64,000 nucleotides of DNA, taken from assembly GCA_020831625.1 (NCBI GenBank), contig JAFIGD010000025.1:1-64000 (forward strand), written 5' to 3'. A program made the position numbers and the translations under genes. Below the pieces are notes generated by a model, which had not been told where the DNA came from, did not search any database, and saw nothing but the letters and a program-made list of their open reading frames with translations. This DNA comes from Verrucomicrobiota bacterium (lineage in GTDB: Bacteria > Verrucomicrobiota > Kiritimatiellia > SS1-B-03-39 > UBA6053). Shown here in pieces: positions 1 to 64,000 of the stretch (position 1 is the stretch's first letter; the number at the start of each line of letters is the position of its first letter).

Positions 1-136
1 CGGCGGGTTATATGCATTTTCTCCCCACCGTCAACTCCTCTTTTATTCTTTTTTTTCGGTTTTGAATGCCCCCTGAAATTTCCCCGAAATCCACAGCCTC
101 CTTACCCCCTTCCAACCCGTTACTTACACCAGGTTT
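1..136. other. Intergenic end of window
   Basis: This stretch lies downstream of the UDP-sugar pyrophosphorylase stop. It contains a T-rich run near positions 41-62 but no convincing stem-loop, and I see no gene fragment in it. Confidence 0.5.
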
Positions 137-1951
137 TTACCCGTCGATCTCCTCCAAATCCACTTCATAGACACCCGGCTGATTAAAACATAATTCGGCA
201 ACCCCTTGCTTGCGATAGCGGTAGCCACGCATTTTAAGCACCGCCGGAACCGACGGATCCGCATAGTCGACATCCGTCAAATCCTCCCTCACAAACCCGC
301 CGGCCGCCTTCAGGACGCCGCGCACGGTCACCTCCGCGCCCGGATGCGCATGGATCACCAGCGCCGCCCCGTCGGCCAGATGCACTTCATCAAGACGCAC
401 ACCGCGCCCCTCCACAATCAGGGTCGCCGAACCCGCCAGGCTCCCGCCGGTGATCTTTTCATCCACTTCCGCCAGAGTCATGGCAAAATCCGGGCGCAAC
501 ACCACCCGCGGTCCGTCAGTATACGGGACCCCGCGAATCAGCGCCTCTTTCGCAACCCTCAATTCGGTCCCGGCCTTCTCCAGGCGCAGGCGGCCCGCGG
601 CATAAAAGTCCGATTCAGCCGTTGCCGCCGATTCCGGAGGCCCCCCGGCCTCATGCTTCTCCGCCGCGTCCTCCAGGCGGTTCTTGTTCGGCGAAAAACA
701 CCAGCTCCGCGCAAACACCGACACCCCCACCCGCTGCCCGCCTGTGAACAGCTTGGGCAAATCCTGCATCAGCGTCTCCAGCCGTGTGGGCTTCTTAAAG
801 TGGTTCCGCGCCGCATCCGCGTATTTCGGATTCACAAATTCCGCGATAATCCCCTCTGTCTCCTTCAAAATCCGGACATACGGCTCATTGCGGACCACCA
901 GCACATTGATGTTCCCCGGAAAGAGCGAGTATCCATTTTCTCCCGCCACATCCCCTTCCGGGCTGATGGTGGATTTCAACAGCGGGTCCAGCTGATTGTA
1001 TTCCACGTTCAGCGTCATCTGACGGTCCCCCTTCACCAGACGCGCCAGTCCGCCCACCGCCTCCCCCGGCACCCGGTTCACCGCCACCGAATTGAAGTCG
1101 TAATTCTGATCGATCGACACCCCCACCGCCGCCGGAAGCACATTGAACACCTGGCCGTTGGTATCCTGAATAAATGTCAGATATTCGATTCCCTCCTCCT
1201 GCAGCTTCGCAGCGACCCCGTGCGTGTGCAGGAGCATATGCACATCCCCGTGACCATGCGGTTTCAACTGAAGCGAGAACGGACCCTCCATCGCCAGATG
1301 CGCGTCATTATCCGCAATCGCCGGCACCAGGCCCTGCTTTAACAAATGCACCTGCCCGGGGGCTAACCCGTACCAATCATTTTCTTTCAACGCCTTGACG
1401 GTTCGGTCATGGGTGTCTTTTGAGGTCATGATCACAAACGGCACCGGTTTCGGGCGGCTCATCCGCGCCTCCATCGCCAGCAGGCACCGGGCGTAGTGCT
1501 CCAAATAGCTCGTTTCCTCCAGTACCTCCACCGGAATCCCAAGCTTAATGCCGTCGTAGCCCAGTCGCTCTCCAAGCCCGCCGGCCACCAGAACCACCGC
1601 CGTGCGGTCGAACGCCTCCATTCCCAACGCCTCCATCCGGTGATACCGGTCCCGGAAATCGGATAAATCCACCACATCCGGCTGCTCCGGCACAAAGCCC
1701 TCAAACGGATTCACGCCGGCTTTCGCCTCCGCCAGCAGCCGCCGCGCATTCTCGATATACTTCACCAGCCCGCCCGGATAACCCCGGTTCACTTCCCGCA
1801 GTTGGTCCAAAAATGCTTTCCGCTCCCGGTCCGTCGCGTCGGGATGGTCCCAGTGCTCAAACAAATGCGCCTGATCCGCCGCCAGAAGCGACTTCACCAG
1901 GACCGCCGTCTCTCCGTCAAACGATCCGAGAAATTTTTCAATTGATTTCAT
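137..1951 (-). CDS. UDP-sugar pyrophosphorylase (plant-type USP)
   Basis: A 604-residue protein, the usual length of the plant-type broad-specificity UDP-sugar pyrophosphorylases. These enzymes make UDP-sugars from UTP and sugar-1-phosphates (Glc, Gal, GlcA, Xyl, Ara), releasing PPi. The nucleotide-binding signature VVLVAGGLGERLG lies near residue 120, and the family-typical KPHGHGDVH segment with a following FIQDTNGQ metal/uridine region lies near residues 230-265. A C-terminal part beyond residue 500 looks like a left-handed beta-helix extension. The start at 1951 has a good ribosome site (AAGGTGG). It sits 17 bases after the pyrophosphatase gene on the same strand, and that enzyme would pull the reaction forward by removing PPi. 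Family assignment is firm; substrate range is not visible from sequence. Confidence 0.9.
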   Translation of the reverse strand: MKSIEKFLGSFDGETAVLVKSLLAADQAHLFEHWDHPDATDRERKAFLDQLREVNRGYPGGLVKYIENARRLLAEAKAGVNPFEGFVPEQPDVVDLSDFRDRYHRMEALGMEAFDRTAVVLVAGGLGERLGYDGIKLGIPVEVLEETSYLEHYARCLLAMEARMSRPKPVPFVIMTSKDTHDRTVKALKENDWYGLAPGQVHLLKQGLVPAIADNDAHLAMEGPFSLQLKPHGHGDVHMLLHTHGVAAKLQEEGIEYLTFIQDTNGQVFNVLPAAVGVSIDQNYDFNSVAVNRVPGEAVGGLARLVKGDRQMTLNVEYNQLDPLLKSTISPEGDVAGENGYSLFPGNINVLVVRNEPYVRILKETEGIIAEFVNPKYADAARNHFKKPTRLETLMQDLPKLFTGGQRVGVSVFARSWCFSPNKNRLEDAAEKHEAGGPPESAATAESDFYAAGRLRLEKAGTELRVAKEALIRGVPYTDGPRVVLRPDFAMTLAEVDEKITGGSLAGSATLIVEGRGVRLDEVHLADGAALVIHAHPGAEVTVRGVLKAAGGFVREDLTDVDYADPSVPAVLKMRGYRYRKQGVAELCFNQPGVYEVDLEEIDG

Positions 1952-1968
1952 AGTGTTCCACCTTGCTC

Positions 1969-3624
1969 TTATTTATGCACGCGGTTTAAAATCCACATTA
2001 ACTGCGGCAGCAGCTGCTTCTTCCGGCTCACAATGCCCGGCAGATCATACAAATTGCGGTCCACCGCAGGGTAGTCAATCGCACCGATAATTTTGGCATT
2101 GCCCGAAACCAGCAGGAGGCTCGACTGCGTGGTGATATCCGTGATCATCAGACATGCGAAATCGATAGCATTCGACTTCACATACTCCTCCAGCGATTTC
2201 ACCAGTTCCTGTTTCCGCTCGTAAAAACGCTCCATACCCAACTCCTCGGCCTGGGAAACCGCGATCGTCCAGTCGTTTTCCGTATACGTCTTCCGGTCGC
2301 TCGCCAGCACATCCTCGACGGAACTGATCGACAGCGTCGACCCCTCCGCAAAGAACTCCCGAGCGTAGGAATCCAAATCCACGTCCACATAGTGGCTCAG
2401 CCACGCCAACATATCCCGGTCCACATCCGTGGTCGTCGGCGACTGCAAATACAGCGTGTCCGAAATAATGCCCGAGGCCATGCACAGCGCGATCGGCGCG
2501 TCCGGCATCATCGCCTGCTGACGGAACAGCCGCGCAATCATCGTGCAGGTCGATCCCACCACGTCATTGATAAACCGGATCGGCTCCCGGGACATCAGCC
2601 CCCCGCCAATTCGATGGTGATCGATCACCTCCAGAATCTGAGCCTCCGAGGCTCCCTGCACCGCCTGGCTGTACTCGTTGTGATCGACCAGAATCAGCCG
2701 CGCCGGCTGCGGATCGATCATATCCGATTTTGCGAACACCCCCACAAGCCGATCCTCATCATCCAGCACCGGAAAGAGATCCTGCCCCGCGTCCTGAACC
2801 TCGTCCCGGATCGTATGAATCAACTCATTGGTTCGAAACGAAATCACGTCCGTCTGCATCGCCTCGCTCACCGGCTTGGCCGTCCGCACCAGCAAAGCGG
2901 TCATCGCCGTATCCAGCGGGCTGGAGATCACCGCCACGCCTTTCTCTTTGGCCATGGCCACCAGATCCGCGTTCATTTTAAATCCCCCGGTTACAATCAC
3001 CGCCCGCACCCCCATCTCGATCGCCGGCGTCTGAATGCTCGGTCGGTCCCCCACCAGCACAATCAGCTTTCCGGCCGGATAATTTTTAATCCGGTCCTCA
3101 AAACCGTCCCGGCTCATGGCCCCGATAAACATCACAAACTGATCGTGGCGCTGCGATTCCACCTCATGCTGGAACGTGCCGCCCAGAACCGAACGAATCC
3201 GCGCAAGCGTGCTCTGCAGCATCCGCTGCTCCCCGAGATCCTGCTCATCCGGAATCAATAGATGCATCAGCCGCATCAGCGACACCAGCCCGACGAGTTT
3301 CCGGTCCGAATCCAAAATCGGCAGTGCCTTGAGCCGATGCTGCTGCATCCGCCGGTACACCTCCATAAACGGCTCATCCGCCCGGCCCGACAATACATTC
3401 CGGCGGCAAACGTCGCCCGTGGTTGGCCGAACATCCATCAACAGCCGGGGATGATTCAGCCCCGCTTTTTTCAAGACAAATTTCGTCCGCAGGTTTGCGG
3501 TTCCGCAGGCCGCCGCCACCGCGCCGGGGTTTGTCGTGCGCTGCAGCAGATCCGCATACGCCATCGCCGAACAGATCGCGTCCGTGTCCGGATTCCGGTG
3601 CCCAATCACATAGGTGTTCATCAT
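1969..3624 (-). CDS. Family II Mn-dependent inorganic pyrophosphatase with CBS/DRTGG insert
   Basis: A 551-residue cytoplasmic enzyme that hydrolyses PPi to phosphate. The N-terminal DHH-phosphoesterase signature HRNPDTDAICSA (residues 9-20), the VDHNEYSQ motif near 317 and the DHHRIGG motif near 335 carry the metal ligands. Between them is a regulatory insert: a CBS repeat (about 70-120), a DRTGG-like module (about 180-250) and a second CBS repeat (about 255-305). This architecture is known for adenine-nucleotide-regulated CBS-PPases, which are roughly 550 residues against 310 for plain family II enzymes. An AGGGGAG ribosome site precedes the tandem ATGs at 3624/3621. It lies between the SulP gene (31 bases upstream) and the UDP-sugar pyrophosphorylase, so the three probably form one transcript. 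Confidence 0.93.
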   Translation of the reverse strand: MMNTYVIGHRNPDTDAICSAMAYADLLQRTTNPGAVAAACGTANLRTKFVLKKAGLNHPRLLMDVRPTTGDVCRRNVLSGRADEPFMEVYRRMQQHRLKALPILDSDRKLVGLVSLMRLMHLLIPDEQDLGEQRMLQSTLARIRSVLGGTFQHEVESQRHDQFVMFIGAMSRDGFEDRIKNYPAGKLIVLVGDRPSIQTPAIEMGVRAVIVTGGFKMNADLVAMAKEKGVAVISSPLDTAMTALLVRTAKPVSEAMQTDVISFRTNELIHTIRDEVQDAGQDLFPVLDDEDRLVGVFAKSDMIDPQPARLILVDHNEYSQAVQGASEAQILEVIDHHRIGGGLMSREPIRFINDVVGSTCTMIARLFRQQAMMPDAPIALCMASGIISDTLYLQSPTTTDVDRDMLAWLSHYVDVDLDSYAREFFAEGSTLSISSVEDVLASDRKTYTENDWTIAVSQAEELGMERFYERKQELVKSLEEYVKSNAIDFACLMITDITTQSSLLLVSGNAKIIGAIDYPAVDRNLYDLPGIVSRKKQLLPQLMWILNRVHK

Positions 3625-3655
3625 AATTCAGCTCCCCTGCTTAAAAATAAATTTA

Positions 3656-5476
3656 TCACACCGACTCTCCCCGCAAAAAACGTTGAATGTCAAGAATTTG
3701 TTCTTCGCTGATCACCACAGGATCCTCGAGCCAGTCCTTCCAGGCCCCCGAAATCCGCTCCGGATGCTTCACCCGGTCCGCCGCCTGCCGCATCGCCGTC
3801 CGGAAACTCTCCATCATCGTCTCCGTTGCCATGAAAAGATGGTCATCCGGGATCCACTTGTGCGCCCGGGCGTCATGAATCGTTTTCTGCGTCGGCGCGT
3901 CAATCCCCGTCAAATACACCGCGCCGCCGCCTTTCTGAAAACTCAGCGCGAACTCGAAAATCGCGTTCCAGCAGGAAAAGTCGATTGAAAACGCCCGCCG
4001 AGTCCGAAGCACAATGATTTCCGGATCCTGAACAGACGCGATCTCGTTCAACTGCTCCAGCAGCTCGTGCGCCACCCCGTAACTCAAATCCCCGTGTACC
4101 GACAACGCTACAATCGCGCTCGGCTCATGCAGGGAACCCGGCGTGTACGGACGCTCGTCAAAGCCCCCGTCCGGCGACGGCAAAATCTCCTGCACATGCA
4201 AAACCCGGCTCTTGTTCAGCAACAACATTGCCGCCAGCACCACTCCCGTGAAAATCCCGTACTCGATCTTCATCAGAATCGTCACCAGAAACGTGCTCAC
4301 CATCACCATCGCATCCAGCCGGGACGTGCGGCACAAGCGTTTAATGCGCACGGGATCCACCAGCCGGATCCCGATAAACATCAGCAATCCCGCCAGCGAG
4401 GCTGCCGGGATCAGGTCCAGCAGTCCCGGCAAAAACAACAGAGCCAGCGCCGTCGCCACCCCGAAAAACACACTCGCCATCCGCGTCACCGCCCCGCACT
4501 GCTCCAGCAGGGCTGAACGGCTGAAACTTCCCGATCCCGGCATCCCCTGAAAAAACGAACTCACCATCATCCCCAGCCCCTGGCCGAAAAACTCCTGGTT
4601 GAAATTCAAATGCTGACGGTGTTTCACCGCCAGCACCTGACCGATGCTCACCGCCTCGATCAGCCCCACCAGCGCCACCGCCAGCACCGACGGCATCAAC
4701 ACCGGCACCCAGTCCGTCCAGCCCTCAAAAAACGGATTCGCAAAGCCCGGCAATCCCGACGGCACCGGCTGTATATCCCGCACCAGCAGAATCTCCACCC
4801 CCGGCACCACCCGCGTGTAGACAATGCTAAGCCCGATCGCCAACAGCGCCACCGGATATTTCTTCCCGTAACGAGCCAAACCGAACATGATCGCCAGCGT
4901 TCCCAGCCCCACAATCAACGCGTGAGGATTCGCGTCCGGCAGCCGGACCAGCTTCTCAACAACCTGTCGCGGAAACCACCGTGCCGGGGTTTGCGCGATG
5001 CCCATCAAATGATGCAGCCGCCCCAGCGCGATCATGCTCCCCACCCCCACCGTAAACCCCAGAAACGCCGATTCCGGCACAAAATGCACCAGATTTCCGA
5101 AGCGGAAAACCCCCATCAGCCAGCGCACCAGCCCCACCAGAAACGTAAAGAAAAACAACACCTGAAGGCGCATCTCCGGCGGAACCGTCATCGACAACGC
5201 CGCCGCGGTCATCAGCGACGCCGAATTCGTCGGCCCTGTGTTCACAAACGGTGAACTCCCCCAAAGCGCCGCCACAATCGAGGCCACCACCGCCGCGTAC
5301 AACCCGTGAATCGGCGGCACATCCGCAAGAATTCCGTACGCGATCGCCTGCGGAATCGCAAACACCGCCACCGTCACTCCCGCCATCAAATCCCCCTGCA
5401 AAACCCGGCGGGAATATCCCTTCCGCACATCGCGGAAAGGCAAAAGGTCAATGGTGTCGTGCGGAGGGCGAATCAT
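3656..5476 (-). CDS. SulP-family anion permease with STAS domain
   Basis: A 606-residue polytopic inner-membrane transporter of the SulP/SLC26 family. The SulP signature runs through the first helices (AVFAIPQAIAYGILA near residues 35-50, then a NTGPTNSASLM segment near 80). About ten further hydrophobic segments extend to about residue 420. A C-terminal cytosolic STAS domain covers roughly residues 454-560, including the FSIDFSCWN region. SulP proteins move sulfate, bicarbonate, chloride or dicarboxylates, and the substrate cannot be read from the sequence. It is the first gene of a likely operon with the pyrophosphatase and the UDP-sugar pyrophosphorylase. Sulfate activation also yields PPi, so the pyrophosphatase neighbour may be meaningful, but no sulfurylase gene is in the window. 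Confidence 0.9.
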   Translation of the reverse strand: MIRPPHDTIDLLPFRDVRKGYSRRVLQGDLMAGVTVAVFAIPQAIAYGILADVPPIHGLYAAVVASIVAALWGSSPFVNTGPTNSASLMTAAALSMTVPPEMRLQVLFFFTFLVGLVRWLMGVFRFGNLVHFVPESAFLGFTVGVGSMIALGRLHHLMGIAQTPARWFPRQVVEKLVRLPDANPHALIVGLGTLAIMFGLARYGKKYPVALLAIGLSIVYTRVVPGVEILLVRDIQPVPSGLPGFANPFFEGWTDWVPVLMPSVLAVALVGLIEAVSIGQVLAVKHRQHLNFNQEFFGQGLGMMVSSFFQGMPGSGSFSRSALLEQCGAVTRMASVFFGVATALALLFLPGLLDLIPAASLAGLLMFIGIRLVDPVRIKRLCRTSRLDAMVMVSTFLVTILMKIEYGIFTGVVLAAMLLLNKSRVLHVQEILPSPDGGFDERPYTPGSLHEPSAIVALSVHGDLSYGVAHELLEQLNEIASVQDPEIIVLRTRRAFSIDFSCWNAIFEFALSFQKGGGAVYLTGIDAPTQKTIHDARAHKWIPDDHLFMATETMMESFRTAMRQAADRVKHPERISGAWKDWLEDPVVISEEQILDIQRFLRGESV

Positions 5477-5510
5477 ACCTGGGCAACTCTTTACTCAAAC
5501 CCCTCAGTGG

Positions 5511-5725
5511 TGACAAGAAAAGCTTCTAACTGAATATGAAAAGAGGGCTTCCCCTGAAAAAGTCGTATCTGTTGAAGCAGTTTTTTTAAAAGCGCGATAC
5601 GGGCTTGCCCGTTGAGCGCAACCATTTCATTTTACGAACAGCGACGCTAAACGCTCTTGCAAGGAATGGGCTTGCCCGTTCCGCGCAGGCATCTTATCCC
5701 GCGCAAAAACTGACAAGAAAAGCTT
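5511..5725. repeat. Two direct 15-bp repeats exactly 200 bp apart, with GGGCTTGCCC hairpins between
   Basis: The 15-mer TGACAAGAAAAGCTT occurs at 5511-5525 and again at 5711-5725. The second copy runs into the stop codon of the RNA methyltransferase. Between them are two copies of GGGCTTGCCCGTT (5601-5613 and 5668-5680), each containing a small inverted repeat. This may be a short insertion flanked by direct repeats, or a terminator-rich spacer. No gene is seen in it. Confidence 0.55.
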
Positions 5726-6455
5726 ACCGCGCATTTCTCACCCACTCCGAACAAAAGACCGCCCCGGCCATGGCCACATTCAGCGACTCCGCCCGCCCCC
5801 GCCGCGGAATCGTCAGCCGGTTTTCAAGGGCTGCTTCTGTCTCCGGACGAATGCCCTGTCCCTCGTTGCCCAAAATCAGCAGCCCCTCATCGGGCAGGGA
5901 CTGTCCATACACATCCCCGCCGTCCAGAAACGCCCCCGCGCACCAGAATTCACCCGGCAAATCCCGCACAAACCCCGACAGGTCAGCCTCATACACCGGC
6001 ACCCGGAAAACCGAACCCATACTGGCCTGCACCACTTTGGGATTGAAACGGTCCACACAATCCGGCGAACAGACGATTCCTTCAAGCCCGAACCAGTCCG
6101 CCAGGCGCAGCAGCGTCCCCAGATTTCCCGGATCCTGAATGCCGTCCAGGCCCAGCCAGCGCCCCTGCGCCTTCCAGTCCGTCCTCTTCTCGGGTATTTT
6201 CACCACCGCCAGAACCGACTGCGGGGTCTCCAGCGCCGAAAGCTTTTTGAATTCATCCCGCCCCGCCCGCTCCACCGGACACGGAACCGCCACTGGAGCC
6301 TGCCAGTCCTCCGTCGCCACAATCAACACGATCTCAAAATCGGACCGCAACAAATCCTCCACGCTTTTCACGCCCTCGACCAGAAAACACCCCTCCTCCA
6401 CCCGCCCCTTCTTGCGGTGCAGCCCCGCAATCCGTTTCCGCTGAGCATGGGTCAT
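5724..6455 (-). CDS. SpoU/TrmH-family RNA 2'-O-methyltransferase
   Basis: A 243-residue SPOUT methyltransferase that uses S-adenosylmethionine to methylate ribose 2'-OH groups in tRNA or rRNA. An N-terminal substrate-binding part (about 1-95) precedes the SPOUT core. The three SpoU motifs are visible: DGIQDPGNLGTLLR (motif 1, Asn and Arg catalytic region), LILGNEGQGI (motif 2) and SLNVAMAGAV (motif 3, cofactor-binding knot). The ATG at 6455 is preferred over the GTG at 6458 because the GGGAGGTG ribosome site is then well spaced. It follows the aminopeptidase gene by 19 bases. The RNA target is not predictable; the layout resembles RlmB/TsnR-like members. Confidence 0.88.
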   Translation of the reverse strand: MTHAQRKRIAGLHRKKGRVEEGCFLVEGVKSVEDLLRSDFEIVLIVATEDWQAPVAVPCPVERAGRDEFKKLSALETPQSVLAVVKIPEKRTDWKAQGRWLGLDGIQDPGNLGTLLRLADWFGLEGIVCSPDCVDRFNPKVVQASMGSVFRVPVYEADLSGFVRDLPGEFWCAGAFLDGGDVYGQSLPDEGLLILGNEGQGIRPETEAALENRLTIPRRGRAESLNVAMAGAVFCSEWVRNAR

Positions 6456-6474
6456 CACCGCATCACCTCCCGCC

Positions 6475-7575
6475 TCAATTGGGGTTAAACCAACTTTTCA
6501 AAAACACCCCGTCCTTCTGAATACACTTCCCGTCCACATGCAACTCCCCGCCTTTCCGCAAATCCTTGATCATATCCCAGTGAAGACCGGATTTGTTTTT
6601 CCCGCCCGTCTCCGGATACGAAGCGCCCAGCGCCAAATGAACCGTCCCCCCGATTTTTTCATCAAACAGGATGTTTTTGATAAAGCGCTGAATCTTAAAA
6701 TTCGTGCCGATTCCCAGTTCCCCCACCTGACGCGCTCCCGGATCCATATCCAGCATCCGCAACAGGAAGTCCTCATTCTTCCTCGCGCTGGCCTCAACCA
6801 CTTTTCCACCCTTGAACACCAGGCGAATCCCGTCGATCTCCCTCCCCTGGTTCACCACCGGAAAATCATACGCGATTTCCCCCTCCACACTGCTTTCCAA
6901 CGGACCCGTGAACACCTCGCCGCTCGGCATATTATGCACTCCGGGGGAATTGATGAACGTCCGCCCCCCGATCTTCATACTCAAATCGGTTCCCGGCCCG
7001 ACAATCCGAACCGTCTCCGCCCCCTCCAGCCTGCTGATCAATTTTTCCTGCTTTTTGCGCAGCGTGTTCCAGGCCTTCACCGGATCATCCTCATCCGAAA
7101 ACGTCGCGCCGTACACAAAATCCTCGAAATCACGCAAGGTCATCTCCGCATCCTGCGCATAGGCCTCGGTCGGAAACAGCGTCAAGGTCCACTTTTTCTT
7201 CAGCAATTGATCCTTCAGCGGGCGCGAGGCTTTGGCGATCCGCGACTGCAGCGCCGGGTCCACCGCCGTTAATGCGCGCGTATTGCGACTCGAATAGATG
7301 TACGCCGTTCCCGCCAGGGTCTTCACCAACGCCTTCTCCGCCGGACTCACCTCGTCCAGATGATGATCCAACCCACAGCGGAAAACCGCGTCCGCACTGC
7401 CGTCCGGCGTCATCCGCATCACCGGCCAGGCCCCCTTGCGCAGCAGTTCCTCATTCAGCGCCTCAATCAACGGCTCCGCCGCCGTGCTCCCGTTGATGGC
7501 AAACACCTCGCGCTCCTTCGCGGATAAACAATAGCCGGCCATCGTCCGGGCCAGATTGCGGATCCGGCTGTCCAT
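6475..7575 (-). CDS. M29-family metallo-aminopeptidase
   Basis: A 366-residue protein of the thermophilic aminopeptidase family M29 (AmpS/AmpT/PepS type), cytosolic exopeptidases with two metal ions. Family landmarks include the HNMPSGEVFTGP segment (about residues 215-226), whose Glu is a metal ligand, then EGEIAYDFP, the ELGIGTN segment near 290, HLALGASYPETGG, and LHWDMIKDLR near the C-terminus. A longer frame starts at 7602. The ATG at 7575 is chosen because it overlaps the stop codon of the upstream HemA-like gene as TAATG, a typical coupled start. Confidence 0.88.
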   Translation of the reverse strand: MDSRIRNLARTMAGYCLSAKEREVFAINGSTAAEPLIEALNEELLRKGAWPVMRMTPDGSADAVFRCGLDHHLDEVSPAEKALVKTLAGTAYIYSSRNTRALTAVDPALQSRIAKASRPLKDQLLKKKWTLTLFPTEAYAQDAEMTLRDFEDFVYGATFSDEDDPVKAWNTLRKKQEKLISRLEGAETVRIVGPGTDLSMKIGGRTFINSPGVHNMPSGEVFTGPLESSVEGEIAYDFPVVNQGREIDGIRLVFKGGKVVEASARKNEDFLLRMLDMDPGARQVGELGIGTNFKIQRFIKNILFDEKIGGTVHLALGASYPETGGKNKSGLHWDMIKDLRKGGELHVDGKCIQKDGVFLKSWFNPN

Positions 7576-8504
7576 TAGACCGCCAGCGCATCCATACGGC
7601 AACAGGGCAAGGTTGCCTCATTGATAATTTTCGCCGCGACTTTGGCCCGTTCACGGCGGTCGGCGGTGTTCGTTTGCGCCAGCGCCTCAATATCCAGAAG
7701 CCCGACATACTCAATGTCGTCACGCAGACGGATTTCTTCCGCACAATCCGGCGGCTCGCCCAGATCGACAATCAACCGGCCCTCTTCGAGCACCGGCACA
7801 TGTTCCGAAAAAATCAACGGATGCGGCGCCGCCGTCGCGCTTACAATCACCCGGGCGTCCCGCAACATCGGCACCAGATCCTCCAGGCCCGAAGAAAACC
7901 CGCCAACCTCCATGGCCAACTTCATCGCGTTCTCCGGACAGCGGGAACTCACCCGCACCGGCAGTTTGGAGCGCTTGCCCAAATAGCGGGCCACGCCTTT
8001 CGCCAGCGAACCGGCCCCCACAATCGTCACCGGCGCATCCCCGGGAACCGAGGCCATGATTTTGCGCGCCGTCAGCGCCGCCAGTCCGGTCACATTCTGA
8101 TCAATCCCGCTCTCGCGGCGCGCTTTTCTGGCCAGGGCCAACGCGTTTTGAAACAACCGGTCCAGCTTCGGATCGTCTTTCCCGAACCGCGCCGTAAAAT
8201 CCTTATACGCCTGCCTCACCTGCCCCAAAATCTCCAGTTCGCCCAGAATCCGGCTCTCCAGACCCGCCGCGATCCGGGCCAGTCGGCGCACCATTTGCTG
8301 CTCACAGGATAACTGACACTCCACAAATCCCTCCGCCGCAATCTCTTCCTCGGAAAGTCCCACCCGGCCGAAGGTCTCCAGCCGCTGGCAGGTGTTTAAC
8401 ACCAGCACCGGATGAACACAATCCGACCGCAAACGACGCGCGGTTTCTTCACGCAGCGTCGGTTCGGGAATACGAATGTCACAGGCTATAAGAGAGGCAA
8501 CCAT
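7575..8504 (-). CDS. hemA: Short glutamyl-tRNA reductase-like protein
   Basis: About 309 residues from the ATG at 8504. Glutamyl-tRNA reductase makes glutamate-1-semialdehyde, the first committed step of C5-pathway haem synthesis. Visible landmarks are the catalytic-Cys motif LNTCQRLE near residue 40 (canonical STCNRTE), the conserved GLESRILGELEILGQVRQAY block, and an NADPH Rossmann region with VTIVGAGSLAKGVARYLG. It is clearly shorter than the usual 400-450 residues. The spacing between the Cys motif and the GLESRILGE block is reduced, and the C-terminal helical dimerisation domain is missing. It could be a compact HemA or a divergent paralogue. It is divergent from the cbb3 oxidase operon, which needs haem, and is translationally coupled to the aminopeptidase. 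Confidence 0.72.
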   Translation of the reverse strand: MVASLIACDIRIPEPTLREETARRLRSDCVHPVLVLNTCQRLETFGRVGLSEEEIAAEGFVECQLSCEQQMVRRLARIAAGLESRILGELEILGQVRQAYKDFTARFGKDDPKLDRLFQNALALARKARRESGIDQNVTGLAALTARKIMASVPGDAPVTIVGAGSLAKGVARYLGKRSKLPVRVSSRCPENAMKLAMEVGGFSSGLEDLVPMLRDARVIVSATAAPHPLIFSEHVPVLEEGRLIVDLGEPPDCAEEIRLRDDIEYVGLLDIEALAQTNTADRRERAKVAAKIINEATLPCCRMDALAV

Positions 8505-8826
8505 TGATATTGTTAAATAATCAACGAATACCCGAACGGCAAGCAGAATGTCCGGTGATTTTTCTGCCGACACACGTTTATTCAATAAGAACATCTCCGT
8601 TGCCAATCCGCGGCGTAAATCCATTCTGTGCGAAGATTCCCCGCCCACCCCTCCACCGGACTGAGCCATTCGAGCGAATAGCCTCATTCGATTCCGGACC
8701 AATGTTAGACGTAAAGAAGCCTGTTCCGGTGCATCGGACTATGCCCCCGAACGAAAAAAAGTGATAGGTTTTGGAAGCAAGGGCTTGCAAAAGGTATATC
8801 GGATATCTTATATCCGTTTAGTATCT
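8505..8826. other. Divergent promoter region between hemA-like gene and cco operon
   Basis: A 322-base spacer holding the control signals for both directions. The only clear structure is the CGGATAT/ATATCCG dyad close to ccoS, listed separately. I see no small gene that I can support. Confidence 0.6.
8800..8816 (+). promoter_or_regulatory. Perfect 17-bp dyad upstream of ccoS
   Basis: CGGATATCTTATATCCG is a perfect inverted repeat with 7-bp arms and a 3-bp centre, ending 10 bases before the ccoS ATG. Its position suits an operator for the cco operon. The Rrf2-type regulator at the operon's end is one candidate to bind it. It does not match the FNR box TTGAT-N4-ATCAA. Confidence 0.45.
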
Positions 8827-9014
8827 ATGAGCATCATCGTTCTCCTTCTTGGCATCAGCCTCTGCATCGCCGTCTTTTTCCTGGTCGCCTTTGTCTGGTC
8901 CGTTCAGGGCGGGCAGTTTGACGATCAGGTCACCCCGGCCATGCGCATGTTGAACGATGACGAGAAACCCAATTCTAAACAAAAACCCATCCCCCCTAAA
9001 GAAGGACCCTCCGC

Positions 9015-9018
<4 letters not shown>
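8827..9018 (+). CDS. ccoS: cbb3 oxidase maturation protein CcoS
   Basis: A 63-residue protein with one N-terminal membrane helix (MSIIVLLLGISLCIAVFFLV), followed by the CcoS-typical segment WSVQGGQFDD and a short polar tail. CcoS is needed to insert haem and copper into the catalytic subunit of cbb3 oxidase. A longer GTG frame begins at 8761, but the ATG at 8827 gives the family length and places the dyad outside the gene. It overlaps the ccoNO start by four bases (ATGA), so it leads the cco operon. Confidence 0.85.
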
Positions 9019-11164
<2,146 letters not shown>

Positions 11165-11165
<1 letters not shown>

Positions 11166-11380
11166 TGCACAAAGAAGTCCTCCGCGCCATCGAGGGCATC
11201 GGGCTCTATCCGGTCATCTCGCTGATTGTTTTCTTCCTCTTCTTCACCAGCGTGTTTCTCTGGGTCGTCCGCATCCGCAAAAGTCACGCCAAATCCATGG
11301 CCGCCATGCCGCTGGATGACGGCGACACCCCCGAACCCCTTTCCACCCCCTCTTCCCCTCCCACCACTTCAAGGAGCTGA
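11165..11380 (+). CDS. ccoQ: CcoQ/FixQ-like small cbb3 oxidase subunit
   Basis: A 71-residue protein with one membrane helix (YPVISLIVFFLFFTSVFLWVV) followed by a basic stretch and a Pro/Ser-rich tail, as in CcoQ proteins that stabilise the cbb3 complex. The family is poorly conserved, so the call rests mainly on size, topology and position between ccoNO and ccoP. The start overlaps the ccoNO stop. Confidence 0.8.
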
Positions 11381-11385
11381 ACGTC

Positions 11386-11967
11386 ATGGCAGAATACGAC
11401 GACACCGTCATCCACGAAGCGGATGGCATCCAGGAACTCGACAACCTTCTCCCCCGCTGGTGGGTGCTGCTGTTTTACATCACCATCGCCTTCGCCTTCG
11501 TTTACCTCGCCTTCTTCCACGTCTTCGGCTTCGGCAAAGGACAGCACGAACGCTACGCGGCCGAAGTTCAGCGCGCCGAAGCCCGTCTCGCCGCCCGCCA
11601 GGCCCGCATCGGGGACACCACCGACTACTCCGTGCCCTCCTTCGAAGCCGCCGTCCTTGAACAGGGCAAAGACCTCTACCTCACCCACTGTGCCGCCTGC
11701 CATCACAGCACCGGCCGCGGCCTCATCGGCCCCAACCTCACCGACGCCTATTGGATTCACGGCGCCTCCTTCGACGACACCATGCACGTCATCGCCGAAG
11801 GTGTCCTCGAAAAAGGCATGCAGGCCTGGAAAACCATGCTCTCCCAAAACCAGCGCTACGCCGTCGCCAGCTACATCTACAGCATCCGCGGCACCGACCC
11901 CGACTCCCCCCGCGAACCCCAGGGAGACTTCATCGAAGGCTCCGACAGCCCGGAGTGGGGGTTGTAG
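11386..11967 (+). CDS. ccoP: Mono-haem cbb3 oxidase subunit III (CcoP)
   Basis: A 193-residue subunit that delivers electrons to the cbb3 core. It opens with the CcoP-typical DGIQELDNLLPRWWVLLFY segment leading into one membrane helix. A single cytochrome c domain follows, with CAACH near residue 103, IGPNLTDAYW, and the axial-Met region KGMQAWK. Standard CcoP is about 280-300 residues with two CxxCH haem sites; only one is present here and the reading frame is intact, so this is a genuine short form rather than a frameshift. A good ribosome site (AAGGAG) precedes the ATG at 11386. The CACTCGT repeat array begins just after its stop. Confidence 0.9.
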   Translation: MAEYDDTVIHEADGIQELDNLLPRWWVLLFYITIAFAFVYLAFFHVFGFGKGQHERYAAEVQRAEARLAARQARIGDTTDYSVPSFEAAVLEQGKDLYLTHCAACHHSTGRGLIGPNLTDAYWIHGASFDDTMHVIAEGVLEKGMQAWKTMLSQNQRYAVASYIYSIRGTDPDSPREPQGDFIEGSDSPEWGL

Positions 11968-11969
11968 GA

Positions 11970-12215
11970 GTGACGAATGTCGAATGACGAGTGTCGAATC
12001 GAAATGCACCAATCACCCCACATTCGTCACTCGTCACTCGTCACTCGTAACTCCCACCACTCGTCACTCGTCACTCGTAACTCCCACCACTCGTCATTCG
12101 TCACTCGTCACTCGTCACTCGTAACTCCCACCACTCGTCACTCGTCACTCGTCACTCGTAACTCGTAACTCCCACCACTCGTCACTCGTCACTCCCACCA
12201 CTCGTCATTCGTCAC
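11970..12215. repeat. CACTCGT heptamer array with AACTCCCAC interruptions
   Basis: About 245 bp between ccoP and ccoG are almost wholly heptamers CACTCGT, with CATTCGT and TAACTCGT variants, in short runs ended by AACTCCCAC. The run-plus-terminator block is repeated about six times, giving a higher-order structure. It ends a few bases before the ccoG ATG and leaves no normal ribosome site. A second smaller array of the same heptamer lies at 53731-53813. Confidence 0.9.
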
Positions 12216-12217
12216 TC

Positions 12218-13660
12218 ATGAATTCCTTCCGAGACACCATTCCCACCGTTGACGCCCAGGGGCGCCGCGTCTGGATGTACCCGCGCAAGCCGCCCACCGG
12301 CAGGCGCGCGGCCAAAAACGCCCCCAACTTCTTCGCCCTCCGCAGCTACCTGAGCTGGTTTCTCCTCGCCGTCCTCGCCTTCGGCCCCTTCATTAAAATC
12401 AACGGCCACCCGCTCCTGATGATGAACATCCTCGAGCGGAAATTCTCCATTTTCGGCATCATGTTCTGGCCCCAGGACTTCCCCATCTTCGCCCTCGCGA
12501 TGATCACCGGCTTCATCATGATCGTCCTCTTCACCGCCGTGTTCGGACGCATCTTCTGCGGATGGGTCTGCCCGCAAACCGTCCTCCTCGAAATGGTCTT
12601 CCGCAAAATCGAATACGCCATCGAAGGCGACGCCGCCGAACAGAAAGCCCTCAACGACCGCCCCTGGGATCAGGAGAAAATCACCAAAAAAACGATCAAA
12701 CACAGCCTCTTTTTCGCGCTCTCCTTCGTCATCTCCAACCTCCTCCTCGGCTACATCATCGGCGGCGACGCCCTCATCGCCCTCATCACCTCCCCGCCCA
12801 CCCAACACACCGGCGGCTTCTTCGCCCTTCTCCTCTTCACGCTGATGTTTTACGGCCTCTTCGCCCGCTTCCGCGAACAGGCCTGCACCTTCATCTGCCC
12901 CTACGGCCGCTTCCAGTCCGTTCTCCTCGACGAAAACAGCCTCGTCGTCGCCTACGACCACAAACGCGGCGAAGAGCGAAGCCGCCTCCTCAAAGGCCAG
13001 ACCTGGGAGGAGCGCCTCGGCATCGGCAAAGGCGACTGCGTCGACTGCAACCTCTGCGTCACCGTCTGCCCCACCGGCATCGACATCCGCAACGGCACCC
13101 AAATGGAATGCGTCAACTGCTGCAACTGCATCGACGCCTGCAACTCCGTCATGGAACGCGTCAAACGCCCCGCCGGCCTCATCCGCCACGCCTCCATGAA
13201 CAACATCGACAAAGGCGAAAAATTCTCCATCACCCCCCGCATCAAAGCCTACTCCATTCTCCTCGGCGTGCTCATGACCGCCCTCATCGCCCTGCTCGTC
13301 ACCCGCGACAGCATCAGCATGGACCTCCTCCGCATGCGCGGCAGCCTCTATCAGACCCAGCCCGACGGACGCATCAGCAACACCTTCGAAGCCAGAGTCT
13401 TCAACAAAACCGGTACCGAACTCCGCGGCAACCTCCGCCTCATCTTCCCCGAAGGCGAACTCGTCTACGGACAGGACAGCGCCCTCACCCTCCTTCCCGA
13501 ACAGGAAAACAAAACCCTCGTCGTGGTCCTCCTCCACTCCGACGCCATCACCGGCCGCGAAACCTCCATGGACATCGGCCTGGAGGTGAACGGCAGAATT
13601 GTCGACCACGTCAAAACCACCTTCATGGCCCCCGAATCCGCCGTGCAGCGCCGACGATAA
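12218..13660 (+). CDS. ccoG: CcoG/FixG iron-sulfur accessory protein
   Basis: A 480-residue membrane protein of the CcoG family, which acts as a Cu(II) reductase feeding copper to cbb3 oxidase assembly. N-terminal helices carry the family CGWVCPQ and CTFICPYGR segments. Two ferredoxin-type 4Fe-4S clusters are encoded at about residues 273-310 (CVDCNLCVTVCPTG, then CVNCCNCIDAC). One more helix precedes a C-terminal periplasmic Ig-like domain. No clear Shine-Dalgarno sequence is present because the heptamer repeat abuts the start codon, so its translation may differ from its neighbours. Confidence 0.93.
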   Translation: MNSFRDTIPTVDAQGRRVWMYPRKPPTGRRAAKNAPNFFALRSYLSWFLLAVLAFGPFIKINGHPLLMMNILERKFSIFGIMFWPQDFPIFALAMITGFIMIVLFTAVFGRIFCGWVCPQTVLLEMVFRKIEYAIEGDAAEQKALNDRPWDQEKITKKTIKHSLFFALSFVISNLLLGYIIGGDALIALITSPPTQHTGGFFALLLFTLMFYGLFARFREQACTFICPYGRFQSVLLDENSLVVAYDHKRGEERSRLLKGQTWEERLGIGKGDCVDCNLCVTVCPTGIDIRNGTQMECVNCCNCIDACNSVMERVKRPAGLIRHASMNNIDKGEKFSITPRIKAYSILLGVLMTALIALLVTRDSISMDLLRMRGSLYQTQPDGRISNTFEARVFNKTGTELRGNLRLIFPEGELVYGQDSALTLLPEQENKTLVVVLLHSDAITGRETSMDIGLEVNGRIVDHVKTTFMAPESAVQRRR

Positions 13661-13664
13661 TCCC

Positions 13665-14138
13665 ATGACCGACACCGCCGACACCGCAAACGCCCCCCGC
13701 AAATCCCGCTGGCCCCTCTGGCCCGTGGGCATCGTCTCCTATTACCTTTTTTTCGTCTTCCTCTGTTTCATCTTCGTCTACAAAGCCCGCGGTGTCCGCT
13801 TCGACCTCGTGGCCGACAACTACTACGAAAACGCCGTCAATCACGACGCCCACATGCAGGCCCGCGCCCGGGTCCGCGCCCTGGAGATTCAGCCCGCCCT
13901 CGAAATCGACGAACGCCAGCACCGCCTCATCGTCCGCATGCCCCCCGAGGCCCGCGGCGCGCTTCTGACCCTCTTCCGCGCCGCCGACGCCCGCGAAGAC
14001 CGCGTCTACGCCCTCCAGGACATCGTCCCCTCCGTCATCGACTACGGACGGCTTCCCCACGGCCGCTGGCAGGTCCAGATCAACTGGGAGCACAACGGCA
14101 GCGCCTACTACTATCAGGAGGACGTCTTCCTGCCATGA
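13665..14138 (+). CDS. ccoH: CcoH/FixH-family cbb3 oxidase assembly protein
   Basis: A 157-residue protein with one N-terminal helix (GIVSYYLFFVFLCFIFVY) and an extracytoplasmic domain. The conserved FixH region ADNYYENAVNHDAH follows the helix, and WQVQINWEHNG lies near the C-terminus. FixH/CcoH associates with cbb3 oxidase during assembly. The ATG at 13665 is chosen because it starts four bases after the ccoG stop; a longer frame from 13599 would overlap ccoG. It overlaps the next gene by four bases. Confidence 0.85.
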   Translation: MTDTADTANAPRKSRWPLWPVGIVSYYLFFVFLCFIFVYKARGVRFDLVADNYYENAVNHDAHMQARARVRALEIQPALEIDERQHRLIVRMPPEARGALLTLFRAADAREDRVYALQDIVPSVIDYGRLPHGRWQVQINWEHNGSAYYYQEDVFLP

Positions 14139-14821
14139 ACACCTACTGGGCCGCCCTAATCCTCGGACTCGCCGGCAGTCTCCACTGCCTCGGAATGTGC
14201 GGCCCCCTCGCCCTCGCCCTCCCCGCCGGCCGCGAAGCCACCCACCTCCAGCGCGCCCTCGGCCGCCTCGCCTACAACCTCGGCCGCGCCTGCACCTACG
14301 CCCTCATGGGCATCTTCGCCGGACTCCTCGGCCACGTCCTCCAGCTCGGCGGTGTCCAGCGCTGGGTCTCCATCCTCCTCGGCATCCTCCTCATTGCCAC
14401 CCTCCTGTTTTCCTCGCATCACATGCCCGAATGGGTCCTCAACACCTTCTACCGCCCCGTCCAAAAAGGCCTCGGCAAACTCCTCAAACGCCGGGGCGCC
14501 ACCGGTCTCTTTCAAATCGGACTCCTCAACGGACTCCTCCCCTGCGGCCTCGTCTACGCCGCCCTCGCCGGTGCCTCCCTCCAGGAAGGCCCCCTGCGCG
14601 GTGCCGCCTACATGTTCATCTTCGGACTCGGCACCCTCCCCATGATGTTCGCCCTCTCCATGGGCGGCCTCAGCCTCCGCACCCCCCGTTTTAAACCCGT
14701 TTTACAATACCTCGTGCCCGCCCTCACCCTCACCGCCGGCGTGCTGCTTATCCTCCGGGGCCTGTCCCTCGGAATCCCCTACATCAGCCCCGATTTATCC
14801 GTCGGCTGTTGCAGTCATTAA
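14135..14821 (+). CDS. SafE/DsbD-like membrane protein of cbb3 operon
   Basis: A 228-residue protein with about six membrane helices. The N-terminal segment SLHCLGMCGPLALALP is the hallmark of the sulfite exporter TauE/SafE-like, DsbD-transmembrane-related family that accompanies cco/fix operons. Members are implicated in copper or thiol handling during cbb3 maturation. A second signature, GLLNGLLPCGLVYAALA, lies near residue 133, and the protein ends in VGCCSH, a possible metal or thiol site. No CcoI copper ATPase is found nearby, so copper delivery must involve genes outside the window. Confidence 0.82.
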   Translation: MNTYWAALILGLAGSLHCLGMCGPLALALPAGREATHLQRALGRLAYNLGRACTYALMGIFAGLLGHVLQLGGVQRWVSILLGILLIATLLFSSHHMPEWVLNTFYRPVQKGLGKLLKRRGATGLFQIGLLNGLLPCGLVYAALAGASLQEGPLRGAAYMFIFGLGTLPMMFALSMGGLSLRTPRFKPVLQYLVPALTLTAGVLLILRGLSLGIPYISPDLSVGCCSH

Positions 14822-14847
14822 GTTTTTGCTATAAGGAGATATCCCCC

Positions 14848-15369
14848 ATGTTGCTCACAAAAACCACCGAAATCGCCATTCAATGCCTGGTCCTGCTCTC
14901 GCGCCTCCCCAAAGGCGCGCTGATCACCCCCCAGCCCATCTCCCTCCAGCTTGGCTCCTCCGAGTCCTACACCTCCAAGATTCTCCGGACCCTCGCCAAG
15001 GCCGACCTCCTTGCCTCCCACCGCGGTGCCAGCGGCGGATTCTCCCTCGCCCGCGACCCCAAAGACATCACCCTCCTCGACGTCGTCGAAGCCTGCGAAG
15101 GCGCCATCATCGGCAACCACTGCCGCGAATTTCCCGACCCCGAAATGCTGTCCCGCACCTGCGGCTTCCACCAGGCCATGGTCGAATTCCAGGAGGGCGT
15201 CAAAGCCCTCCTCAGCAAATGGAGCATCGAGGAGGTCGCCGTCAAGCCCCTCTCCAACGCCAAAGAGGCGCCCGACTGCAAACTCCGCCGCATCCTCGGC
15301 GCCGAGGAAAACATGCCCAAACGCGGCGGCGACCTCGCCGACCTCCCCCCCATCCGCATGTTGCGCTGA
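14848..15369 (+). CDS. Rrf2-family transcriptional regulator
   Basis: A 173-residue regulator with the Rrf2 winged-helix domain (residues 1-85): LLTKTTEIAIQCLVLLSRLP, then SSESYTSKILRTLAKADLLASHRGASGGF. Cysteines at the Rrf2 cluster positions follow (EACEG, NHCREF and RTCGFHQ, about residues 85-115), suggesting an Fe-S or redox-sensing cofactor like IscR/NsrR/RsrR. A tail rich in charged residues follows. The ATG at 14848 has an AAGGAG ribosome site. It is the last gene of the cco operon, so it may set oxidase expression according to redox or Fe-S status; that role is inferred. Confidence 0.9.
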   Translation: MLLTKTTEIAIQCLVLLSRLPKGALITPQPISLQLGSSESYTSKILRTLAKADLLASHRGASGGFSLARDPKDITLLDVVEACEGAIIGNHCREFPDPEMLSRTCGFHQAMVEFQEGVKALLSKWSIEEVAVKPLSNAKEAPDCKLRRILGAEENMPKRGGDLADLPPIRMLR

Positions 15370-15419
15370 CCCCGGCCTCCCTCCACCCATTCCAAGAGGT
15401 GAGAGGCGAGAGGAACGGT

Positions 15420-15488
15420 CATAATCGTAATCGTGCTCGTAATCGTAATCGGGATCGATTAGGATTACGATTAAGATTAAGATTAAGA
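15420..15488. repeat. TAATCG/GATTAA hexamer array with inverted halves
   Basis: The left half is built from TAATCG hexamers and the right half from GATTAC/GATTAA hexamers, meeting at GGGATCGATTAGG. The whole can fold back on itself. The same GATTAA/GATTAC hexamers occur inside each unit of the tandem repeat at 46155-47345. It lies in the spacer between the Rrf2 gene and dgkA; no gene is seen there. Confidence 0.8.
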
Positions 15489-15569
15489 GGGGTCATCGGG
15501 CAGGCCTCACACAAGGGGTCACAAGACCGCGAGCTGCCGCCCTCAATCCCAACCACAAAAGGCTGTAGC

Positions 15570-15911
15570 TCATAAAGCAAATACATGCGGCCCAAGCACC
15601 AGCAATCCAATCATCACAGAACCCATGGCGGAAATCAGCACGGCACCCGCCGCGACATCCTTGGACTTCTTGATCAACGGATGAAATTCCGGTGAAACCG
15701 CATCGGCCAGAAATTCGAGGGACGTGTTGAGCGCTTCGGCCGTCCAGACCGCCATCACCGCAAGCACAAGCCAACACCACTCCGCTGTGGAGACCCCCAG
15801 GTAAAATCCCGCAGACACCACCCCAACCGTTACAAAGGCATGTATCCGCGCATTCCGCTGCGACTTCAGCAGAACCCAAATACCGGCAAAAGCGAACATG
15901 AAACTCTTCAT
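15570..15911 (-). CDS. dgkA: Diacylglycerol/undecaprenol kinase (DgkA family)
   Basis: A 113-residue integral membrane kinase with three helices. It shows the DgkA signature: EALNTSLEFLAD (catalytic Glu region, about residues 59-70) and IKKSKDVAAGAVL (about 80-92). Such enzymes phosphorylate diacylglycerol or undecaprenol, recycling lipid carriers in envelope synthesis. It stands alone, converging on the Rrf2 gene. Confidence 0.92.
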   Translation of the reverse strand: MKSFMFAFAGIWVLLKSQRNARIHAFVTVGVVSAGFYLGVSTAEWCWLVLAVMAVWTAEALNTSLEFLADAVSPEFHPLIKKSKDVAAGAVLISAMGSVMIGLLVLGPHVFAL

Positions 15912-15948
15912 TAATCTCCTAAATGTTGGTGCTATCTGAAGGTTTTAG

Positions 15949-16052
15949 TAGCCCCGGAGGGGCTTGAGCGAATAGCCCGGGGTCAGCGACGAAGGAGCGC
16001 AGCCCCGGGAAAAAGAGGAAAAATTGACAGGGCCCCGGAGGGGTCCGATCGT
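15949..16052. repeat. CCCCGGAGGGG-type intergenic palindrome cluster
   Basis: GCCCCGGAGGGGC at 15951-15963 is a palindrome. AGCCCGGGG and CCCCGGG arms flank GTCAGCGACGAAGGAGCGCA at about 15973-16010, and another GGCCCCGGAGGGG copy starts at 16031. From memory, this combination is a dispersed intergenic element in planctomycete and verrucomicrobial genomes. Confidence 0.6.
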
Positions 16053-16306
16053 TCCGTTCCACAACGAGAAAGGATCCGTGTTCATCCGTGTCAACCCGCC
16101 TACATCGCTACGCGAAGCGTTGCGGGCAGGTCCGCGGTTTGATTCTTCAATTCGCATCCTGCCAACAGTGCAACATGCAAAAAATCGTCTCTCCACCTTA
16201 TGCCCCGATTCAGAAACACCTGCAAGAGAAAATCCTACCCCTTCTTTATCCCAACGGGATAAAACCCGTCAGCAAGGAGTAAAGCCCTGACGTGCATACA
16301 CATTAT

Positions 16307-16390
16307 TTTTGAACAGAAGATAACGGAGAGAGCAGTGGGGAAATGCGGTGGATTGGCTCTTTGTTTTTCTTTGCGTCCTTCTGTTCAAAA
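16307..16390. repeat. 84-bp element bounded by 13-bp perfect inverted repeats
   Basis: TTTTGAACAGAAG (16307-16319) and CTTCTGTTCAAAA (16378-16390) are exact complements flanking a 58-bp centre with no coding potential. It may be a small non-autonomous element or a repeat-derived hairpin. Confidence 0.6.
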
Positions 16391-16639
16391 CACCCTTGCC
16401 CCACAGCCCGCTTGCGGCGGGTAAACATCCGTGGTCTTCCATCCGTGGTCTCACCCTGACACATGTTGGCAGCAGGGGAGGCAATCAACCGGGCAGGGAT
16501 CGGTATCTTAACATATCTGTTTGTCGTTGAATGTTTTCTGTGCAAAACCGGGACAATCGGATATGAAAACAACAAAAATGAACACCCATGCACTGAACAA
16601 GGGGGCCGCCGGACACCCTGTGAAAACCCTCCAAACCTC

Positions 16640-16688
16640 TTTCCGAACATCGGAAAATCGACACCGGCGTTTTCCGATGTTCGGAAAC
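16640..16688. repeat. Double-dyad repeat TTTCCGA-N-TCGGAAA, copy 1
   Basis: Two near-palindromic arms, 16640-16657 and 16670-16688 (TTTTCCGATGTTCGGAAAC), are inverse complements of each other and are separated by 12 bases. The likely ATG of the lipoprotein gene (16677) lies inside the right arm. A related element is at 45682-45730. Confidence 0.8.
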
Positions 16689-17609
16689 CTTCTGTTTTGC
16701 GGCATCCTCGCGCTCATCTCCGCCTGCGCCTCGTACCATCCCCCGCTCCAATCCGGCCCCCGGGTGCCGGGACTGACGGACACGCCCTCCTGGATTCCCC
16801 AGGGACTCTGGCGGCTGGAGGACGGCCGTTTCGTTGTGGGAGCCTATCGACACACAAGCCAAACCACACCGGAGGGCGAGCACATCGGACCCGTGCGTCT
16901 TTCAATCCTCTCGGCGGATCAACCGCCGCACGCCATTGAAATCCGCATGGACGGAACCCCGCTGCTGAGCCACGCCGGCGGCATCGCCATACACCAAAAC
17001 CGCCTCTATATCGCGAACGCCCTGGACGGCCGGGTCTTTCACGGTCCGTGGTCACCGGAGGCGGAGATCATCGACGTCGAAACCTTTCTCACGAATCCCG
17101 TCTCGGCCGACAACCTGGCGGTCTGCGACCAGGGTCTGCTCTGGGTCGGCCAGTTCTACCGCGAAGCCACCCTCTACAACCGCTCTCTGGGCCGTTGGCG
17201 GGACGCGAACGGCCGCGCCAAACACGCGTTGGCCATCGCCTACGACCTCGAGGACCGCCGCCCCGTCAAAGCCCTGGCCGTCCGCCGTCGCCTGCAGGGC
17301 CTGGCCATCACCCCCGATCACGTGATTCTCTCCTGCAGCTTCGGCCAGAACCGCCCTTCCGACCTGGCGGTCTACCCCTCCCCGCTCTCCGGCCCGCCCC
17401 ACGACGAGGTCCAACTCCCCGACGGCGCCCGCATCCCCCTCTTCCACCTGAACGAACGAACCGAAAACCTCCGACTGCCCCCGATGTCGGAAGAAATTTT
17501 TGTGCACAACAACAAAATCTGGGTCGTGTTCGAGTCCGGGGCCCTCACCCGCTTCCCCCGCGCCCGCACCCGGATTCCCAATCTGTTGGCGTACCCCCTG
17601 TCTCCGTAA
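16677..17609 (+). CDS. Putative lipoprotein of unknown function
   Basis: About 310 residues. The start at 16677 gives MFGNLLFCGILALISACAS, a short lipoprotein signal with cleavage before Cys in LISA/C. An upstream in-frame ATG at 16563 would add an unlikely leader. The mature part contains repeated strand-rich segments such as GGIAIHQNRLYIANALDGRVF, LAVCDQGLLWVGQFYR, LQGLAITPDHVILSCSFG and EIFVHNNKIWVVFESGA, which read like a beta-propeller (SMP-30/NHL-like). No catalytic motif is recognised. The start codon lies within a dispersed repeat and has no clear ribosome site. Confidence 0.65.
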   Translation: MFGNLLFCGILALISACASYHPPLQSGPRVPGLTDTPSWIPQGLWRLEDGRFVVGAYRHTSQTTPEGEHIGPVRLSILSADQPPHAIEIRMDGTPLLSHAGGIAIHQNRLYIANALDGRVFHGPWSPEAEIIDVETFLTNPVSADNLAVCDQGLLWVGQFYREATLYNRSLGRWRDANGRAKHALAIAYDLEDRRPVKALAVRRRLQGLAITPDHVILSCSFGQNRPSDLAVYPSPLSGPPHDEVQLPDGARIPLFHLNERTENLRLPPMSEEIFVHNNKIWVVFESGALTRFPRARTRIPNLLAYPLSP

Positions 17610-17623
17610 ATCCAGAATCAGTT

Positions 17624-18091
17624 TCACGTCGACGTATTTCGGTTACTTCTCCTCCAAATGTCCGCCACCAGCCAAAACGCGAAAAGCTGCACCAGCTCGG
17701 GCACATCCGGCCCGCAATCAATGAGGACTTTGGTGCTGAAAATTCCTTGGCGGGCGATCGTCCCCACCCGCCGCCCGTCCTGGATCAATTCGAAAGCGGT
17801 GGACAAGAAGCCCTGATGTTTCAGGATATACCGGACCGCCCCGATGCTGAGTTCATATTCCGACCGCAGCAGCTTTGTTCGCCCCGCCTCCATCAAGACC
17901 TGTCCTCCGGACTCCAGCACCCAGCTGCCCGACAAAACCCCCTTCTTTTTCGTTTCCCAGATTTTGTCCCCTTGAATCAAATGCCCGTTCGAGGACAGGG
18001 CCCGGAACCGGACCTGTACATTGACCCCGGTGCGAAGGCCCTCGACCTCGTAGTTGCTGCTGAAGAGTGACGGATGTTTTGCGGTGAGCAT
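17624..18091 (-). CDS. Hypothetical protein, possible tubby/LURP-like fold
   Basis: A 155-residue protein without signal peptide or membrane helix. It alternates short beta-strand-like stretches (GVNVQVRFRALSS, GSWVLESGGQVLMEAG, AFELIQDGRRVGTIARQG) and ends with a hydrophobic helix-like segment, VPELVQLFAFWLVADIWRR. That pattern (a barrel of strands ending in a buried helix) recalls tubby C-like/LURP-one proteins, but I cannot confirm it. It converges on the lipoprotein gene with a 14-base gap, and its role is unknown. Confidence 0.6.
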   Translation of the reverse strand: MLTAKHPSLFSSNYEVEGLRTGVNVQVRFRALSSNGHLIQGDKIWETKKKGVLSGSWVLESGGQVLMEAGRTKLLRSEYELSIGAVRYILKHQGFLSTAFELIQDGRRVGTIARQGIFSTKVLIDCGPDVPELVQLFAFWLVADIWRRSNRNTST

Positions 18092-18132
18092 GGCGGATGC
18101 GTTGTAAAGTTGAAGAATAGGCTTGAGACCTT

Positions 18133-20439
18133 CTAAACCGACAGCCGGATCTCTCCGCCCTGTCCGGCGGGCAGCATCGCGGTGGACGGCGCGTCGACGC
18201 CTTTCTCGAACCGCACCGTGACCGGTTCGCCCCGCCAGGTGCGGGTGAGCGTGACGTTTTCCCAGGACTTCGGCAGCCGGGGCGTGACGGTCAGCGCGTC
18301 ATATCCGGATTCAAATCCGAGCAGACCCTCCCACAGGGCCATCCACATCCAGGCCGCGGAACCGGTCCGCCAACCCGACAGGAAAAGATTGCGCTGCGCG
18401 CGCTCTCCGCCGGCGGGTCCGATGTAGTAATTCGGCACCACATAGGGCTCGCTGTCGACATTGGGCTTGTTATCCACCACCGGCAGCACCGCTTTCCAGG
18501 CCCGCAGGGCCTCCTCCGCATGACCCGCCCGCGCCAGCGCCAGCATCCAGAAGCCGTTGCCGTGCACATACACACTGCCGTTTTCGTAAAAGCCGGCGGT
18601 CATGGCGGTCATCTGCCCGATCCGCGGCACCAGTTTTTGAAACGGCGGCGCGTGCAGAATGCAGCCGTAACCGGTATCCAAATGCTCCCGGACCGAGGCG
18701 ATCATTTTTTTCTCCTGCTCAGGCGTGGAGATCCCGGCCATCATCGCCCAGCTTTGCGGATTGAGGAAAATCTTTCCGCATCCGTTGTCTTCCGGCTGCG
18801 TGTCTTTGGAGCCGACCTTGCGCCCTTCGTCGTCAAAGGCCCGGATAAACCAGTCGCCGTCCCAGCAGTTTGCCTGAATCGTCTCATGCAGTTCGTTGGA
18901 GGCGGTGCGCATTTCTTCGGCAATCTCCGTTTTCCCCAGCACGTCCGCGAGTTCCGCGAACAGATCGCAGCCGTACTTGACCTGCATGGACAGCATCACG
19001 CTCACGCCCTCGCCGCCGGCACCGACCCCGTTCATGGTGTCGCACCAGTCTCCGTACCGAATCCGGACCAGGCCGTACTGCCCCCGGTCCTCCAGCAAAT
19101 GACGCTGCGCGCGCAAGACGTGCTCCCACATGCTCGCCTCCCCCGGCTCGGGATTTTTTTCGTCCGGCAGCCAGGCCACGGTTTCGTCCAACAGCGCCAT
19201 GTCGCCGGTTTCCTTCAGATAGCGGCTCAGCGCCATAATCATCCAGCAGGGACTGTCCGCATAGTGCTGCACATCCAGCTGACCGTTCGGCAAACGCCAG
19301 GCCCGGATACAGCGGCCCGAGGCGTACTGCTTGCTGAACACCTCTTTCAAACAACTCCGCGACAACGCCGGATTGGTCTGCGACAGCGCGAAGGTGTCCT
19401 GCAGCACATCCCGGAATCCGCGCCCGATCACCCGCCCCCAGCGGCCCACAAACTCCAACTGATGTTTCAGCCAGAAGTTTGGCCAGCGGTTGAAATCCCC
19501 GTCCGGGGTCTCCACCACCCAGCGGCCGGCCAGATCCGAGGCGTATTTCGCCAAATCGGCGCGGACTGAATCAATAAAACCGGGCTTCAACAAGGCCGCG
19601 ACATGCTCCCGCCCCTCATCCTCCCCGTGACACATGCCGATGGCGAAGGACAGGGTCCAGGTCTCGCCCGCGCCCAGCATCTTCACAAAATGCTGCGAGG
19701 CCCCCAGCCAGTCGGTGCCCGCTTTGGGGTTGTGCACGGGCTCCTCCAGCATCGCCCGCGGCTTCTCGGGCGTGCCGTAAGGACCGTAAAACGACTCCCG
19801 GTTCAGGGTCACCGTATCGGGCACCTGATCACACGCGAAAAAAGCGTTGAAATATTTGGGAAACTTCACACAGCGGTTTTCACCGAGAATAAAATTGCCG
19901 TCCTCCACATAATGACCCGCCAGCACCGCAATAAAATCCATCAGCGTGCTGCCGCCGGTCAGATGCATTTCCATGAACGGAGCCACCCGCAGTTTACGGG
20001 CAACCTTGTCATGATTGGTCACCTTCAGCGTCCAGACCTCGGCCGGAATATCCTCGCGGGGCACCATCACTTCCCAGACCGCCTCAATGTCTTTGCGGCG
20101 GCTGCTCATCACCTGACGGTTGGCGCCGACCCGGCATTCCCACGCCTCGAAATCCGCCGGACCGACCGCGCCGGTCACCGTCCACCAGTCGCGGCTTTCC
20201 TCATCGCGGAGATAGACGTGCCGCGGTCCGCCGCGTCCGTCGGGGTCTTCGGTCAGATTCATCCGGTACCCCTCGTCACTCGGCTGATAAAACGCCGCGC
20301 AGGTGCCGAACTGGGTCATATTCACCATCCAGTTCTTGTTGCAAAGGTAGTTGTGCCAGGCCCGCGGGGTGAAGCGGTCGGTGATCACATATTCAAGGGT
20401 ACTGTCGTCAAAACGGCCGTGAGTTTGGGTCAGATTCAT
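18133..20439 (-). CDS. GH94-family glycoside phosphorylase
   Basis: A 768-residue cytoplasmic enzyme of family GH94 (cellobiose, chitobiose or related beta-glycoside phosphorylases), which split disaccharides with phosphate to give a sugar-1-phosphate. The N-terminal beta-sandwich domain (about 1-280) includes FGTCAAFYQPSDEGYRMN and DWWTVTG. The (alpha/alpha)6 barrel follows, with RDVLQDTFAL, DVQHYADSPCW and the catalytic-acid motif YGDWCD near residue 465 (GDWND in characterised members). NGSVYVHGNGFWMLAL and the GWRTGSAAWMW phosphate-site region come later. The sugar-1-phosphate product could feed the UDP-sugar pyrophosphorylase. Exact substrate is open. Confidence 0.88.
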   Translation of the reverse strand: MNLTQTHGRFDDSTLEYVITDRFTPRAWHNYLCNKNWMVNMTQFGTCAAFYQPSDEGYRMNLTEDPDGRGGPRHVYLRDEESRDWWTVTGAVGPADFEAWECRVGANRQVMSSRRKDIEAVWEVMVPREDIPAEVWTLKVTNHDKVARKLRVAPFMEMHLTGGSTLMDFIAVLAGHYVEDGNFILGENRCVKFPKYFNAFFACDQVPDTVTLNRESFYGPYGTPEKPRAMLEEPVHNPKAGTDWLGASQHFVKMLGAGETWTLSFAIGMCHGEDEGREHVAALLKPGFIDSVRADLAKYASDLAGRWVVETPDGDFNRWPNFWLKHQLEFVGRWGRVIGRGFRDVLQDTFALSQTNPALSRSCLKEVFSKQYASGRCIRAWRLPNGQLDVQHYADSPCWMIMALSRYLKETGDMALLDETVAWLPDEKNPEPGEASMWEHVLRAQRHLLEDRGQYGLVRIRYGDWCDTMNGVGAGGEGVSVMLSMQVKYGCDLFAELADVLGKTEIAEEMRTASNELHETIQANCWDGDWFIRAFDDEGRKVGSKDTQPEDNGCGKIFLNPQSWAMMAGISTPEQEKKMIASVREHLDTGYGCILHAPPFQKLVPRIGQMTAMTAGFYENGSVYVHGNGFWMLALARAGHAEEALRAWKAVLPVVDNKPNVDSEPYVVPNYYIGPAGGERAQRNLFLSGWRTGSAAWMWMALWEGLLGFESGYDALTVTPRLPKSWENVTLTRTWRGEPVTVRFEKGVDAPSTAMLPAGQGGEIRLSV

Positions 20440-20475
20440 AGATCAATATCAGGGTTGGGATTATTCAGAAAAACG

Positions 20476-21219
20476 TCAGGCCGCGAACCGTGGCCTGCGC
20501 AGATATCTTCGCAACATCGCGAAAAAAAGACGGGTGTCATGCAAGGGACGAATATAGCTTTTTTCGGTGCCGTATATCGCCGCCACCGGCACCGAGCCCA
20601 TGCGGATCCCGATTTCGTCCAGTTTCAAAAGGATCTCGGACTCGGCCGCGAACCCGGTGCTGTCGGAACGGACCATGTTGATCACATCGGTCTGGTACAG
20701 GCGGAAACCGTTCTGCGTGTCGGCAATATACTGCTTCATATGACGGTTGAGCATGGCGCTCATCCAGTCGTTGGTCCTCCGCCGGATCCAGGGCATCCGT
20801 TTCCGGTCAATCGTGCGGTTCCCCACCAGAACCGGAATCCCGGTGCGGTTGTAGATATCAAAAAACCGCAGCACATCATGCGGATCATGCTGCCCGTCGC
20901 TGTCCAGCGTCACCACCGCGTCATAACCCTCTTTTTCCGCATACTCAAAGCCGCGCGACAAGGCCGCGCCTTTGCCTCCGTTTTTCTCAAGCCGGATCAC
21001 ATGCGCCCCGGCGGCCTCGGCCAGATCCCCGGTACCGTCCGTCGATCCGTCATCCACCACCAACACCTGAACCGACAGCTCCCGCAACTCCCGAACCAGC
21101 CGCTCAATAAAGCGGGACTCGTTGTACGCCGGCATAATCGCCAAATAATTCTGGAGCATCAACGGATCCATCACCGTTGGCGCCGGCAGCTGCAGCCGGT
21201 TGCGGTCAGACCGCTTCAT
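20476..21219 (-). CDS. Family 2 glycosyltransferase (polyprenyl-phosphate sugar synthase type)
   Basis: A 247-residue GT-A enzyme. The nucleotide-sugar motif VLVVDDGSTDGT lies near residue 53 and the metal-binding motif VVTLDSDGQHDP near 105. FRLYQTDVINM follows, resembling DPM1/GtrB-like polyprenyl-phosphate mannose or glucose synthases, but no C-terminal membrane helices are present. The start at 21219 overlaps the end of lipA by 14 bases; an internal ATG (PTVMDPLML) would remove the overlap. Acceptor and donor are unknown. Confidence 0.82.
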   Translation of the reverse strand: MKRSDRNRLQLPAPTVMDPLMLQNYLAIMPAYNESRFIERLVRELRELSVQVLVVDDGSTDGTGDLAEAAGAHVIRLEKNGGKGAALSRGFEYAEKEGYDAVVTLDSDGQHDPHDVLRFFDIYNRTGIPVLVGNRTIDRKRMPWIRRRTNDWMSAMLNRHMKQYIADTQNGFRLYQTDVINMVRSDSTGFAAESEILLKLDEIGIRMGSVPVAAIYGTEKSYIRPLHDTRLFFAMLRRYLRRPRFAA

Positions 21220-22105
21220 TCGCGACCTTTCCTCCCCGCGCGGTCATCATTTCCGCATACAGCGTCTCCGCCTTGTACGACGACCTCACAAACGGACCGC
21301 TGGCCACCGCCTGAAAACCGATCTCCCGGGCCCGAACCTCATACCGCGCGAATTCCTCCGGGGTCACAAACCGGTGCACCGGCTCGTGATCTTTCGAAGG
21401 CCGTAAATACTGCCCGATCGTCAGCATCTTCACCCCGTGCGCCACCAGATCCTCCAGCGTCTCGTACACCTGCTCTTCGGTTTCTCCGAGACCCACCATC
21501 AAGCCGGACTTCACCTCAAGCCGGGGCTCCCACTCCGACGCCGTTTTCAGCGCCCACAGCGAGCGTCCGTAATTCGCCTGCGGCCGAATCTGGGCCTGCA
21601 AATGACGCACCGTCTCGATATTGTGCGAATATACATGCGGCGCCGAGCGCAACAGAATCTCCAGACTCTCCAGACGCCCCTCGAAATCCGGGGTCAACAC
21701 CTCAACCGTGATTCCCGGACACATCGCCTTCACCGCCTCGATCGTCTCCGCGAAAATCGTCGCCCCGCCGTCAAGCTGATCATCCCGGTTCACACTGGTG
21801 ATCACGATATGCTCCAGCTTCATCTCCCTGGCCGCCGAGGCCACCCGGCGCGGCTCCAGCGCGTCCAGCTCCGGCGGACGCCCGGATTTCACCGAACAAA
21901 ACCCGCAGCTCCGCGTACACACGTCCCCCAGAATCATCACCGTGGCCGTGCCGCTGCTCCAGCACTCATGACGGTTCGGGCACTTCGCCTCCTCACACAC
22001 CGTGTGCAAATGCAGCGATTTCACCAGGCCGTGCACCTGCGTGAAGTCCTTGTTGGTCTGCAGACTGCGGCGAATCCAGGGGGGAAAGCGGTGTGGTTTA
22101 TCCAT
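21206..22105 (-). CDS. lipA: Lipoyl synthase
   Basis: A 299-residue radical-SAM enzyme that inserts two sulfurs into octanoyl groups on lipoyl domains. Both cluster motifs are visible: the auxiliary cluster CEEAKCPNRHEC (about residues 38-49) and the radical-SAM CTRSCGFC (about 64-71). The family segments ITSVNRDDQLDGGA, VYSHNIETV, KSGLMVGLGET and the C-terminal GPFVRSSYKAE, with the RSSY serine, are also present. Length is normal. No lipB or lipoyl-dependent dehydrogenase gene lies beside it. Confidence 0.96.
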   Translation of the reverse strand: MDKPHRFPPWIRRSLQTNKDFTQVHGLVKSLHLHTVCEEAKCPNRHECWSSGTATVMILGDVCTRSCGFCSVKSGRPPELDALEPRRVASAAREMKLEHIVITSVNRDDQLDGGATIFAETIEAVKAMCPGITVEVLTPDFEGRLESLEILLRSAPHVYSHNIETVRHLQAQIRPQANYGRSLWALKTASEWEPRLEVKSGLMVGLGETEEQVYETLEDLVAHGVKMLTIGQYLRPSKDHEPVHRFVTPEEFARYEVRAREIGFQAVASGPFVRSSYKAETLYAEMMTARGGKVANEAV

Positions 22106-22162
22106 GCCGTTTTACATATCCGCCCAACCACCGAACGTCAATCCAACGCAATTAATAAAACC

Positions 22163-22203
22163 TTGACTTATAACTCAAAAAAAGTTTAATTATGAGTTAT
22201 AAG
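22163..22203 (+). promoter_or_regulatory. Promoter and palindromic operator of the Fic gene
   Basis: TTGACT (22163-22168) and TTTAAT (22185-22190), 16 bases apart, form a sigma-70-like promoter. Perfect 11-bp inverted arms CTTATAACTCA (22167-22177) and TGAGTTATAAG (22193-22203) straddle it, so a dimeric repressor bound there would block transcription. The winged helix of the Fic protein itself is the obvious candidate. Confidence 0.7.
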
Positions 22204-22220
22204 CAGGAGATTTATTCCTC

Positions 22221-23298
22221 ATGATGTGGAATTGGCAACAAAATGACTGGCCGGACTTTCGCTACAACGCTTCGGCGTTGAGGCAGCCCGAATCCGTTTT
22301 TTTAAGAGAATCCGGCGTGATGCTTGGCTCGGTCCAGCATTTGAACCCGAACGACTTCGAAAAATTGAAAATTGAGGTCATCAGCACCGAAGCCTTGAAA
22401 ACCTCCGCCATTGAAGGCGAATTTCTGAACCGAAACAGCCTCCAATCCTCCATACGGCGACATTTCGGCCTGCACACCGACAATCGGCGGATTTCTCCCG
22501 GCGAAGAAGGCATTGCAGAGATGATGGTAGACCTCTACACGCATTTTGACGCCCCCCTGACCCGGAAAACACTCTGCGGATGGCACGCGATGCTGACCCA
22601 GGGTCGGCGCGACCTCAAAGACATCGGCTCATACCGCACCCATCCCGAACCCATGCAGGTCATCTCCGGTGCTCTCCATGAACCCCGAATCCATTTTGAA
22701 GCGCCGCCCTCAGAGCGGATGAACACGGAAATGAACATGTTTTTGCACTGGTTCAACGGATCCCACACCCTCCCTGCGCTTACCCGCTCGGGCATGGCCC
22801 ATCTTTATTTTGTAAGCATTCACCCCTTTGAGGACGGGAACGGCCGTATAGGGCGGGCGATATCTGAAAAAGTTCTTTCGCAATGTATCGGCAACCCTTC
22901 CCTCATTGCTCTGGCCGACCGGATAGAATCCAACCGGAAAGCCTATTATAGCGCTCTGGAGGCGGCAAATAAGCAAAATGAAATTACAGCATGGCTGGTT
23001 TATTTTGCCAACGAAATTCTGGAAGCCCAACGAACAACCCAAGTGCGCATACAATTCCTCATTTCAAAAACGAAATTCTTTGACCGGATGCGCGGGAAAC
23101 TGAATCCGAGACAGGAAAAAGCGCTGATCAAGATGTTCAGCAAAGGACCGGAAGGATTTACAGGCGGACTCAGCGCCGAAAACTATCTCGCCATCACCCG
23201 GACCTCCCGCGCGACCGCCACCCGCGACTTAACCGAACTGGTTCAGTTGGGCGCCCTGCGCCGCACCGGGCAACTGAAAAGCACCCGCTACTGGCTCG

Positions 23299-23306
<8 letters not shown>
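22221..23306 (+). CDS. Fic-domain AMP-transferase with N-terminal DUF4172-like and C-terminal winged-helix regions
   Basis: A 361-residue Fic protein. The catalytic motif HPFEDGNGRIGR (about residues 203-214) carries the active His and the nucleotide-binding residues, so it should transfer AMP or another nucleotide moiety to protein hydroxyls. An inhibitory motif (S/T)xxxE(G/N) appears as TSAIEGE near residue 60, placing it in class II, where the inhibitory helix is N-terminal in the same chain. The opening WNWQQNDWPDFRY matches the DUF4172 type. The C-terminal 80 residues resemble a winged helix (YLAITRTSRATATRDLTELVQLGALRRTG). Its promoter carries a perfect palindrome, suggesting autoregulation. 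It overlaps the convergent recQ by eight bases. Confidence 0.9.
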
Positions 23307-25365
<2,059 letters not shown>

Positions 25366-25414
25366 GGCTTTTCACATAATCAATCCTCCCCAAAAGCCAA
25401 GACTCTTTCCGTAC

Positions 25415-25434
25415 GGGCGACATCCATGTCGCCC
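25415..25434. repeat. Perfect 9-bp-stem hairpin in spacer
   Basis: GGGCGACATCCATGTCGCCC has 9-bp arms and a 2-base centre, in the 195-base spacer between divergent recQ and the response regulator. No T-tract follows, so it is not an obvious terminator. It could be a repeat-family member or a control site. Confidence 0.5.
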
Positions 25435-25560
25435 CTTACGTAGTCCCCAAATCGCCCCCCGCTCTGTTAGAATCCTGTTCAACCTCGGTTTTCCATTGCG
25501 AAAATTCGATGAAAAAGCGATAAGCGGATTGTTACCCAACCCGACAAAGGAGACACGCGC

Positions 25561-26253
25561 ATGTCCAAAGGCACGATTTGCATAGTCGAAGATGAAGAGG
25601 ATATCCGGGAGATTCTGGAAATTCAGCTCAAACGCGAAGGCTACACCCCGCTTGCCGCCGACACCGGGGAAAAAGGCCTGCGCATGATCCGCGAGCACCT
25701 GCCGCAGCTTGTTCTCCTCGATGTCATGCTCCCCGGCATGGACGGGTTTGATGTCTGCCGCGCCCTGCGCTCGGAGAAATCCACCCGCGAAATTCCGGTC
25801 ATCATGCTCACCGCCCGCGGCGAGGAGGCCGACATCGTCACCGGCCTCGAGATCGGCGCCGACGATTACATCACCAAACCCTTCTCCCCCCGGGTCGTCC
25901 TCTCGCGGGTCAAATCCGTGCTCCGCCGCGGGCAGCGCAGTCAGGAGGACCCCAGCGGCATCCTCGAATACGGAAAAATCGTCGTCGACCAGCCCCGGCA
26001 CCTCGTGAAAGTCAACGATGAGCCCGTCGATCTGACCGCCACCGAATACAAGCTCCTCGTCTTTCTCGCCAAGCGCCCCGGCTGGGTCTTCACCCGCCAG
26101 CAGATCGTCGACAACGTCCGCGGCGAGGACTACGCCGTCACCGAGCGCAGCGTCGACGTTCAGGTCGTCGGCCTCCGCAAAAAACTCGGCGACCAGGCCG
26201 ACCTCATCGAAACCGTGCGCGGGGTCGGATACCGCGCCAAAGAACTCGCCTGA
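25561..26253 (+). CDS. OmpR/PhoB-type response regulator
   Basis: A 230-residue two-domain regulator. The receiver domain (1-120) has the acidic pocket EDEED, the phospho-acceptor Asp54 in LLDVMLPG, MLTARG and the conserved Lys in YITKPF. The C-terminal winged-helix DNA-binding domain (about 130-228) shows LTATEYKLLVFLAKRPGWVFTR and the recognition-helix region YAVTERSVDVQVVGLRKKLG. A strong AAGGAGA ribosome site precedes the ATG. No histidine kinase is adjacent, so it is an orphan here. Its closest functional analogues would be PhoB-like regulators, but the signal is unknown. Confidence 0.92.
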   Translation: MSKGTICIVEDEEDIREILEIQLKREGYTPLAADTGEKGLRMIREHLPQLVLLDVMLPGMDGFDVCRALRSEKSTREIPVIMLTARGEEADIVTGLEIGADDYITKPFSPRVVLSRVKSVLRRGQRSQEDPSGILEYGKIVVDQPRHLVKVNDEPVDLTATEYKLLVFLAKRPGWVFTRQQIVDNVRGEDYAVTERSVDVQVVGLRKKLGDQADLIETVRGVGYRAKELA

Positions 26254-26262
26254 TCACGGATC

Positions 26263-27435
26263 TCACTCGAATTCGACCCGGATTTGCCGGGGAGAGCCCA
26301 GTTCCGCCCCCTCTCCGGGGGCGTGCAGTTCCACGGTGAAAAATTTTCCGCGCGCGGAGGGATTGTCCAAAGGCGTGATCCGGAGAAGTTGCGGTTCCGA
26401 ATCCCCCTCGTCCCAGTGCAGGACGGTTTCAGCCGGCACATAATCCGTGTTGGCTCTGGCACTGCCGTCCCGGGTGCGGACCGCCGCGCTGGCCCTTCCG
26501 CGCCCCTCCCCGCGCCGCTCAACCTCAATCTCAACCGCCAGCGCGTTATATGCGGCCCGCATCCGCTCCTCCCGAAATGCAAGCGCGGGCCCCGAAGTCG
26601 CCGGTGCCGCGGGCGCAGCCGACCGGAGGCCGGAAACCGCGGGCGCGTCCGAACCCTCCCTGTTCACCCGGAGATCCCTCACAACAAACGTGTGGTCGGC
26701 TCCGACAAGGCCCAGCCCGGAAAAAGTGACCGGCGCGCCGTCGGCAATCCGGTGCGTGGAGGAGATCAGGCCCTTTCCGTCCCGCGCGGAAGCCTCCCAA
26801 CTAAAATGATCGCTTTGGCCCGAATCCCCGCCCTCCGGGCGGTTTGTGTCAAACTCGGTAACAAACTTGATTTCCGAGGGGGACTCGCGGATTGCCAGAA
26901 TGCGCACCCGGATCTCTCTTCCGGGATCAATGCCCGGCCGATGTCCCCTGTTCAACACCGTTCCCGCGTCACCGACCCGCGCCTGATCCCGCATACCCCC
27001 CGCCCAGTCGCCCCGGCGGTCAAACAACGTTTCAGCCCCCCGGGACTGACGATACATGCCGAGTCCAACCCCGCCGTTCCCCGCGCTGCGGGAGCCGATC
27101 GCGTGAAACATCCCCGTCCAGCTGTCCGTCACCTGTGTCTGGCCGTTCCCGTTGACCGGCTCTCCGTGAAACAAGCCGAATGCGATACGCTGCGGACTGT
27201 TGTTGGCACTGGAACCTCCCTGCCATTGAAACGTCACCTCAACCGAATCGCCGACCTCCGCCAACGCCACCGGGGCGAAACTGGCAACCACGCCCTGCCA
27301 GGTGTCGGTCCCGGCCCGCGTGAATTCACCGCTTGCGGAATCAAGTCGCCCCTCGTTGAGCGTAAATAACGCCGGCGACTCCGCCCGAAGCGTTCCTGAC
27401 ATCCAGACCAAACCGGCCGCGATAAATAACTTCAT
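26263..27435 (-). CDS. Secreted protein with C-terminal Calx-beta domain
   Basis: A 390-residue protein with an N-terminal signal peptide (MKLFIAAGLVWMSGTLRAES). The middle part resembles a concanavalin-like or laminin-like carbohydrate-binding sandwich (VTFQWQGGSSANNSPQRIAFGLF). A C-terminal Calx-beta module follows (about residues 290-390), with VEIEVERRGEGRGRASAAVR and the typical ANTDYVPAETVLHW. Calx-beta modules bind calcium and occur in adhesins and secreted polysaccharide enzymes. No catalytic motif is seen. It follows the 1870-residue protein by 20 bases on the same strand, so the two are probably co-expressed. Confidence 0.72.
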   Translation of the reverse strand: MKLFIAAGLVWMSGTLRAESPALFTLNEGRLDSASGEFTRAGTDTWQGVVASFAPVALAEVGDSVEVTFQWQGGSSANNSPQRIAFGLFHGEPVNGNGQTQVTDSWTGMFHAIGSRSAGNGGVGLGMYRQSRGAETLFDRRGDWAGGMRDQARVGDAGTVLNRGHRPGIDPGREIRVRILAIRESPSEIKFVTEFDTNRPEGGDSGQSDHFSWEASARDGKGLISSTHRIADGAPVTFSGLGLVGADHTFVVRDLRVNREGSDAPAVSGLRSAAPAAPATSGPALAFREERMRAAYNALAVEIEVERRGEGRGRASAAVRTRDGSARANTDYVPAETVLHWDEGDSEPQLLRITPLDNPSARGKFFTVELHAPGEGAELGSPRQIRVEFE

Positions 27436-27455
27436 TTCTTTCCTTTTTATAAAGA

Positions 27456-30400
27456 CTATTCCGAAACCCTGACCTCAATCCGATAAAAAACCCGCTCTGC
27501 CCACGGCGCGGACGCCGGAGGCTCCTCTCCGAATTCATGGAGCGTATACCAGGCTTCAAGAGCGTTGGTCAAGTCATCCGTCCAGCGGATCCGGTACTCC
27601 CGGCCCTCACGCGCGTCAAACATCGGCAGGCCTGCCTCGTTCCATCCGGTAATCTCGAATCGCTCTTCCGTGCCGGGAGTCAGCCCCGCGATCCAGATGT
27701 CCCGGATACGCATGGGAATTCCACCCTGATCCACCACAGCCGTCTCATCGTCTTCGGAAGGGAAATAGGTATCCATCCAGGCCTGAAACGGATCATCTTC
27801 AGCGGTGTTGACAATCTGAATGCCGGCGGGACCGGGATCATTCATGCCGCCAAAGTGAATGGACTGGAAAGGACCGCTCAGGTTGCGGAACACCACATAG
27901 GCGGGTCCGTCCACCGCCGCGGCGGCGGATGTGGCCGTGGATTCCGCCAGATTGCCGTCCCAGCCTCCGGTCTCATCCCGGATAAACAGCGACTCCCCGT
28001 TGATCGTGATCCGCTGGGTCTGCGGCGGACTCACCCGGCTGCCCGCAAAGTACACATACAAATCATAGGTCAGGTAGGGAATATCATCCAGCGTGTAGGT
28101 CGCCGAACTCCCGTTCCGGGTCCAGGAGGTGGCCAGCATGCGCGCCAGGCCGCTGTCCACCGGCGTTGTGTTGTTGCGGTAGGCGCGGTTGGACTGCTGC
28201 GTCACCGTCAAAGGCGCCGCCTCCCCGTTGTTGTCGATAAATCCGGACAGCGTCGCGCCATCCCGGGTGACATTGTTCCAATACCGCACCGGCACCGCCC
28301 CGGCATATTCGTAGTTTTCAAGAAGCAGCGTCGGAGACCCGGTGGTGAAATTCAGGCTGATCACCTCCGGATTCACGGTCGGACGGGCGTCCACAAACCG
28401 GGAGAGCACATCCCGCCCTCCGCGGTTGTCCTCGGCCGTCAGCGTCACCGAATAGGTTCCGGGATGAAACACATGACTCGTCACCGCCCCCACAGAGGAA
28501 ATCCCGTCACCGAAATCCCAGCGGAAGGTGACCGGATCCCCGTCTGGATCCACAGTGTCCGTGGCATCGAACGTGAAAAGATCGCCCTCCTGTGAAATAG
28601 AGAAGGCCGCCACCGGATTCGCATTGGTGTTTTCCCCGACGCTCAAGGTCCACACCGGTGCGGTGCTCAGATTCCCAAACGGATCCCGCACCCGCAGACG
28701 CACCTGCCGGTCCCCCGCGTCAAAGTAGTGGTGTGTGACCGACGGACCCGTGGTCACTGCCGTCTGTCCGTCCCCGAAATCCCAGAAATACATCAGCGGA
28801 TAGCCGTCCGGACTGACCGTCTCTCCGGCATGAAACACCACCGGCTGGGAAATCTCCGCCTCCCCGGGAGCCGAAAACGCCGCCAGCGGGGCGCGGGTGA
28901 CCGGCTGAATCCCGGGCGCATTGCCGAAGAGCTGTATGCGGTACAACTCCACAAACCAGCCCTGCGGCGATTCCGCCTGCGGCACAATGTCCCAGCGGTA
29001 TCCGGAGTAGGCGGTGGTGTTGCTCACGGGGAAGGAACGGGTATAACGGGTCTGCCCCTCCCAGTCCAAATCATTGCGCACATCGATCACCTCCCAGTTC
29101 ACCCCGTCCAGCGTGCCGCTGAAAACAATATCCTTCGGATCCCGGTCATTCCAGGCGGGTGGATTGGTGAGCGTGTATTCATCCGCCACATACCCGTACC
29201 GCCGCCCGCTCTGCTCAAAATGCACTTCGATGAAGCCTTCGGATTCGTTCACCAGCCAGCGGGTGTCGGTACTGCCGTCAAACAGGTTTTCCGGTCCGGT
29301 GTTCGGAAGAAACTGACCGTTCGCGGAAACCCGTTTTCCAAAATCCCGGCCGAAATCGAGTTGCTCCGGCGGATCGAGTACACGAATCGTTTGCCCTGTG
29401 GTGAAGGTGGCGCCCCCTTCCGTCTCAACCGTGAGCGTCACCACATACGTTCCCGCGCTGTAGCTTTGAGAAACCGTACGTCCCGCGCCCACAGCGCCGT
29501 TCCCGAAATCCCAGATATGGCGGACAATCTCTCCGTCCGGTGCCGAACTGGGCCCGCCCTCAAAGTTGAGCGTCAGCGGCTCTCCGGACGCGGGCTGAAA
29601 AAAGGAACGTGTGCCCACCGGATCCTCCGGCAGAAAATTCACGGTTTCCGGCAAAATCAACTGACCCGGATCCGGACTCACCAGAAAATCAATCACCGGA
29701 CGGCCCGGAGCCCAAAACAGATCCTCGGGAAGCACCGACCGCATTGCGAATCCGGGCCCCGCCCAGGACAGTTGCAGCAGGGGATACCAATCCGGCGCAT
29801 TGCTGTCGCTGGCGTGAAACCGCGCCTCAAAGGCATGATATCCCGCTGAAAGCCCCACCGTGTTCTCCACGGTCACCGGACCGCTGAACTGCTTGCCCGT
29901 TCCCGTGTTCAGCACCTCCAGACCGCCTAACGTCAAATGCAGATTATCCCGGACCTGCGCCCGGAACGTGTACGCCCCGCTTTCCGGAACCTTGAAATAC
30001 CCTGTGAATCGAAACGCGAACTGATCCGCCTGCTGTCGATACCGGATATCCAACATGGGCAAGACCCCCTCGCTCAACGGGGAAAGCGTGTTGATGTTGC
30101 CCATGTTCCGCCGCCAAACCGAAGCATTGTACAACTGAAAGAAAACCCCGGGCAACAACTCTTCACCCGCTTCGGCTGAGAATTCCGGGGCGCGCCGGCC
30201 TTCGGCATCCAAAATGCTGATCGGCTTAAACAGGCTGCTGGAGGCCCCCTGCGCATCGGTAACCGTCAACTGAACCTGCGTGTTCATCGGTTCGGTGAAC
30301 GTGTGCGAAGGACTCACCCCCGCGCCGGTGGCTCCGTCGCCGAAATCCCAGGTGTAACTCAAAGCCTGACCTTCCGGATCCACACTACCCGAAGCGTTGA

Positions 30401-33068
30401 AGCTGACCGAAAGCGGTGCGCTGCCGGTGGCGGGCGAAAAGGTGAACGCCGGGACCGGCGGCTGATTCTGAATGCGCAGCGTCTGCCGGACCGACACCAG
30501 GTTGCCTTCGCCGTCATCCACCGTCAATAAAACATCAAACTCTCCGAATCCGGTGTAGGTGTGCGAGGGAGATACGCCACTCCCGGTGTTGCCATCGCCG
30601 AAGTCCCAACTGAAGGTCAGACTGTCCCCCTCGGGATCGGTGCTGCCCGAGGCGTCAAAATCCACGGTCACCGGAGGAATCCCGAAGGTCGACGAATGCG
30701 TGAACACCGCGGTGGGCGCCTGATTGCCAACCTCAATGCGGCGCACCGCGCCGCCGACACCGCCGTGTCCGTCCTCCACCGTCACCGAAGCGAAATACGT
30801 GCCCTGCGTCGTGTAGGTATGACTGACCTGAGGACCGGTGGCGGGCGGAGACTCGTCGCCGAAATCCCAGGTAAAGCTCAGCGCATGGCCGTCCGGATCA
30901 CTGCTGGTGGATGCGTCGAAATGAACCGTCAGCGGCGGATCTCCCTTGTCCGAATTCGTGTCAATCACCGCCAGCGGCGCATTGTTGAGCACCGTCACAT
31001 AATGCGTCGAACGCAGCGTCCCGCCCGCGCCGTCATCCTGCGTCAAGGTCACCGGAAACACACCCCCGGTTTGAAACGTGTGCGAGGGAGCGGGGTCAGC
31101 GCTGCTGTTTCCGTCCCCGAAATCCCACTGCGGATTGCCGGAGGTCAACCCCGGCTCAAACGACACCGTCAACGGAGCCAAACCGGAAAGCGGGCTCATG
31201 TTGAACCCGGAAACCGGCGCGTCGGCCTCAAGCAATTCAATCCGCCGGATGTTGTCGTTCCAGCGCAGGCGGCGCTGTCCAAGAATCCACTCCGCGTCCA
31301 GCCCTTCGCCCTCGATGCGGGCCGAAGGCGCCGCACCGCGCCCCATCGCCATCACCACCCAGATTTCCGCGTCGTTTGCCTCGAAGCTGTAGGAAACCCG
31401 ATTGCCCTCAAAAAACGATCCGTCCGCCGGATAGATCATCCAGCCTTTAAGATAACCTCCGTTTTCGCCGCGCAGGGTGAACGTGGGCACTCCGTCCTCC
31501 TCTCCCGTGAACAGAGGCAGGTTCTGCGAATTGAGCTGCCAGGCGTACTCGCGAAGCTGAACCGAATTCAACACATCAAAGGTGGAGATGACTGCGATGT
31601 CGTCCTCATCCGGATAGGACACCTTCAAATGCCGTCGGCTGAAACTGATGCCGAGACCGCCGAATTTGCTGCCGCCCCCGGCAATGGCGTACCCCCCGTC
31701 CGCGTTCGCTTCAAAAAATTCCGCCGTGCCCGTTCCCGACTGCGAAGCCCGCGCCTGACCGTCCACCGTGACCTGCGAGAAGAACCGGGCGTCCCGTGAC
31801 GTGCCGGGCCCGCCCGCGAATTTGTCGCCAAACCCGAGAAAACTCACCTGCAGCGCGTCCGCCTCGTCCCAGGCATTCCCGTGCGTCCGAGTGTCTGTGC
31901 TCAGCGAAACAATCACATCATCCGCGTCCCGCCAGCCGCTCCGGAACCAGTATCCCCCCTTGTCGTCAAAAAGCCCCGACGGCAAAAGCGTGGACGGATC
32001 CACAGGATCAACCGCCTCCGGATAAAACATCATCCCATACACCGTGCCCGCATGATTGGGATCATAGCGGTCCGACAACGGCGCGTCGTTCAAAATTCCA
32101 CGGTGCCGATCGTAAAACCAGCGGTAAGCCCCCTGCATCTCCTCCGGCACAATCGAAAAAATGAGGGAGGTCCATCCCTGTTGACCGAAGGTCGAACCGC
32201 CCACCCCCCACTGGGTCGACCGCTGCTGCGCATCGAACATGCCCCCGTACATGGGAATCAAATACATCCCCTTTTCCGCCAGACGACCGTTCAACCGGGT
32301 GTCGCCTTTCCGCCGCATCGCGTGAATCGCGGGAATCAGAAACTGCTGGGCATAGGTCATGTAATAATTCCCCTCCTGCGTCCAGCCCTTGTTTCCGTAA
32401 TGGCTCATATGCGTGACCAGCCGGGTCACCAGCCGGTCATAATGCTCCACCCGGTCGGGATTCGTCTGCTCGCCCAGGACCAACAACTGCAGGAGATTCG
32501 ACCCGTAACAAACCGCCACCCAGTTGGAGGCGTACGGATTGATGTTGTTGTCAAAACTGAACCCCGCCCCCTGCCAGTGATCCAGCGACGAAAGCAGCTT
32601 CTCCCGCACAAAAGCGCGCTGCGCCTCCGTCCAGCCGTTGTACGCGAGATCATACGCGACCGCATACGCTTTCCCCACCGTGGCCCGCTCCAGACCCTTG
32701 CCCCCCGCCCCGTCGGGCACCACATTACCCCCCAGCGGATCGGTATACATCGCCTCCAGCGCATCATAAGCAATCTGCGCATAGTCCGCATCCTCCGTCA
32801 CCGCGTACACCATCGCCGCCTTCTTCGCCAAAAATCCCCGCGCATAATTGCGTCCCGGCAGACTGCGGGTTCCCCCGTCGATCACATCCGCCGATTCCGC
32901 ATCCACATCCGCCTGCAGACTCTGCAGCATCTCAGCATGACTGCTTCCCGGCACCGTGACCGCGGCTTGAATATCCTCCAGCCGCTCCGGAGAAATCAAC
33001 AAATGCGGAAAAGACTGACCGAAAACCAAAGACGAGACAAAAATTAAAATTGGGATCAATAACTTCAT
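27456..33068 (-). CDS. Giant secreted heparinase-like/PKD/PA14/discoidin protein
   Basis: A 1870-residue protein with signal peptide MKLLIPILIFVSSLVFGQS. The N-terminal 620 residues look like an alpha/alpha-toroid plus beta-sandwich polysaccharide lyase of the heparinase II/III or alginate-lyase type (AYAVAYDLAYNGWTEAQRAF, NINPYASNWVAVCYGSN, GWTQEGNYYMTYAQQFLIP). Seven PKD modules, marked by WDFGDG or close variants, lie near residues 648, 734, 821, 908, 1185, 1429 and 1518. A PA14-like module (about 970-1075) and a discoidin/F5-8C-like module (about 1243-1383) sit among them, and a further jelly-roll-like region covers about 1550-1720. The design fits an extracellular polysaccharide-degrading enzyme with binding modules. 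A XylR-type regulator is transcribed divergently with a palindrome between them. Substrate is unknown. Confidence 0.8.
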   Translation of the reverse strand: MKLLIPILIFVSSLVFGQSFPHLLISPERLEDIQAAVTVPGSSHAEMLQSLQADVDAESADVIDGGTRSLPGRNYARGFLAKKAAMVYAVTEDADYAQIAYDALEAMYTDPLGGNVVPDGAGGKGLERATVGKAYAVAYDLAYNGWTEAQRAFVREKLLSSLDHWQGAGFSFDNNINPYASNWVAVCYGSNLLQLLVLGEQTNPDRVEHYDRLVTRLVTHMSHYGNKGWTQEGNYYMTYAQQFLIPAIHAMRRKGDTRLNGRLAEKGMYLIPMYGGMFDAQQRSTQWGVGGSTFGQQGWTSLIFSIVPEEMQGAYRWFYDRHRGILNDAPLSDRYDPNHAGTVYGMMFYPEAVDPVDPSTLLPSGLFDDKGGYWFRSGWRDADDVIVSLSTDTRTHGNAWDEADALQVSFLGFGDKFAGGPGTSRDARFFSQVTVDGQARASQSGTGTAEFFEANADGGYAIAGGGSKFGGLGISFSRRHLKVSYPDEDDIAVISTFDVLNSVQLREYAWQLNSQNLPLFTGEEDGVPTFTLRGENGGYLKGWMIYPADGSFFEGNRVSYSFEANDAEIWVVMAMGRGAAPSARIEGEGLDAEWILGQRRLRWNDNIRRIELLEADAPVSGFNMSPLSGLAPLTVSFEPGLTSGNPQWDFGDGNSSADPAPSHTFQTGGVFPVTLTQDDGAGGTLRSTHYVTVLNNAPLAVIDTNSDKGDPPLTVHFDASTSSDPDGHALSFTWDFGDESPPATGPQVSHTYTTQGTYFASVTVEDGHGGVGGAVRRIEVGNQAPTAVFTHSSTFGIPPVTVDFDASGSTDPEGDSLTFSWDFGDGNTGSGVSPSHTYTGFGEFDVLLTVDDGEGNLVSVRQTLRIQNQPPVPAFTFSPATGSAPLSVSFNASGSVDPEGQALSYTWDFGDGATGAGVSPSHTFTEPMNTQVQLTVTDAQGASSSLFKPISILDAEGRRAPEFSAEAGEELLPGVFFQLYNASVWRRNMGNINTLSPLSEGVLPMLDIRYRQQADQFAFRFTGYFKVPESGAYTFRAQVRDNLHLTLGGLEVLNTGTGKQFSGPVTVENTVGLSAGYHAFEARFHASDSNAPDWYPLLQLSWAGPGFAMRSVLPEDLFWAPGRPVIDFLVSPDPGQLILPETVNFLPEDPVGTRSFFQPASGEPLTLNFEGGPSSAPDGEIVRHIWDFGNGAVGAGRTVSQSYSAGTYVVTLTVETEGGATFTTGQTIRVLDPPEQLDFGRDFGKRVSANGQFLPNTGPENLFDGSTDTRWLVNESEGFIEVHFEQSGRRYGYVADEYTLTNPPAWNDRDPKDIVFSGTLDGVNWEVIDVRNDLDWEGQTRYTRSFPVSNTTAYSGYRWDIVPQAESPQGWFVELYRIQLFGNAPGIQPVTRAPLAAFSAPGEAEISQPVVFHAGETVSPDGYPLMYFWDFGDGQTAVTTGPSVTHHYFDAGDRQVRLRVRDPFGNLSTAPVWTLSVGENTNANPVAAFSISQEGDLFTFDATDTVDPDGDPVTFRWDFGDGISSVGAVTSHVFHPGTYSVTLTAEDNRGGRDVLSRFVDARPTVNPEVISLNFTTGSPTLLLENYEYAGAVPVRYWNNVTRDGATLSGFIDNNGEAAPLTVTQQSNRAYRNNTTPVDSGLARMLATSWTRNGSSATYTLDDIPYLTYDLYVYFAGSRVSPPQTQRITINGESLFIRDETGGWDGNLAESTATSAAAAVDGPAYVVFRNLSGPFQSIHFGGMNDPGPAGIQIVNTAEDDPFQAWMDTYFPSEDDETAVVDQGGIPMRIRDIWIAGLTPGTEERFEITGWNEAGLPMFDAREGREYRIRWTDDLTNALEAWYTLHEFGEEPPASAPWAERVFYRIEVRVSE

Positions 33069-33103
33069 AGGATCAAACTACACCACAAAGGACAAACCGT
33101 GTA

Positions 33104-33140
33104 TGTCTATTTTAGACAAGTATAAGAAAAATTTAGACAT
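33104..33140. promoter_or_regulatory. Operator-like palindrome TGTCTA-TTT-TAGACA plus half-site
   Basis: TGTCTATTTTAGACA (33104-33118) is a perfect 15-bp dyad, and TTTAGACAT (33132-33140) repeats its half-site 14 bases on. It lies between the divergent giant secreted protein and the XylR-like regulator. It is the best candidate binding site for that regulator. Confidence 0.6.
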
Positions 33141-33181
33141 AAAAATTCAAGCGACTCTTTACATCTGCCCTGAAAAATTTA

Positions 33182-34354
33182 ATGGGTAGAGATGAACAGG
33201 ATCAAATCGCCCCCCCGCTATCTTACCGCAAGCCCATGACGCGGCCATCCGACCAACCGCAACCCGTCACCGTCGGGATTGATTTGGACCTGAAACTGGG
33301 GTTTCACGCCCAAATCGCAAAAGGCATGATGCGCTTCCGGAACACCCGTCCACATTGGAGTTTTCTGGAAACCCGGCCCGGCCAGTTGTCAAAAGTGCCC
33401 TTTCCTCTTGCGGGTATGATTGGACATTTCATTGATCCCGTGTCGGACCAGGCCGCCTTCGAAGCCAAAGGCATTCCCCACGCCGTCAGCATCACCAACC
33501 ATCAGCCCGGTCCATTCCCCTGGTCGCAGGTCATCAACGACGACCCCGCCATCGGCCGCATGGCCGCCGAATACTTTCTCCGCAAACGCTTCCGCCATTT
33601 CGCCGTCTGGGGACTGCAAGACCTCAATTTCTCCAATGAGCGCATCGAAGGATTCCGTGAAACGCTTCAGCAAAAAACGATCGACACCCTCCACGAATAT
33701 GATCAGTCCGACCGCAACCGGCTCGAACATCTGCGGCAACATCTCCCCCTCGCCCTCTTCGCCGTGTCCGACGCCACCGCCAAAAGCCTCATGGGCTATC
33801 TGGGCCCCAAGGGTCTCCGCATTCCCCACGATATCGCCCTCCTCGGCGTGGACAACGACCCGCATGTCGATTTATACACCACGCTTCCTCTCTCCAGCAT
33901 CGAACCCGACGGCGAACGCATCGGATTCGAGGCCTGCCGCCTCCTTGAACGCAAGCTGCAAAACGCCCCATCAGGTCCGGAAATCCTCCGCATCCCGCCC
34001 GTCGGCATTCAGGACCGGCTCTCCACCGAAACCCGGGCGGTCGACGACGCCCGGGTCCGCAAAATCCAGGCCTACATGGACAGGCACCTCGCCGACATCC
34101 AGGATATGGAGCAGGTCGCCCGCGCCCTGCACATGCACCGACGCCACCTCGACCGCTGTTTCATCGCCGCCCTCGGCGTCACCCCCGCCGACTGGCTCGC
34201 CCGCCGCCGCGTGCACCGCGCGGAGCAACTGCTTCAGGAAACCGACGACACCATCGACCTCATCGCCGCCCGCGTCGGTCTTCAAAGCCGGCGACGCCTC
34301 AATCTCACCTTCCAAAAATTCCACCGCCCCCTGCCCTCGACTCAGCGCAAATGA
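33182..34354 (+). CDS. XylR-type AraC-family regulator with LacI-like sensor domain
   Basis: A 390-residue regulator. Residues about 25-280 resemble a LacI/periplasmic-binding-protein sugar sensor (TVGIDLDLKLGFHAQIAKGMMRF, DDPAIGRMAAEYFLRKRFRHFAVWG, IALLGVDNDPHVDLYTTLPLSSI). The last 100 residues form the double helix-turn-helix of the AraC family (IQDMEQVARALHMHRRHLDR and IDLIAARVGLQSRRRLN). This is the XylR arrangement, where sugar binding activates transcription. It likely controls the adjacent secreted polysaccharide locus through the 33104 palindrome. The start is uncertain: ATG 33182 is used, but 33236 (MTRPSDQ) is possible, and neither has a strong ribosome site. Confidence 0.85.
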   Translation: MGRDEQDQIAPPLSYRKPMTRPSDQPQPVTVGIDLDLKLGFHAQIAKGMMRFRNTRPHWSFLETRPGQLSKVPFPLAGMIGHFIDPVSDQAAFEAKGIPHAVSITNHQPGPFPWSQVINDDPAIGRMAAEYFLRKRFRHFAVWGLQDLNFSNERIEGFRETLQQKTIDTLHEYDQSDRNRLEHLRQHLPLALFAVSDATAKSLMGYLGPKGLRIPHDIALLGVDNDPHVDLYTTLPLSSIEPDGERIGFEACRLLERKLQNAPSGPEILRIPPVGIQDRLSTETRAVDDARVRKIQAYMDRHLADIQDMEQVARALHMHRRHLDRCFIAALGVTPADWLARRRVHRAEQLLQETDDTIDLIAARVGLQSRRRLNLTFQKFHRPLPSTQRK

Positions 34355-34396
34355 TGTGCGGTTGACCTGCCCCGCTTCCGGCGGTAAGAGTCTCTC

Positions 34397-35788
34397 ATGA
34401 ATCCATCCTCTATTGCCGTCGTCGGCGGCGGGATCACCGGACTGGCCGCCGCCTGGGAATTCCATAAAGCCGCCCCCGACACCCGCATCGCCCTCTTCGA
34501 AGCCTCCAATCATTTCGGCGGCAAAATCGTCACCCGCACCCTCGAGGGCTGTTTGGTGGAAGGCGGCCCCGACTCTCTGCTCACCGAAAAACCCTGGGCC
34601 CTCGATCTCTGCCGCGAACTCGGCCTCGAAGCCGAGCTGCTCCCCTCCAACGACGCCCAGCGCTCTTTCTCCATCCTCCACCGCGGCCGCCTGCACCCCT
34701 TCCCCGCCGGGTGCAAACTGTTTATTCCCCAGAAGGTTACCCCCATCCTCACCACCACCCTGCTCTCACCCCGCGGCAAAGCCCGGATGCTGATGGAGCC
34801 TTTCCTGCGCCACCGCCTGCCCGAAGAGGACGAAAGCCTCGCCGATTTCACCCGCCGCCATTTCGGTCAGGAAGCCCTCGACCGTCTTGCCGGTCCGCTC
34901 CTGGGCGGCATCTACGGCGGCGATCCCGAGAACATGAGCATGGCCGCCACCTTTCCCCGCCTGCGCGAACTGGAACGCAAACACGGCAGCCTCGTCAAAG
35001 GCATGGCCGGCATGATGCGCCAGGCCAACGCCAACGCCCGCCAAGGCAAAGCCCCGGCCCTCTTCACCTCCCTGCGCTCCGGCATGCAAACCCTGCCCGA
35101 TGCCCTGGCCGAAAAGCTCAAACCTCACCTCCGCGCCAACAGCCCCGTCACCGATCTCCAAAAAACCGAATCCGGCTGGCTCGTCAATGGAGAGCCTTTC
35201 GACAGGGTGATCGTCGCCCTCCCGGCGCGCGCCGCCGCCCGGATGATTTCCGGCGTGGATACCGGTCTGGAAGCGCTGCTGTCCCGTCAATCCTCCTCCA
35301 GCTCCGCCACCCTTTCCCTGGTTTTCCGGAAACAGGAGGTCAACCCGCTCCCAACCGGCTTCGGCTTCATGGCCGCCCACCCGCTGACCTCCCTGCTCGT
35401 CGGCTGCACCTGGACCGGAAACAAATTCGAAGGACGCGACACCCCCGATCACTTCGTCTGCCGCGCCTTTCTAGGAGGACCCGACGCGAAAAGCCTCATC
35501 GCCGACGGCTCCGGGGACACCCTGGTTTCGCAGGCCCTTGCCGCGCTGCGGAACGTCTGCCCCTTCCTTCCCGAAACCCCGGCCGCTCACTGGCTGCAGC
35601 GCTGGCCCGACGGAAATCCCGGCTACGCCCTCGGGCATCTCGACTGGCTGAAATCCATCCGAAAAAAAGAAGCGGAGCATCCGGGGCTCCGCTTTATCGG
35701 CAGCAGTTACGACGGCATCAGCGTCTCCGACTGCGTCCGCCAGGCGCAGCAAGTATCCGGGAATATTCAGCAACACCAAAACACCTAG
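34397..35788 (+). CDS. hemY: Protoporphyrinogen/coproporphyrinogen oxidase (HemY type)
   Basis: A 463-residue FAD-dependent oxidase of late haem synthesis. The N-terminal dinucleotide motif VVGGGITGLAAAWEF (about residues 8-22) is followed by the EGGPDSLL segment typical of HemY, IYGGDPENMSMAATFPRL in the middle, and a C-terminal FAD-contact region (SSYDGISVSDCVRQAQ). With the short HemA and the cbb3 oxidase it supports haem-based respiration. Its TAG stop is part of the CTAG target duplication of the adjacent MITE, so the insertion occurred precisely at the stop codon and left the protein intact. Confidence 0.93.
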   Translation: MNPSSIAVVGGGITGLAAAWEFHKAAPDTRIALFEASNHFGGKIVTRTLEGCLVEGGPDSLLTEKPWALDLCRELGLEAELLPSNDAQRSFSILHRGRLHPFPAGCKLFIPQKVTPILTTTLLSPRGKARMLMEPFLRHRLPEEDESLADFTRRHFGQEALDRLAGPLLGGIYGGDPENMSMAATFPRLRELERKHGSLVKGMAGMMRQANANARQGKAPALFTSLRSGMQTLPDALAEKLKPHLRANSPVTDLQKTESGWLVNGEPFDRVIVALPARAAARMISGVDTGLEALLSRQSSSSSATLSLVFRKQEVNPLPTGFGFMAAHPLTSLLVGCTWTGNKFEGRDTPDHFVCRAFLGGPDAKSLIADGSGDTLVSQALAALRNVCPFLPETPAAHWLQRWPDGNPGYALGHLDWLKSIRKKEAEHPGLRFIGSSYDGISVSDCVRQAQQVSGNIQQHQNT

Positions 35789-36115
35789 TACTCAGTAAAG
35801 CATAAATCTTCGCATAGGACCGTGAGATTCCGAGTGGATTTGTGCCTCAAAAAGAATAAGGCGATGCATCGTATCGTTGTTTCTTTTTGAGGTGCAAAGC
35901 CGCCGGAAGATCATGGCCCGAAGGGTTGGGAAAATTGAGAATATCCCTTTCAAACGCGATGAAATGTGAACGATATGACCAGAACTTTGGCCTCTTTTGG
36001 CGCTGGAAATGAGATGAGGGTCATGCACAACCTTCCAGGTTGCACAAGCCCCTCCTCCCATCCCCAGCATCCAAAACAGACCAATCCTATGCGAAGATTT
36101 ATGCTTTACTGAGTA
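35789..36115. mobile_element. MITE with 31-bp perfect terminal inverted repeats and CTAG duplication
   Basis: A 327-bp non-coding element. The left end (35789-35819) begins TACTCAGTAAAGC and the right end (36085-36115) is its exact complement over 31 bases. CTAG occurs directly outside each end (35785-35788 and 36116-36119) as a 4-bp target duplication. The interior holds no transposase gene but has a second, inner inverted repeat around GTGCCTCAAAAAGAA/TTCTTTTTGAGGTGC. As I recall, IS701-family transposases target CTAG-type sites; the parent transposon is not in the window. Confidence 0.85.
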
Positions 36116-36175
36116 CTAGCGCATTGTGTATTTCAAATGCTTACACAGTCCATGATTGTGATGCGGTCGTGACCG

Positions 36176-37897
36176 TTAATCCGGAACCATCGCCCGGAAA
36201 GCACCGTTGGCGGCCACCAGTTCGTCATAGGAGCCATGTTCCAGAATTTTCCCGTTGCCAAGAACAATAATCCGGTCTGCGTTGCGGATGGTGGTCAAGC
36301 GGTGCGCGATCGTGATCACCGTCCGCCCGCTGGACAGCCGATCCAAAGCCTGCTGAATCAAAGCCTCGCTCTCATTGTCCAGCGCCGAGGTCGCCTCGTC
36401 GAGAATCAGAATCCGAGGATTCCGCAAAATCGCCCGGGCGATGGAAAGACGCTGTTTCTGCCCGCCGGACAGACTCACCCCCCGCTCGCCGATCACCGTT
36501 TGATATCCTTCCGGCAAATTGCGGATGAACTCATCCGCGTTCGCCGCCTCCGCCGCTTCGATCACTTCCTCATCGGACGCCTCACTCTTGGCAAAGCGGA
36601 TATTGTCCATCACCGTTCCCGACAGCAGAATATTCTCCTGCAACACAATCGCGCACTGTCTGCGGAACCGGCGCATATCCAAATCCACCTGCGGAATTCC
36701 GTCGATCTCAATCCGTCCGCCGTTGAGCGTGTACAAGCCCAGAATCAAGTTCGCGATGCTGCTCTTGCCCGAACCCGACGCGCCCACCAGCGCCACACTC
36801 TCCCCGGGCCGGATACTCAAATTCAACCCCTCGAACACCGGCTGTGCCTCCTTGCCCGGGTAACTGAAATGTATGTCCTTAATCTCAATCCCCCCGCGAA
36901 ACTTGCCTGGGAACACCTTGCCGCGCCACTGCTCGACATACGGGTTGCAGGCCAGCTCCCGAATACTCGAATACGCCTCCTGCCCCATGGCATACTGCTC
37001 AATAAACTGTGTCACCATCACAAACGGCTGCATAATAATCGGCAGCGCCGCCACAAACGCGAACAACACCCCGATCGACATCTGCCCGTGAATCACCATA
37101 AGCGCGCCCGCCGCCACAACAATCAGACTCACAAACTGATTGCTCACAAACACATACGTCCCGAACACCGACGACACATTAATCAACCCCACCCGGGTTT
37201 CCGCCACCTGCTGATTCTGAAACGCCAGCCGGTTCTCCGCCTTGTCCTCCTCGCCAAGACTCCGCACCAGCCGCAAGGCCGAAATCATCTCGTTCGCACT
37301 CCCCGTCAACCGCTCCTGAGCCAAACGCACCAACTTGTTGTTCTTCCGCAGCCGCTGTTTGAACATTTTCCGCGCAAGTGCGACCATCGGCATCACAAGA
37401 AAAATCACCAGCGAAAGCCGCCACTCCACAAACAGCATGATAATCATCACCGTGAGCCCGTAGCAGAACGTCGGCAGAAACTGATTCAGCATCATCAGCG
37501 TCAAATCCTGCACCTTCTGGGTGTCAAAGGCATACTTTGACAGCAACCGACCGCTGGTGCTCCGGTCCAGATATCCGAAATGCAGGAACTGCAGCCGGTT
37601 GAAAATCAGACTGCGCAGATCCCGGATAATCTCCGTGACACCGGTTCCAATCACCCGCGCCGCCGTGACCGAAAAATACATATGCAGCAGCAGCAGCGCC
37701 ACAAAAATCCACGCGGTCGCCAAAATACCGGGGACATTGCCCGAAGGGACAAAGCGGTCGATCATCATCCCGAACATCATCGGCAGCGGGGCCACGCAGA
37801 AACTGCGGAAAATCGCGATCACCACCCCGCCCCAGAGGTGTCTCATCTCCGAACGCACAAACTGAAGCAGAGTCTCGTTTTTATTCAGGTCCATCAT
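36176..37897 (-). CDS. ABC exporter (fused permease-ATPase)
   Basis: A 573-residue half-transporter. The N-terminal membrane domain (about 1-310) has six helices and an exporter-type coupling region (SANEMISALRLVRSLGEE). The ATPase domain (about 335-573) has Walker A GASGSGKSS (near 374), the Q-loop, signature LSGGQKQRLSIARA (near 477), Walker B ILILDEATSALD and the H-loop AHRLTTI. It works as a dimer exporting lipids, peptides or drugs. The gene overlaps the preceding HlyD-like gene by 17 bases, so the pair likely forms one export unit, possibly with an outer-membrane factor encoded elsewhere. Confidence 0.92.
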   Translation of the reverse strand: MMDLNKNETLLQFVRSEMRHLWGGVVIAIFRSFCVAPLPMMFGMMIDRFVPSGNVPGILATAWIFVALLLLHMYFSVTAARVIGTGVTEIIRDLRSLIFNRLQFLHFGYLDRSTSGRLLSKYAFDTQKVQDLTLMMLNQFLPTFCYGLTVMIIMLFVEWRLSLVIFLVMPMVALARKMFKQRLRKNNKLVRLAQERLTGSANEMISALRLVRSLGEEDKAENRLAFQNQQVAETRVGLINVSSVFGTYVFVSNQFVSLIVVAAGALMVIHGQMSIGVLFAFVAALPIIMQPFVMVTQFIEQYAMGQEAYSSIRELACNPYVEQWRGKVFPGKFRGGIEIKDIHFSYPGKEAQPVFEGLNLSIRPGESVALVGASGSGKSSIANLILGLYTLNGGRIEIDGIPQVDLDMRRFRRQCAIVLQENILLSGTVMDNIRFAKSEASDEEVIEAAEAANADEFIRNLPEGYQTVIGERGVSLSGGQKQRLSIARAILRNPRILILDEATSALDNESEALIQQALDRLSSGRTVITIAHRLTTIRNADRIIVLGNGKILEHGSYDELVAANGAFRAMVPD

Positions 37898-39014
37898 GTC
37901 CGACCTCCTTCCCCGTCAACAGCACCGAATAATCCCGATCCGGCTTCCTCACCAACAAACCGGCGACCCCCTGTCGCTGCAGGATAATTTCCGCGGAGAC
38001 CCGGCTGCCGATCACCGGCTCCACCGGCCACTCCTCCAGCGCCACCACCACTTCAAATCCCGATCCGGGCGAAGCGTCCGCATCCATCACCATCCCGGAG
38101 ACCGTTCCCCGGATATACCCTTCCGCCATCGACGAAAACACCGGGGTCTCCAGCCGGACCGGGCTCCCCACCCGAATCAGATCCACATTCCGGTCCCCCA
38201 CAAAAACCCGGGCCTCATACCCCGCCGACACATCCGCAACCCCCGCCAAAAGCATTCCCCGCTCCACCCGCTCGCCGACATCCCGCACAAACACCCGCGT
38301 CACCCGTCCCGCATGAGGCGCCCGCACCGTCAGCGCCGCCAGTTCAGCCACCAGCGTCTGCTCCCGCTCCGTCAACGCGGCAACCGTCGCGCGGGCCGCC
38401 TCCTGCCGCGCGCGCAACCCTTCAAGCCAGACCGACATCACCCCCGCCTCCCGCAAATCCATTCGCCGCTGATTCATCAACTGCTCCCGGCGCGACGCCA
38501 AAAACCGCGCGTCCAAATCCAGCAACTCCAGCCGCGAGACCGACCCCGTCTCCGCCAGTGTCCGGTAAATCGCCTGCACCTCTTCCAGGGTGGCCAGCTG
38601 TTCCCGCTGCAGGGCCAGCGCGTCCCCGGCCAAATCCAGTTCCAGACCGCCGCCGGTCAGCTCCAGTTCCCGCTCCTCCAAAAGCGCCAGCCGCAGTTCC
38701 TTCCCGCCGGCCGCCTTTTGAAGCCTGACCTCCATCAGTTCACGGCCCAGCGCCTCATCCGACAACTCCACCAAAACCGCTCCCTCTGAAACCTCCTCAC
38801 CCGCCTCCGCCCGAATCGCCTTCACCCGCGCCTCCCGGGACGCGTACAGCCGGGCCGTTTTCCGGGCCTCCACCACCCCCTCACCCTCCACCACCAGATC
38901 CAGCCGCATAAAAAACAAACCCGAAACCAGCATCAACGCGCCTAAAATCATCAAGACCCGCAACCACCCCTTGCGGAAATTGATATTCGCCAATTCAAAC
39001 TCGGGTTCACACAT
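37881..39014 (-). CDS. HlyD-family membrane fusion protein
   Basis: About 377 residues from ATG 39014, the first ATG with a purine-rich leader; an upstream frame from 39050 adds a Cys/Arg-rich stretch of little sense. One N-terminal membrane helix (VLMILGALMLVSGLFFM) precedes the beta-barrel/lipoyl half (VEGEGVVEARKTARLYASREARVKAI). A long Leu/Glu/Arg-rich coiled coil follows (about 95-220), then the returning lipoyl half (VRAPHAGRVTRVFVRDVGERV). Such adaptors bridge inner-membrane exporters to outer-membrane channels. Overlap with the ABC gene indicates translational coupling. Confidence 0.85.
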   Translation of the reverse strand: MCEPEFELANINFRKGWLRVLMILGALMLVSGLFFMRLDLVVEGEGVVEARKTARLYASREARVKAIRAEAGEEVSEGAVLVELSDEALGRELMEVRLQKAAGGKELRLALLEERELELTGGGLELDLAGDALALQREQLATLEEVQAIYRTLAETGSVSRLELLDLDARFLASRREQLMNQRRMDLREAGVMSVWLEGLRARQEAARATVAALTEREQTLVAELAALTVRAPHAGRVTRVFVRDVGERVERGMLLAGVADVSAGYEARVFVGDRNVDLIRVGSPVRLETPVFSSMAEGYIRGTVSGMVMDADASPGSGFEVVVALEEWPVEPVIGSRVSAEIILQRQGVAGLLVRKPDRDYSVLLTGKEVGHDGPE

Positions 39015-39051
39015 ACCGCCCCCCCGTTTGCAGCCCCGCCGCGTGCACACA

Positions 39052-39082
39052 CAACAAAATCCCCGCCCGGACGGGAGGGGAT
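39052..39082 (-). terminator. Rho-independent terminator after nrdA
   Basis: On the minus strand, ATCCCCTCCC and GGGCGGGGAT form a GC-rich stem (39059-39082) around a 4-base loop, followed by TTTTGTTG. It lies about 43 bases after the nrdA stop and separates nrd transcription from the exporter genes. Confidence 0.75.
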
Positions 39083-39124
39083 TCAGAATTTAAGAGTAAT
39101 TCGGATTCTCTATACATGGAAGCT

Positions 39125-42100
39125 CTACTGACAGGCCTCGCACTCGCCGCCGTTCAACATGGCGTCCAGGCTGCAAGCCATCTTTTGCGCTTCACTATAG
39201 ACAGGTTTTTCGCTTTGTCCATCTCCGGAAGCCGCGGCGGGTTGTTTTTTCACGCCCACCGTGGCTTTCTCAATGTTCGAAGCACCCAGCGTGCGCAGAT
39301 AGTAGGTCGTTTTCAGTCCCTGACGCCACGCGGCGCGGTACATGTGGCTCAGCGTCTTCAAATCCGGCGATCCCAGGAAGAGATTCACCGACTGCGACTG
39401 ATCGATCCACTTCTGCCGCCGCGCCGCCGCGCCGATGATGTATTCGAAACTGATCCCGAACGCGGTCGCGTATTTGCGCTTCAGATCCTCCGGCATATCC
39501 GGGATATCTCCCAGTTCGCCGTCGAAATACTTCATATTGTCCCGCATCTCCTGCGTCCACAGTCCGCGATCCTTGAGATCCCGCACCAGTTCGGCGTTGA
39601 GGACAATAAAGTCGCCGGAGAGATTGCTCTTCACAAACAGGTTTTTATACACCGGCTCAATACAGGGCGTGGTGCCCATGATATTGCTGATCGTCGCCGT
39701 CGGAGCGATCGCCAGCACGTTGCTGTTGCGCATCCCCTGTTTGGCGATTTTTTCACGCAGCGGTTTCCAATCCATTTTTCCGCCGTGCGGAATGTCCAGC
39801 GGCTCCCCGCGCTCGGTTTCCAGCAGCGCCAGCGTGTCCTGGGGCAACAACCCCCGGTCCCACTTCGAACCGGTGTAGGTGCTGTAGGTCCCCCGCTCTT
39901 TCGCCAGATCACTGGAGGCCTCATACGCATAATACGCGATCGCCTCCATGAACTCGTCGTTGAACGCCACCGCCTCCTCCGAGGCGAAACTCACGTTCCG
40001 GGTGTACAGCGCATTGGCCAATCCCATCACCCCCATCCCGATCGGACGGTGCCGCAGATTCGAGGTCCGCGCCGCTTCCGTGGGGTAGAAATTGATGTCA
40101 ATCACATTGTCCAGCGCCCGCACCGCCACCCGGATGGTGTCCCGCAGCTTGTCATGATCCAAACTTCCGTCGGACTTCAAATGCTGATCCAGCACCACCG
40201 ATCCGAGATTGCACACCGCGGTTTCATCCTTGCCCGTGTTCAGCGTGATTTCCGTGCAGAGGTTCGAACTGTGAATCACCCCGCAATGATCCTGCGGACT
40301 CCGCACATTGCACGGATCCTTGAACGTGATCCAGGGATGCCCGGTTTCAAACAGCATCTTCAGCATCGATTTCCACAAATCAATCGCCGGAATCTTCTTG
40401 CCGTAAATCTTCCCGGCCTCCGCCTGCTTCTCGTAATAGGCATAGCGCTCTTCAAACGCCTTGCCGTACAGATCGTGCAGATCCGGGGTCTGATTCGCCC
40501 GGAACAGCGTCCAGTCCTGACGCGCCTCCATGCGCTTCATAAACAAATCCGGAATCCAGTTCGCCGTGTTCATGTCGTGCGTGCGCCGCCGCTCGTCGCC
40601 GGTGTTCTTGCGCAACTCCAGGAAATCCAGAATATCATTGTGCCAGGTCTCCAGATAGGCGCAGCCCGACCCGCGGCGCTTCCCGCCCTGGTTCACCGCC
40701 ACCAACTGATCGTTGTGCAGCTTCAGAAACGGAATCACCCCCTGGCTTTCGCCGTTGGTGCCCTTGATATAGCCGCCGGTGCCGCGCACCGACGTCCAGG
40801 AGCCGCCCAGGCCGCCCGCCCATTTCGAGAGGAACGCGTTCTCCGCAATCCCCCGCACCATGATGCTCTCGATGCTGTCGTCCACCTTATAAAGGTAGCA
40901 GGAAGACAACTGACTGTGCAGCGTGCCCGCGTTGAACAGCGTCGGCGTGCTGCTGCAGAAGCGGCGGCTCTTATACAGATTGTACAGACGCACCACCCAG
41001 CCCTCACGGTCCTGCGGCTCCTCCAGAAACAGCCCCATGCCCACCCGCATCCAGAAAAACTGGGGCGTTTCCAGCCGCCGCGACGGACCGCTCTTGTCCA
41101 CAATCAAATACCGGTCATACAGCGTTTGAATGCCCAAATAATCAAACCCCAGGTCCGCGCTCGGGTCCAGCGCGTCCGCCAAACGGTCCGTGTCGTACTC
41201 CAGCAGACGGGGCGAAAGCCGCTCGATCTCCACCGCCCGCTCCAGATACGAACGGAACCCGCGGCGGTGCGCGTCGCGCAACTGGCCCACGCCGTCCACC
41301 AGGATGTCCCAGTTCAGAACCTCCTCATACAAATAGGTCAGCAACATGCGGCCCGCGAACTTCGCGAAGTCCGCGTCCCGCTCGATCAGCGCCTTCGCAT
41401 TCAGCAGAATCGTCTTTTTCAAATCCGCCTCCGACAACTCGTCGAACACCGACCGCCGAAGCTCCTGATTGATCTCGTCCGGCGTCATGTTCAGATCCAG
41501 ACCGATGCAGGCGTATTGAATTCGTTCTTTAAGGTCCGCCCCGTTCCAGAGATAAGACGTTCCGTCCTGCCGCTGAACCGAAACCAGAATCTCCTGCGTT
41601 TCGACCGATTCCGCCGGCTTTTCGAATTCCCGCTGGTCCGCCCGGCGCGAGCGGTACAGGATATACGCCTCCGCCGCTTTGAAGTGCCCCGCTTTCATCA
41701 ATTCCTCCTGCACAATATCCTGCAGGTCCTCGATATGAATAATCGACAGCTTCGCGTCCCGCACCCGGTCCGTCACCGCCCGGGTCACCCTCACCGCCGG
41801 ATCCGAATCCAAATGCAGCGCCAGAAACGCCTTGCGCACCGCGATCTCGATCTTGTTCGCGTTCCAGGGCACCACCTGACCGTTGCGCCGCAACAACTGC
41901 GTCGTCACTGCCGCGCCCGGAAGTTCCGGAGCCGATTCCCGCGCCCGGTTCGTCACCAGACTCCGCGCGATATCAAACGCCTCATGACGGATCAGCGCCT
42001 TCTCAATCGCCAGATGCAGCTCCTGACGGCTCACCCGCTTCTGGTCCCGCTTCCCCGCCAGCGCGTGCAGCACCTCCGAAACCCCCAGCGAAATATCCGC

Positions 42101-42355
42101 CACCAACTGACGGTTCTCCTCGCTGTAAATCTCCTCCTCCCGCTCCCGGGACATCAGCAGCGTCGTCAACGCCTCGCCAACGATTTCCGCCACATCCGCG
42201 GGCGCGAAATCTTTCTCAAGCCCCTCGCCGCCCAGTTTTAAATCGTGACGCGGATGGTCCGCCACCACTTCCGCCCAGTCGAACCGGGGCGCGCTTCTGC
42301 GCGAGGCCACCTGCTTGAGGCGCTGATCTTCTTCATAGGTTGTGCTGCTGATCAT
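39125..42355 (-). CDS. nrdA: Class I ribonucleotide reductase large subunit
   Basis: A 1076-residue catalytic subunit that reduces NDPs to dNDPs with the radical supplied by NrdB. It is larger than E. coli NrdA (761) because of its N-terminal regulatory part: one degenerate and two clear ATP-cone-like modules (LLRRNGQVVPWNANKIEIAV near residue 140 and VQRQDGTSYLWNGADLKERI near 255). The catalytic part has the FNAGTLHSQLSSCYLYKVDD cysteine, the SNLCTEITLNTG region with downstream CNLGS, and radical-transfer tyrosines near the end. The C-terminal CEACQ is the swinging redox pair. The large ATP-cone tandem resembles chlamydial NrdA (about 1047 residues). It lies 31 bases after nrdB. Confidence 0.95.
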   Translation of the reverse strand: MISSTTYEEDQRLKQVASRRSAPRFDWAEVVADHPRHDLKLGGEGLEKDFAPADVAEIVGEALTTLLMSREREEEIYSEENRQLVADISLGVSEVLHALAGKRDQKRVSRQELHLAIEKALIRHEAFDIARSLVTNRARESAPELPGAAVTTQLLRRNGQVVPWNANKIEIAVRKAFLALHLDSDPAVRVTRAVTDRVRDAKLSIIHIEDLQDIVQEELMKAGHFKAAEAYILYRSRRADQREFEKPAESVETQEILVSVQRQDGTSYLWNGADLKERIQYACIGLDLNMTPDEINQELRRSVFDELSEADLKKTILLNAKALIERDADFAKFAGRMLLTYLYEEVLNWDILVDGVGQLRDAHRRGFRSYLERAVEIERLSPRLLEYDTDRLADALDPSADLGFDYLGIQTLYDRYLIVDKSGPSRRLETPQFFWMRVGMGLFLEEPQDREGWVVRLYNLYKSRRFCSSTPTLFNAGTLHSQLSSCYLYKVDDSIESIMVRGIAENAFLSKWAGGLGGSWTSVRGTGGYIKGTNGESQGVIPFLKLHNDQLVAVNQGGKRRGSGCAYLETWHNDILDFLELRKNTGDERRRTHDMNTANWIPDLFMKRMEARQDWTLFRANQTPDLHDLYGKAFEERYAYYEKQAEAGKIYGKKIPAIDLWKSMLKMLFETGHPWITFKDPCNVRSPQDHCGVIHSSNLCTEITLNTGKDETAVCNLGSVVLDQHLKSDGSLDHDKLRDTIRVAVRALDNVIDINFYPTEAARTSNLRHRPIGMGVMGLANALYTRNVSFASEEAVAFNDEFMEAIAYYAYEASSDLAKERGTYSTYTGSKWDRGLLPQDTLALLETERGEPLDIPHGGKMDWKPLREKIAKQGMRNSNVLAIAPTATISNIMGTTPCIEPVYKNLFVKSNLSGDFIVLNAELVRDLKDRGLWTQEMRDNMKYFDGELGDIPDMPEDLKRKYATAFGISFEYIIGAAARRQKWIDQSQSVNLFLGSPDLKTLSHMYRAAWRQGLKTTYYLRTLGASNIEKATVGVKKQPAAASGDGQSEKPVYSEAQKMACSLDAMLNGGECEACQ

Positions 42356-42386
42356 GTTCTCTTCCTTTTTCTATACGTTCAATTGA

Positions 42387-43478
42387 TTAAAGTTCGTCAT
42401 CATCCACCGACGACAGCGCCGAGGCCTTCTGATATTCCGTCACCCGGCCCTCAAAGAAGTTCTGCTCCTTCTTGATGTCCATCATCTCCGCCAGCCAGGG
42501 GAACGGATTCGACACCCCCGGAGTCAACGGCGCCAGCCCGCAGCCCTCCAGACGGCGGTCCGCGATGTAGTCGATATACTGCGCGAATTCATCCACACTC
42601 AGCCCCACCGCGTTCACCGGCAGACAGTCCGCGATAAAGTTCTTCTCCAACTCCTTCGCCTCCGCCATCAGCCCCCGCAGCTCCTCCTTGAATTCCGCCG
42701 TCCAGATCTCCGGATTCTCATCCTTCATCGCCATCAGCAGACTCCGCAGCAGCTCAATATGATTCGACTCGTCCCGCAGCGTGTACCGGAACATCTGCCC
42801 GATCCCCGGAAACTTGTTCTGACGGTACAGCGCCAGAATCATGCCGAAGAGACCGTAAAACTGCGTCCCCTCCATGCACTGCCCGAACATGAACATGTTC
42901 TTCGCGAACAGCTGCTTGTTTTCCGGGATCCTCAAATCCAGATCCTTCCGCAACGCCCGCGACACCTTCATCACAAACTCGTTTTTCCGCGTGATCGTCG
43001 GCACATCCTCAAACATCGCCTCGCACTCGTGCGGATTGATCCCCAACGAACTGATCATATACAGCAGACTGTCCGCGTGAATGTTCTCCTCATGGGCGTG
43101 ACGCCCCAGCACCAGCTTCAATTCCGGAGCCGTCACCCGCTCCCGGATCACGTGCAGAATGTTATCCCCCACAATGCCCTCCGCCGCGCTGAAATAGCCG
43201 ATGCCCATGCGGATAATCCACCGCTCCACATCGCTCAGATCATGCTCGCTCTGCCACTGCTCGATATCCTTTTGCATCGGGATATCCTCCGGCTCCCAGT
43301 GATTCGCCTTCATCGTCCGGTACAGCTCATAAGCCCAGACGTATTTCAGAGGAAGCAGGTTAAAGAAAACAGACTCGCGCCCGTTAATCACTTTCTTGTC
43401 CGCGAAAGCCTGTTCGGCCTTCTCACGATCCAACACAAAGGTCCGTGCGCCCACTGTAAAATTCACGTCATTGGCCAT
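42387..43478 (-). CDS. nrdB: Class Ic-type ribonucleotide reductase small subunit (Leu at the radical-Tyr site)
   Basis: A 363-residue ferritin-like subunit. The metal ligands are Glu100 (FSAAEGIVGDN), Glu131, His134 (EENIHADSLLY), Glu203 (MEGTQFYG), Glu237 and His240 (RDESNHIE). Aligning EENIH with the E. coli ETIHSRSY motif puts Leu138 where the radical Tyr122 should be. The first ligand is Glu rather than Asp84. Chlamydial class Ic NrdB shows the same pattern (Glu89, Phe127), with every ligand shifted by 10-11 residues. So this subunit probably uses a Mn/Fe cofactor in place of a tyrosyl radical. It is first in the nrdB-nrdA operon, downstream of NrdR-like boxes. Confidence 0.93.
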   Translation of the reverse strand: MANDVNFTVGARTFVLDREKAEQAFADKKVINGRESVFFNLLPLKYVWAYELYRTMKANHWEPEDIPMQKDIEQWQSEHDLSDVERWIIRMGIGYFSAAEGIVGDNILHVIRERVTAPELKLVLGRHAHEENIHADSLLYMISSLGINPHECEAMFEDVPTITRKNEFVMKVSRALRKDLDLRIPENKQLFAKNMFMFGQCMEGTQFYGLFGMILALYRQNKFPGIGQMFRYTLRDESNHIELLRSLLMAMKDENPEIWTAEFKEELRGLMAEAKELEKNFIADCLPVNAVGLSVDEFAQYIDYIADRRLEGCGLAPLTPGVSNPFPWLAEMMDIKKEQNFFEGRVTEYQKASALSSVDDDEL

Positions 43479-43605
43479 AGGGGGGAGTTCTCCTCAAAAA
43501 GTTCAGGTTCAAAAGGTTGTTGCAGGTTTCAGTCGCCGCCGCCCGCCGCCGCGCGGATCATAAAGTCGAAACGCCAATGACGGGAACGGGGAGCCAAACG
43601 ATACT

Positions 43606-43699
43606 CTAATAAAACCCAAGCGGTGGCTCATGTCAATAGAAACCACAACATATTGTGTTATTTACCTAAAAAGGATCATTTACCCACAGCCCATAGTGC
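43606..43699 (-). promoter_or_regulatory. nrdBA promoter with NrdR-type boxes
   Basis: On the minus strand, ACACAATATGTTGTGG (43643-43658) matches the NrdR box ACAC-N8-GTGT pattern well. It sits just upstream of a TTGACA -35 (43631-43636) with TATTAG-like -10 bases at about 43606-43612. A weaker box-like sequence (43684-43699) is about 41 bp further upstream, four helical turns away. NrdR normally represses ribonucleotide reductase genes in response to dATP/ATP. Confidence 0.6.
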
Positions 43700-43763
43700 C
43701 GCCTATAGCTTCTATTTTCACCCGTTTTTCGTCATAAACCCATATCATTCCGCACTTTTCCGA

Positions 43764-45647
43764 TCACTCCCCCAATACCTCGCTGCCCCGGAGTTCCTCC
43801 GAAAGCGTCAATAGAATCTTCGCCGTCACCGCCACCGGCTGCGCGTGGCCGAACCGCTCCAGCATCTGACTCCGCAGCCGGTCGTCGTCCCCCTCCACTT
43901 TATCCGGGAAAGGCGTGAACGCCTGACCGTAGTCAAACTGACGGTGCGCCCGCCCGATGGACGGCAGGCGCTCAATCCGCTGCCGCGTCACCGTCGGCAC
44001 CAGCGGCGGATTGCGCCGAAACGGAGTCCAACTCCCGTTATCCCGCTGCAAGGCCAATACAGCCTCCACAAAATCGCCGCGCAGATTCCGGTCCGCCTGC
44101 GGAATCGGCGGCCCCGGATCCAGCAGCGCAAACCCCATCGCCGCGATCCCCAAACCGCCCCCGCCCCTCAACGCCGCGTCCTCCTCCGAAAACACCCGGT
44201 CAAACTGACCGTCCAGCAACGCCTTCGCCCGCCCCATCCGCGGCGCATAGCCCCGCATCGCATCCAGACCAATCAACCGCATAATCTGCGTCCAGGCCGC
44301 AAACCCCTGCGCGGTCGCCGTCAACGTCACCGGATTCCCCAGTTCCGGAAACGGCGTGTCGGGAAGCGGCACACCCGGCAGGGCGGTCAATTCATCAAAA
44401 TGCCGCACCGGCTGATGCACATTCGCCTCGGAGAACGCCCCGCTGGCCGACTGAATCCGCGCCAGCGCCGCGGCCGCGTCCAACAGAATCTGTCTCGGCG
44501 GCGGCAGCGAACGCGGCTGAGGCGGCGGCACCCCTCTGCGGACCCCGCGGCTCACCTGCGGAATCTCCGGAAGCGCCGCCGGCAACAGCCCCCGCTCGCG
44601 CCCCACCCGCAACGCGTACAACGCCAGCCAGGTGCTCTCCAAATCCACATTCACCTGATTAAACAAATACTCCATCGGCCGCCGCACCCGCAACACCTCG
44701 TCCGCGTTCGGATCCGCCAGTTCCACCCAGGCCCGGAAAACATCCGCATCCCGGTGCGTCCACGTGTAGGCGTTCAACGCCCGCTGCGCGCGCAACACCT
44801 CGCCGGTCAACTCCCCCAGCCGCTCCGCATCCGCCCGCCGCGAGGGGGATTCCCCCACCTGATCCGTCAACGCCTGCAGCCGCTGACTCGCATCCCACAC
44901 CCGCAGCCAGTGCCCCGCCAGCACCTCCGCGTTCAACGCCAGCGGCCCCCAAAGACCCGCGCCCGGCCCCTCCCGCACCTGCCCCGCCATCAGCTTTGCC
45001 ATCATTCCCGGCACCAGATTCTGAACCGACTCCCGCTCCGACTCCGCAAACAGTACAATCATCCACGCCAAATCCCGGGTCATATCCGGCGGCCCCTCCG
45101 AGCGGACCAGCTCCCCGAAAAAATCCAACATCGGATTCACCACCCGCTCCGCCTCCGGATGACCGCTCCGCAGCAGCGCCACCCCCGCCATCGCATTGGA
45201 CCCGAACCGGCCTATCGCCCACTCATCCGGCCCCCCGGCTCCCCAGATCACCCGGTTTTCCCGACGCACAATCGCCCCCTCCGGATCCCGCACCAGCCTC
45301 CGCTCCATCCGCGTGCCCGTCTGTTCCCCCCGCACCCGGATCACCCGGCGCTCCAGGCCCCGCACCCCCTCCCCCGAGGTCTCCCGAGGCCGCACCACAA
45401 TTTCCCGCTCCTCCTCGGCGAACACCGGAACCTCCACCAATTCCTCCCGATACCGCACCTCAACCGGCTCGCGGCCCAGCCGCTGACGCGACCGCTGCGG
45501 CGGCAGCATCCACTCATTCTCCTCATTCACCTGATCCACCAGAAAATCCCCCGCCCGCCGCACCGCCGCCTCCAGCGCCTCCGTCCCGGCAACGGACCGG
45601 CCCGCAACACAAAACCCAAACACCAACACAACGAGAAAAGCTTTCAT
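43764..45647 (-). CDS. Secreted toroid-like protein (prenyltransferase/squalene-cyclase-like repeats)
   Basis: A 627-residue protein with signal peptide MKAFLVVLVFGFCVAGRSVAG. An Arg/Glu-rich segment (about 50-125) precedes alpha-helical repeats with toroid-like features: RFGSNAMAGVALLRSGH, STWLALYALRVGR, GGGGLGIAAMGFALLDPG, DFVEAVLALQRDNGSW, AVTAKILLTLSEEL. Similar proteins in planctomycetes and verrucomicrobia carry terpenoid-cyclase/prenyltransferase folds without known activity. I see no DXDD cyclase motif. The AAGGA ribosome site gives the start at 45647, and a double-dyad repeat lies just upstream. Function unknown. Confidence 0.6.
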   Translation of the reverse strand: MKAFLVVLVFGFCVAGRSVAGTEALEAAVRRAGDFLVDQVNEENEWMLPPQRSRQRLGREPVEVRYREELVEVPVFAEEEREIVVRPRETSGEGVRGLERRVIRVRGEQTGTRMERRLVRDPEGAIVRRENRVIWGAGGPDEWAIGRFGSNAMAGVALLRSGHPEAERVVNPMLDFFGELVRSEGPPDMTRDLAWMIVLFAESERESVQNLVPGMMAKLMAGQVREGPGAGLWGPLALNAEVLAGHWLRVWDASQRLQALTDQVGESPSRRADAERLGELTGEVLRAQRALNAYTWTHRDADVFRAWVELADPNADEVLRVRRPMEYLFNQVNVDLESTWLALYALRVGRERGLLPAALPEIPQVSRGVRRGVPPPQPRSLPPPRQILLDAAAALARIQSASGAFSEANVHQPVRHFDELTALPGVPLPDTPFPELGNPVTLTATAQGFAAWTQIMRLIGLDAMRGYAPRMGRAKALLDGQFDRVFSEEDAALRGGGGLGIAAMGFALLDPGPPIPQADRNLRGDFVEAVLALQRDNGSWTPFRRNPPLVPTVTRQRIERLPSIGRAHRQFDYGQAFTPFPDKVEGDDDRLRSQMLERFGHAQPVAVTAKILLTLSEELRGSEVLGE

Positions 45648-45681
45648 ACCGATTCCTTAAGCAACAAGGTTCAATCCATGC

Positions 45682-45730
45682 TTTTCCGAGTTTCGGAAAA
45701 ACCAAACGCACCGTTTCCGAACCTCGGAAA
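45682..45730. repeat. Double-dyad repeat TTTCCGA-N-TCGGAAA, copy 2
   Basis: TTTTCCGAGTTTCGGAAAA (45682-45700) and TTTCCGAACCTCGGAAA (45714-45730) are each near-palindromic and partly complementary to each other, separated by 13 bases. It lies about 35 bases upstream of the toroid-like protein's start and shares its arms with the copy at 16640-16688. Confidence 0.78.
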
Positions 45731-45744
45731 CATCGATTCACTCC

Positions 45745-46077
45745 TTATATATTATCGTCTAAAAAGAATTCCACCTTTTCCCTGAATTCCCTGCTGAAGG
45801 CCTGCAGCGTTTCCCGGTCAATCATTTGATGCCGACACATCGCCAGGATGGAAAGAGCCATGTTCGACCTTGAAAAGCGACCGAAAGCATCTGCGAGAAT
45901 TTTCTGATCTTTCTCCATTTTATGAAAAGCGTCCCAAAAACGTTCCGTATGATTCCTTTCAGGATCCGACAGAATCACCGTCACTTCCTGATTAATCCTG
46001 TGCAGAAAACGCTCGCGGGCCGGAGCCACCAGCTTTTTGTAAAGCGTCCAATCGGATTCATTCGGAGTAAAATTCAT
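45745..46077 (-). CDS. Hypothetical small protein
   Basis: About 110 residues from ATG 46077, which has an AGGTGA ribosome site eight bases upstream; a longer frame from 46116 is less likely. The protein is mostly helical and charged (RERFLHRINQEVTVILSDPE, FWDAFHKMEKDQKILADAF, DRETLQAFSREFREKVEFF), with no signal peptide or membrane segment. I do not recognise the family. Its position upstream of the toroid-like protein on the same strand, separated by a repeat, does not reveal a role. Confidence 0.6.
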   Translation of the reverse strand: MNFTPNESDWTLYKKLVAPARERFLHRINQEVTVILSDPERNHTERFWDAFHKMEKDQKILADAFGRFSRSNMALSILAMCRHQMIDRETLQAFSREFREKVEFFLDDNI

Positions 46078-46154
46078 AGTGACTTCACCTGTTAAAAAAA
46101 TTTCCGCACCGTCCAAGCAAAAACGTTCGTTGTTTGACGCCCACCCCTCCCGCT

Positions 46155-47345
46155 CCCACCCCTCGCCCTCCGAGCTTGCTCGGTCAAGGGCGAAATCATC
46201 TCATTCCACGAATCAGCGACCAAAAACAACCCGCGATCTTCGAGCTTGCCTCGTGGATCGCACCCCATCTTATCCAGCGGAGAAATGAGTGAATACCACG
46301 GATGTTTGCCCGCCGCAGGTGGGTTGAAAGGCATAAGAGATCAAAAGTGGATTCGGACAGGGGATTAAGATTACGATTAAGATTAAGATTAAGATTAAGA
46401 AACGGACATCCGTGGTCCGGCAAGGCTATCCGTGGATTTCCTCCTTTTCCATTCGCGGGACGGCAAGGCTATTCGCGGGGCCCCATCCCCGCACCCATCC
46501 GTTGTCCGGCGAACCGCCAAAAAATATATGCCCCCACCCCTCGCCCTCCGAGCTTGCTCGGTCAAGGGCGAAACCATCTCATTCCACGAATCAGCGACAA
46601 AAAAACAACCCGCGATCTTCGAGCTTGCCTCGTGGATCGCACCCCATCTTATCCAGCGGAGAAATGAGTGAATACCACGGATGTTTGCCCGCCGCAGGTG
46701 GGTTGAAAGGCATAAGAGATCAAAAGTGGATTCGGACAGGGGATTAAGATTACGATTAAGATTAAGATTAAGATTAAGAAACGGACATCCGTGGTCCGGC
46801 AAGGCTATCCGTGGATTTCCTCCTTTTCCATTCGCGGGACGGCAAGGCTATTCGCGGGGCCCCATCCCCGCACCCATCCGTTCTCCTTTTCCATTCGCGG
46901 GACGGCAAGGCTATTCGCGGGGCCCCATCCCCCGCACCCATCCGTTGTCCGGCGAACCGCCAAAAAAAATATGCCCCCACCCCTCGCCCTCCGAGCTTGC
47001 TCGGTCAAGGGCGAAATCATCTCATTCCACGAATCAGCGACCAAAAACAACCCGCGATCTTCGAGCTTGCCTCGTGGATCGCACCCCATCTTATCCAGCG
47101 GAGAAATGAGTGAATACCACGGATGTTTGCCCGCCGCAGGTGGGTTGAAAGGCATAAGAGATCAAAAGTGGATTCGGACAGGGGATTAAGATTACGATTA
47201 AGATTACGATTAAGATTAAGATTAAGATTAAGAAACGGACATCCGTGGTCCGGCAAGGCTATCCGTGGATTTCCTCCTTTTCCATTCGCGGGACGGCAAG
47301 GCTATTCGCGGGGCCCCATCCCCCGCACCCATCCGTTGTCCGGCG
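46155..47345. repeat. Three-copy tandem repeat (378-443 bp units) with hexamer cores
   Basis: Near-identical units start at 46155, 46533 and 46976. Unit 2 is 65 bp longer because an internal block of about 63 bp (CTCCTTTTCC...CATCCGTT, starting 46820 and 46883) is duplicated. Unit 3 ends at about 47345. Each unit holds a GAGCTTGCTCGG hairpin-like part, an ACCACGGATGTTTGCCCGCC block, GATTAA/GATTAC hexamers (46363-46399, 46742-46778, 47184-47233; about 6, 6 and 8 copies) and CATTCGCGGGACGGC. Together with flanks it fills the 1.3 kb between 46078 and the deoB start. Short open frames recur in each unit but look non-coding. Confidence 0.93.
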
Positions 47346-47388
47346 GCCGAGGCTTGCCCTCCGCCCAAAAACCCGCTAGCCTGATCCG

Positions 47389-48576
47389 ATGAACACGAAA
47401 CGCGTTTTTCTCATCGTCATGGATTCTGTGGGAATCGGCTCCGCCCCGGACGCCGCCGACTACGGGGATGCCGGCGCGGCAACCCTCCAGCACACCGCCC
47501 AGGCCGTCGGCGGCCTTAAGCTCACCGCCTTCGAAGCCGCCGGACTGGCCAATATCCTTTCACTCCTACCCGATCAAGGACCGATCACCGGCATCCGGCC
47601 CGCCGCCGCGCCCGCCGCATCCTGGGGCGCCATGCGCGAGCGCTCCGAAGGCAAAGACACCATCACCGGCCACTGGGAAATCGCCGGCCTCCTCCTCAAA
47701 CCCGGCTTCCACACCTTCCCGGTCAAAACCCCCGCCTTCCCCAAAGAACTCACCGACGCCCTCAACGCCGCCACCGGACACCCCCTGCTTGGCAACTGCC
47801 ACGGCAGCGGCACCGACATGATCGACCGCTTTGGCGGCGAAGCCCGCGAGCGCAAAGCCCTGATCGTCTACACCAGCGCCGACTCCGTCTTTCAGATCGC
47901 CGCCCACGAAGACGCCGTCCCCCTCAAGCAACTCTATGCCGCCTGCGAAACCGCGCGCGAACTCTGCAACCCCTACCGCGTCGGCCGCGTCATCGCCCGT
48001 CCCTTCACCGGAACCTCCGGCAGCTACACCCGAACCGCCAACCGCGTCGATTACGCCTACGAAACCGAGGAACCCACCATCCTTCAGCACCTCCAACAGC
48101 ATCAGGTGCCCGTATACAGCGTCGGCAAAATCGAAGACATCTTCGCACACCGCGGCATCACCCAAGGCTGGCACACCGGCGACAACGCCGCCTCCATGGC
48201 TCAAACCAAAGAACTGCTCGAAACCCTCGACCACGGTTTCGTTTTCGCCAATTTCATCGACTTCGATATGCTCTACGGTCACCGCCGCGCTCCACGCGGC
48301 TATGCCGACTGCCTGGAACACATGGACACCTGGCTCGCCGAAATCCTCCCGCTCCTGCGCGAAAACGACACCCTCATCCTCACCGCCGATCACGGCAACG
48401 ACCCCGTCTTCAAAGGCACCGACCACACCCGCGAGCACGTCCCCCTGCTCGTCTTCCAACCCGGCGCGGCCGCCCGCGAACTCGGCATCCGCGACGGATT
48501 TTACGATATCGCCCAAACCGTCGCACATCTCTTCGACGTCCCGCCCATGACCCGCGGGAAATCCCTTTTCTCCTGA
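47389..48576 (+). CDS. deoB: Phosphopentomutase
   Basis: A 395-residue alkaline-phosphatase-superfamily enzyme interconverting ribose-1-phosphate (or deoxyribose-1-phosphate) and the 5-phosphates in nucleoside salvage. Metal-site segments are visible: VMDSVGIGSAPDA (about 10-22), SEGKDTITGHWE with the phosphorylated Thr (about 85-96), NFIDFDMLYGHRR (about 287-299), TADHGNDP (about 330-337) and HTREHVPLLVF. Length is normal. It starts shortly after the three-copy tandem repeat, so its promoter region is unusual. MnhE follows after 13 bases. Confidence 0.96.
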   Translation: MNTKRVFLIVMDSVGIGSAPDAADYGDAGAATLQHTAQAVGGLKLTAFEAAGLANILSLLPDQGPITGIRPAAAPAASWGAMRERSEGKDTITGHWEIAGLLLKPGFHTFPVKTPAFPKELTDALNAATGHPLLGNCHGSGTDMIDRFGGEARERKALIVYTSADSVFQIAAHEDAVPLKQLYAACETARELCNPYRVGRVIARPFTGTSGSYTRTANRVDYAYETEEPTILQHLQQHQVPVYSVGKIEDIFAHRGITQGWHTGDNAASMAQTKELLETLDHGFVFANFIDFDMLYGHRRAPRGYADCLEHMDTWLAEILPLLRENDTLILTADHGNDPVFKGTDHTREHVPLLVFQPGAAARELGIRDGFYDIAQTVAHLFDVPPMTRGKSLFS

Positions 48577-48589
48577 ACAGCCGCCCGCC

Positions 48590-49120
48590 ATGCCTCCCGC
48601 CGAACCGTCCACCGCGCCTCCGCCCTCCGCGCCCCGCAAACTGCCCCGCGCGATTTTCACCTTCGCCTTCGGACTGGTCCTCTGGAAAGTCTGCACCGGA
48701 TACGACCCCGAAAGCTGGGTCCTCGGCATCCCCGCCGCCGGACTGTTCACGTACTTTGTCATCACCGGAGCGGAGGACGGCCCCCGCATCCGCTTCCGCG
48801 CCCTGCCCGGTTTCCTCGTCTATTTCCTCGTGCAATCCTTCCGCACCGGCATCGACGTCGCCCGCCATGCGATCCTCACCGGACATCAGGTGAACCCCGG
48901 ATTCACCCAATACCGCTCCCGCCTGCCCGAAGGCTCCCCCCGCGCCGTGTTCGCCAACATGATCAGCCTCCTGCCCGGCACCCTGAGCTGGTCGCTCATC
49001 GACGACATCCACAAGATCCACATGCTCGAAGGCAATCCCCTCGCGTACGAGGAACTCGCCGAACTCGAGGCCCGCGTCGGCAAACTCTACGGCATCGATC
49101 TCCCGGAGCTTCCCTCATGA
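48590..49120 (+). CDS. mnhE: Na+/H+ antiporter subunit E (MnhE/MrpE)
   Basis: A 176-residue membrane subunit of the multi-subunit Mrp cation/proton antiporter. Hydrophobic N-terminal segments (IFTFAFGLVLWKV, VLGIPAAGLFTYFVI) precede the MnhE-typical FLVYFLVQSFRTGIDVARHAI and the conserved FANMISLLPGTLSWSL and IHMLEGNP regions. It overlaps mnhF by four bases. The E, F and G subunits normally act with the large A-D subunits, which are not present here. Confidence 0.9.
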   Translation: MPPAEPSTAPPPSAPRKLPRAIFTFAFGLVLWKVCTGYDPESWVLGIPAAGLFTYFVITGAEDGPRIRFRALPGFLVYFLVQSFRTGIDVARHAILTGHQVNPGFTQYRSRLPEGSPRAVFANMISLLPGTLSWSLIDDIHKIHMLEGNPLAYEELAELEARVGKLYGIDLPELPS

Positions 49121-49392
49121 TCCCCTCAGTCATCGCGCTGCTGCTCCTGCTCACCCTCATGCTCGCCTTCGTGCGCGTTTTCCGCGGCCCCTCCGCCGAG
49201 GACCGCCTCCTTGGGATTCAGTCCTTCGGCACCATCGGCACCGCCGTGATCATCCTCCTTTCCCAAAACACCGACCTCCAGGGCCTCCTCGACGTCGCCC
49301 TTATCCTCGCCATGCTCGCCGCCGTCACCGTCATCACCTTCACCCGCATCCTGCCCGGCGCCCGGGAAGTCGATCCGGAGGAGCAGCCGTGA
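49117..49392 (+). CDS. mnhF: Na+/H+ antiporter subunit F (MnhF/MrpF)
   Basis: A 91-residue protein with three helices and the MnhF signature RVFRGPSAEDRLLGIQ near residue 22. It has four-base overlaps with mnhE at its start and mnhG at its end, so the trio is tightly coupled. Confidence 0.9.
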   Translation: MIPSVIALLLLLTLMLAFVRVFRGPSAEDRLLGIQSFGTIGTAVIILLSQNTDLQGLLDVALILAMLAAVTVITFTRILPGAREVDPEEQP

Positions 49393-49685
49393 TCATCCTC
49401 GAACTTCTCTCCGCCGTCTTTCTCATCCTGGGCCTGTTTTTCTTTTTCGCCTCCGCCATCGGACTTCTCCGTTTCCCCGACACCCTCTGCCGCATGCACG
49501 CCCTCGCCAAAGCCGACAACCTCGCCCTCGGCTGCATCATCCTCGGCGTCATCCTGCGCCAGACCGATCTGCTCCTCGTCGCCAAACTCGTCCTCATCTG
49601 GGTCATCACCCTCCTCTCCTCCGCCACCGGCGGTTTCCTCCTCGCCCAGCGCATCCGCCGCAAAAGCCTTCAGACTTCAGAATAA
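49389..49685 (+). CDS. mnhG: Na+/H+ antiporter subunit G (MnhG/MrpG)
   Basis: A 98-residue protein with three helices and the MnhG signature GLLRFPDTLCRMHALAKADNL near residues 28-47. It is last in the EFG trio. The next sequence is an attC-like site of a convergent cassette cluster, so the operon ends here and no mnhA-D genes follow. Confidence 0.9.
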   Translation: MIILELLSAVFLILGLFFFFASAIGLLRFPDTLCRMHALAKADNLALGCIILGVILRQTDLLLVAKLVLIWVITLLSSATGGFLLAQRIRRKSLQTSE

Positions 49686-49705
49686 AAACGGTCTTCAACT
49701 CTCTT

Positions 49706-49769
49706 GCAGAACGTCTCGCATCACTCTGATCGGGCGGAGCCAACGACAGAGTGAACGAGTTGGTTCGGC
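49706..49769 (-). other. attC-like site 1
   Basis: Read on the minus strand, GCCGAAC (R''-like) and GTTCTGC (R'-like) bound a 64-bp imperfect palindrome. Its core is the perfect stem TCACTCTG/CAGAGTGA, with an outer CTCG/CGAG pairing offset by extra bases. It directly follows the stop of the 110-residue hypothetical gene. Confidence 0.62.
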
Positions 49770-50102
49770 TTATGCTATATTTTTTGTTTGTTCTAATATT
49801 GGGATGTCAATTTCCTCATATTCAGATTCGTCAGCATCTTCAGGAAGAGGGCCAAGGCGAAGCATCACCATCACGTTAGCGGGCGAAAAATTCTCATCAC
49901 CGTCTTTTACGGTTCTTAAGGTGTCCCAGGCCTCTTCAGGTATGGTGACCCGAAATGGCTCACGGTCTCTTTCGACATAAAACTCACCGTTACTAAATCT
50001 GGCGGTTCCGAACAAAACTGCACTTCCCCCGGATTGCTCCGTATAGTCCCAGATGAAGATCGCAATTTCTTCGCCATCTAAGTTTTGTGGTTTTAATTCC
50101 AT
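49770..50102 (-). CDS. Hypothetical acidic protein (cassette gene)
   Basis: A 110-residue soluble protein, strongly acidic toward its C-terminus (PLPEDADESEYEEIDIP). It contains strand-like segments (EIAIFIWDYTEQSGGSAVLFGTA, GEFYVERDREPFRVTIPEEA), with no signal peptide. I do not recognise the family. ATG 50102 has GGGAG eight bases upstream; a TTG frame five codons earlier is less likely. It lies between attC-like sites 1 and 2. Confidence 0.7.
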   Translation of the reverse strand: MELKPQNLDGEEIAIFIWDYTEQSGGSAVLFGTARFSNGEFYVERDREPFRVTIPEEAWDTLRTVKDGDENFSPANVMVMLRLGPLPEDADESEYEEIDIPILEQTKNIA

Positions 50103-50111
50103 AGTATATAC

Positions 50112-50152
50112 TCCCAACGTTTAAACAACCGGACCGAGGCACAAGGTTGGGT
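50112..50152 (-). other. attC-like site 2 (short)
   Basis: On the minus strand ACCCAAC and GTTGGGA bound 41 bp. The ends are near-complementary (6 of 7), but the internal stem is weak (AACC/GGTT) and the site is shorter than usual. It lies 9 bases before the next cassette ATG. Confidence 0.42.
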
Positions 50153-50164
50153 ATGAATGATGGT

Positions 50165-50641
50165 TCACACAAAATTCTCCATCGACACTGGTGGGTTAAA
50201 ATATTTTTCCCGAGAGGCTAGCCTACCATATCCGCTCCAAACGTCCTTGCCAATTAACACTGGAAACCATTCTACTTCAAGATTTACTTCACCTTCTCCC
50301 AGAAATATTCGCCAAGGAGGGATATTGTTTTCAAAATTGTAATCGCAGCCATCCGCCATAATAAATGCTACGAAATGTTTAAAACCGAAACCAGCAGGAC
50401 TTGACAGCACTTTACCGACTAACCCAGACCGTGGGCCAGTGAAATCGATATATCTTTCTGGTATGACCTCTATCACATGCCCGTTAAAGGGTAAATCATC
50501 TACCAAAACTGGTTTAGGATCGCTATAGTGGGTCCAACCCCAGCCATTCTCACAAAGGATAAGGAGCGGGAATCCGATTATGTCGGGACATGCGTCTGCC
50601 AAACTTCTAGGATTTAGTTTGACTGGAGGCTTTTGCATCAT
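50165..50641 (-). CDS. Hypothetical protein (cassette gene)
   Basis: A 158-residue protein of mixed alpha/beta character, rich in aromatic residues (GWGWTHYSD, IPPWRIFLGEGEVNLEVEWFP). There is no signal peptide or long membrane helix. I do not recognise it. Codon use is less GC-rich than in neighbouring chromosomal genes. The start lies 12 bases after attC-like site 3, as in a cassette. Confidence 0.68.
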   Translation of the reverse strand: MMQKPPVKLNPRSLADACPDIIGFPLLILCENGWGWTHYSDPKPVLVDDLPFNGHVIEVIPERYIDFTGPRSGLVGKVLSSPAGFGFKHFVAFIMADGCDYNFENNIPPWRIFLGEGEVNLEVEWFPVLIGKDVWSGYGRLASREKYFNPPVSMENFV

Positions 50642-50652
50642 ATTTTGTGTAC

Positions 50653-50704
50653 GCCTACCCTGTCTGACGCGCGTCAGCGTGTTCAGACGAGGGTTTGGTT
50701 GGGC
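50653..50704 (-). other. attC-like site 3
   Basis: On the minus strand GCCCAAC (perfect RYYYAAC) and GGTAGGC bound 52 bp. The stem pairs CCCT(C)GTCTGA with TCAGACAGGG, leaving one extra unpaired C on one strand, the asymmetry expected of attC recognition. The antitoxin-like ORF reads through it to its stop. Confidence 0.66.
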
Positions 50705-50855
50705 TTCTTCGTTTTGGCGAGAGATGTACTACCCGGTCACCCAGGATTATTTCGTAGGCCTTCAAATCCTCTGAGATTTTCTTCAGATCAGACTGAAATG
50801 CACGGGTATGCTCCATGCGGATATTTCGGATTTCTTCGACAAAGGGATCTTTCAT
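50655..50855 (-). CDS. Putative antitoxin of the PIN toxin
   Basis: A 66-residue protein beginning MKDPFVEEIRNIRMEHTRAF, a helical pattern common in small proteins encoded next to PIN toxins (often xEEVRxxRxEHA). The remaining residues are basic and end within attC-like site 3, so the C-terminus may be cassette-derived. Its start overlaps the toxin stop by four bases. Toxin-first order is unusual for VapBC but known. Confidence 0.6.
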   Translation of the reverse strand: MKDPFVEEIRNIRMEHTRAFQSDLKKISEDLKAYEIILGDRVVHLSPKRRSPTKPSSEHADARQTG

Positions 50856-51331
50856 GTTTCTTCTCCAAGAAATGCTTCAGGACTCACGATTTCAGGGCAA
50901 ATATAGCCCGCTTCTTCCACGGTGTGCCTGATCCTGCCGATAGTGAACGGATTGTTGATGTGACTAAAATTCCACGTAACGATATAGTCCATACCGGTTG
51001 TGGACGCAATGGCGATATGCAGAGCATCGTCTGGATATTCTCTGGGCACGCACTTCGTCGTCATGAGGGCCTCGGCCAAATTCACCGCCTCCACGCTAGA
51101 GGCCAGGACAGGAAAATCTTCAATCGCCTCCAGACGTTTCGTCGCGACAGTAGGGTCTCCTCCGGAAGCCTCTTTCAAGACCAAAGCTGAGACAAAAGGA
51201 TCAAGCGATTCTCCCAGAAGCTCCCAGAAGGAACGGGTGCTTTGCTGATGGCCCGCAATCACCATGTCCCGGCTAAACCTGCCGGTCTGATAACTGACCA
51301 CAGTGGTTTCGATGTAGACCTTGGGTTTCAT
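50852..51331 (-). CDS. PIN-domain (VapC-like) toxin
   Basis: A 159-residue PIN-domain ribonuclease-like protein. It starts MKPKVYIETTVVSYQTGR. The first acidic residue is Glu in the YIET position, where many VapC proteins have Asp, and a second acidic cluster appears in EYPDDALHIAIAS with WNFSHINNP downstream. This matches the PIN subgroup whose members begin with VYIETT. Such toxins cleave RNA and are neutralised by the neighbouring small protein. In a cassette array, such pairs can stabilise the array. Confidence 0.8.
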   Translation of the reverse strand: MKPKVYIETTVVSYQTGRFSRDMVIAGHQQSTRSFWELLGESLDPFVSALVLKEASGGDPTVATKRLEAIEDFPVLASSVEAVNLAEALMTTKCVPREYPDDALHIAIASTTGMDYIVTWNFSHINNPFTIGRIRHTVEEAGYICPEIVSPEAFLGEET

Positions 51332-51340
51332 GTGTAAACC

Positions 51341-51393
51341 CTACAACATTCAGAACCTTGATGCAACCTTCAAGTCGCCGGCGCTCGTTATAA
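51341..51393 (-). other. attC-like site 4 (weak)
   Basis: On the minus strand TTATAAC and GTTGTAG bound 53 bp, with an imperfect inner stem GACTTGA/TCAAGGTTC. The R'-like end lies just before the toxin gene's ATG. A further GTTGGGC (51436-51442) may be left from another junction. Confidence 0.42.
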
Positions 51394-51461
51394 CAGCTCC
51401 GCAACAAGGCCTGCCGGACCGCAATATCAAGAAGCGCCCAACCTTTCAGATTATAGAGAAT

Positions 51462-51791
51462 TCAGTACGGGGTTCTTAACCGAATAACAGGCGTTCCATG
51501 CTGCCAATGCACATCTTCGTAACCGAAGGAATAGAATTTTCCCTCGAAAAGGATTTGAAAAAGGAAGGAAGGGCCAATTGAAATATTGAAGGGGAGCAGC
51601 GCAACGCCGTCCTCGTTGGTTGTCAACTCTGAGAATGCCGGTTGTCCAGAATTCATGGAAGCCATCGTTACAGTTGCACCCTGCACCGGGTCGCCCAGTG
51701 CGTTCTCGACCCGAAAAGAACCGACGCGGCGGGATTGACAAGCTGTAATTGATATCAAGAAGATGAGGATTAAAGCGTGTTTCATTTTCAT
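51462..51791 (-). CDS. Small lipoprotein (cassette gene)
   Basis: About 109 residues with a lipoprotein signal (MKMKHALILIFLISITACQS, lipobox ITAC). The remainder resembles a small carboxypeptidase-regulatory/Ig-like beta domain (FRVENALGDPVQGATVTM, TTNEDGVALLPF). It should be anchored in the envelope; its role is unknown. The ATG follows the end of attC-like site 5 by two bases; a second ATG at 51785 is also possible. Confidence 0.72.
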   Translation of the reverse strand: MKMKHALILIFLISITACQSRRVGSFRVENALGDPVQGATVTMASMNSGQPAFSELTTNEDGVALLPFNISIGPSFLFQILFEGKFYSFGYEDVHWQHGTPVIRLRTPY

Positions 51792-51793
51792 CA

Positions 51794-51853
51794 GCCCAGC
51801 ATTAAAGTCAAGCGGACCGCGCACTCGCGGTTCGCTTAGACGCTTTGTTGATT
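51794..51853 (-). other. attC-like site 5
   Basis: On the minus strand AATCAAC and GCTGGGC bound 60 bp around the stem AGCGAACCGCG/CGCGGTCCGCT (10 of 11 pairs, loop AGTG). The sequence CTAAGCGAACCGCG...CGCGGTCCGCTTGACTTTAA closely recalls common environmental attC sites. The membrane-protein ORF ends inside it. Confidence 0.7.
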
Positions 51854-52263
51854 CCTACTCTTCGAAACCATACACGGTGTAACGGTTCCGAAAAGAGAAG
51901 TGCGACTAAAATTGAAATGATGATCAGTCCGACATATGGCACCCCAATTTCACTTCCTATAGAGCGAATTATGCTGGCATAGGTCATACAAAGAATTAAC
52001 GTAGGCAAATAAGTTATACATCGATAAGAAACATGATGGTGCTTTAATAAAGCCATTGCGAAGCCAGACACCAGTGATGCAATAAGACTGAGCGGAAAAA
52101 AATATATCACACCGAAATTTGCGACTAACATACTTGCCCCGAATATTGTAGAAAGAGATTCTTCAGCCAAAGAATACCCGACTACACCGACACAGTATGC
52201 TCCAATGAAAGGCAGGCAAACTCCTGTCAGGAGAAAATGCGCAAGGTATGTTTTTTTCATCAT
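51808..52263 (-). CDS. Small integral membrane protein (cassette gene)
   Basis: About 151 residues from MMKKTYLAHF, with four or five membrane helices (FLLTGVCLPFIGAYCVGVVGY, FGVIYFFPLSLIASLVSGFA, YLPTLILCMTYASII, YVGLIIISILVALLF). The last residues (SKRTASARSA) are encoded by attC-like site 5, a usual cassette feature. A frame from 52296 would begin inside the upstream attC-like site. Family not recognised. Confidence 0.7.
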   Translation of the reverse strand: MMKKTYLAHFLLTGVCLPFIGAYCVGVVGYSLAEESLSTIFGASMLVANFGVIYFFPLSLIASLVSGFAMALLKHHHVSYRCITYLPTLILCMTYASIIRSIGSEIGVPYVGLIIISILVALLFSEPLHRVWFRRVGINKASKRTASARSA

Positions 52264-52281
52264 TTTCCAAGCCAACAAGTG

Positions 52282-52338
52282 ATTCAACGGGTCCATTGAT
52301 CCACCCGAAAAAGTGGATCAACGAACAAAATTCGATTA
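52282..52338 (-). other. attC-like site 6 (putative, cluster start)
   Basis: On the minus strand the perfect hairpin TTGATCCAC/GTGGATCAA (52296-52321) is followed by GTTGAAT, a perfect GTTRRRY. The matching R'' end (near ATTCTAAT) is poor. It precedes the membrane-protein cassette. Confidence 0.4.
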
Positions 52339-52522
52339 GAATTAAACATTATAGATTCATACCTCATTCAGTGATCCACCTCAACATTTTTGTGATGCAT
52401 CATTCATTGCAATTCTTTGTATGCACATGGCTTATGCCAACACCAAACGCTTGAAGGTTGCAGGGATGTCCGTGTGAACCTGCGGTTTACATTCTTTCGT
52501 TTCGGAGAACTCGACAGACCTT

Positions 52523-53740
52523 TTACGCGGACAGCCCGGTCAAAGACAAAATCCCTTCCGCCATTTCCCGGCCGATCCGCTGACGGTCAAAGCAGCGCTC
52601 CGCGGTCTGACGCGCCGCCGCCGACATCTTTCTCCTCAATTCAGCGTCCTCCGCCAGGCGCAGCACCGCGCGGTCAAAATCCACTCCGCAACCCGGATCC
52701 ACCAGGAACCCCTCCCGTCCGTCCTCGACAACCTCCATCATGCCCTCCAGACGCGCCGCGATCACCGGAAGGCCGCAACACAGATTGTGCACCAGCGTGC
52801 TGGTGATGTGAAAATGATCTCCCGGAAGCCCCACCCGGATCGCCAGTCCCGCGTCCGCCGCGTTCAGAGCCTCCGCCACCTCGCGCAAACTGCCCAGCCA
52901 GCCGGTGCAACGCACAAGATCCCCGACCCCCAACGCCACAATCCGCTCCTGAACCCGCTCCGCCTCCGGCCCCTCACCAATCAGCAGAAGGCGAATCGAC
53001 GGCAGCCGATTCCGCAGCCGCGCCACCGCCTCCACAATCCGCACATTGCCCTTGTTCGGATGCATGACCCCGTGATGCACCAACAGAAACGCCCCCTCAT
53101 CAATTTTCCACTTCGCCCGCGCCGCCTCACGGTTTCCCGGCGCGAAAAGGGTGAGATTTCCCGGATCATGCGCCACCACGATTTTCGCCTCGGGAATTCC
53201 CGCCGACACCAAAGAATTTCGCGCCGCCTCCACCCGCACAAAAAAACGGTCCACTTTCCGCCACGACCGTTGGTCCAGCCGGTGAATCCACCCGGCCGGC
53301 TTCCGGAAACGGTGTGTCTCTCCGAAATACATCTCCAGAAACGAATCATGCACCGTCAACGCCACCGCGCCGCCATACCCCATGCGCAGCAGCAGAACCG
53401 ACATTGGCAGCGTTTCATCCAAAAAGACCGCCCTGAAGCCGCGCAGCCGTAAATACAGGCCCAGCCAGGGCAGCAACGCCAGCCACAAAAACATCTTCGC
53501 CCGCTTGTCACCCTCCACCCCCCGCCGCACCCGGAACGGTAACCGGTGAACCTTCAATGGAAGCGCCCTCAGTTCCTCCCGCGCCTCACCGCCCCGAAAA
53601 CCGAAGTGATGCACCTCACAGTGCGCCTCCAACCCGCGGACCAACTCGGGCAACGCCGGCAAAAAATCAAGATGCTCCCCGGCCCCGTATCGAAACAATA
53701 TCGCGACTTTTTCCCGGTCAGGAGTTTTTTTATTCATCAT
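52523..53740 (-). CDS. Family 4 glycosyltransferase
   Basis: A 405-residue GT-B enzyme. The N-terminal acceptor domain (about 1-190) includes FRYGAGEHLDFLPALPELV. The C-terminal nucleotide-sugar domain carries LLVHHGVMHPNKGNVRIVEAV, RLLLIGEGPEAE, VRCTGWLG, and the GT4 donor-site region NLCCGLPVIAARLEGMMEVVEDG with its conserved Glu. It likely builds a surface polysaccharide; donor and acceptor are unknown. It lies at the edge of the cassette cluster, with a heptamer array at its upstream side. Confidence 0.86.
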   Translation of the reverse strand: MMNKKTPDREKVAILFRYGAGEHLDFLPALPELVRGLEAHCEVHHFGFRGGEAREELRALPLKVHRLPFRVRRGVEGDKRAKMFLWLALLPWLGLYLRLRGFRAVFLDETLPMSVLLLRMGYGGAVALTVHDSFLEMYFGETHRFRKPAGWIHRLDQRSWRKVDRFFVRVEAARNSLVSAGIPEAKIVVAHDPGNLTLFAPGNREAARAKWKIDEGAFLLVHHGVMHPNKGNVRIVEAVARLRNRLPSIRLLLIGEGPEAERVQERIVALGVGDLVRCTGWLGSLREVAEALNAADAGLAIRVGLPGDHFHITSTLVHNLCCGLPVIAARLEGMMEVVEDGREGFLVDPGCGVDFDRAVLRLAEDAELRRKMSAAARQTAERCFDRQRIGREMAEGILSLTGLSA

Positions 53741-53813
53741 TCATCACTCATCATTCCTAACGCGTCTTTAATGATTCGTCACTCGTCACTCGTCATTCGT
53801 CACTCGTCACTCG
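53731..53813. repeat. CACTCGT/CATTCAT heptamer array, second locus
   Basis: Runs of CATTCAT/CACTCAT (about 53736-53757) and CACTCGT/CATTCGT (about 53777-53813) fill the gap between the GT4 start and the serine hydrolase stop, and even supply the last codons of the latter. The CACTCGT heptamer is the one seen at 11970-12215. Confidence 0.85.
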
Positions 53814-54894
53814 CCAAATCCGCATACAGCGCATCCAGAATACTCCGCATCCGCGCCTGATGCGCCTCTTCCCCAGGCATCCCGTTGCACAGCACCACCG
53901 CGCACAGCTCCAACTCCGGATCGCAAAACGCCGCCGTGCTCTGGTTCCCGCAATGACCGAACGCCGAGCGTGACGCGAAACTGCCGAACTGATACGGCAC
54001 CTCACCCGGCGCATAATGATCGGACTGCAGCATGAAACCCAGACCCCAGTCCATTGTATGACGAAAGGTGCGGTCCATCATACCCACCCGGTGCGGCTGA
54101 ACCAAATACCGTGCGGTCTCCGGCGTTAAAATGCCCGGCGTTCCCCGAATCATCTCCAGCATCGCCCGGTAGAATTTCAGAAAGTCTCCGGCCGTCCCGC
54201 GACCGCTCCCGCCCGGGCGGCAGGCCGTCACCGAACTGCGGCGGCACAAGGCCTCTGAAATCTCAGGCGAGTCTCCCGACGTGTCATACATCGCGGCCAC
54301 CCGGTCCTCCAGCGAATCATAGACGGCTTCAGACATCCCGATCCAACAGGAATCCATGCCCAGCGGCAAAAAAATCTCTTCCCGGACAAAGTCCATATAA
54401 TGCCTTCCGCTGATCACCCGCACCAGCTCGCCCAGCATATACCAGGCGCTGTCCACGTGATACCCCGCCTGCTCCCCCGGCACCCAGTGCGGCTCCGGCT
54501 TGGTCGCGCACAGCACTCCGATCGCCTCCTCCCAGGCACGCGGCACCCACCCCAGCGTCGCCCCGCGGAACCCCGCCGTGTGCGTCAACAAATGCCGCAC
54601 CGTGATGCCTCCCTTGTTTTTCATCGCGAAATCCGGAATCCAATCCGCCACCGGACGGTCCAAATCCATCTGCCCCCGTTCCATCAGGAGCCCGACCGCC
54701 ACCGCCGCCACCGGTTTGCAGGCCGACAGCCACAGCATCATGTGATCGGTTTCCAGCGGCTCAAAGGGCGCGTTCTGCCCCACCGCCTCCTCAGTCAACA
54801 CCTCCCCCTTCCAGGCCACCGCCAATTGGGCACCGAAATGAAGTCCCTCCCCGATCCCCCGCTCAATCGCCGCCCGCGTCCGCTCCAGCGTCAT
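53800..54894 (-). CDS. Serine beta-lactamase-like hydrolase
   Basis: A 364-residue protein of the class C beta-lactamase/penicillin-binding-like family. The nucleophile motif SxxK appears as SACK near residue 57, a YxN-like element as YHVDSAW near 144, and HCGNQST late in the chain occupies the KTG-like position. LLTHTAGF is another family signature. No signal peptide is seen, so it may be a cytosolic esterase or peptidase rather than a resistance enzyme. The start overlaps the dehydrogenase stop by four bases (ATGA). The final codons come from the heptamer repeat. Confidence 0.85.
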   Translation of the reverse strand: MTLERTRAAIERGIGEGLHFGAQLAVAWKGEVLTEEAVGQNAPFEPLETDHMMLWLSACKPVAAVAVGLLMERGQMDLDRPVADWIPDFAMKNKGGITVRHLLTHTAGFRGATLGWVPRAWEEAIGVLCATKPEPHWVPGEQAGYHVDSAWYMLGELVRVISGRHYMDFVREEIFLPLGMDSCWIGMSEAVYDSLEDRVAAMYDTSGDSPEISEALCRRSSVTACRPGGSGRGTAGDFLKFYRAMLEMIRGTPGILTPETARYLVQPHRVGMMDRTFRHTMDWGLGFMLQSDHYAPGEVPYQFGSFASRSAFGHCGNQSTAAFCDPELELCAVVLCNGMPGEEAHQARMRSILDALYADLASDE

Positions 54895-55865
54895 ACGCCA
54901 ACCCCGTTCACCACGTTCTGCGGTGCCCCCTTCAAAAAGCAGCGGATATTCGCCTCCAACACATTCATTAAACGCTGACGCGCCTCCTTTGTCGCCCAGC
55001 CGATATGCGGCGCCAGGATGGTGTTCGGCGCGGACAGCAGCGGATTCTCCGCTTTGGGCGGCTCGGTGGACAACACATCCAGGCCCGCCCCGCCGATCGT
55101 CCCAGCCTTCAGCGCCTCCGCCAACGCCGCCTCATCCACCAGCCCGCCCCGGCCCGTGTTCACCAGAAACGCGTCCGGCTTCATCCACGACAACCGCTGC
55201 GCATTGACCAGTCCCTCGGTCTCCGAACTCAGCGGACAGTGCAGACTCACCACATCCGACTCCCGGAACAGCGTCTCGAGTACAACAAACGCCTGCCCCA
55301 GATCCTGCTTGCCCGCCGGATGCGGCGTGTAAGCAATCACCCGCATCCCCAGGGCAATGCCCAGCCGCGCCACCGCCTGCCCGATCTCGCCGAACCCGAC
55401 CACCCCCATCGTTTTTCCGCTCCATTCCCGCTGCGGGGTCAACATATAACAAAAGTCCTCACATTTCACCCAGTCCCCCCGCGCCACCGAAGCGTGATGT
55501 TTCTCCACCGCGCGTCCGTGCGCCAGCATAAACGCCAGCACCAGCTCCGCCACCGAGGCGGTACTGTACGACGGCACATTGCACACTGGAATTCCCCGGT
55601 CCGCCGCCGCCGCCAAATCCACCGCATTGGTTCCCGTGGACATCAGACAAATCAACTTCAGGTTTGGCAGACGGGCGATCACCTCGCGGGAAAGCACCAC
55701 TTTATTGGTCAGCACAATATCCGCATCCGCCGCGCGGGCCTCAATTTCATCCGGCGCCGTGCGGTCATAAACCCTTAAAGTGCCGAGGGATTGAAAGGCG
55801 TTCCAATTCAAATCATGCGCCTGGGTTGTAAACGCGTCCAGAATGCAAAGTGTGTGTGAGTTCAT
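54891..55865 (-). CDS. D-isomer 2-hydroxyacid dehydrogenase (glycerate dehydrogenase-like)
   Basis: A 324-residue NAD-dependent dehydrogenase. Catalytic-domain halves flank the Rossmann motif VVGFGEIGQAVARLG near residue 150. SLHCPLSSET, the catalytic Arg region LVNTGRGGLVDEAAL, the Glu in LDVLSTEPP, and the His of PHIGWAT are visible. Closest in style to hydroxypyruvate/glycerate dehydrogenases (HprA). ATG 55865 is preceded by AGGGGAAGGG; a longer frame from 55901 is less likely. It is coupled to the serine hydrolase downstream. Confidence 0.9.
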   Translation of the reverse strand: MNSHTLCILDAFTTQAHDLNWNAFQSLGTLRVYDRTAPDEIEARAADADIVLTNKVVLSREVIARLPNLKLICLMSTGTNAVDLAAAADRGIPVCNVPSYSTASVAELVLAFMLAHGRAVEKHHASVARGDWVKCEDFCYMLTPQREWSGKTMGVVGFGEIGQAVARLGIALGMRVIAYTPHPAGKQDLGQAFVVLETLFRESDVVSLHCPLSSETEGLVNAQRLSWMKPDAFLVNTGRGGLVDEAALAEALKAGTIGGAGLDVLSTEPPKAENPLLSAPNTILAPHIGWATKEARQRLMNVLEANIRCFLKGAPQNVVNGVGV

Positions 55866-55941
55866 AGTCCCTTCCCCTGCCATGTCCGTGAAAAATCTCA
55901 ATGCTAAACCGTTCGGATTTAATTTTATTGAAAAGTTGGAA

Positions 55942-55969
55942 TTGCAATAAATAAAAAATCAATTATAGA
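55942..55969 (+). promoter_or_regulatory. Sigma-70-like promoter of the Lys-rich protein gene
   Basis: TTGCAA (55942-55947) and TATAGA, extended as TATAGAAT (55964-55969), are 16 bases apart in an AT-rich stretch, about 75 bases before the ATG at 56044. Together with the downstream terminator this suggests a strong monocistronic unit. Confidence 0.55.
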
Positions 55970-56043
55970 ATGCGCGTCCTCATAAATTAGGAAGGGAATT
56001 AAGGACCCCCGATCAACTAACAGAAAAAAACAGAGAGTATACT

Positions 56044-56433
56044 ATGTATCAGTACAAAGCAGTAAAGAACGTTCAGCGTCCCGGCCGTCCCCCCAGCGGA
56101 TTTGAATGGGTTAAAGAAAACGGTGTCGCCGTGACCAACGACAAAGGTGAATTGGCGTATCAGCCGAAATCCGAAACCGCTCCCAAAAAAGCGTCCAAGA
56201 AAACCGCCGGCAGAAAAAAATCCGCAGCCAAGGGCAAAAAAGCCGTCGAGGTTCCGGAATCTTCTCTGGCCGCGCTCACGCTGAAAAAAACCTACGCCGC
56301 GCTTCCCTATGAGAGCATTGTGAAGATTAACAAAATCACGGAATCCCTGCTCGAAAAAGCCAAAGAGGCCCGCAAAGCCGAATTGGAAAAGATCATCGAC
56401 AAAACCAAAAAAGAATTGGCCGAACTGAAGTAA
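56044..56433 (+). CDS. Lys-rich small protein, possibly nucleoid-associated
   Basis: A 129-residue basic protein. Residues 1-40 form a short folded part (MYQYKAVKNVQRPGRPPSGF). A Lys/Ala-rich linker follows (about 45-68, with KKASKKTAGRKKSAAKGKK), resembling histone H1-like tails. The C-terminus is a predicted coiled helix (SIVKINKITESLLEKAKEARK onward). Related histone-like tails occur in chlamydial Hc1/Hc2, but the rest does not match them clearly. It has its own promoter and a strong terminator, and stands alone between divergent or convergent operons. DNA binding is an inference from composition. Confidence 0.7.
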   Translation: MYQYKAVKNVQRPGRPPSGFEWVKENGVAVTNDKGELAYQPKSETAPKKASKKTAGRKKSAAKGKKAVEVPESSLAALTLKKTYAALPYESIVKINKITESLLEKAKEARKAELEKIIDKTKKELAELK

Positions 56434-56459
56434 TTTCAGCCGCTGATTTTTCAAAAATC

Positions 56460-56497
56460 TCCCCGGAACACCGCCACGCGGTTTCCGGGATTTTTTC
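56460..56497 (+). terminator. Rho-independent terminator
   Basis: CCCGGAA and TTCCGGG pair, with an inner CCGC/GCGG continuation, forming a long GC-rich stem followed by TTTTTT (56491-56496). It lies about 27 bases after the Lys-rich protein stop. Confidence 0.88.
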
Positions 56498-56658
56498 TGG
56501 TGTTGGTTTGGGGTGAAGGTGTTATGGGGTAATGGGGTCTTGTTTTGGTGTTGTGTTGGCGTTTCCATTAATGCACTACACAACACCCCATCCCCCCTCA
56601 GCCGAGTCTCATCCCTTCAAATTCCGATTCCAATCGGCGGCGGTGTTGACCTCTCCTC

Positions 56659-57843
56659 TTACCCCGTCAACCCCCGGTTCAGCCGCAGCATCGGCAACAG
56701 CACCGCCAGGGCCACCAATAAAATCAGCATCCCCACCACCACAATCAGCAGCGGCTCCAGCAGCGCCAACAGGCGGCGCAAATTACGGTCCCAGGCGCGC
56801 TGATGTCCCCGGGCGGCGTGACGGAACAGCCCGCTCAAATCGCCCGAGGCCTCGCCCGCCCTCGCCCATCCCGGCAAATCCTCCCGCAACACCGGCACCG
56901 CCATAAGCACCTCCGCCAGCCGTTCGCCATGCGAAACCCGCCCGGCCGCCTCGGCGCAGGCGGCCGCAAGCCCAGGCGCGCCTGTCGCTTTTCCGGCGGT
57001 CTCCAAAGCCCGGTGCAGCGGAATGCCTCCCTCCAACAGCAACGCCAGCGTCCGCGCGAAGCGGGCCCGGGCCAGCGACCCCAGCGCCGGTCCCAGCACC
57101 GGCAGTCCGTACCAGCGCAGCGAAATCAATCCGCCCGGCCGACGCCGCAGCCCCGCAATCCCGCGCGCCAAAAGCAGCAGAATCAGAAACAGACCTCCCG
57201 CCCCCAGCGGATGCCGCACGCCCCGGCCCAGCGCCAGCACCCCCCGCGTCAACATCGGCAGTTCCTGCCCCACCCCCGCCAGCAACTGATCATACGCCGG
57301 CAATAAAAATCCGACCAAAACCCCCAGCACCACCAAAGCCACCAGGGAAATCACCGCCGGATACACCAGCGCCGTCCGGATCTGATCCCCCACCCCCGCC
57401 TCCTCCTCCAAATGATCCGCCAACTCCATGCACACCTGCGGCAATCGCCCCGCCGCCTCCCCCGCGCCCAGCACCGCGATCTCATCCTCCCGCGCGCCCC
57501 GCAACTGACGTCCAAGCACCTCGCTGAAATCCACCCCCTCCTTAATCTGATCCCCCACCGAAGCCAGCGTTTCCGCGCCCGCCGCCAATTCAGGATTCTC
57601 GCTCAGCAGCCGCAGCGCGCGGTCCAGCGGCAACCCCGCCTGCAACAACGCCCCCAACTCCCGATAAAGAACCGACCGCCGGCCCGCATCAAATTTTCCG
57701 CCCCGCCCCACCGGCAACACCTCTTTGGGGAACACCCCCTCCCCAATCAGCCGCTCCCTCGCCTCCTTCGCGTTCAACGCCTCCACCCGGCCCTTGCGCG
57801 CCTGACCGCCCGCCGTGTAGCCCTGGTACCGGAACGTCGGCAT
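56659..57843 (-). CDS. gspF: Type II secretion inner-membrane protein GspF
   Basis: A 394-residue GspF/PilC-family platform protein starting MPTFRYQGYTAGGQARKGRVEA, the usual family opening. Two repeated T2SSF domains (about 70-190 and 270-390) hold VLYRELGALLQAGLPLDRAL and RFARTLALLLEGGIPLHRAL. Membrane helices lie near 165-190, 220-245 and at the C-terminus (LLIVVVGMLILLVALAVLLPM). The ATG at 57843 overlaps the gspE stop (TGATG); an upstream extension to 57924 would lie entirely within gspE. Confidence 0.92.
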   Translation of the reverse strand: MPTFRYQGYTAGGQARKGRVEALNAKEARERLIGEGVFPKEVLPVGRGGKFDAGRRSVLYRELGALLQAGLPLDRALRLLSENPELAAGAETLASVGDQIKEGVDFSEVLGRQLRGAREDEIAVLGAGEAAGRLPQVCMELADHLEEEAGVGDQIRTALVYPAVISLVALVVLGVLVGFLLPAYDQLLAGVGQELPMLTRGVLALGRGVRHPLGAGGLFLILLLLARGIAGLRRRPGGLISLRWYGLPVLGPALGSLARARFARTLALLLEGGIPLHRALETAGKATGAPGLAAACAEAAGRVSHGERLAEVLMAVPVLREDLPGWARAGEASGDLSGLFRHAARGHQRAWDRNLRRLLALLEPLLIVVVGMLILLVALAVLLPMLRLNRGLTG

Positions 57844-59411
57844 CAGTCCACAGCTCCCAGAACCGTCCGCACCTCGTCGACCGAGGTCAGGCCGGCGGCG
57901 ATTTTCTCCTGACCGTCCCGCCACATGTCCGCAAAGCCCGCCGCCTTCGCCAGACGCTTGACTTGCTCGACCGACCGACCCTGCCGCATCGCCTCCCGAA
58001 GGTCATCATTCACCTCCAGCAACTCATACAAACCGATCCGCCCCATATATCCCTCGCGGCACCGCTCACACCCCACAGGCTCCCGCACCGTGACACCGGC
58101 CAGTTCCTTGAGCGGATCCGAGTCGCCCGTTGACTGATACACCCGCTCCTCCGCGCAGTGCGGACACAGCTTCCGCACCAGCCGCTGCGCCAGCGCCCCC
58201 CGGGTCGCCTCCGCCACCAGGAACGGCTCCACCCCCATGTCAATAATCCGCAGCGAGGCCGAAACCGCGTCGTTCGCATGCAAAGTGCTGAACACCAAAT
58301 GCCCTGTCATCGAGGCCCGCACCACAATCTCCGCCGTCTCCTCGTCCCGGGTTTCGCCCACCAGAATCACATCCGGATCCTGCCGCAACAGCGACCGCAG
58401 ACCCGCCGAAAACGTCAACCCGATCCGGCTCTGCACATTCACCTGGCCGATATCGGGCAACTGATACTCCACCGGATCCTCAATGGTCAGAATATTCCGG
58501 CGCAGCGTGTCCAGCTCGCTCAGCGCCGCATACAGCGTGGTGGTTTTCCCGCTGCCCGTCGGACCCGTCACCCAGATCACCCCGTGCGGCCGGCGGATGA
58601 TCTCCCGAAACGGCTTCAACAGCCGGTCCGGCATCCCCAGCTCGCTCAGGCTCAACAACATCGATTCCCGTCCCAGCAGACGCAACACCACCCGCTCCCC
58701 GTCCGCCACCGGCAACACCGAAACCCGGATATCAATCTCCCGTTCCCCCACCCGCACCCGGGCGTTGCCGTCCTGCGGCAACCGCCGCTCGGCCACATCC
58801 AGCCGGGCCATAATTTTGATCCGCGACACCACCGCGTCCGCCACATCCAGCGGCACGTCCCCGTGCGGATACAGCACTCCGTCCAGACGGAACCGAACCT
58901 GCATCCGGCCGCCCCGCGGCTCAAGATGAATATCCGACGCGCCCTGTTCCAGACCCTCCAGCAGCATCCGGCTCACCCGCGCCGCCACCGGCGCCCCGCC
59001 CGCCTGACGCAACAGATCCTCCCGCTCCTCCTGACGGTCCAGCCGCGCGCCGCCCGGCCGCGCCGCATCCCCCCGTTCCCCGCCCTGCGCTTCCGAAGCG
59101 GCCCCGCCCGACCGCGCATACACCCGGTCAATCGCCTGGCGCACCGCCGCCTCCGGTGCCAGAATCAGATCCACATCCTCCCCCAGCAAAACCGTCAATT
59201 CCGGAAACTTCACCTCGACCCCCGCGTCCGGTGTGCACAGCATCACCTCCCCGTCCACCCGCACCGGCAGCATGGGACCCGACCGCAGAAAATCCACCGG
59301 CATCCCTTTCAGCACCCCCTGGTCCAGCCAGGATTCAGGCACAGACTCGACGAAGCGGCAGCGCAACTCCGCCGCCCGCCGACGCAACGAATCCTTTTCC
59401 GGCGCGCTCAT
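57843..59411 (-). CDS. gspE: Type II secretion ATPase GspE
   Basis: A 522-residue secretion ATPase. An N-terminal GspE-like domain (1-100) and linker precede the catalytic part: RFRLDGVLYPHGDVP, Walker A GPTGSGKTTTLYA (near 284), the Asp box TIEDPVEYQLP, Walker B LLRQDPDVILVGETRDEETA and the His box GHLVFSTLHAND. A four-Cys zinc site follows (CPHC and CERC, about 420-460). It powers pseudopilus assembly for secreting folded proteins such as the polysaccharide-acting proteins in this window. It overlaps gspD by four bases and gspF by one. Confidence 0.95.
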   Translation of the reverse strand: MSAPEKDSLRRRAAELRCRFVESVPESWLDQGVLKGMPVDFLRSGPMLPVRVDGEVMLCTPDAGVEVKFPELTVLLGEDVDLILAPEAAVRQAIDRVYARSGGAASEAQGGERGDAARPGGARLDRQEEREDLLRQAGGAPVAARVSRMLLEGLEQGASDIHLEPRGGRMQVRFRLDGVLYPHGDVPLDVADAVVSRIKIMARLDVAERRLPQDGNARVRVGEREIDIRVSVLPVADGERVVLRLLGRESMLLSLSELGMPDRLLKPFREIIRRPHGVIWVTGPTGSGKTTTLYAALSELDTLRRNILTIEDPVEYQLPDIGQVNVQSRIGLTFSAGLRSLLRQDPDVILVGETRDEETAEIVVRASMTGHLVFSTLHANDAVSASLRIIDMGVEPFLVAEATRGALAQRLVRKLCPHCAEERVYQSTGDSDPLKELAGVTVREPVGCERCREGYMGRIGLYELLEVNDDLREAMRQGRSVEQVKRLAKAAGFADMWRDGQEKIAAGLTSVDEVRTVLGAVD

Positions 59412-61330
59412 AGCCCGTCACTTCGGGGAACACTGAGCCCCGTCCGCCGTTCCCAACGCTCCGCCGCGGTGCGCCCCTCCTCATCCTCGGTCACCAGATA
59501 CGGCGTGACAAAAATCAGCAGATTGGTTTTCTGCTTGCGCTCGGTGGTGCTGCGGAACAGATACCCCAGGATCGGCAGGCTTCCCAGAATCGGAACCCGC
59601 CGGTCCTCCAGCACCGTGTCCTCGCGCAACAGACCGCTGATAATCACCGGAACGCCCTCCGGCGTGGTCAGCGTGCTCGTCACTTCCCGCCGCGCGATCG
59701 TCGGCGTCAGCGCCGTGCCCGGAACCGCCTCCTGAATGACCGACTCAATGCTCGGATTCAACTGCAGGGTGATCTCCCGGTTCGGATTCACCTGCGGCCG
59801 AACCGTGAGTTTGATCCCCACATCAATCCGGTCGATATTCTGAATCACATCCCGGTTGTCGCCGGTGCCGCCCGTGATCGTGGAGCGGAGAATCGGAATG
59901 TTCTCCACCACGCTCACCGTCGCTTCCGCGTTATTCTGGGTGCGCAGCGGGACGTTCGACAAAATATTCACATCGCGGTCCGTTTGCAGGGCCCGGAGCA
60001 GAAACGGCAGGCTCGGCACCACAGTTCCGTCCGGCAGCGTCACCGTTCCCCGCGCCAGCCCGAAGGCCAGTCCCTGCGGAAAGGTTTGATTCCGCGCGAA
60101 TTCCAGCGCCGTGTCCGTTTCACCGGGGCGGCTGCGGCCGATGATGGTGGTGGACCCCTCCCGCGGTGCCTCCGTGGTCGCCCACTCCACCCCGAAATCA
60201 AATCCCCGGCTTTCGGCCACCTCCACGATGAGCACCTCGACCAACACCTGTTGGGGCGGACGGTCCAGTTCCTGCAAGAGATCCCGAACCCCCGAGAACG
60301 CCAGGGCGGACGCATCCACCAGCACCGCATTGTTCGCGGAGTCAAAGCCGACCGACACACTGTCCCGCGCATCCGTGTCCTGACGGCGCGACAGCAGTTC
60401 CGTAATCTGGCCCGCGGCCGATTCCGCCGACAAATAATTCAGGAACACCGCATGAAGCCGCCCCTGCGTGGCCGCGCTTTCCGCCGGAATATCCAGCTGC
60501 TCCACCATCGAGCGAATTTCCCGCAACTGCAGCGGCCCCGCCGAAACGATCAGGGCGTTCGCCTGCTCCGCCGCCACCAGCGTGAACCCCGCCGGCAAAT
60601 CTCCCGCGCCGGTCGCCACCTGCGCCACCCGGCGCGACATCTGCGCCGAGGCCGTCTCCGCCCCGGTCAAGGCCTCCGATATCTGTCGCGCCAAATCCCG
60701 GGCCGACGCGTGTTTCAGCGGAATCACCGTCAGCGTGGTCGACTGCCCCGGCTGATCCAGCTCCTTGAGCAACAACTCAATCCGCTGCAAATTCGAGGCC
60801 GTGTCCGTAATCACCAGATGATTTGTGGGCGCGAACGCGGACAGCGCTCCCTCCCGCGCCCGCCGCACCATCGGCTCCAGCATCGGCCGAACATCCGTCG
60901 CCCGGATGTGCTCCAACTGGATCACCCGGGTCACCAGCCCCATCTGTACCAGTTCCTGGCTCACGCCCACCACCGTCGCCTGAATCGGCTCCTCGCCCTC
61001 CAGCCGGCGGATATGAAACGCACCCTCGCGCTCCACCACTGTGAAACCCCGCCCCTCCAAAACCGCCACAAAAAGCGGAAACACCTTGTCCACTGGTATG
61101 CTCTCCTGAGTCAGCACCGACACCCGGCCGACCAGCACCTCCTGATCCATCACCAGCGGCACGCCGGTCCAGCGCTCCACCAGCTTGACCAGTTCCGTCA
61201 GTTCAATATCCGGCGCATTAAACAATACGCTGGCCGGGCGGTCCGAAGCACGATCCGCAGAAGGCTCCGCCCGCACCGGCAGGGTCATTAGTAAACTCAA
61301 ACCGATCAGACAGAGGCAAAAAGATTTCAT
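59408..61330 (-). CDS. gspD: Type II secretion outer-membrane secretin GspD
   Basis: A 640-residue secretin with signal peptide MKSFCLCLIGLSLLMTLPVRAEP. An N0-type domain (about 35-105, ILFNAPDIELTELV-like) is followed by N1-N3 repeats (about 110-330; VIQLEHIRATDVRPML, VIPLKHASARDLARQI, AVFLNYLSAESAAGQI). The secretin barrel follows (about 350-630; QVLVEVLIVEVAESRGFDFGVEW and VPILGSLPILGYLFR). It forms the outer-membrane channel of type II secretion. Its ATG overlaps the lpxA stop by four bases, placing it in an operon with lipid A genes. No pseudopilin or gspC gene is beside it. Confidence 0.94.
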   Translation of the reverse strand: MKSFCLCLIGLSLLMTLPVRAEPSADRASDRPASVLFNAPDIELTELVKLVERWTGVPLVMDQEVLVGRVSVLTQESIPVDKVFPLFVAVLEGRGFTVVEREGAFHIRRLEGEEPIQATVVGVSQELVQMGLVTRVIQLEHIRATDVRPMLEPMVRRAREGALSAFAPTNHLVITDTASNLQRIELLLKELDQPGQSTTLTVIPLKHASARDLARQISEALTGAETASAQMSRRVAQVATGAGDLPAGFTLVAAEQANALIVSAGPLQLREIRSMVEQLDIPAESAATQGRLHAVFLNYLSAESAAGQITELLSRRQDTDARDSVSVGFDSANNAVLVDASALAFSGVRDLLQELDRPPQQVLVEVLIVEVAESRGFDFGVEWATTEAPREGSTTIIGRSRPGETDTALEFARNQTFPQGLAFGLARGTVTLPDGTVVPSLPFLLRALQTDRDVNILSNVPLRTQNNAEATVSVVENIPILRSTITGGTGDNRDVIQNIDRIDVGIKLTVRPQVNPNREITLQLNPSIESVIQEAVPGTALTPTIARREVTSTLTTPEGVPVIISGLLREDTVLEDRRVPILGSLPILGYLFRSTTERKQKTNLLIFVTPYLVTEDEEGRTAAERWERRTGLSVPRSDGL

Positions 61331-62100
61331 CGTGAGATTCCGCGTTCAGAGGTTAAAAGAAACGATTCCAAATGGGTCAGTTCCGGCAGTTCCGGCAGTG
61401 CGGCCTTCATTTCCTGAACCGCGTCCTTCACCCCCAGCTTCCGGCGGTAAATCATCCGGTAAACCTCTTTCAGGGCCCGCACCGTTTCCGGCGGCACCCC
61501 GCGGCGCTCCAGCCCGATTTTATTGATCCCCCGGATCGCCAGGGGATTCCCGTCCGCCATCATGAACGGCGGCACATCCTGCACAACCTTCGCACACCCG
61601 CCGGTGATGCTCAGCCGCCCCACCCGCACAAACTGATGCACCCCGGTCAGTCCTCCGATAATCGCCTGATTCTCCACGATCACATGCCCCGCCAGTGTCG
61701 CCGCGTTCGCCATGATCACCTCATCCCCCACCACACAGTCATGGGCCACATGCGCATAAGCCATAATATGACATTTCCGCCCCACCACCGTGTCCACACC
61801 GTCCGCCGTGGCCGCGTTGACGGTCACGTACTCCCGCAGCGTCGTGCCGTCGCCGATCCGAACCCCTGGGCTCCCGCCGGCGAATTTCAGATCCTGGGTC
61901 TGGGTGCCGATCGACGCGAACGGCCACACCGTGCATCCCGCGCCAATCTGCGTGCGCCCCTCCACATTCACATGCGACTTGAGCACCGTTCCCGCCCCGA
62001 TTTCAACCCCGGCCCCCACCACGCAGAACGGCCCCACCACCACATCCTCCGCCAAACGGGCTGAGGGATCGACTACCGCAAGAGCATGTATTGTCGCCAT
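61327..62100 (-). CDS. lpxA: UDP-N-acetylglucosamine acyltransferase
   Basis: A 257-residue left-handed beta-helix enzyme catalysing the first step of lipid A synthesis. Hexapeptide repeats fill residues 10-185. The catalytic-His region MAYAHVAHDCVVGDEV (about 119-134) and the family GGLTGVHQFVRVG segment (about 150-165) are clear, and the C-terminal helical domain includes GINKIGLERRGV and RALKEVYRMIY. Its presence implies a lipopolysaccharide outer membrane. It lies 8 bases after fabZ and overlaps gspD. Confidence 0.95.
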   Translation of the reverse strand: MATIHALAVVDPSARLAEDVVVGPFCVVGAGVEIGAGTVLKSHVNVEGRTQIGAGCTVWPFASIGTQTQDLKFAGGSPGVRIGDGTTLREYVTVNAATADGVDTVVGRKCHIMAYAHVAHDCVVGDEVIMANAATLAGHVIVENQAIIGGLTGVHQFVRVGRLSITGGCAKVVQDVPPFMMADGNPLAIRGINKIGLERRGVPPETVRALKEVYRMIYRRKLGVKDAVQEMKAALPELPELTHLESFLLTSERGISR

Positions 62101-62108
62101 AATATTCT

Positions 62109-62543
62109 TCAGGAACGCTCAACGTGAAACATCAGTTCGCCCTCGGAAACAATCTCTCCGTCCACCCGAGCCGTCGCCTGCACCTTGGCAAGATTCAGCC
62201 GCACCTTCAGCAGCACAATCTCCATGATCAACGCATCGCCCGGCTTCACCACTTTGCGAAACCGCGCTTTGTCAATCGAACTGAAATACGCGATTTGCCC
62301 CTCACGCTGGTTGCGCTTGTTCAACAGAATCCCAGCGACCTGAGCCATGGCCTCCATCTGCAACACCCCCGGCATCACCGGATTCCCCGGAAAATGCCCC
62401 TGGAAATAAGGCTCATTCGCGGTCACATTCTTTAACCCGACAATCCGGGTGTCCCCGTCCGTCTCCAAAATACGGTCCACCAACAAAAAAGGATACCGGT
62501 GAGGAAGGGTGACCAGAATATCATCGATACTGTATTGCGCCAT
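62109..62543 (-). CDS. fabZ: 3-hydroxyacyl-ACP dehydratase FabZ
   Basis: A 144-residue hot-dog-fold dehydratase of fatty-acid synthesis. The catalytic motif FQGHFPGNPVMPGVLQMEAMAQ (His near 47, Glu near 61) and LPHRYPFLLVDRI are complete. ATG 62543 (MAQYSIDD) is chosen over a longer frame from 62558, with GAGAG upstream. In many bacteria fabZ lies beside lpxA because both draw on hydroxyacyl-ACP; here the operon runs on into type II secretion genes. Confidence 0.95.
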   Translation of the reverse strand: MAQYSIDDILVTLPHRYPFLLVDRILETDGDTRIVGLKNVTANEPYFQGHFPGNPVMPGVLQMEAMAQVAGILLNKRNQREGQIAYFSSIDKARFRKVVKPGDALIMEIVLLKVRLNLAKVQATARVDGEIVSEGELMFHVERS

Positions 62544-62719
62544 AATCGTTGCTCTCAAAAAAAATGTTTCTTACAAAGGTTTCAAAAAATAGCGCACAGT
62601 CCGGCGCAAGAATGTTGTCAACATCATATCCAAGGCGGATGGTCAAATCAAAAGCACGTTCAGTCCCTTGGAAAAAAAGAGTGTAAATGCGATTGAACTG
62701 TGCCAAGCTGGCGGAACAC

Positions 62720-64000
62720 ATGATGAAAACACCCCCCTGCAAAAAGATTCTGATCGTTGAGGATGAAGTGATTGTCTCCCGGGACATTCGTCTCCAGCTG
62801 GAAATGCTCGGATACGATGTGATCGGGGAAACCCGTTACGGGGAAGAGGCCGTGGACCTGACCTTGCGTCTCGATCCCGACCTGGTCCTCATGGATATTC
62901 AACTGGGCGGAGAAATGAACGGCATTCAGGCCGGCAGACAAATTATCGAGGAAACAGACAAACCGATCGTCTTTCTCACCGCGTTTGCCAGCGGTGACCT
63001 CTTCGAGCAGGCCAAAGCCATCTCTCCGGCCGGCTACATCCTCAAGCCTTTTGAGGAACGGGAGCTGCGGATTATTCTCGAAATGGCGGTCTACAAACAG
63101 AAAGTCGAACACGAACTCCGCCTCAAAAGCAATGCCCTCTCCGCCGCCGCCAATGCTGTGGTCATCACCGATAAAACCGGCCTGATCGAATGGGCGAACC
63201 GCTCCTTCACCCTGAATTCCGGATATTCCGCGGAGGAGGCCTTTGGCAAGCGCCCCGGAGAACTCCTCAAATCCGGAAAACATCCTCCGGAGTTCTACCA
63301 AGAGATGTGGGAAACCATCACCCGCGGGGAAGTCTGGGACGGCGAAATCACCAATAAACGAAAAGACGGGACCCTCTATCAGGAGCGGATGACCATCACC
63401 CCCATCTTCGCGGCCTCCGGGGCCATCACCCACTACATCGCCATTAAGCAGGACATCACCCAGGAGAAAGCGCTGGAAACCATGTACCTGCGGGCCCAGC
63501 GCCTCGAAAGCATCGGCACGCTCGCCGGAGGTATCGCCCACGACCTCAACAATATCCTCGCCCCTATCCTCATGTCGGGCGACCTTCTTCTAAATGAAAC
63601 CCTCACCCCCGATCAGCGGAAAATGGTGGAATTGATCCACGAATCCGCCAAACGCGGAGCCGATGTCGTCCGGCAGGTTCTCGCCTTCGCGCGGGGCGAG
63701 GACGGAAACCGAACCGAGATTCAACTCCGTCACCTGATCGTCGAACGCTGCAACGTCTCACGGCAAACCTTCCCGAAAAATATTCAGGTAGAGGAACAGG
63801 TTCCACGGGATCTTTGGCCGGTTCAGGCCGACCCCACGCAAATCCACCAGGTTCTGATGAATCTCATGATCAACGCCCGGGACGCCATGCCCAAAGGGGG
63901 CACCCTTACTGTTACCGCCTGCAATCGAATTATCGACAAAGAGAATCGGTACCTTTCCAATGAACTGAAACCCGGCCCCTGCGTCGAACTGACCATTTCC
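62720..64000 (+). CDS. Hybrid histidine kinase (REC-PAS-HisKA-HATPase), truncated by window end
   Basis: An open frame running off the window, about 427 residues visible. A receiver domain (about 8-125) has EDE, Asp59 in LMDIQLGG and the Lys of LKPFEER. A PAS domain (about 135-250; VVITDKTGLIEWANRSF, GEVWDGEITNKRKDG) follows. The HisKA motif LAGGIAHDLNNIL has the phospho-accepting His near residue 274, and the start of the ATPase domain has the N-box QVLMNLMINARDAMPKGG. Starts at 62720 or 62723 fit the domain; an in-frame ATG at 62687 is also possible. It is divergent from fabZ. Signal and partner are unknown. Confidence 0.88.
   Translation, partial: MMKTPPCKKILIVEDEVIVSRDIRLQLEMLGYDVIGETRYGEEAVDLTLRLDPDLVLMDIQLGGEMNGIQAGRQIIEETDKPIVFLTAFASGDLFEQAKAISPAGYILKPFEERELRIILEMAVYKQKVEHELRLKSNALSAAANAVVITDKTGLIEWANRSFTLNSGYSAEEAFGKRPGELLKSGKHPPEFYQEMWETITRGEVWDGEITNKRKDGTLYQERMTITPIFAASGAITHYIAIKQDITQEKALETMYLRAQRLESIGTLAGGIAHDLNNILAPILMSGDLLLNETLTPDQRKMVELIHESAKRGADVVRQVLAFARGEDGNRTEIQLRHLIVERCNVSRQTFPKNIQVEEQVPRDLWPVQADPTQIHQVLMNLMINARDAMPKGGTLTVTACNRIIDKENRYLSNELKPGPCVELTIS

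Follow-up and report, generated by a model that had tools for sequence, protein, structure and literature searches.

A tandem array upstream of a deoB-like gene in a Kiritimatiellia genome as a probable local triplication of a REP/BIME-like half-element with a GATG foot

Three near-identical units lie in tandem at positions 46155-47345 of the window (the whole stretch of 64,000 nucleotides of a Kiritimatiellia draft genome analysed here), raising the question of what kind of element has been multiplied at this locus and by what means. The units, read on the plus strand, measure 378 bp (46155-46532), 443 bp (46533-46975) and 370 bp (46976-47345) and are 99-100% identical where aligned: units 1 and 3 agree at all 357 aligned positions, and units 1 and 2 at 375 of 378 (3 substitutions) if the one additional 64-bp block of unit 2 is left aside. 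This block forms, on the plus strand at 46820-46950, a duplication of about 63-64 bp that includes the ATTCGCGG unit described below; unit 3 carries 12 further bases, i.e. two more hexamers, and stops 22 bp early. The TRF scores of the array (1434 and 1522) mean that it is not due to chance. The sequence-only reading had described three such units, whose length differences it ascribed to an internal duplication and to hexamer number, and on both points it was accurate; its view of a modular, recently amplified array also holds, as the copies are near-identical and none of the three congeners (G001, G002 and G003) has the array upstream of deoB, G003 presenting a single ATTCGCGG-type unit there. 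To the left, a divergent minus-strand ORF (45745-46116) encodes a hypothetical protein of 123 aa with no Pfam match; to the right, 43 bp past the array, starts a plus-strand gene (47389-48576) resembling phosphopentomutase by its sequence relatives, which we take, from general knowledge of this protein family, to be deoB. A coding function of the array itself was dropped because the ORFs over it are short and the hexamers translate as RLRLRL, and a tRNA/tmRNA search retrieved none.

The sequence-only reading had also proposed to search for the unit elsewhere. One unit used as query matched 116 places on many contigs of its own genome; the exact-tip pattern gave 0 hits in 84,980 GTDB species genomes, a collection in which the own genome is probably masked. 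In the own genome the pattern GATG-N9-16-GAGCAAGCTC occurs 91 times, versus 0 in the reversed control, and the family takes the form of a mosaic of about 28 intergenic clusters. They lie between predicted genes, overlapping short and doubtful ORFs only, and two of the places listed are stray tip matches. About 20 clusters were inspected and have a common module order, i.e. ATCCGTGG units, hairpins H1 and H2, hairpins H3 and H4 on the other strand, a (GATTAN)n tract and again ATCCGTGG/ATTCGCGG units. The full element is thus T-H1-H2-H3-H4-(GATTAN)n-T/C, with four imperfect hairpins of which the first two are inverted with respect to the last two. Many clusters are partial, retaining H1-H2 only, H4 only or H3/H4 hybrids. 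Of the four hairpins the window copy retains H1 and H2 alone, its right half being lost; they are followed by a spacer (unit 1, about 46304-46332) for which the loci we examined hold a single other, divergent match. What was multiplied locally is thus a half-element. About 22 further hairpins of this genome combine the GATG foot with a GGGCAAGCCC tip, one site being a minus-strand doublet within the window (approximately 5590-5700, pattern match at 5668-5693), and GATG-footed hairpins with other tips are found singly as well as in same-strand pairs. Short tandem arrays of TCGTCAC-type heptamers are also present in the window (12024-12217 and 53732-53813), and the same heptamers lie beside several of the hairpin clusters at other places in the genome.

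Read in the same sense, the four hairpin classes are built alike: a GATG foot, in most cases as GAGATG or AAGATG, is separated by 2-4 bases from an imperfect palindrome tipped GAGCAAGCTC. In the array all hairpins are on the minus strand. H1 of unit 1 (46163-46193, tip CGAGCAAGCTCG) has its GAGATG foot at 46197-46202 and H2 (46233-46261, tip CGAGGCAAGCTCG) its AAGATG foot at 46266-46271; H1 recurs at 46541-46571 in unit 2 and at 46984-47014 in unit 3, and H2 at 46612-46640 and 47054-47082, respectively. Foot and tip are near-invariant among copies (the GATG foot and the greater part of the tip are among the invariant H1/H2 positions) and the stems vary. Stem cells altered on both sides number 5 in H1 versus 1.3 in shuffles, and 7 in H2 versus 2.5, some of the compensated changes giving U-G pairs. 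The basal pair of H1 has been seen as G-C, U-A, A-U and C-G, a four-way change which shows that the stem is maintained and which would be compatible with the DNA as well as the RNA level. With H1 and H2 on one strand and H3 and H4 on the opposite one, the order is nested and inverted (H1/H4 and H2/H3 arms), which allows a full copy to form either four arms or a single long nested hairpin. The hairpins that the earlier reading saw in the array are indeed present: the H1-H2 segment of the window folds with z = -3.0, and for a complete copy with four hairpins at another locus z is -5.2. Hybrid hairpins joining the left arm of H3 to the right arm of H4 (L024 at 3143 and 3629, L029 at 3369) suggest that hairpins may have recombined through their common tip.

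The other modules of the array have distributions of their own. The (GATTAN)n tracts (plus strand; 46363-46400, 46742-46779 and 47184-47233 in units 1 to 3) keep a fixed orientation to the hairpins, the strand of the hexamer being that of the cluster in 27 of 28 tracts. Their earlier description as telomere-like fits only the look of the hexamer, since its 325 overlapping matches in the own genome include many internal sites of long contigs and are not confined to replicon ends; a telomere repeat was accordingly rejected. The tract is frequent in this genome and in G001 and sparse in the rest of the class. GATTAN tracts often stand as inverted pairs around 20-200 bp, several of them directly 3' of genes (L074 in G052; L072 and L079 in G001), as if forming long hairpins. 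Two 28-bp direct-repeat units complete the picture on the plus strand: ATCCGTGG-TC-CGGCAAGGCT-ATCCGTGG (46408-46435 in unit 1, recurring in units 2 and 3) and ATTCGCGG-GA-CGGCAAGGCT-ATTCGCGG (46451-46478 in unit 1, twice in unit 2 and once in unit 3). Their general plan is octamer-NN-CGGC-N3-7-octamer, in which both octamers, with few exceptions, belong to one and the same variant (ATCCGTTG, ATCCGTGG or ATTCGCGG). This unit has 58-89 copies per genome in the whole genus (four members, G000, our genome, to G003) and in G009, and practically none elsewhere. The H1 foot pattern with one mismatch, on the other hand, occurs 37 times in the own genome, once in the congener G002 and twice, scattered, in 288 genomes of the class. 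Given these differing distributions, the array combines repeats from no fewer than three families that differ in age. A homologous cluster in the sister species G002 contains the four hairpins in order, their tip being different and self-compensated (CGGGCTTGCCCG); a few hairpins with the GATG foot and the GGGCAAGCCC tip also occur in G002 and G009. Neither a target duplication nor a precise empty site was seen, the intergenic DNA of the relatives being too diverged for an exact junction, and our literature search found nothing specific on the hexamer tracts or on Kiritimatiellae repeats.

A link between such hairpins and a transposase comes from related genomes. The complete genome G008, from the same family, encodes a Y1/IS200-like protein of 259 aa whose gene lies between hairpins GAGATGTTCTTGGTCTCCGGGGCAAGCCCGAAGACCGCTGG, a group of three at one end and a group of six at the other, arranged in tandem and mostly in one orientation, some of them with a GACG foot or a GCGAGC tip. 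The protein scores 65.4 bits against Y1_Tnp (PF01797) and 61.4 bits against IS200 (NF033573, cut-off 55), and its 20.8 bits against the RAYT model NF047646 are under the 80-bit cut-off. Homologues are encoded in G010, G004, G007, a second time in G008 and, within our own genus, in G001, also among hairpins, most of them tipped GC(A/G)AGC. Related hairpins flank Y1 genes in G008, G010 and G001; the linked hairpins of G004, G007 and G001 have the tip in common, their GATG foot being unclear. The alignment of H2 with the transposase-linked hairpins of G008 and G010 beats 1000 of 1000 dinucleotide shuffles, as does that of a GGGC-tip hairpin of the own genome, a comparison that gauges sequence similarity and not descent; H1, H3 and H4 taken individually are not above shuffles. 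In G001 a transposase-adjacent hairpin bears the very tip of the window's H2 and is dispersed on several other contigs. No homologue of the hairpin-flanked Y1 transposase was found in the own assembly (96% complete, fragmented), so that the copies here are probably orphans of a transposase type kept in relatives. In the Y1 proteins flanked by hairpins (L249, L253, L254, L261-L263 and L255) a PDHxH motif is present and a Y-x-G-(T/S)-x-G segment is conserved, but some of them do not clearly show the C-terminal tyrosine motif that is otherwise usual.

Three IS200-like and three RAYT-like genes of the own genome were considered as source of the cognate enzyme and rejected because the palindromic or tandem repeats around them are different ones; 30 NF047646 loci from 11 genomes were examined, and the focal hairpins were near none of these. 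The own RAYT and IS200-like genes (L044 and L041-L043) lie within palindromes of their own (GGAGCGCCGGTCTCCGCACCGGC; CCCCGGAGGGGC; GCCCCGTTGGGGC), so that several REP-like families are probably present in the genome. At L190 (about 1500-2100; G000:C91:54513-54911) a RAYT-like gene of 188 aa has GGAGTGC/GGAATGC heptamer tracts and different palindromes on both sides, a further case in which hairpins and short tandem repeats form a mosaic.

REP-type repeats and their single-strand transposases are best known from Proteobacteria. As marks of a REP we took an imperfect palindrome of 20-50 nt in many extragenic copies, a 5' GTAG/GTRG foot and a cognate flanked RAYT in the genome. The 91 GATG-tagged hairpins and the about 22 with the other tip agree with the first of these in size, number and position between predicted genes. 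Their conserved foot is GATG, 2-4 nt off the stem, and not GTAG/GTRG, and a cognate RAYT was not found in the own assembly; for these two reasons the family is not classed as a GTAG REP. Inverted pairs with a linker and a joint fold, as in BIMEs and REPINs, are present in the family, the window copy itself being H1-H2 only. The likeness to the REP/BIME elements of E. coli, Pseudomonas and Stenotrophomonas with their TnpA-REP (RAYT) lies in the short imperfect palindromes, their many intergenic copies, the mosaics of inverted pairs, the constant 5' motif and tip, the variable stem and the hairpins flanking a Y1 gene, here in relatives. Unlike them, the present family has a GATG foot a few bases off the stem instead of GTAG/GTGG at the stem, four nested hairpins instead of a pair, an attached polar hexamer tract with 28-bp direct repeats, and no cognate gene found in the genome. 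The TnpA-REP enzyme is known from its biochemistry to read the foot motif and hairpin features (PMC8266576). In P. fluorescens SBW25, REPINs are inverted doublets folding into one long hairpin and form tandem clusters that include flanks, with up to four REPINs over more than 700 bp (PMC3116915), a situation recalling ours except that here there are two nested doublets, four diverged hairpin classes and no adjacent RAYT. Class 3 TnpA-Y1 'REPtron-like' genes have atypical hairpins with a CnGA foot (PMC6006769, whose main text does not mention Kiritimatiellia or Verrucomicrobia); the non-GTAG foot, the hairpins around a Y1 gene and the dispersed copies are common to both cases, but here the foot is GATG, and the comparison is drawn from these features of hairpins and gene context. 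TIRYTs and TIRtrons likewise are Y1 genes with non-GTAG flanking repeats and TIR families dispersed in the genome, their flanks consisting of one long terminal inverted repeat and not, as in the relatives studied here, of tandem hairpins (PMC3733652). As atypical feet and missing REPtrons (PMC6006769, PMC3733652) and tandem REPIN clusters have already been described, the triplication is not exceptional in kind. The earlier statement that no known element type explains the array is not supported, given the dispersal of its REP/BIME-like hairpins and their resemblance to those around the Y1 transposase of related genomes.

The three-unit copy number rests on a draft assembly (4.89 Mb, 111 contigs) whose contigs are often broken at the family: eight of the about 28 clusters are at most 110 bp from a contig end, an indication that the assembler struggled with these repeats. 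A triplication created during assembly, by multiplication of a single copy or by merging reads of dispersed clusters, would accord with this fragmentation and with the identity of units 1 and 3 over 357 nt, which exceeds short-read length. The three differences among units (the 64-bp block, two hexamers and 3 substitutions) nonetheless speak against a simple loop, the spacer, whose only other match among the loci examined is divergent, is not easily derived from reads of other clusters, and tandem copies occur in other clusters too (L023 and L030), so that we consider an artefact improbable. The nested inverted arms could also be taken for the end or remnant of a larger conventional transposon, or for a MITE with terminal inverted repeats. 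We regard this as very improbable, as an internal gene is absent, the clusters are often partial, and hairpins with other tips also occur outside any inverted arrangement, as single copies or same-strand pairs.

An alternative of a different nature is that the hairpins are RNA-level elements under selection (terminators, mRNA stabilisers or protein-binding RNA sites) spread by recombination and not by transposition. The intergenic position of the clusters and the compensated stems with some U-G pairs are in keeping with such a role, as is a T run that follows many H2 copies on their own strand when the sequences are read directly (a pattern count gave 0, the pattern being probably faulty). However, terminator-like sites in the array region (6) do not exceed those in shuffles (3.8 +/- 2.1) and number 0 in another full cluster, and regulation by intrinsic terminators was rejected on this basis. 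In addition, the window is without an Rfam match, the array lies 5' of deoB and not behind a gene, its left neighbour being divergent, and the near absence of the family in congeners is more readily explained by a mobile burst than by a conserved regulator. An RNA-level origin thus appears distinctly unlikely.

The best reading of the repeats is that of non-autonomous REP/BIME-like elements with an atypical foot (GATG, not GTAG) that underwent recent tandem amplification at this locus; the array is probably a local triplication of a half-element of this species-specific dispersed family, spread in trans by a Y1 transposase and orphaned here. According to this reading a Y1 (HUH) transposase acting in trans would recognize the hairpins as single-stranded DNA, as TnpA-REP does with REPs, and spread them between genes, and the hexamer tracts and 28-bp direct repeats would accumulate or travel with them. 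The triplication upstream of deoB would have arisen later, when short repeats recombined or slipped against one another. The existence of the family, its architecture, the covariation of the stems, the fixed polarity and the linkage of related hairpins to the transposase in relatives are observed; it is the spread in trans, the loss of the transposase gene and the way in which the array was amplified that we infer. It is tempting, if still doubtful, to go further and speculate that the four nested GATG hairpins and the polar hexamer tract constitute a spreading unit served by a class of hairpin-flanked Y1 transposases with a GATG guide motif (PDHxH, extra N-terminal domain), and that in this species the unit may have persisted after loss of the resident enzyme, one tip variant having replaced another in all hairpin classes. 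In any case, arrays linked to a transposase, dispersed copies, orphans and the replacement of one tip by another among sister species can all be observed in related genomes for this non-GTAG family of Kiritimatiellia, which makes it possible to test how hairpins and enzyme co-evolve and how repeats outlive their enzyme.
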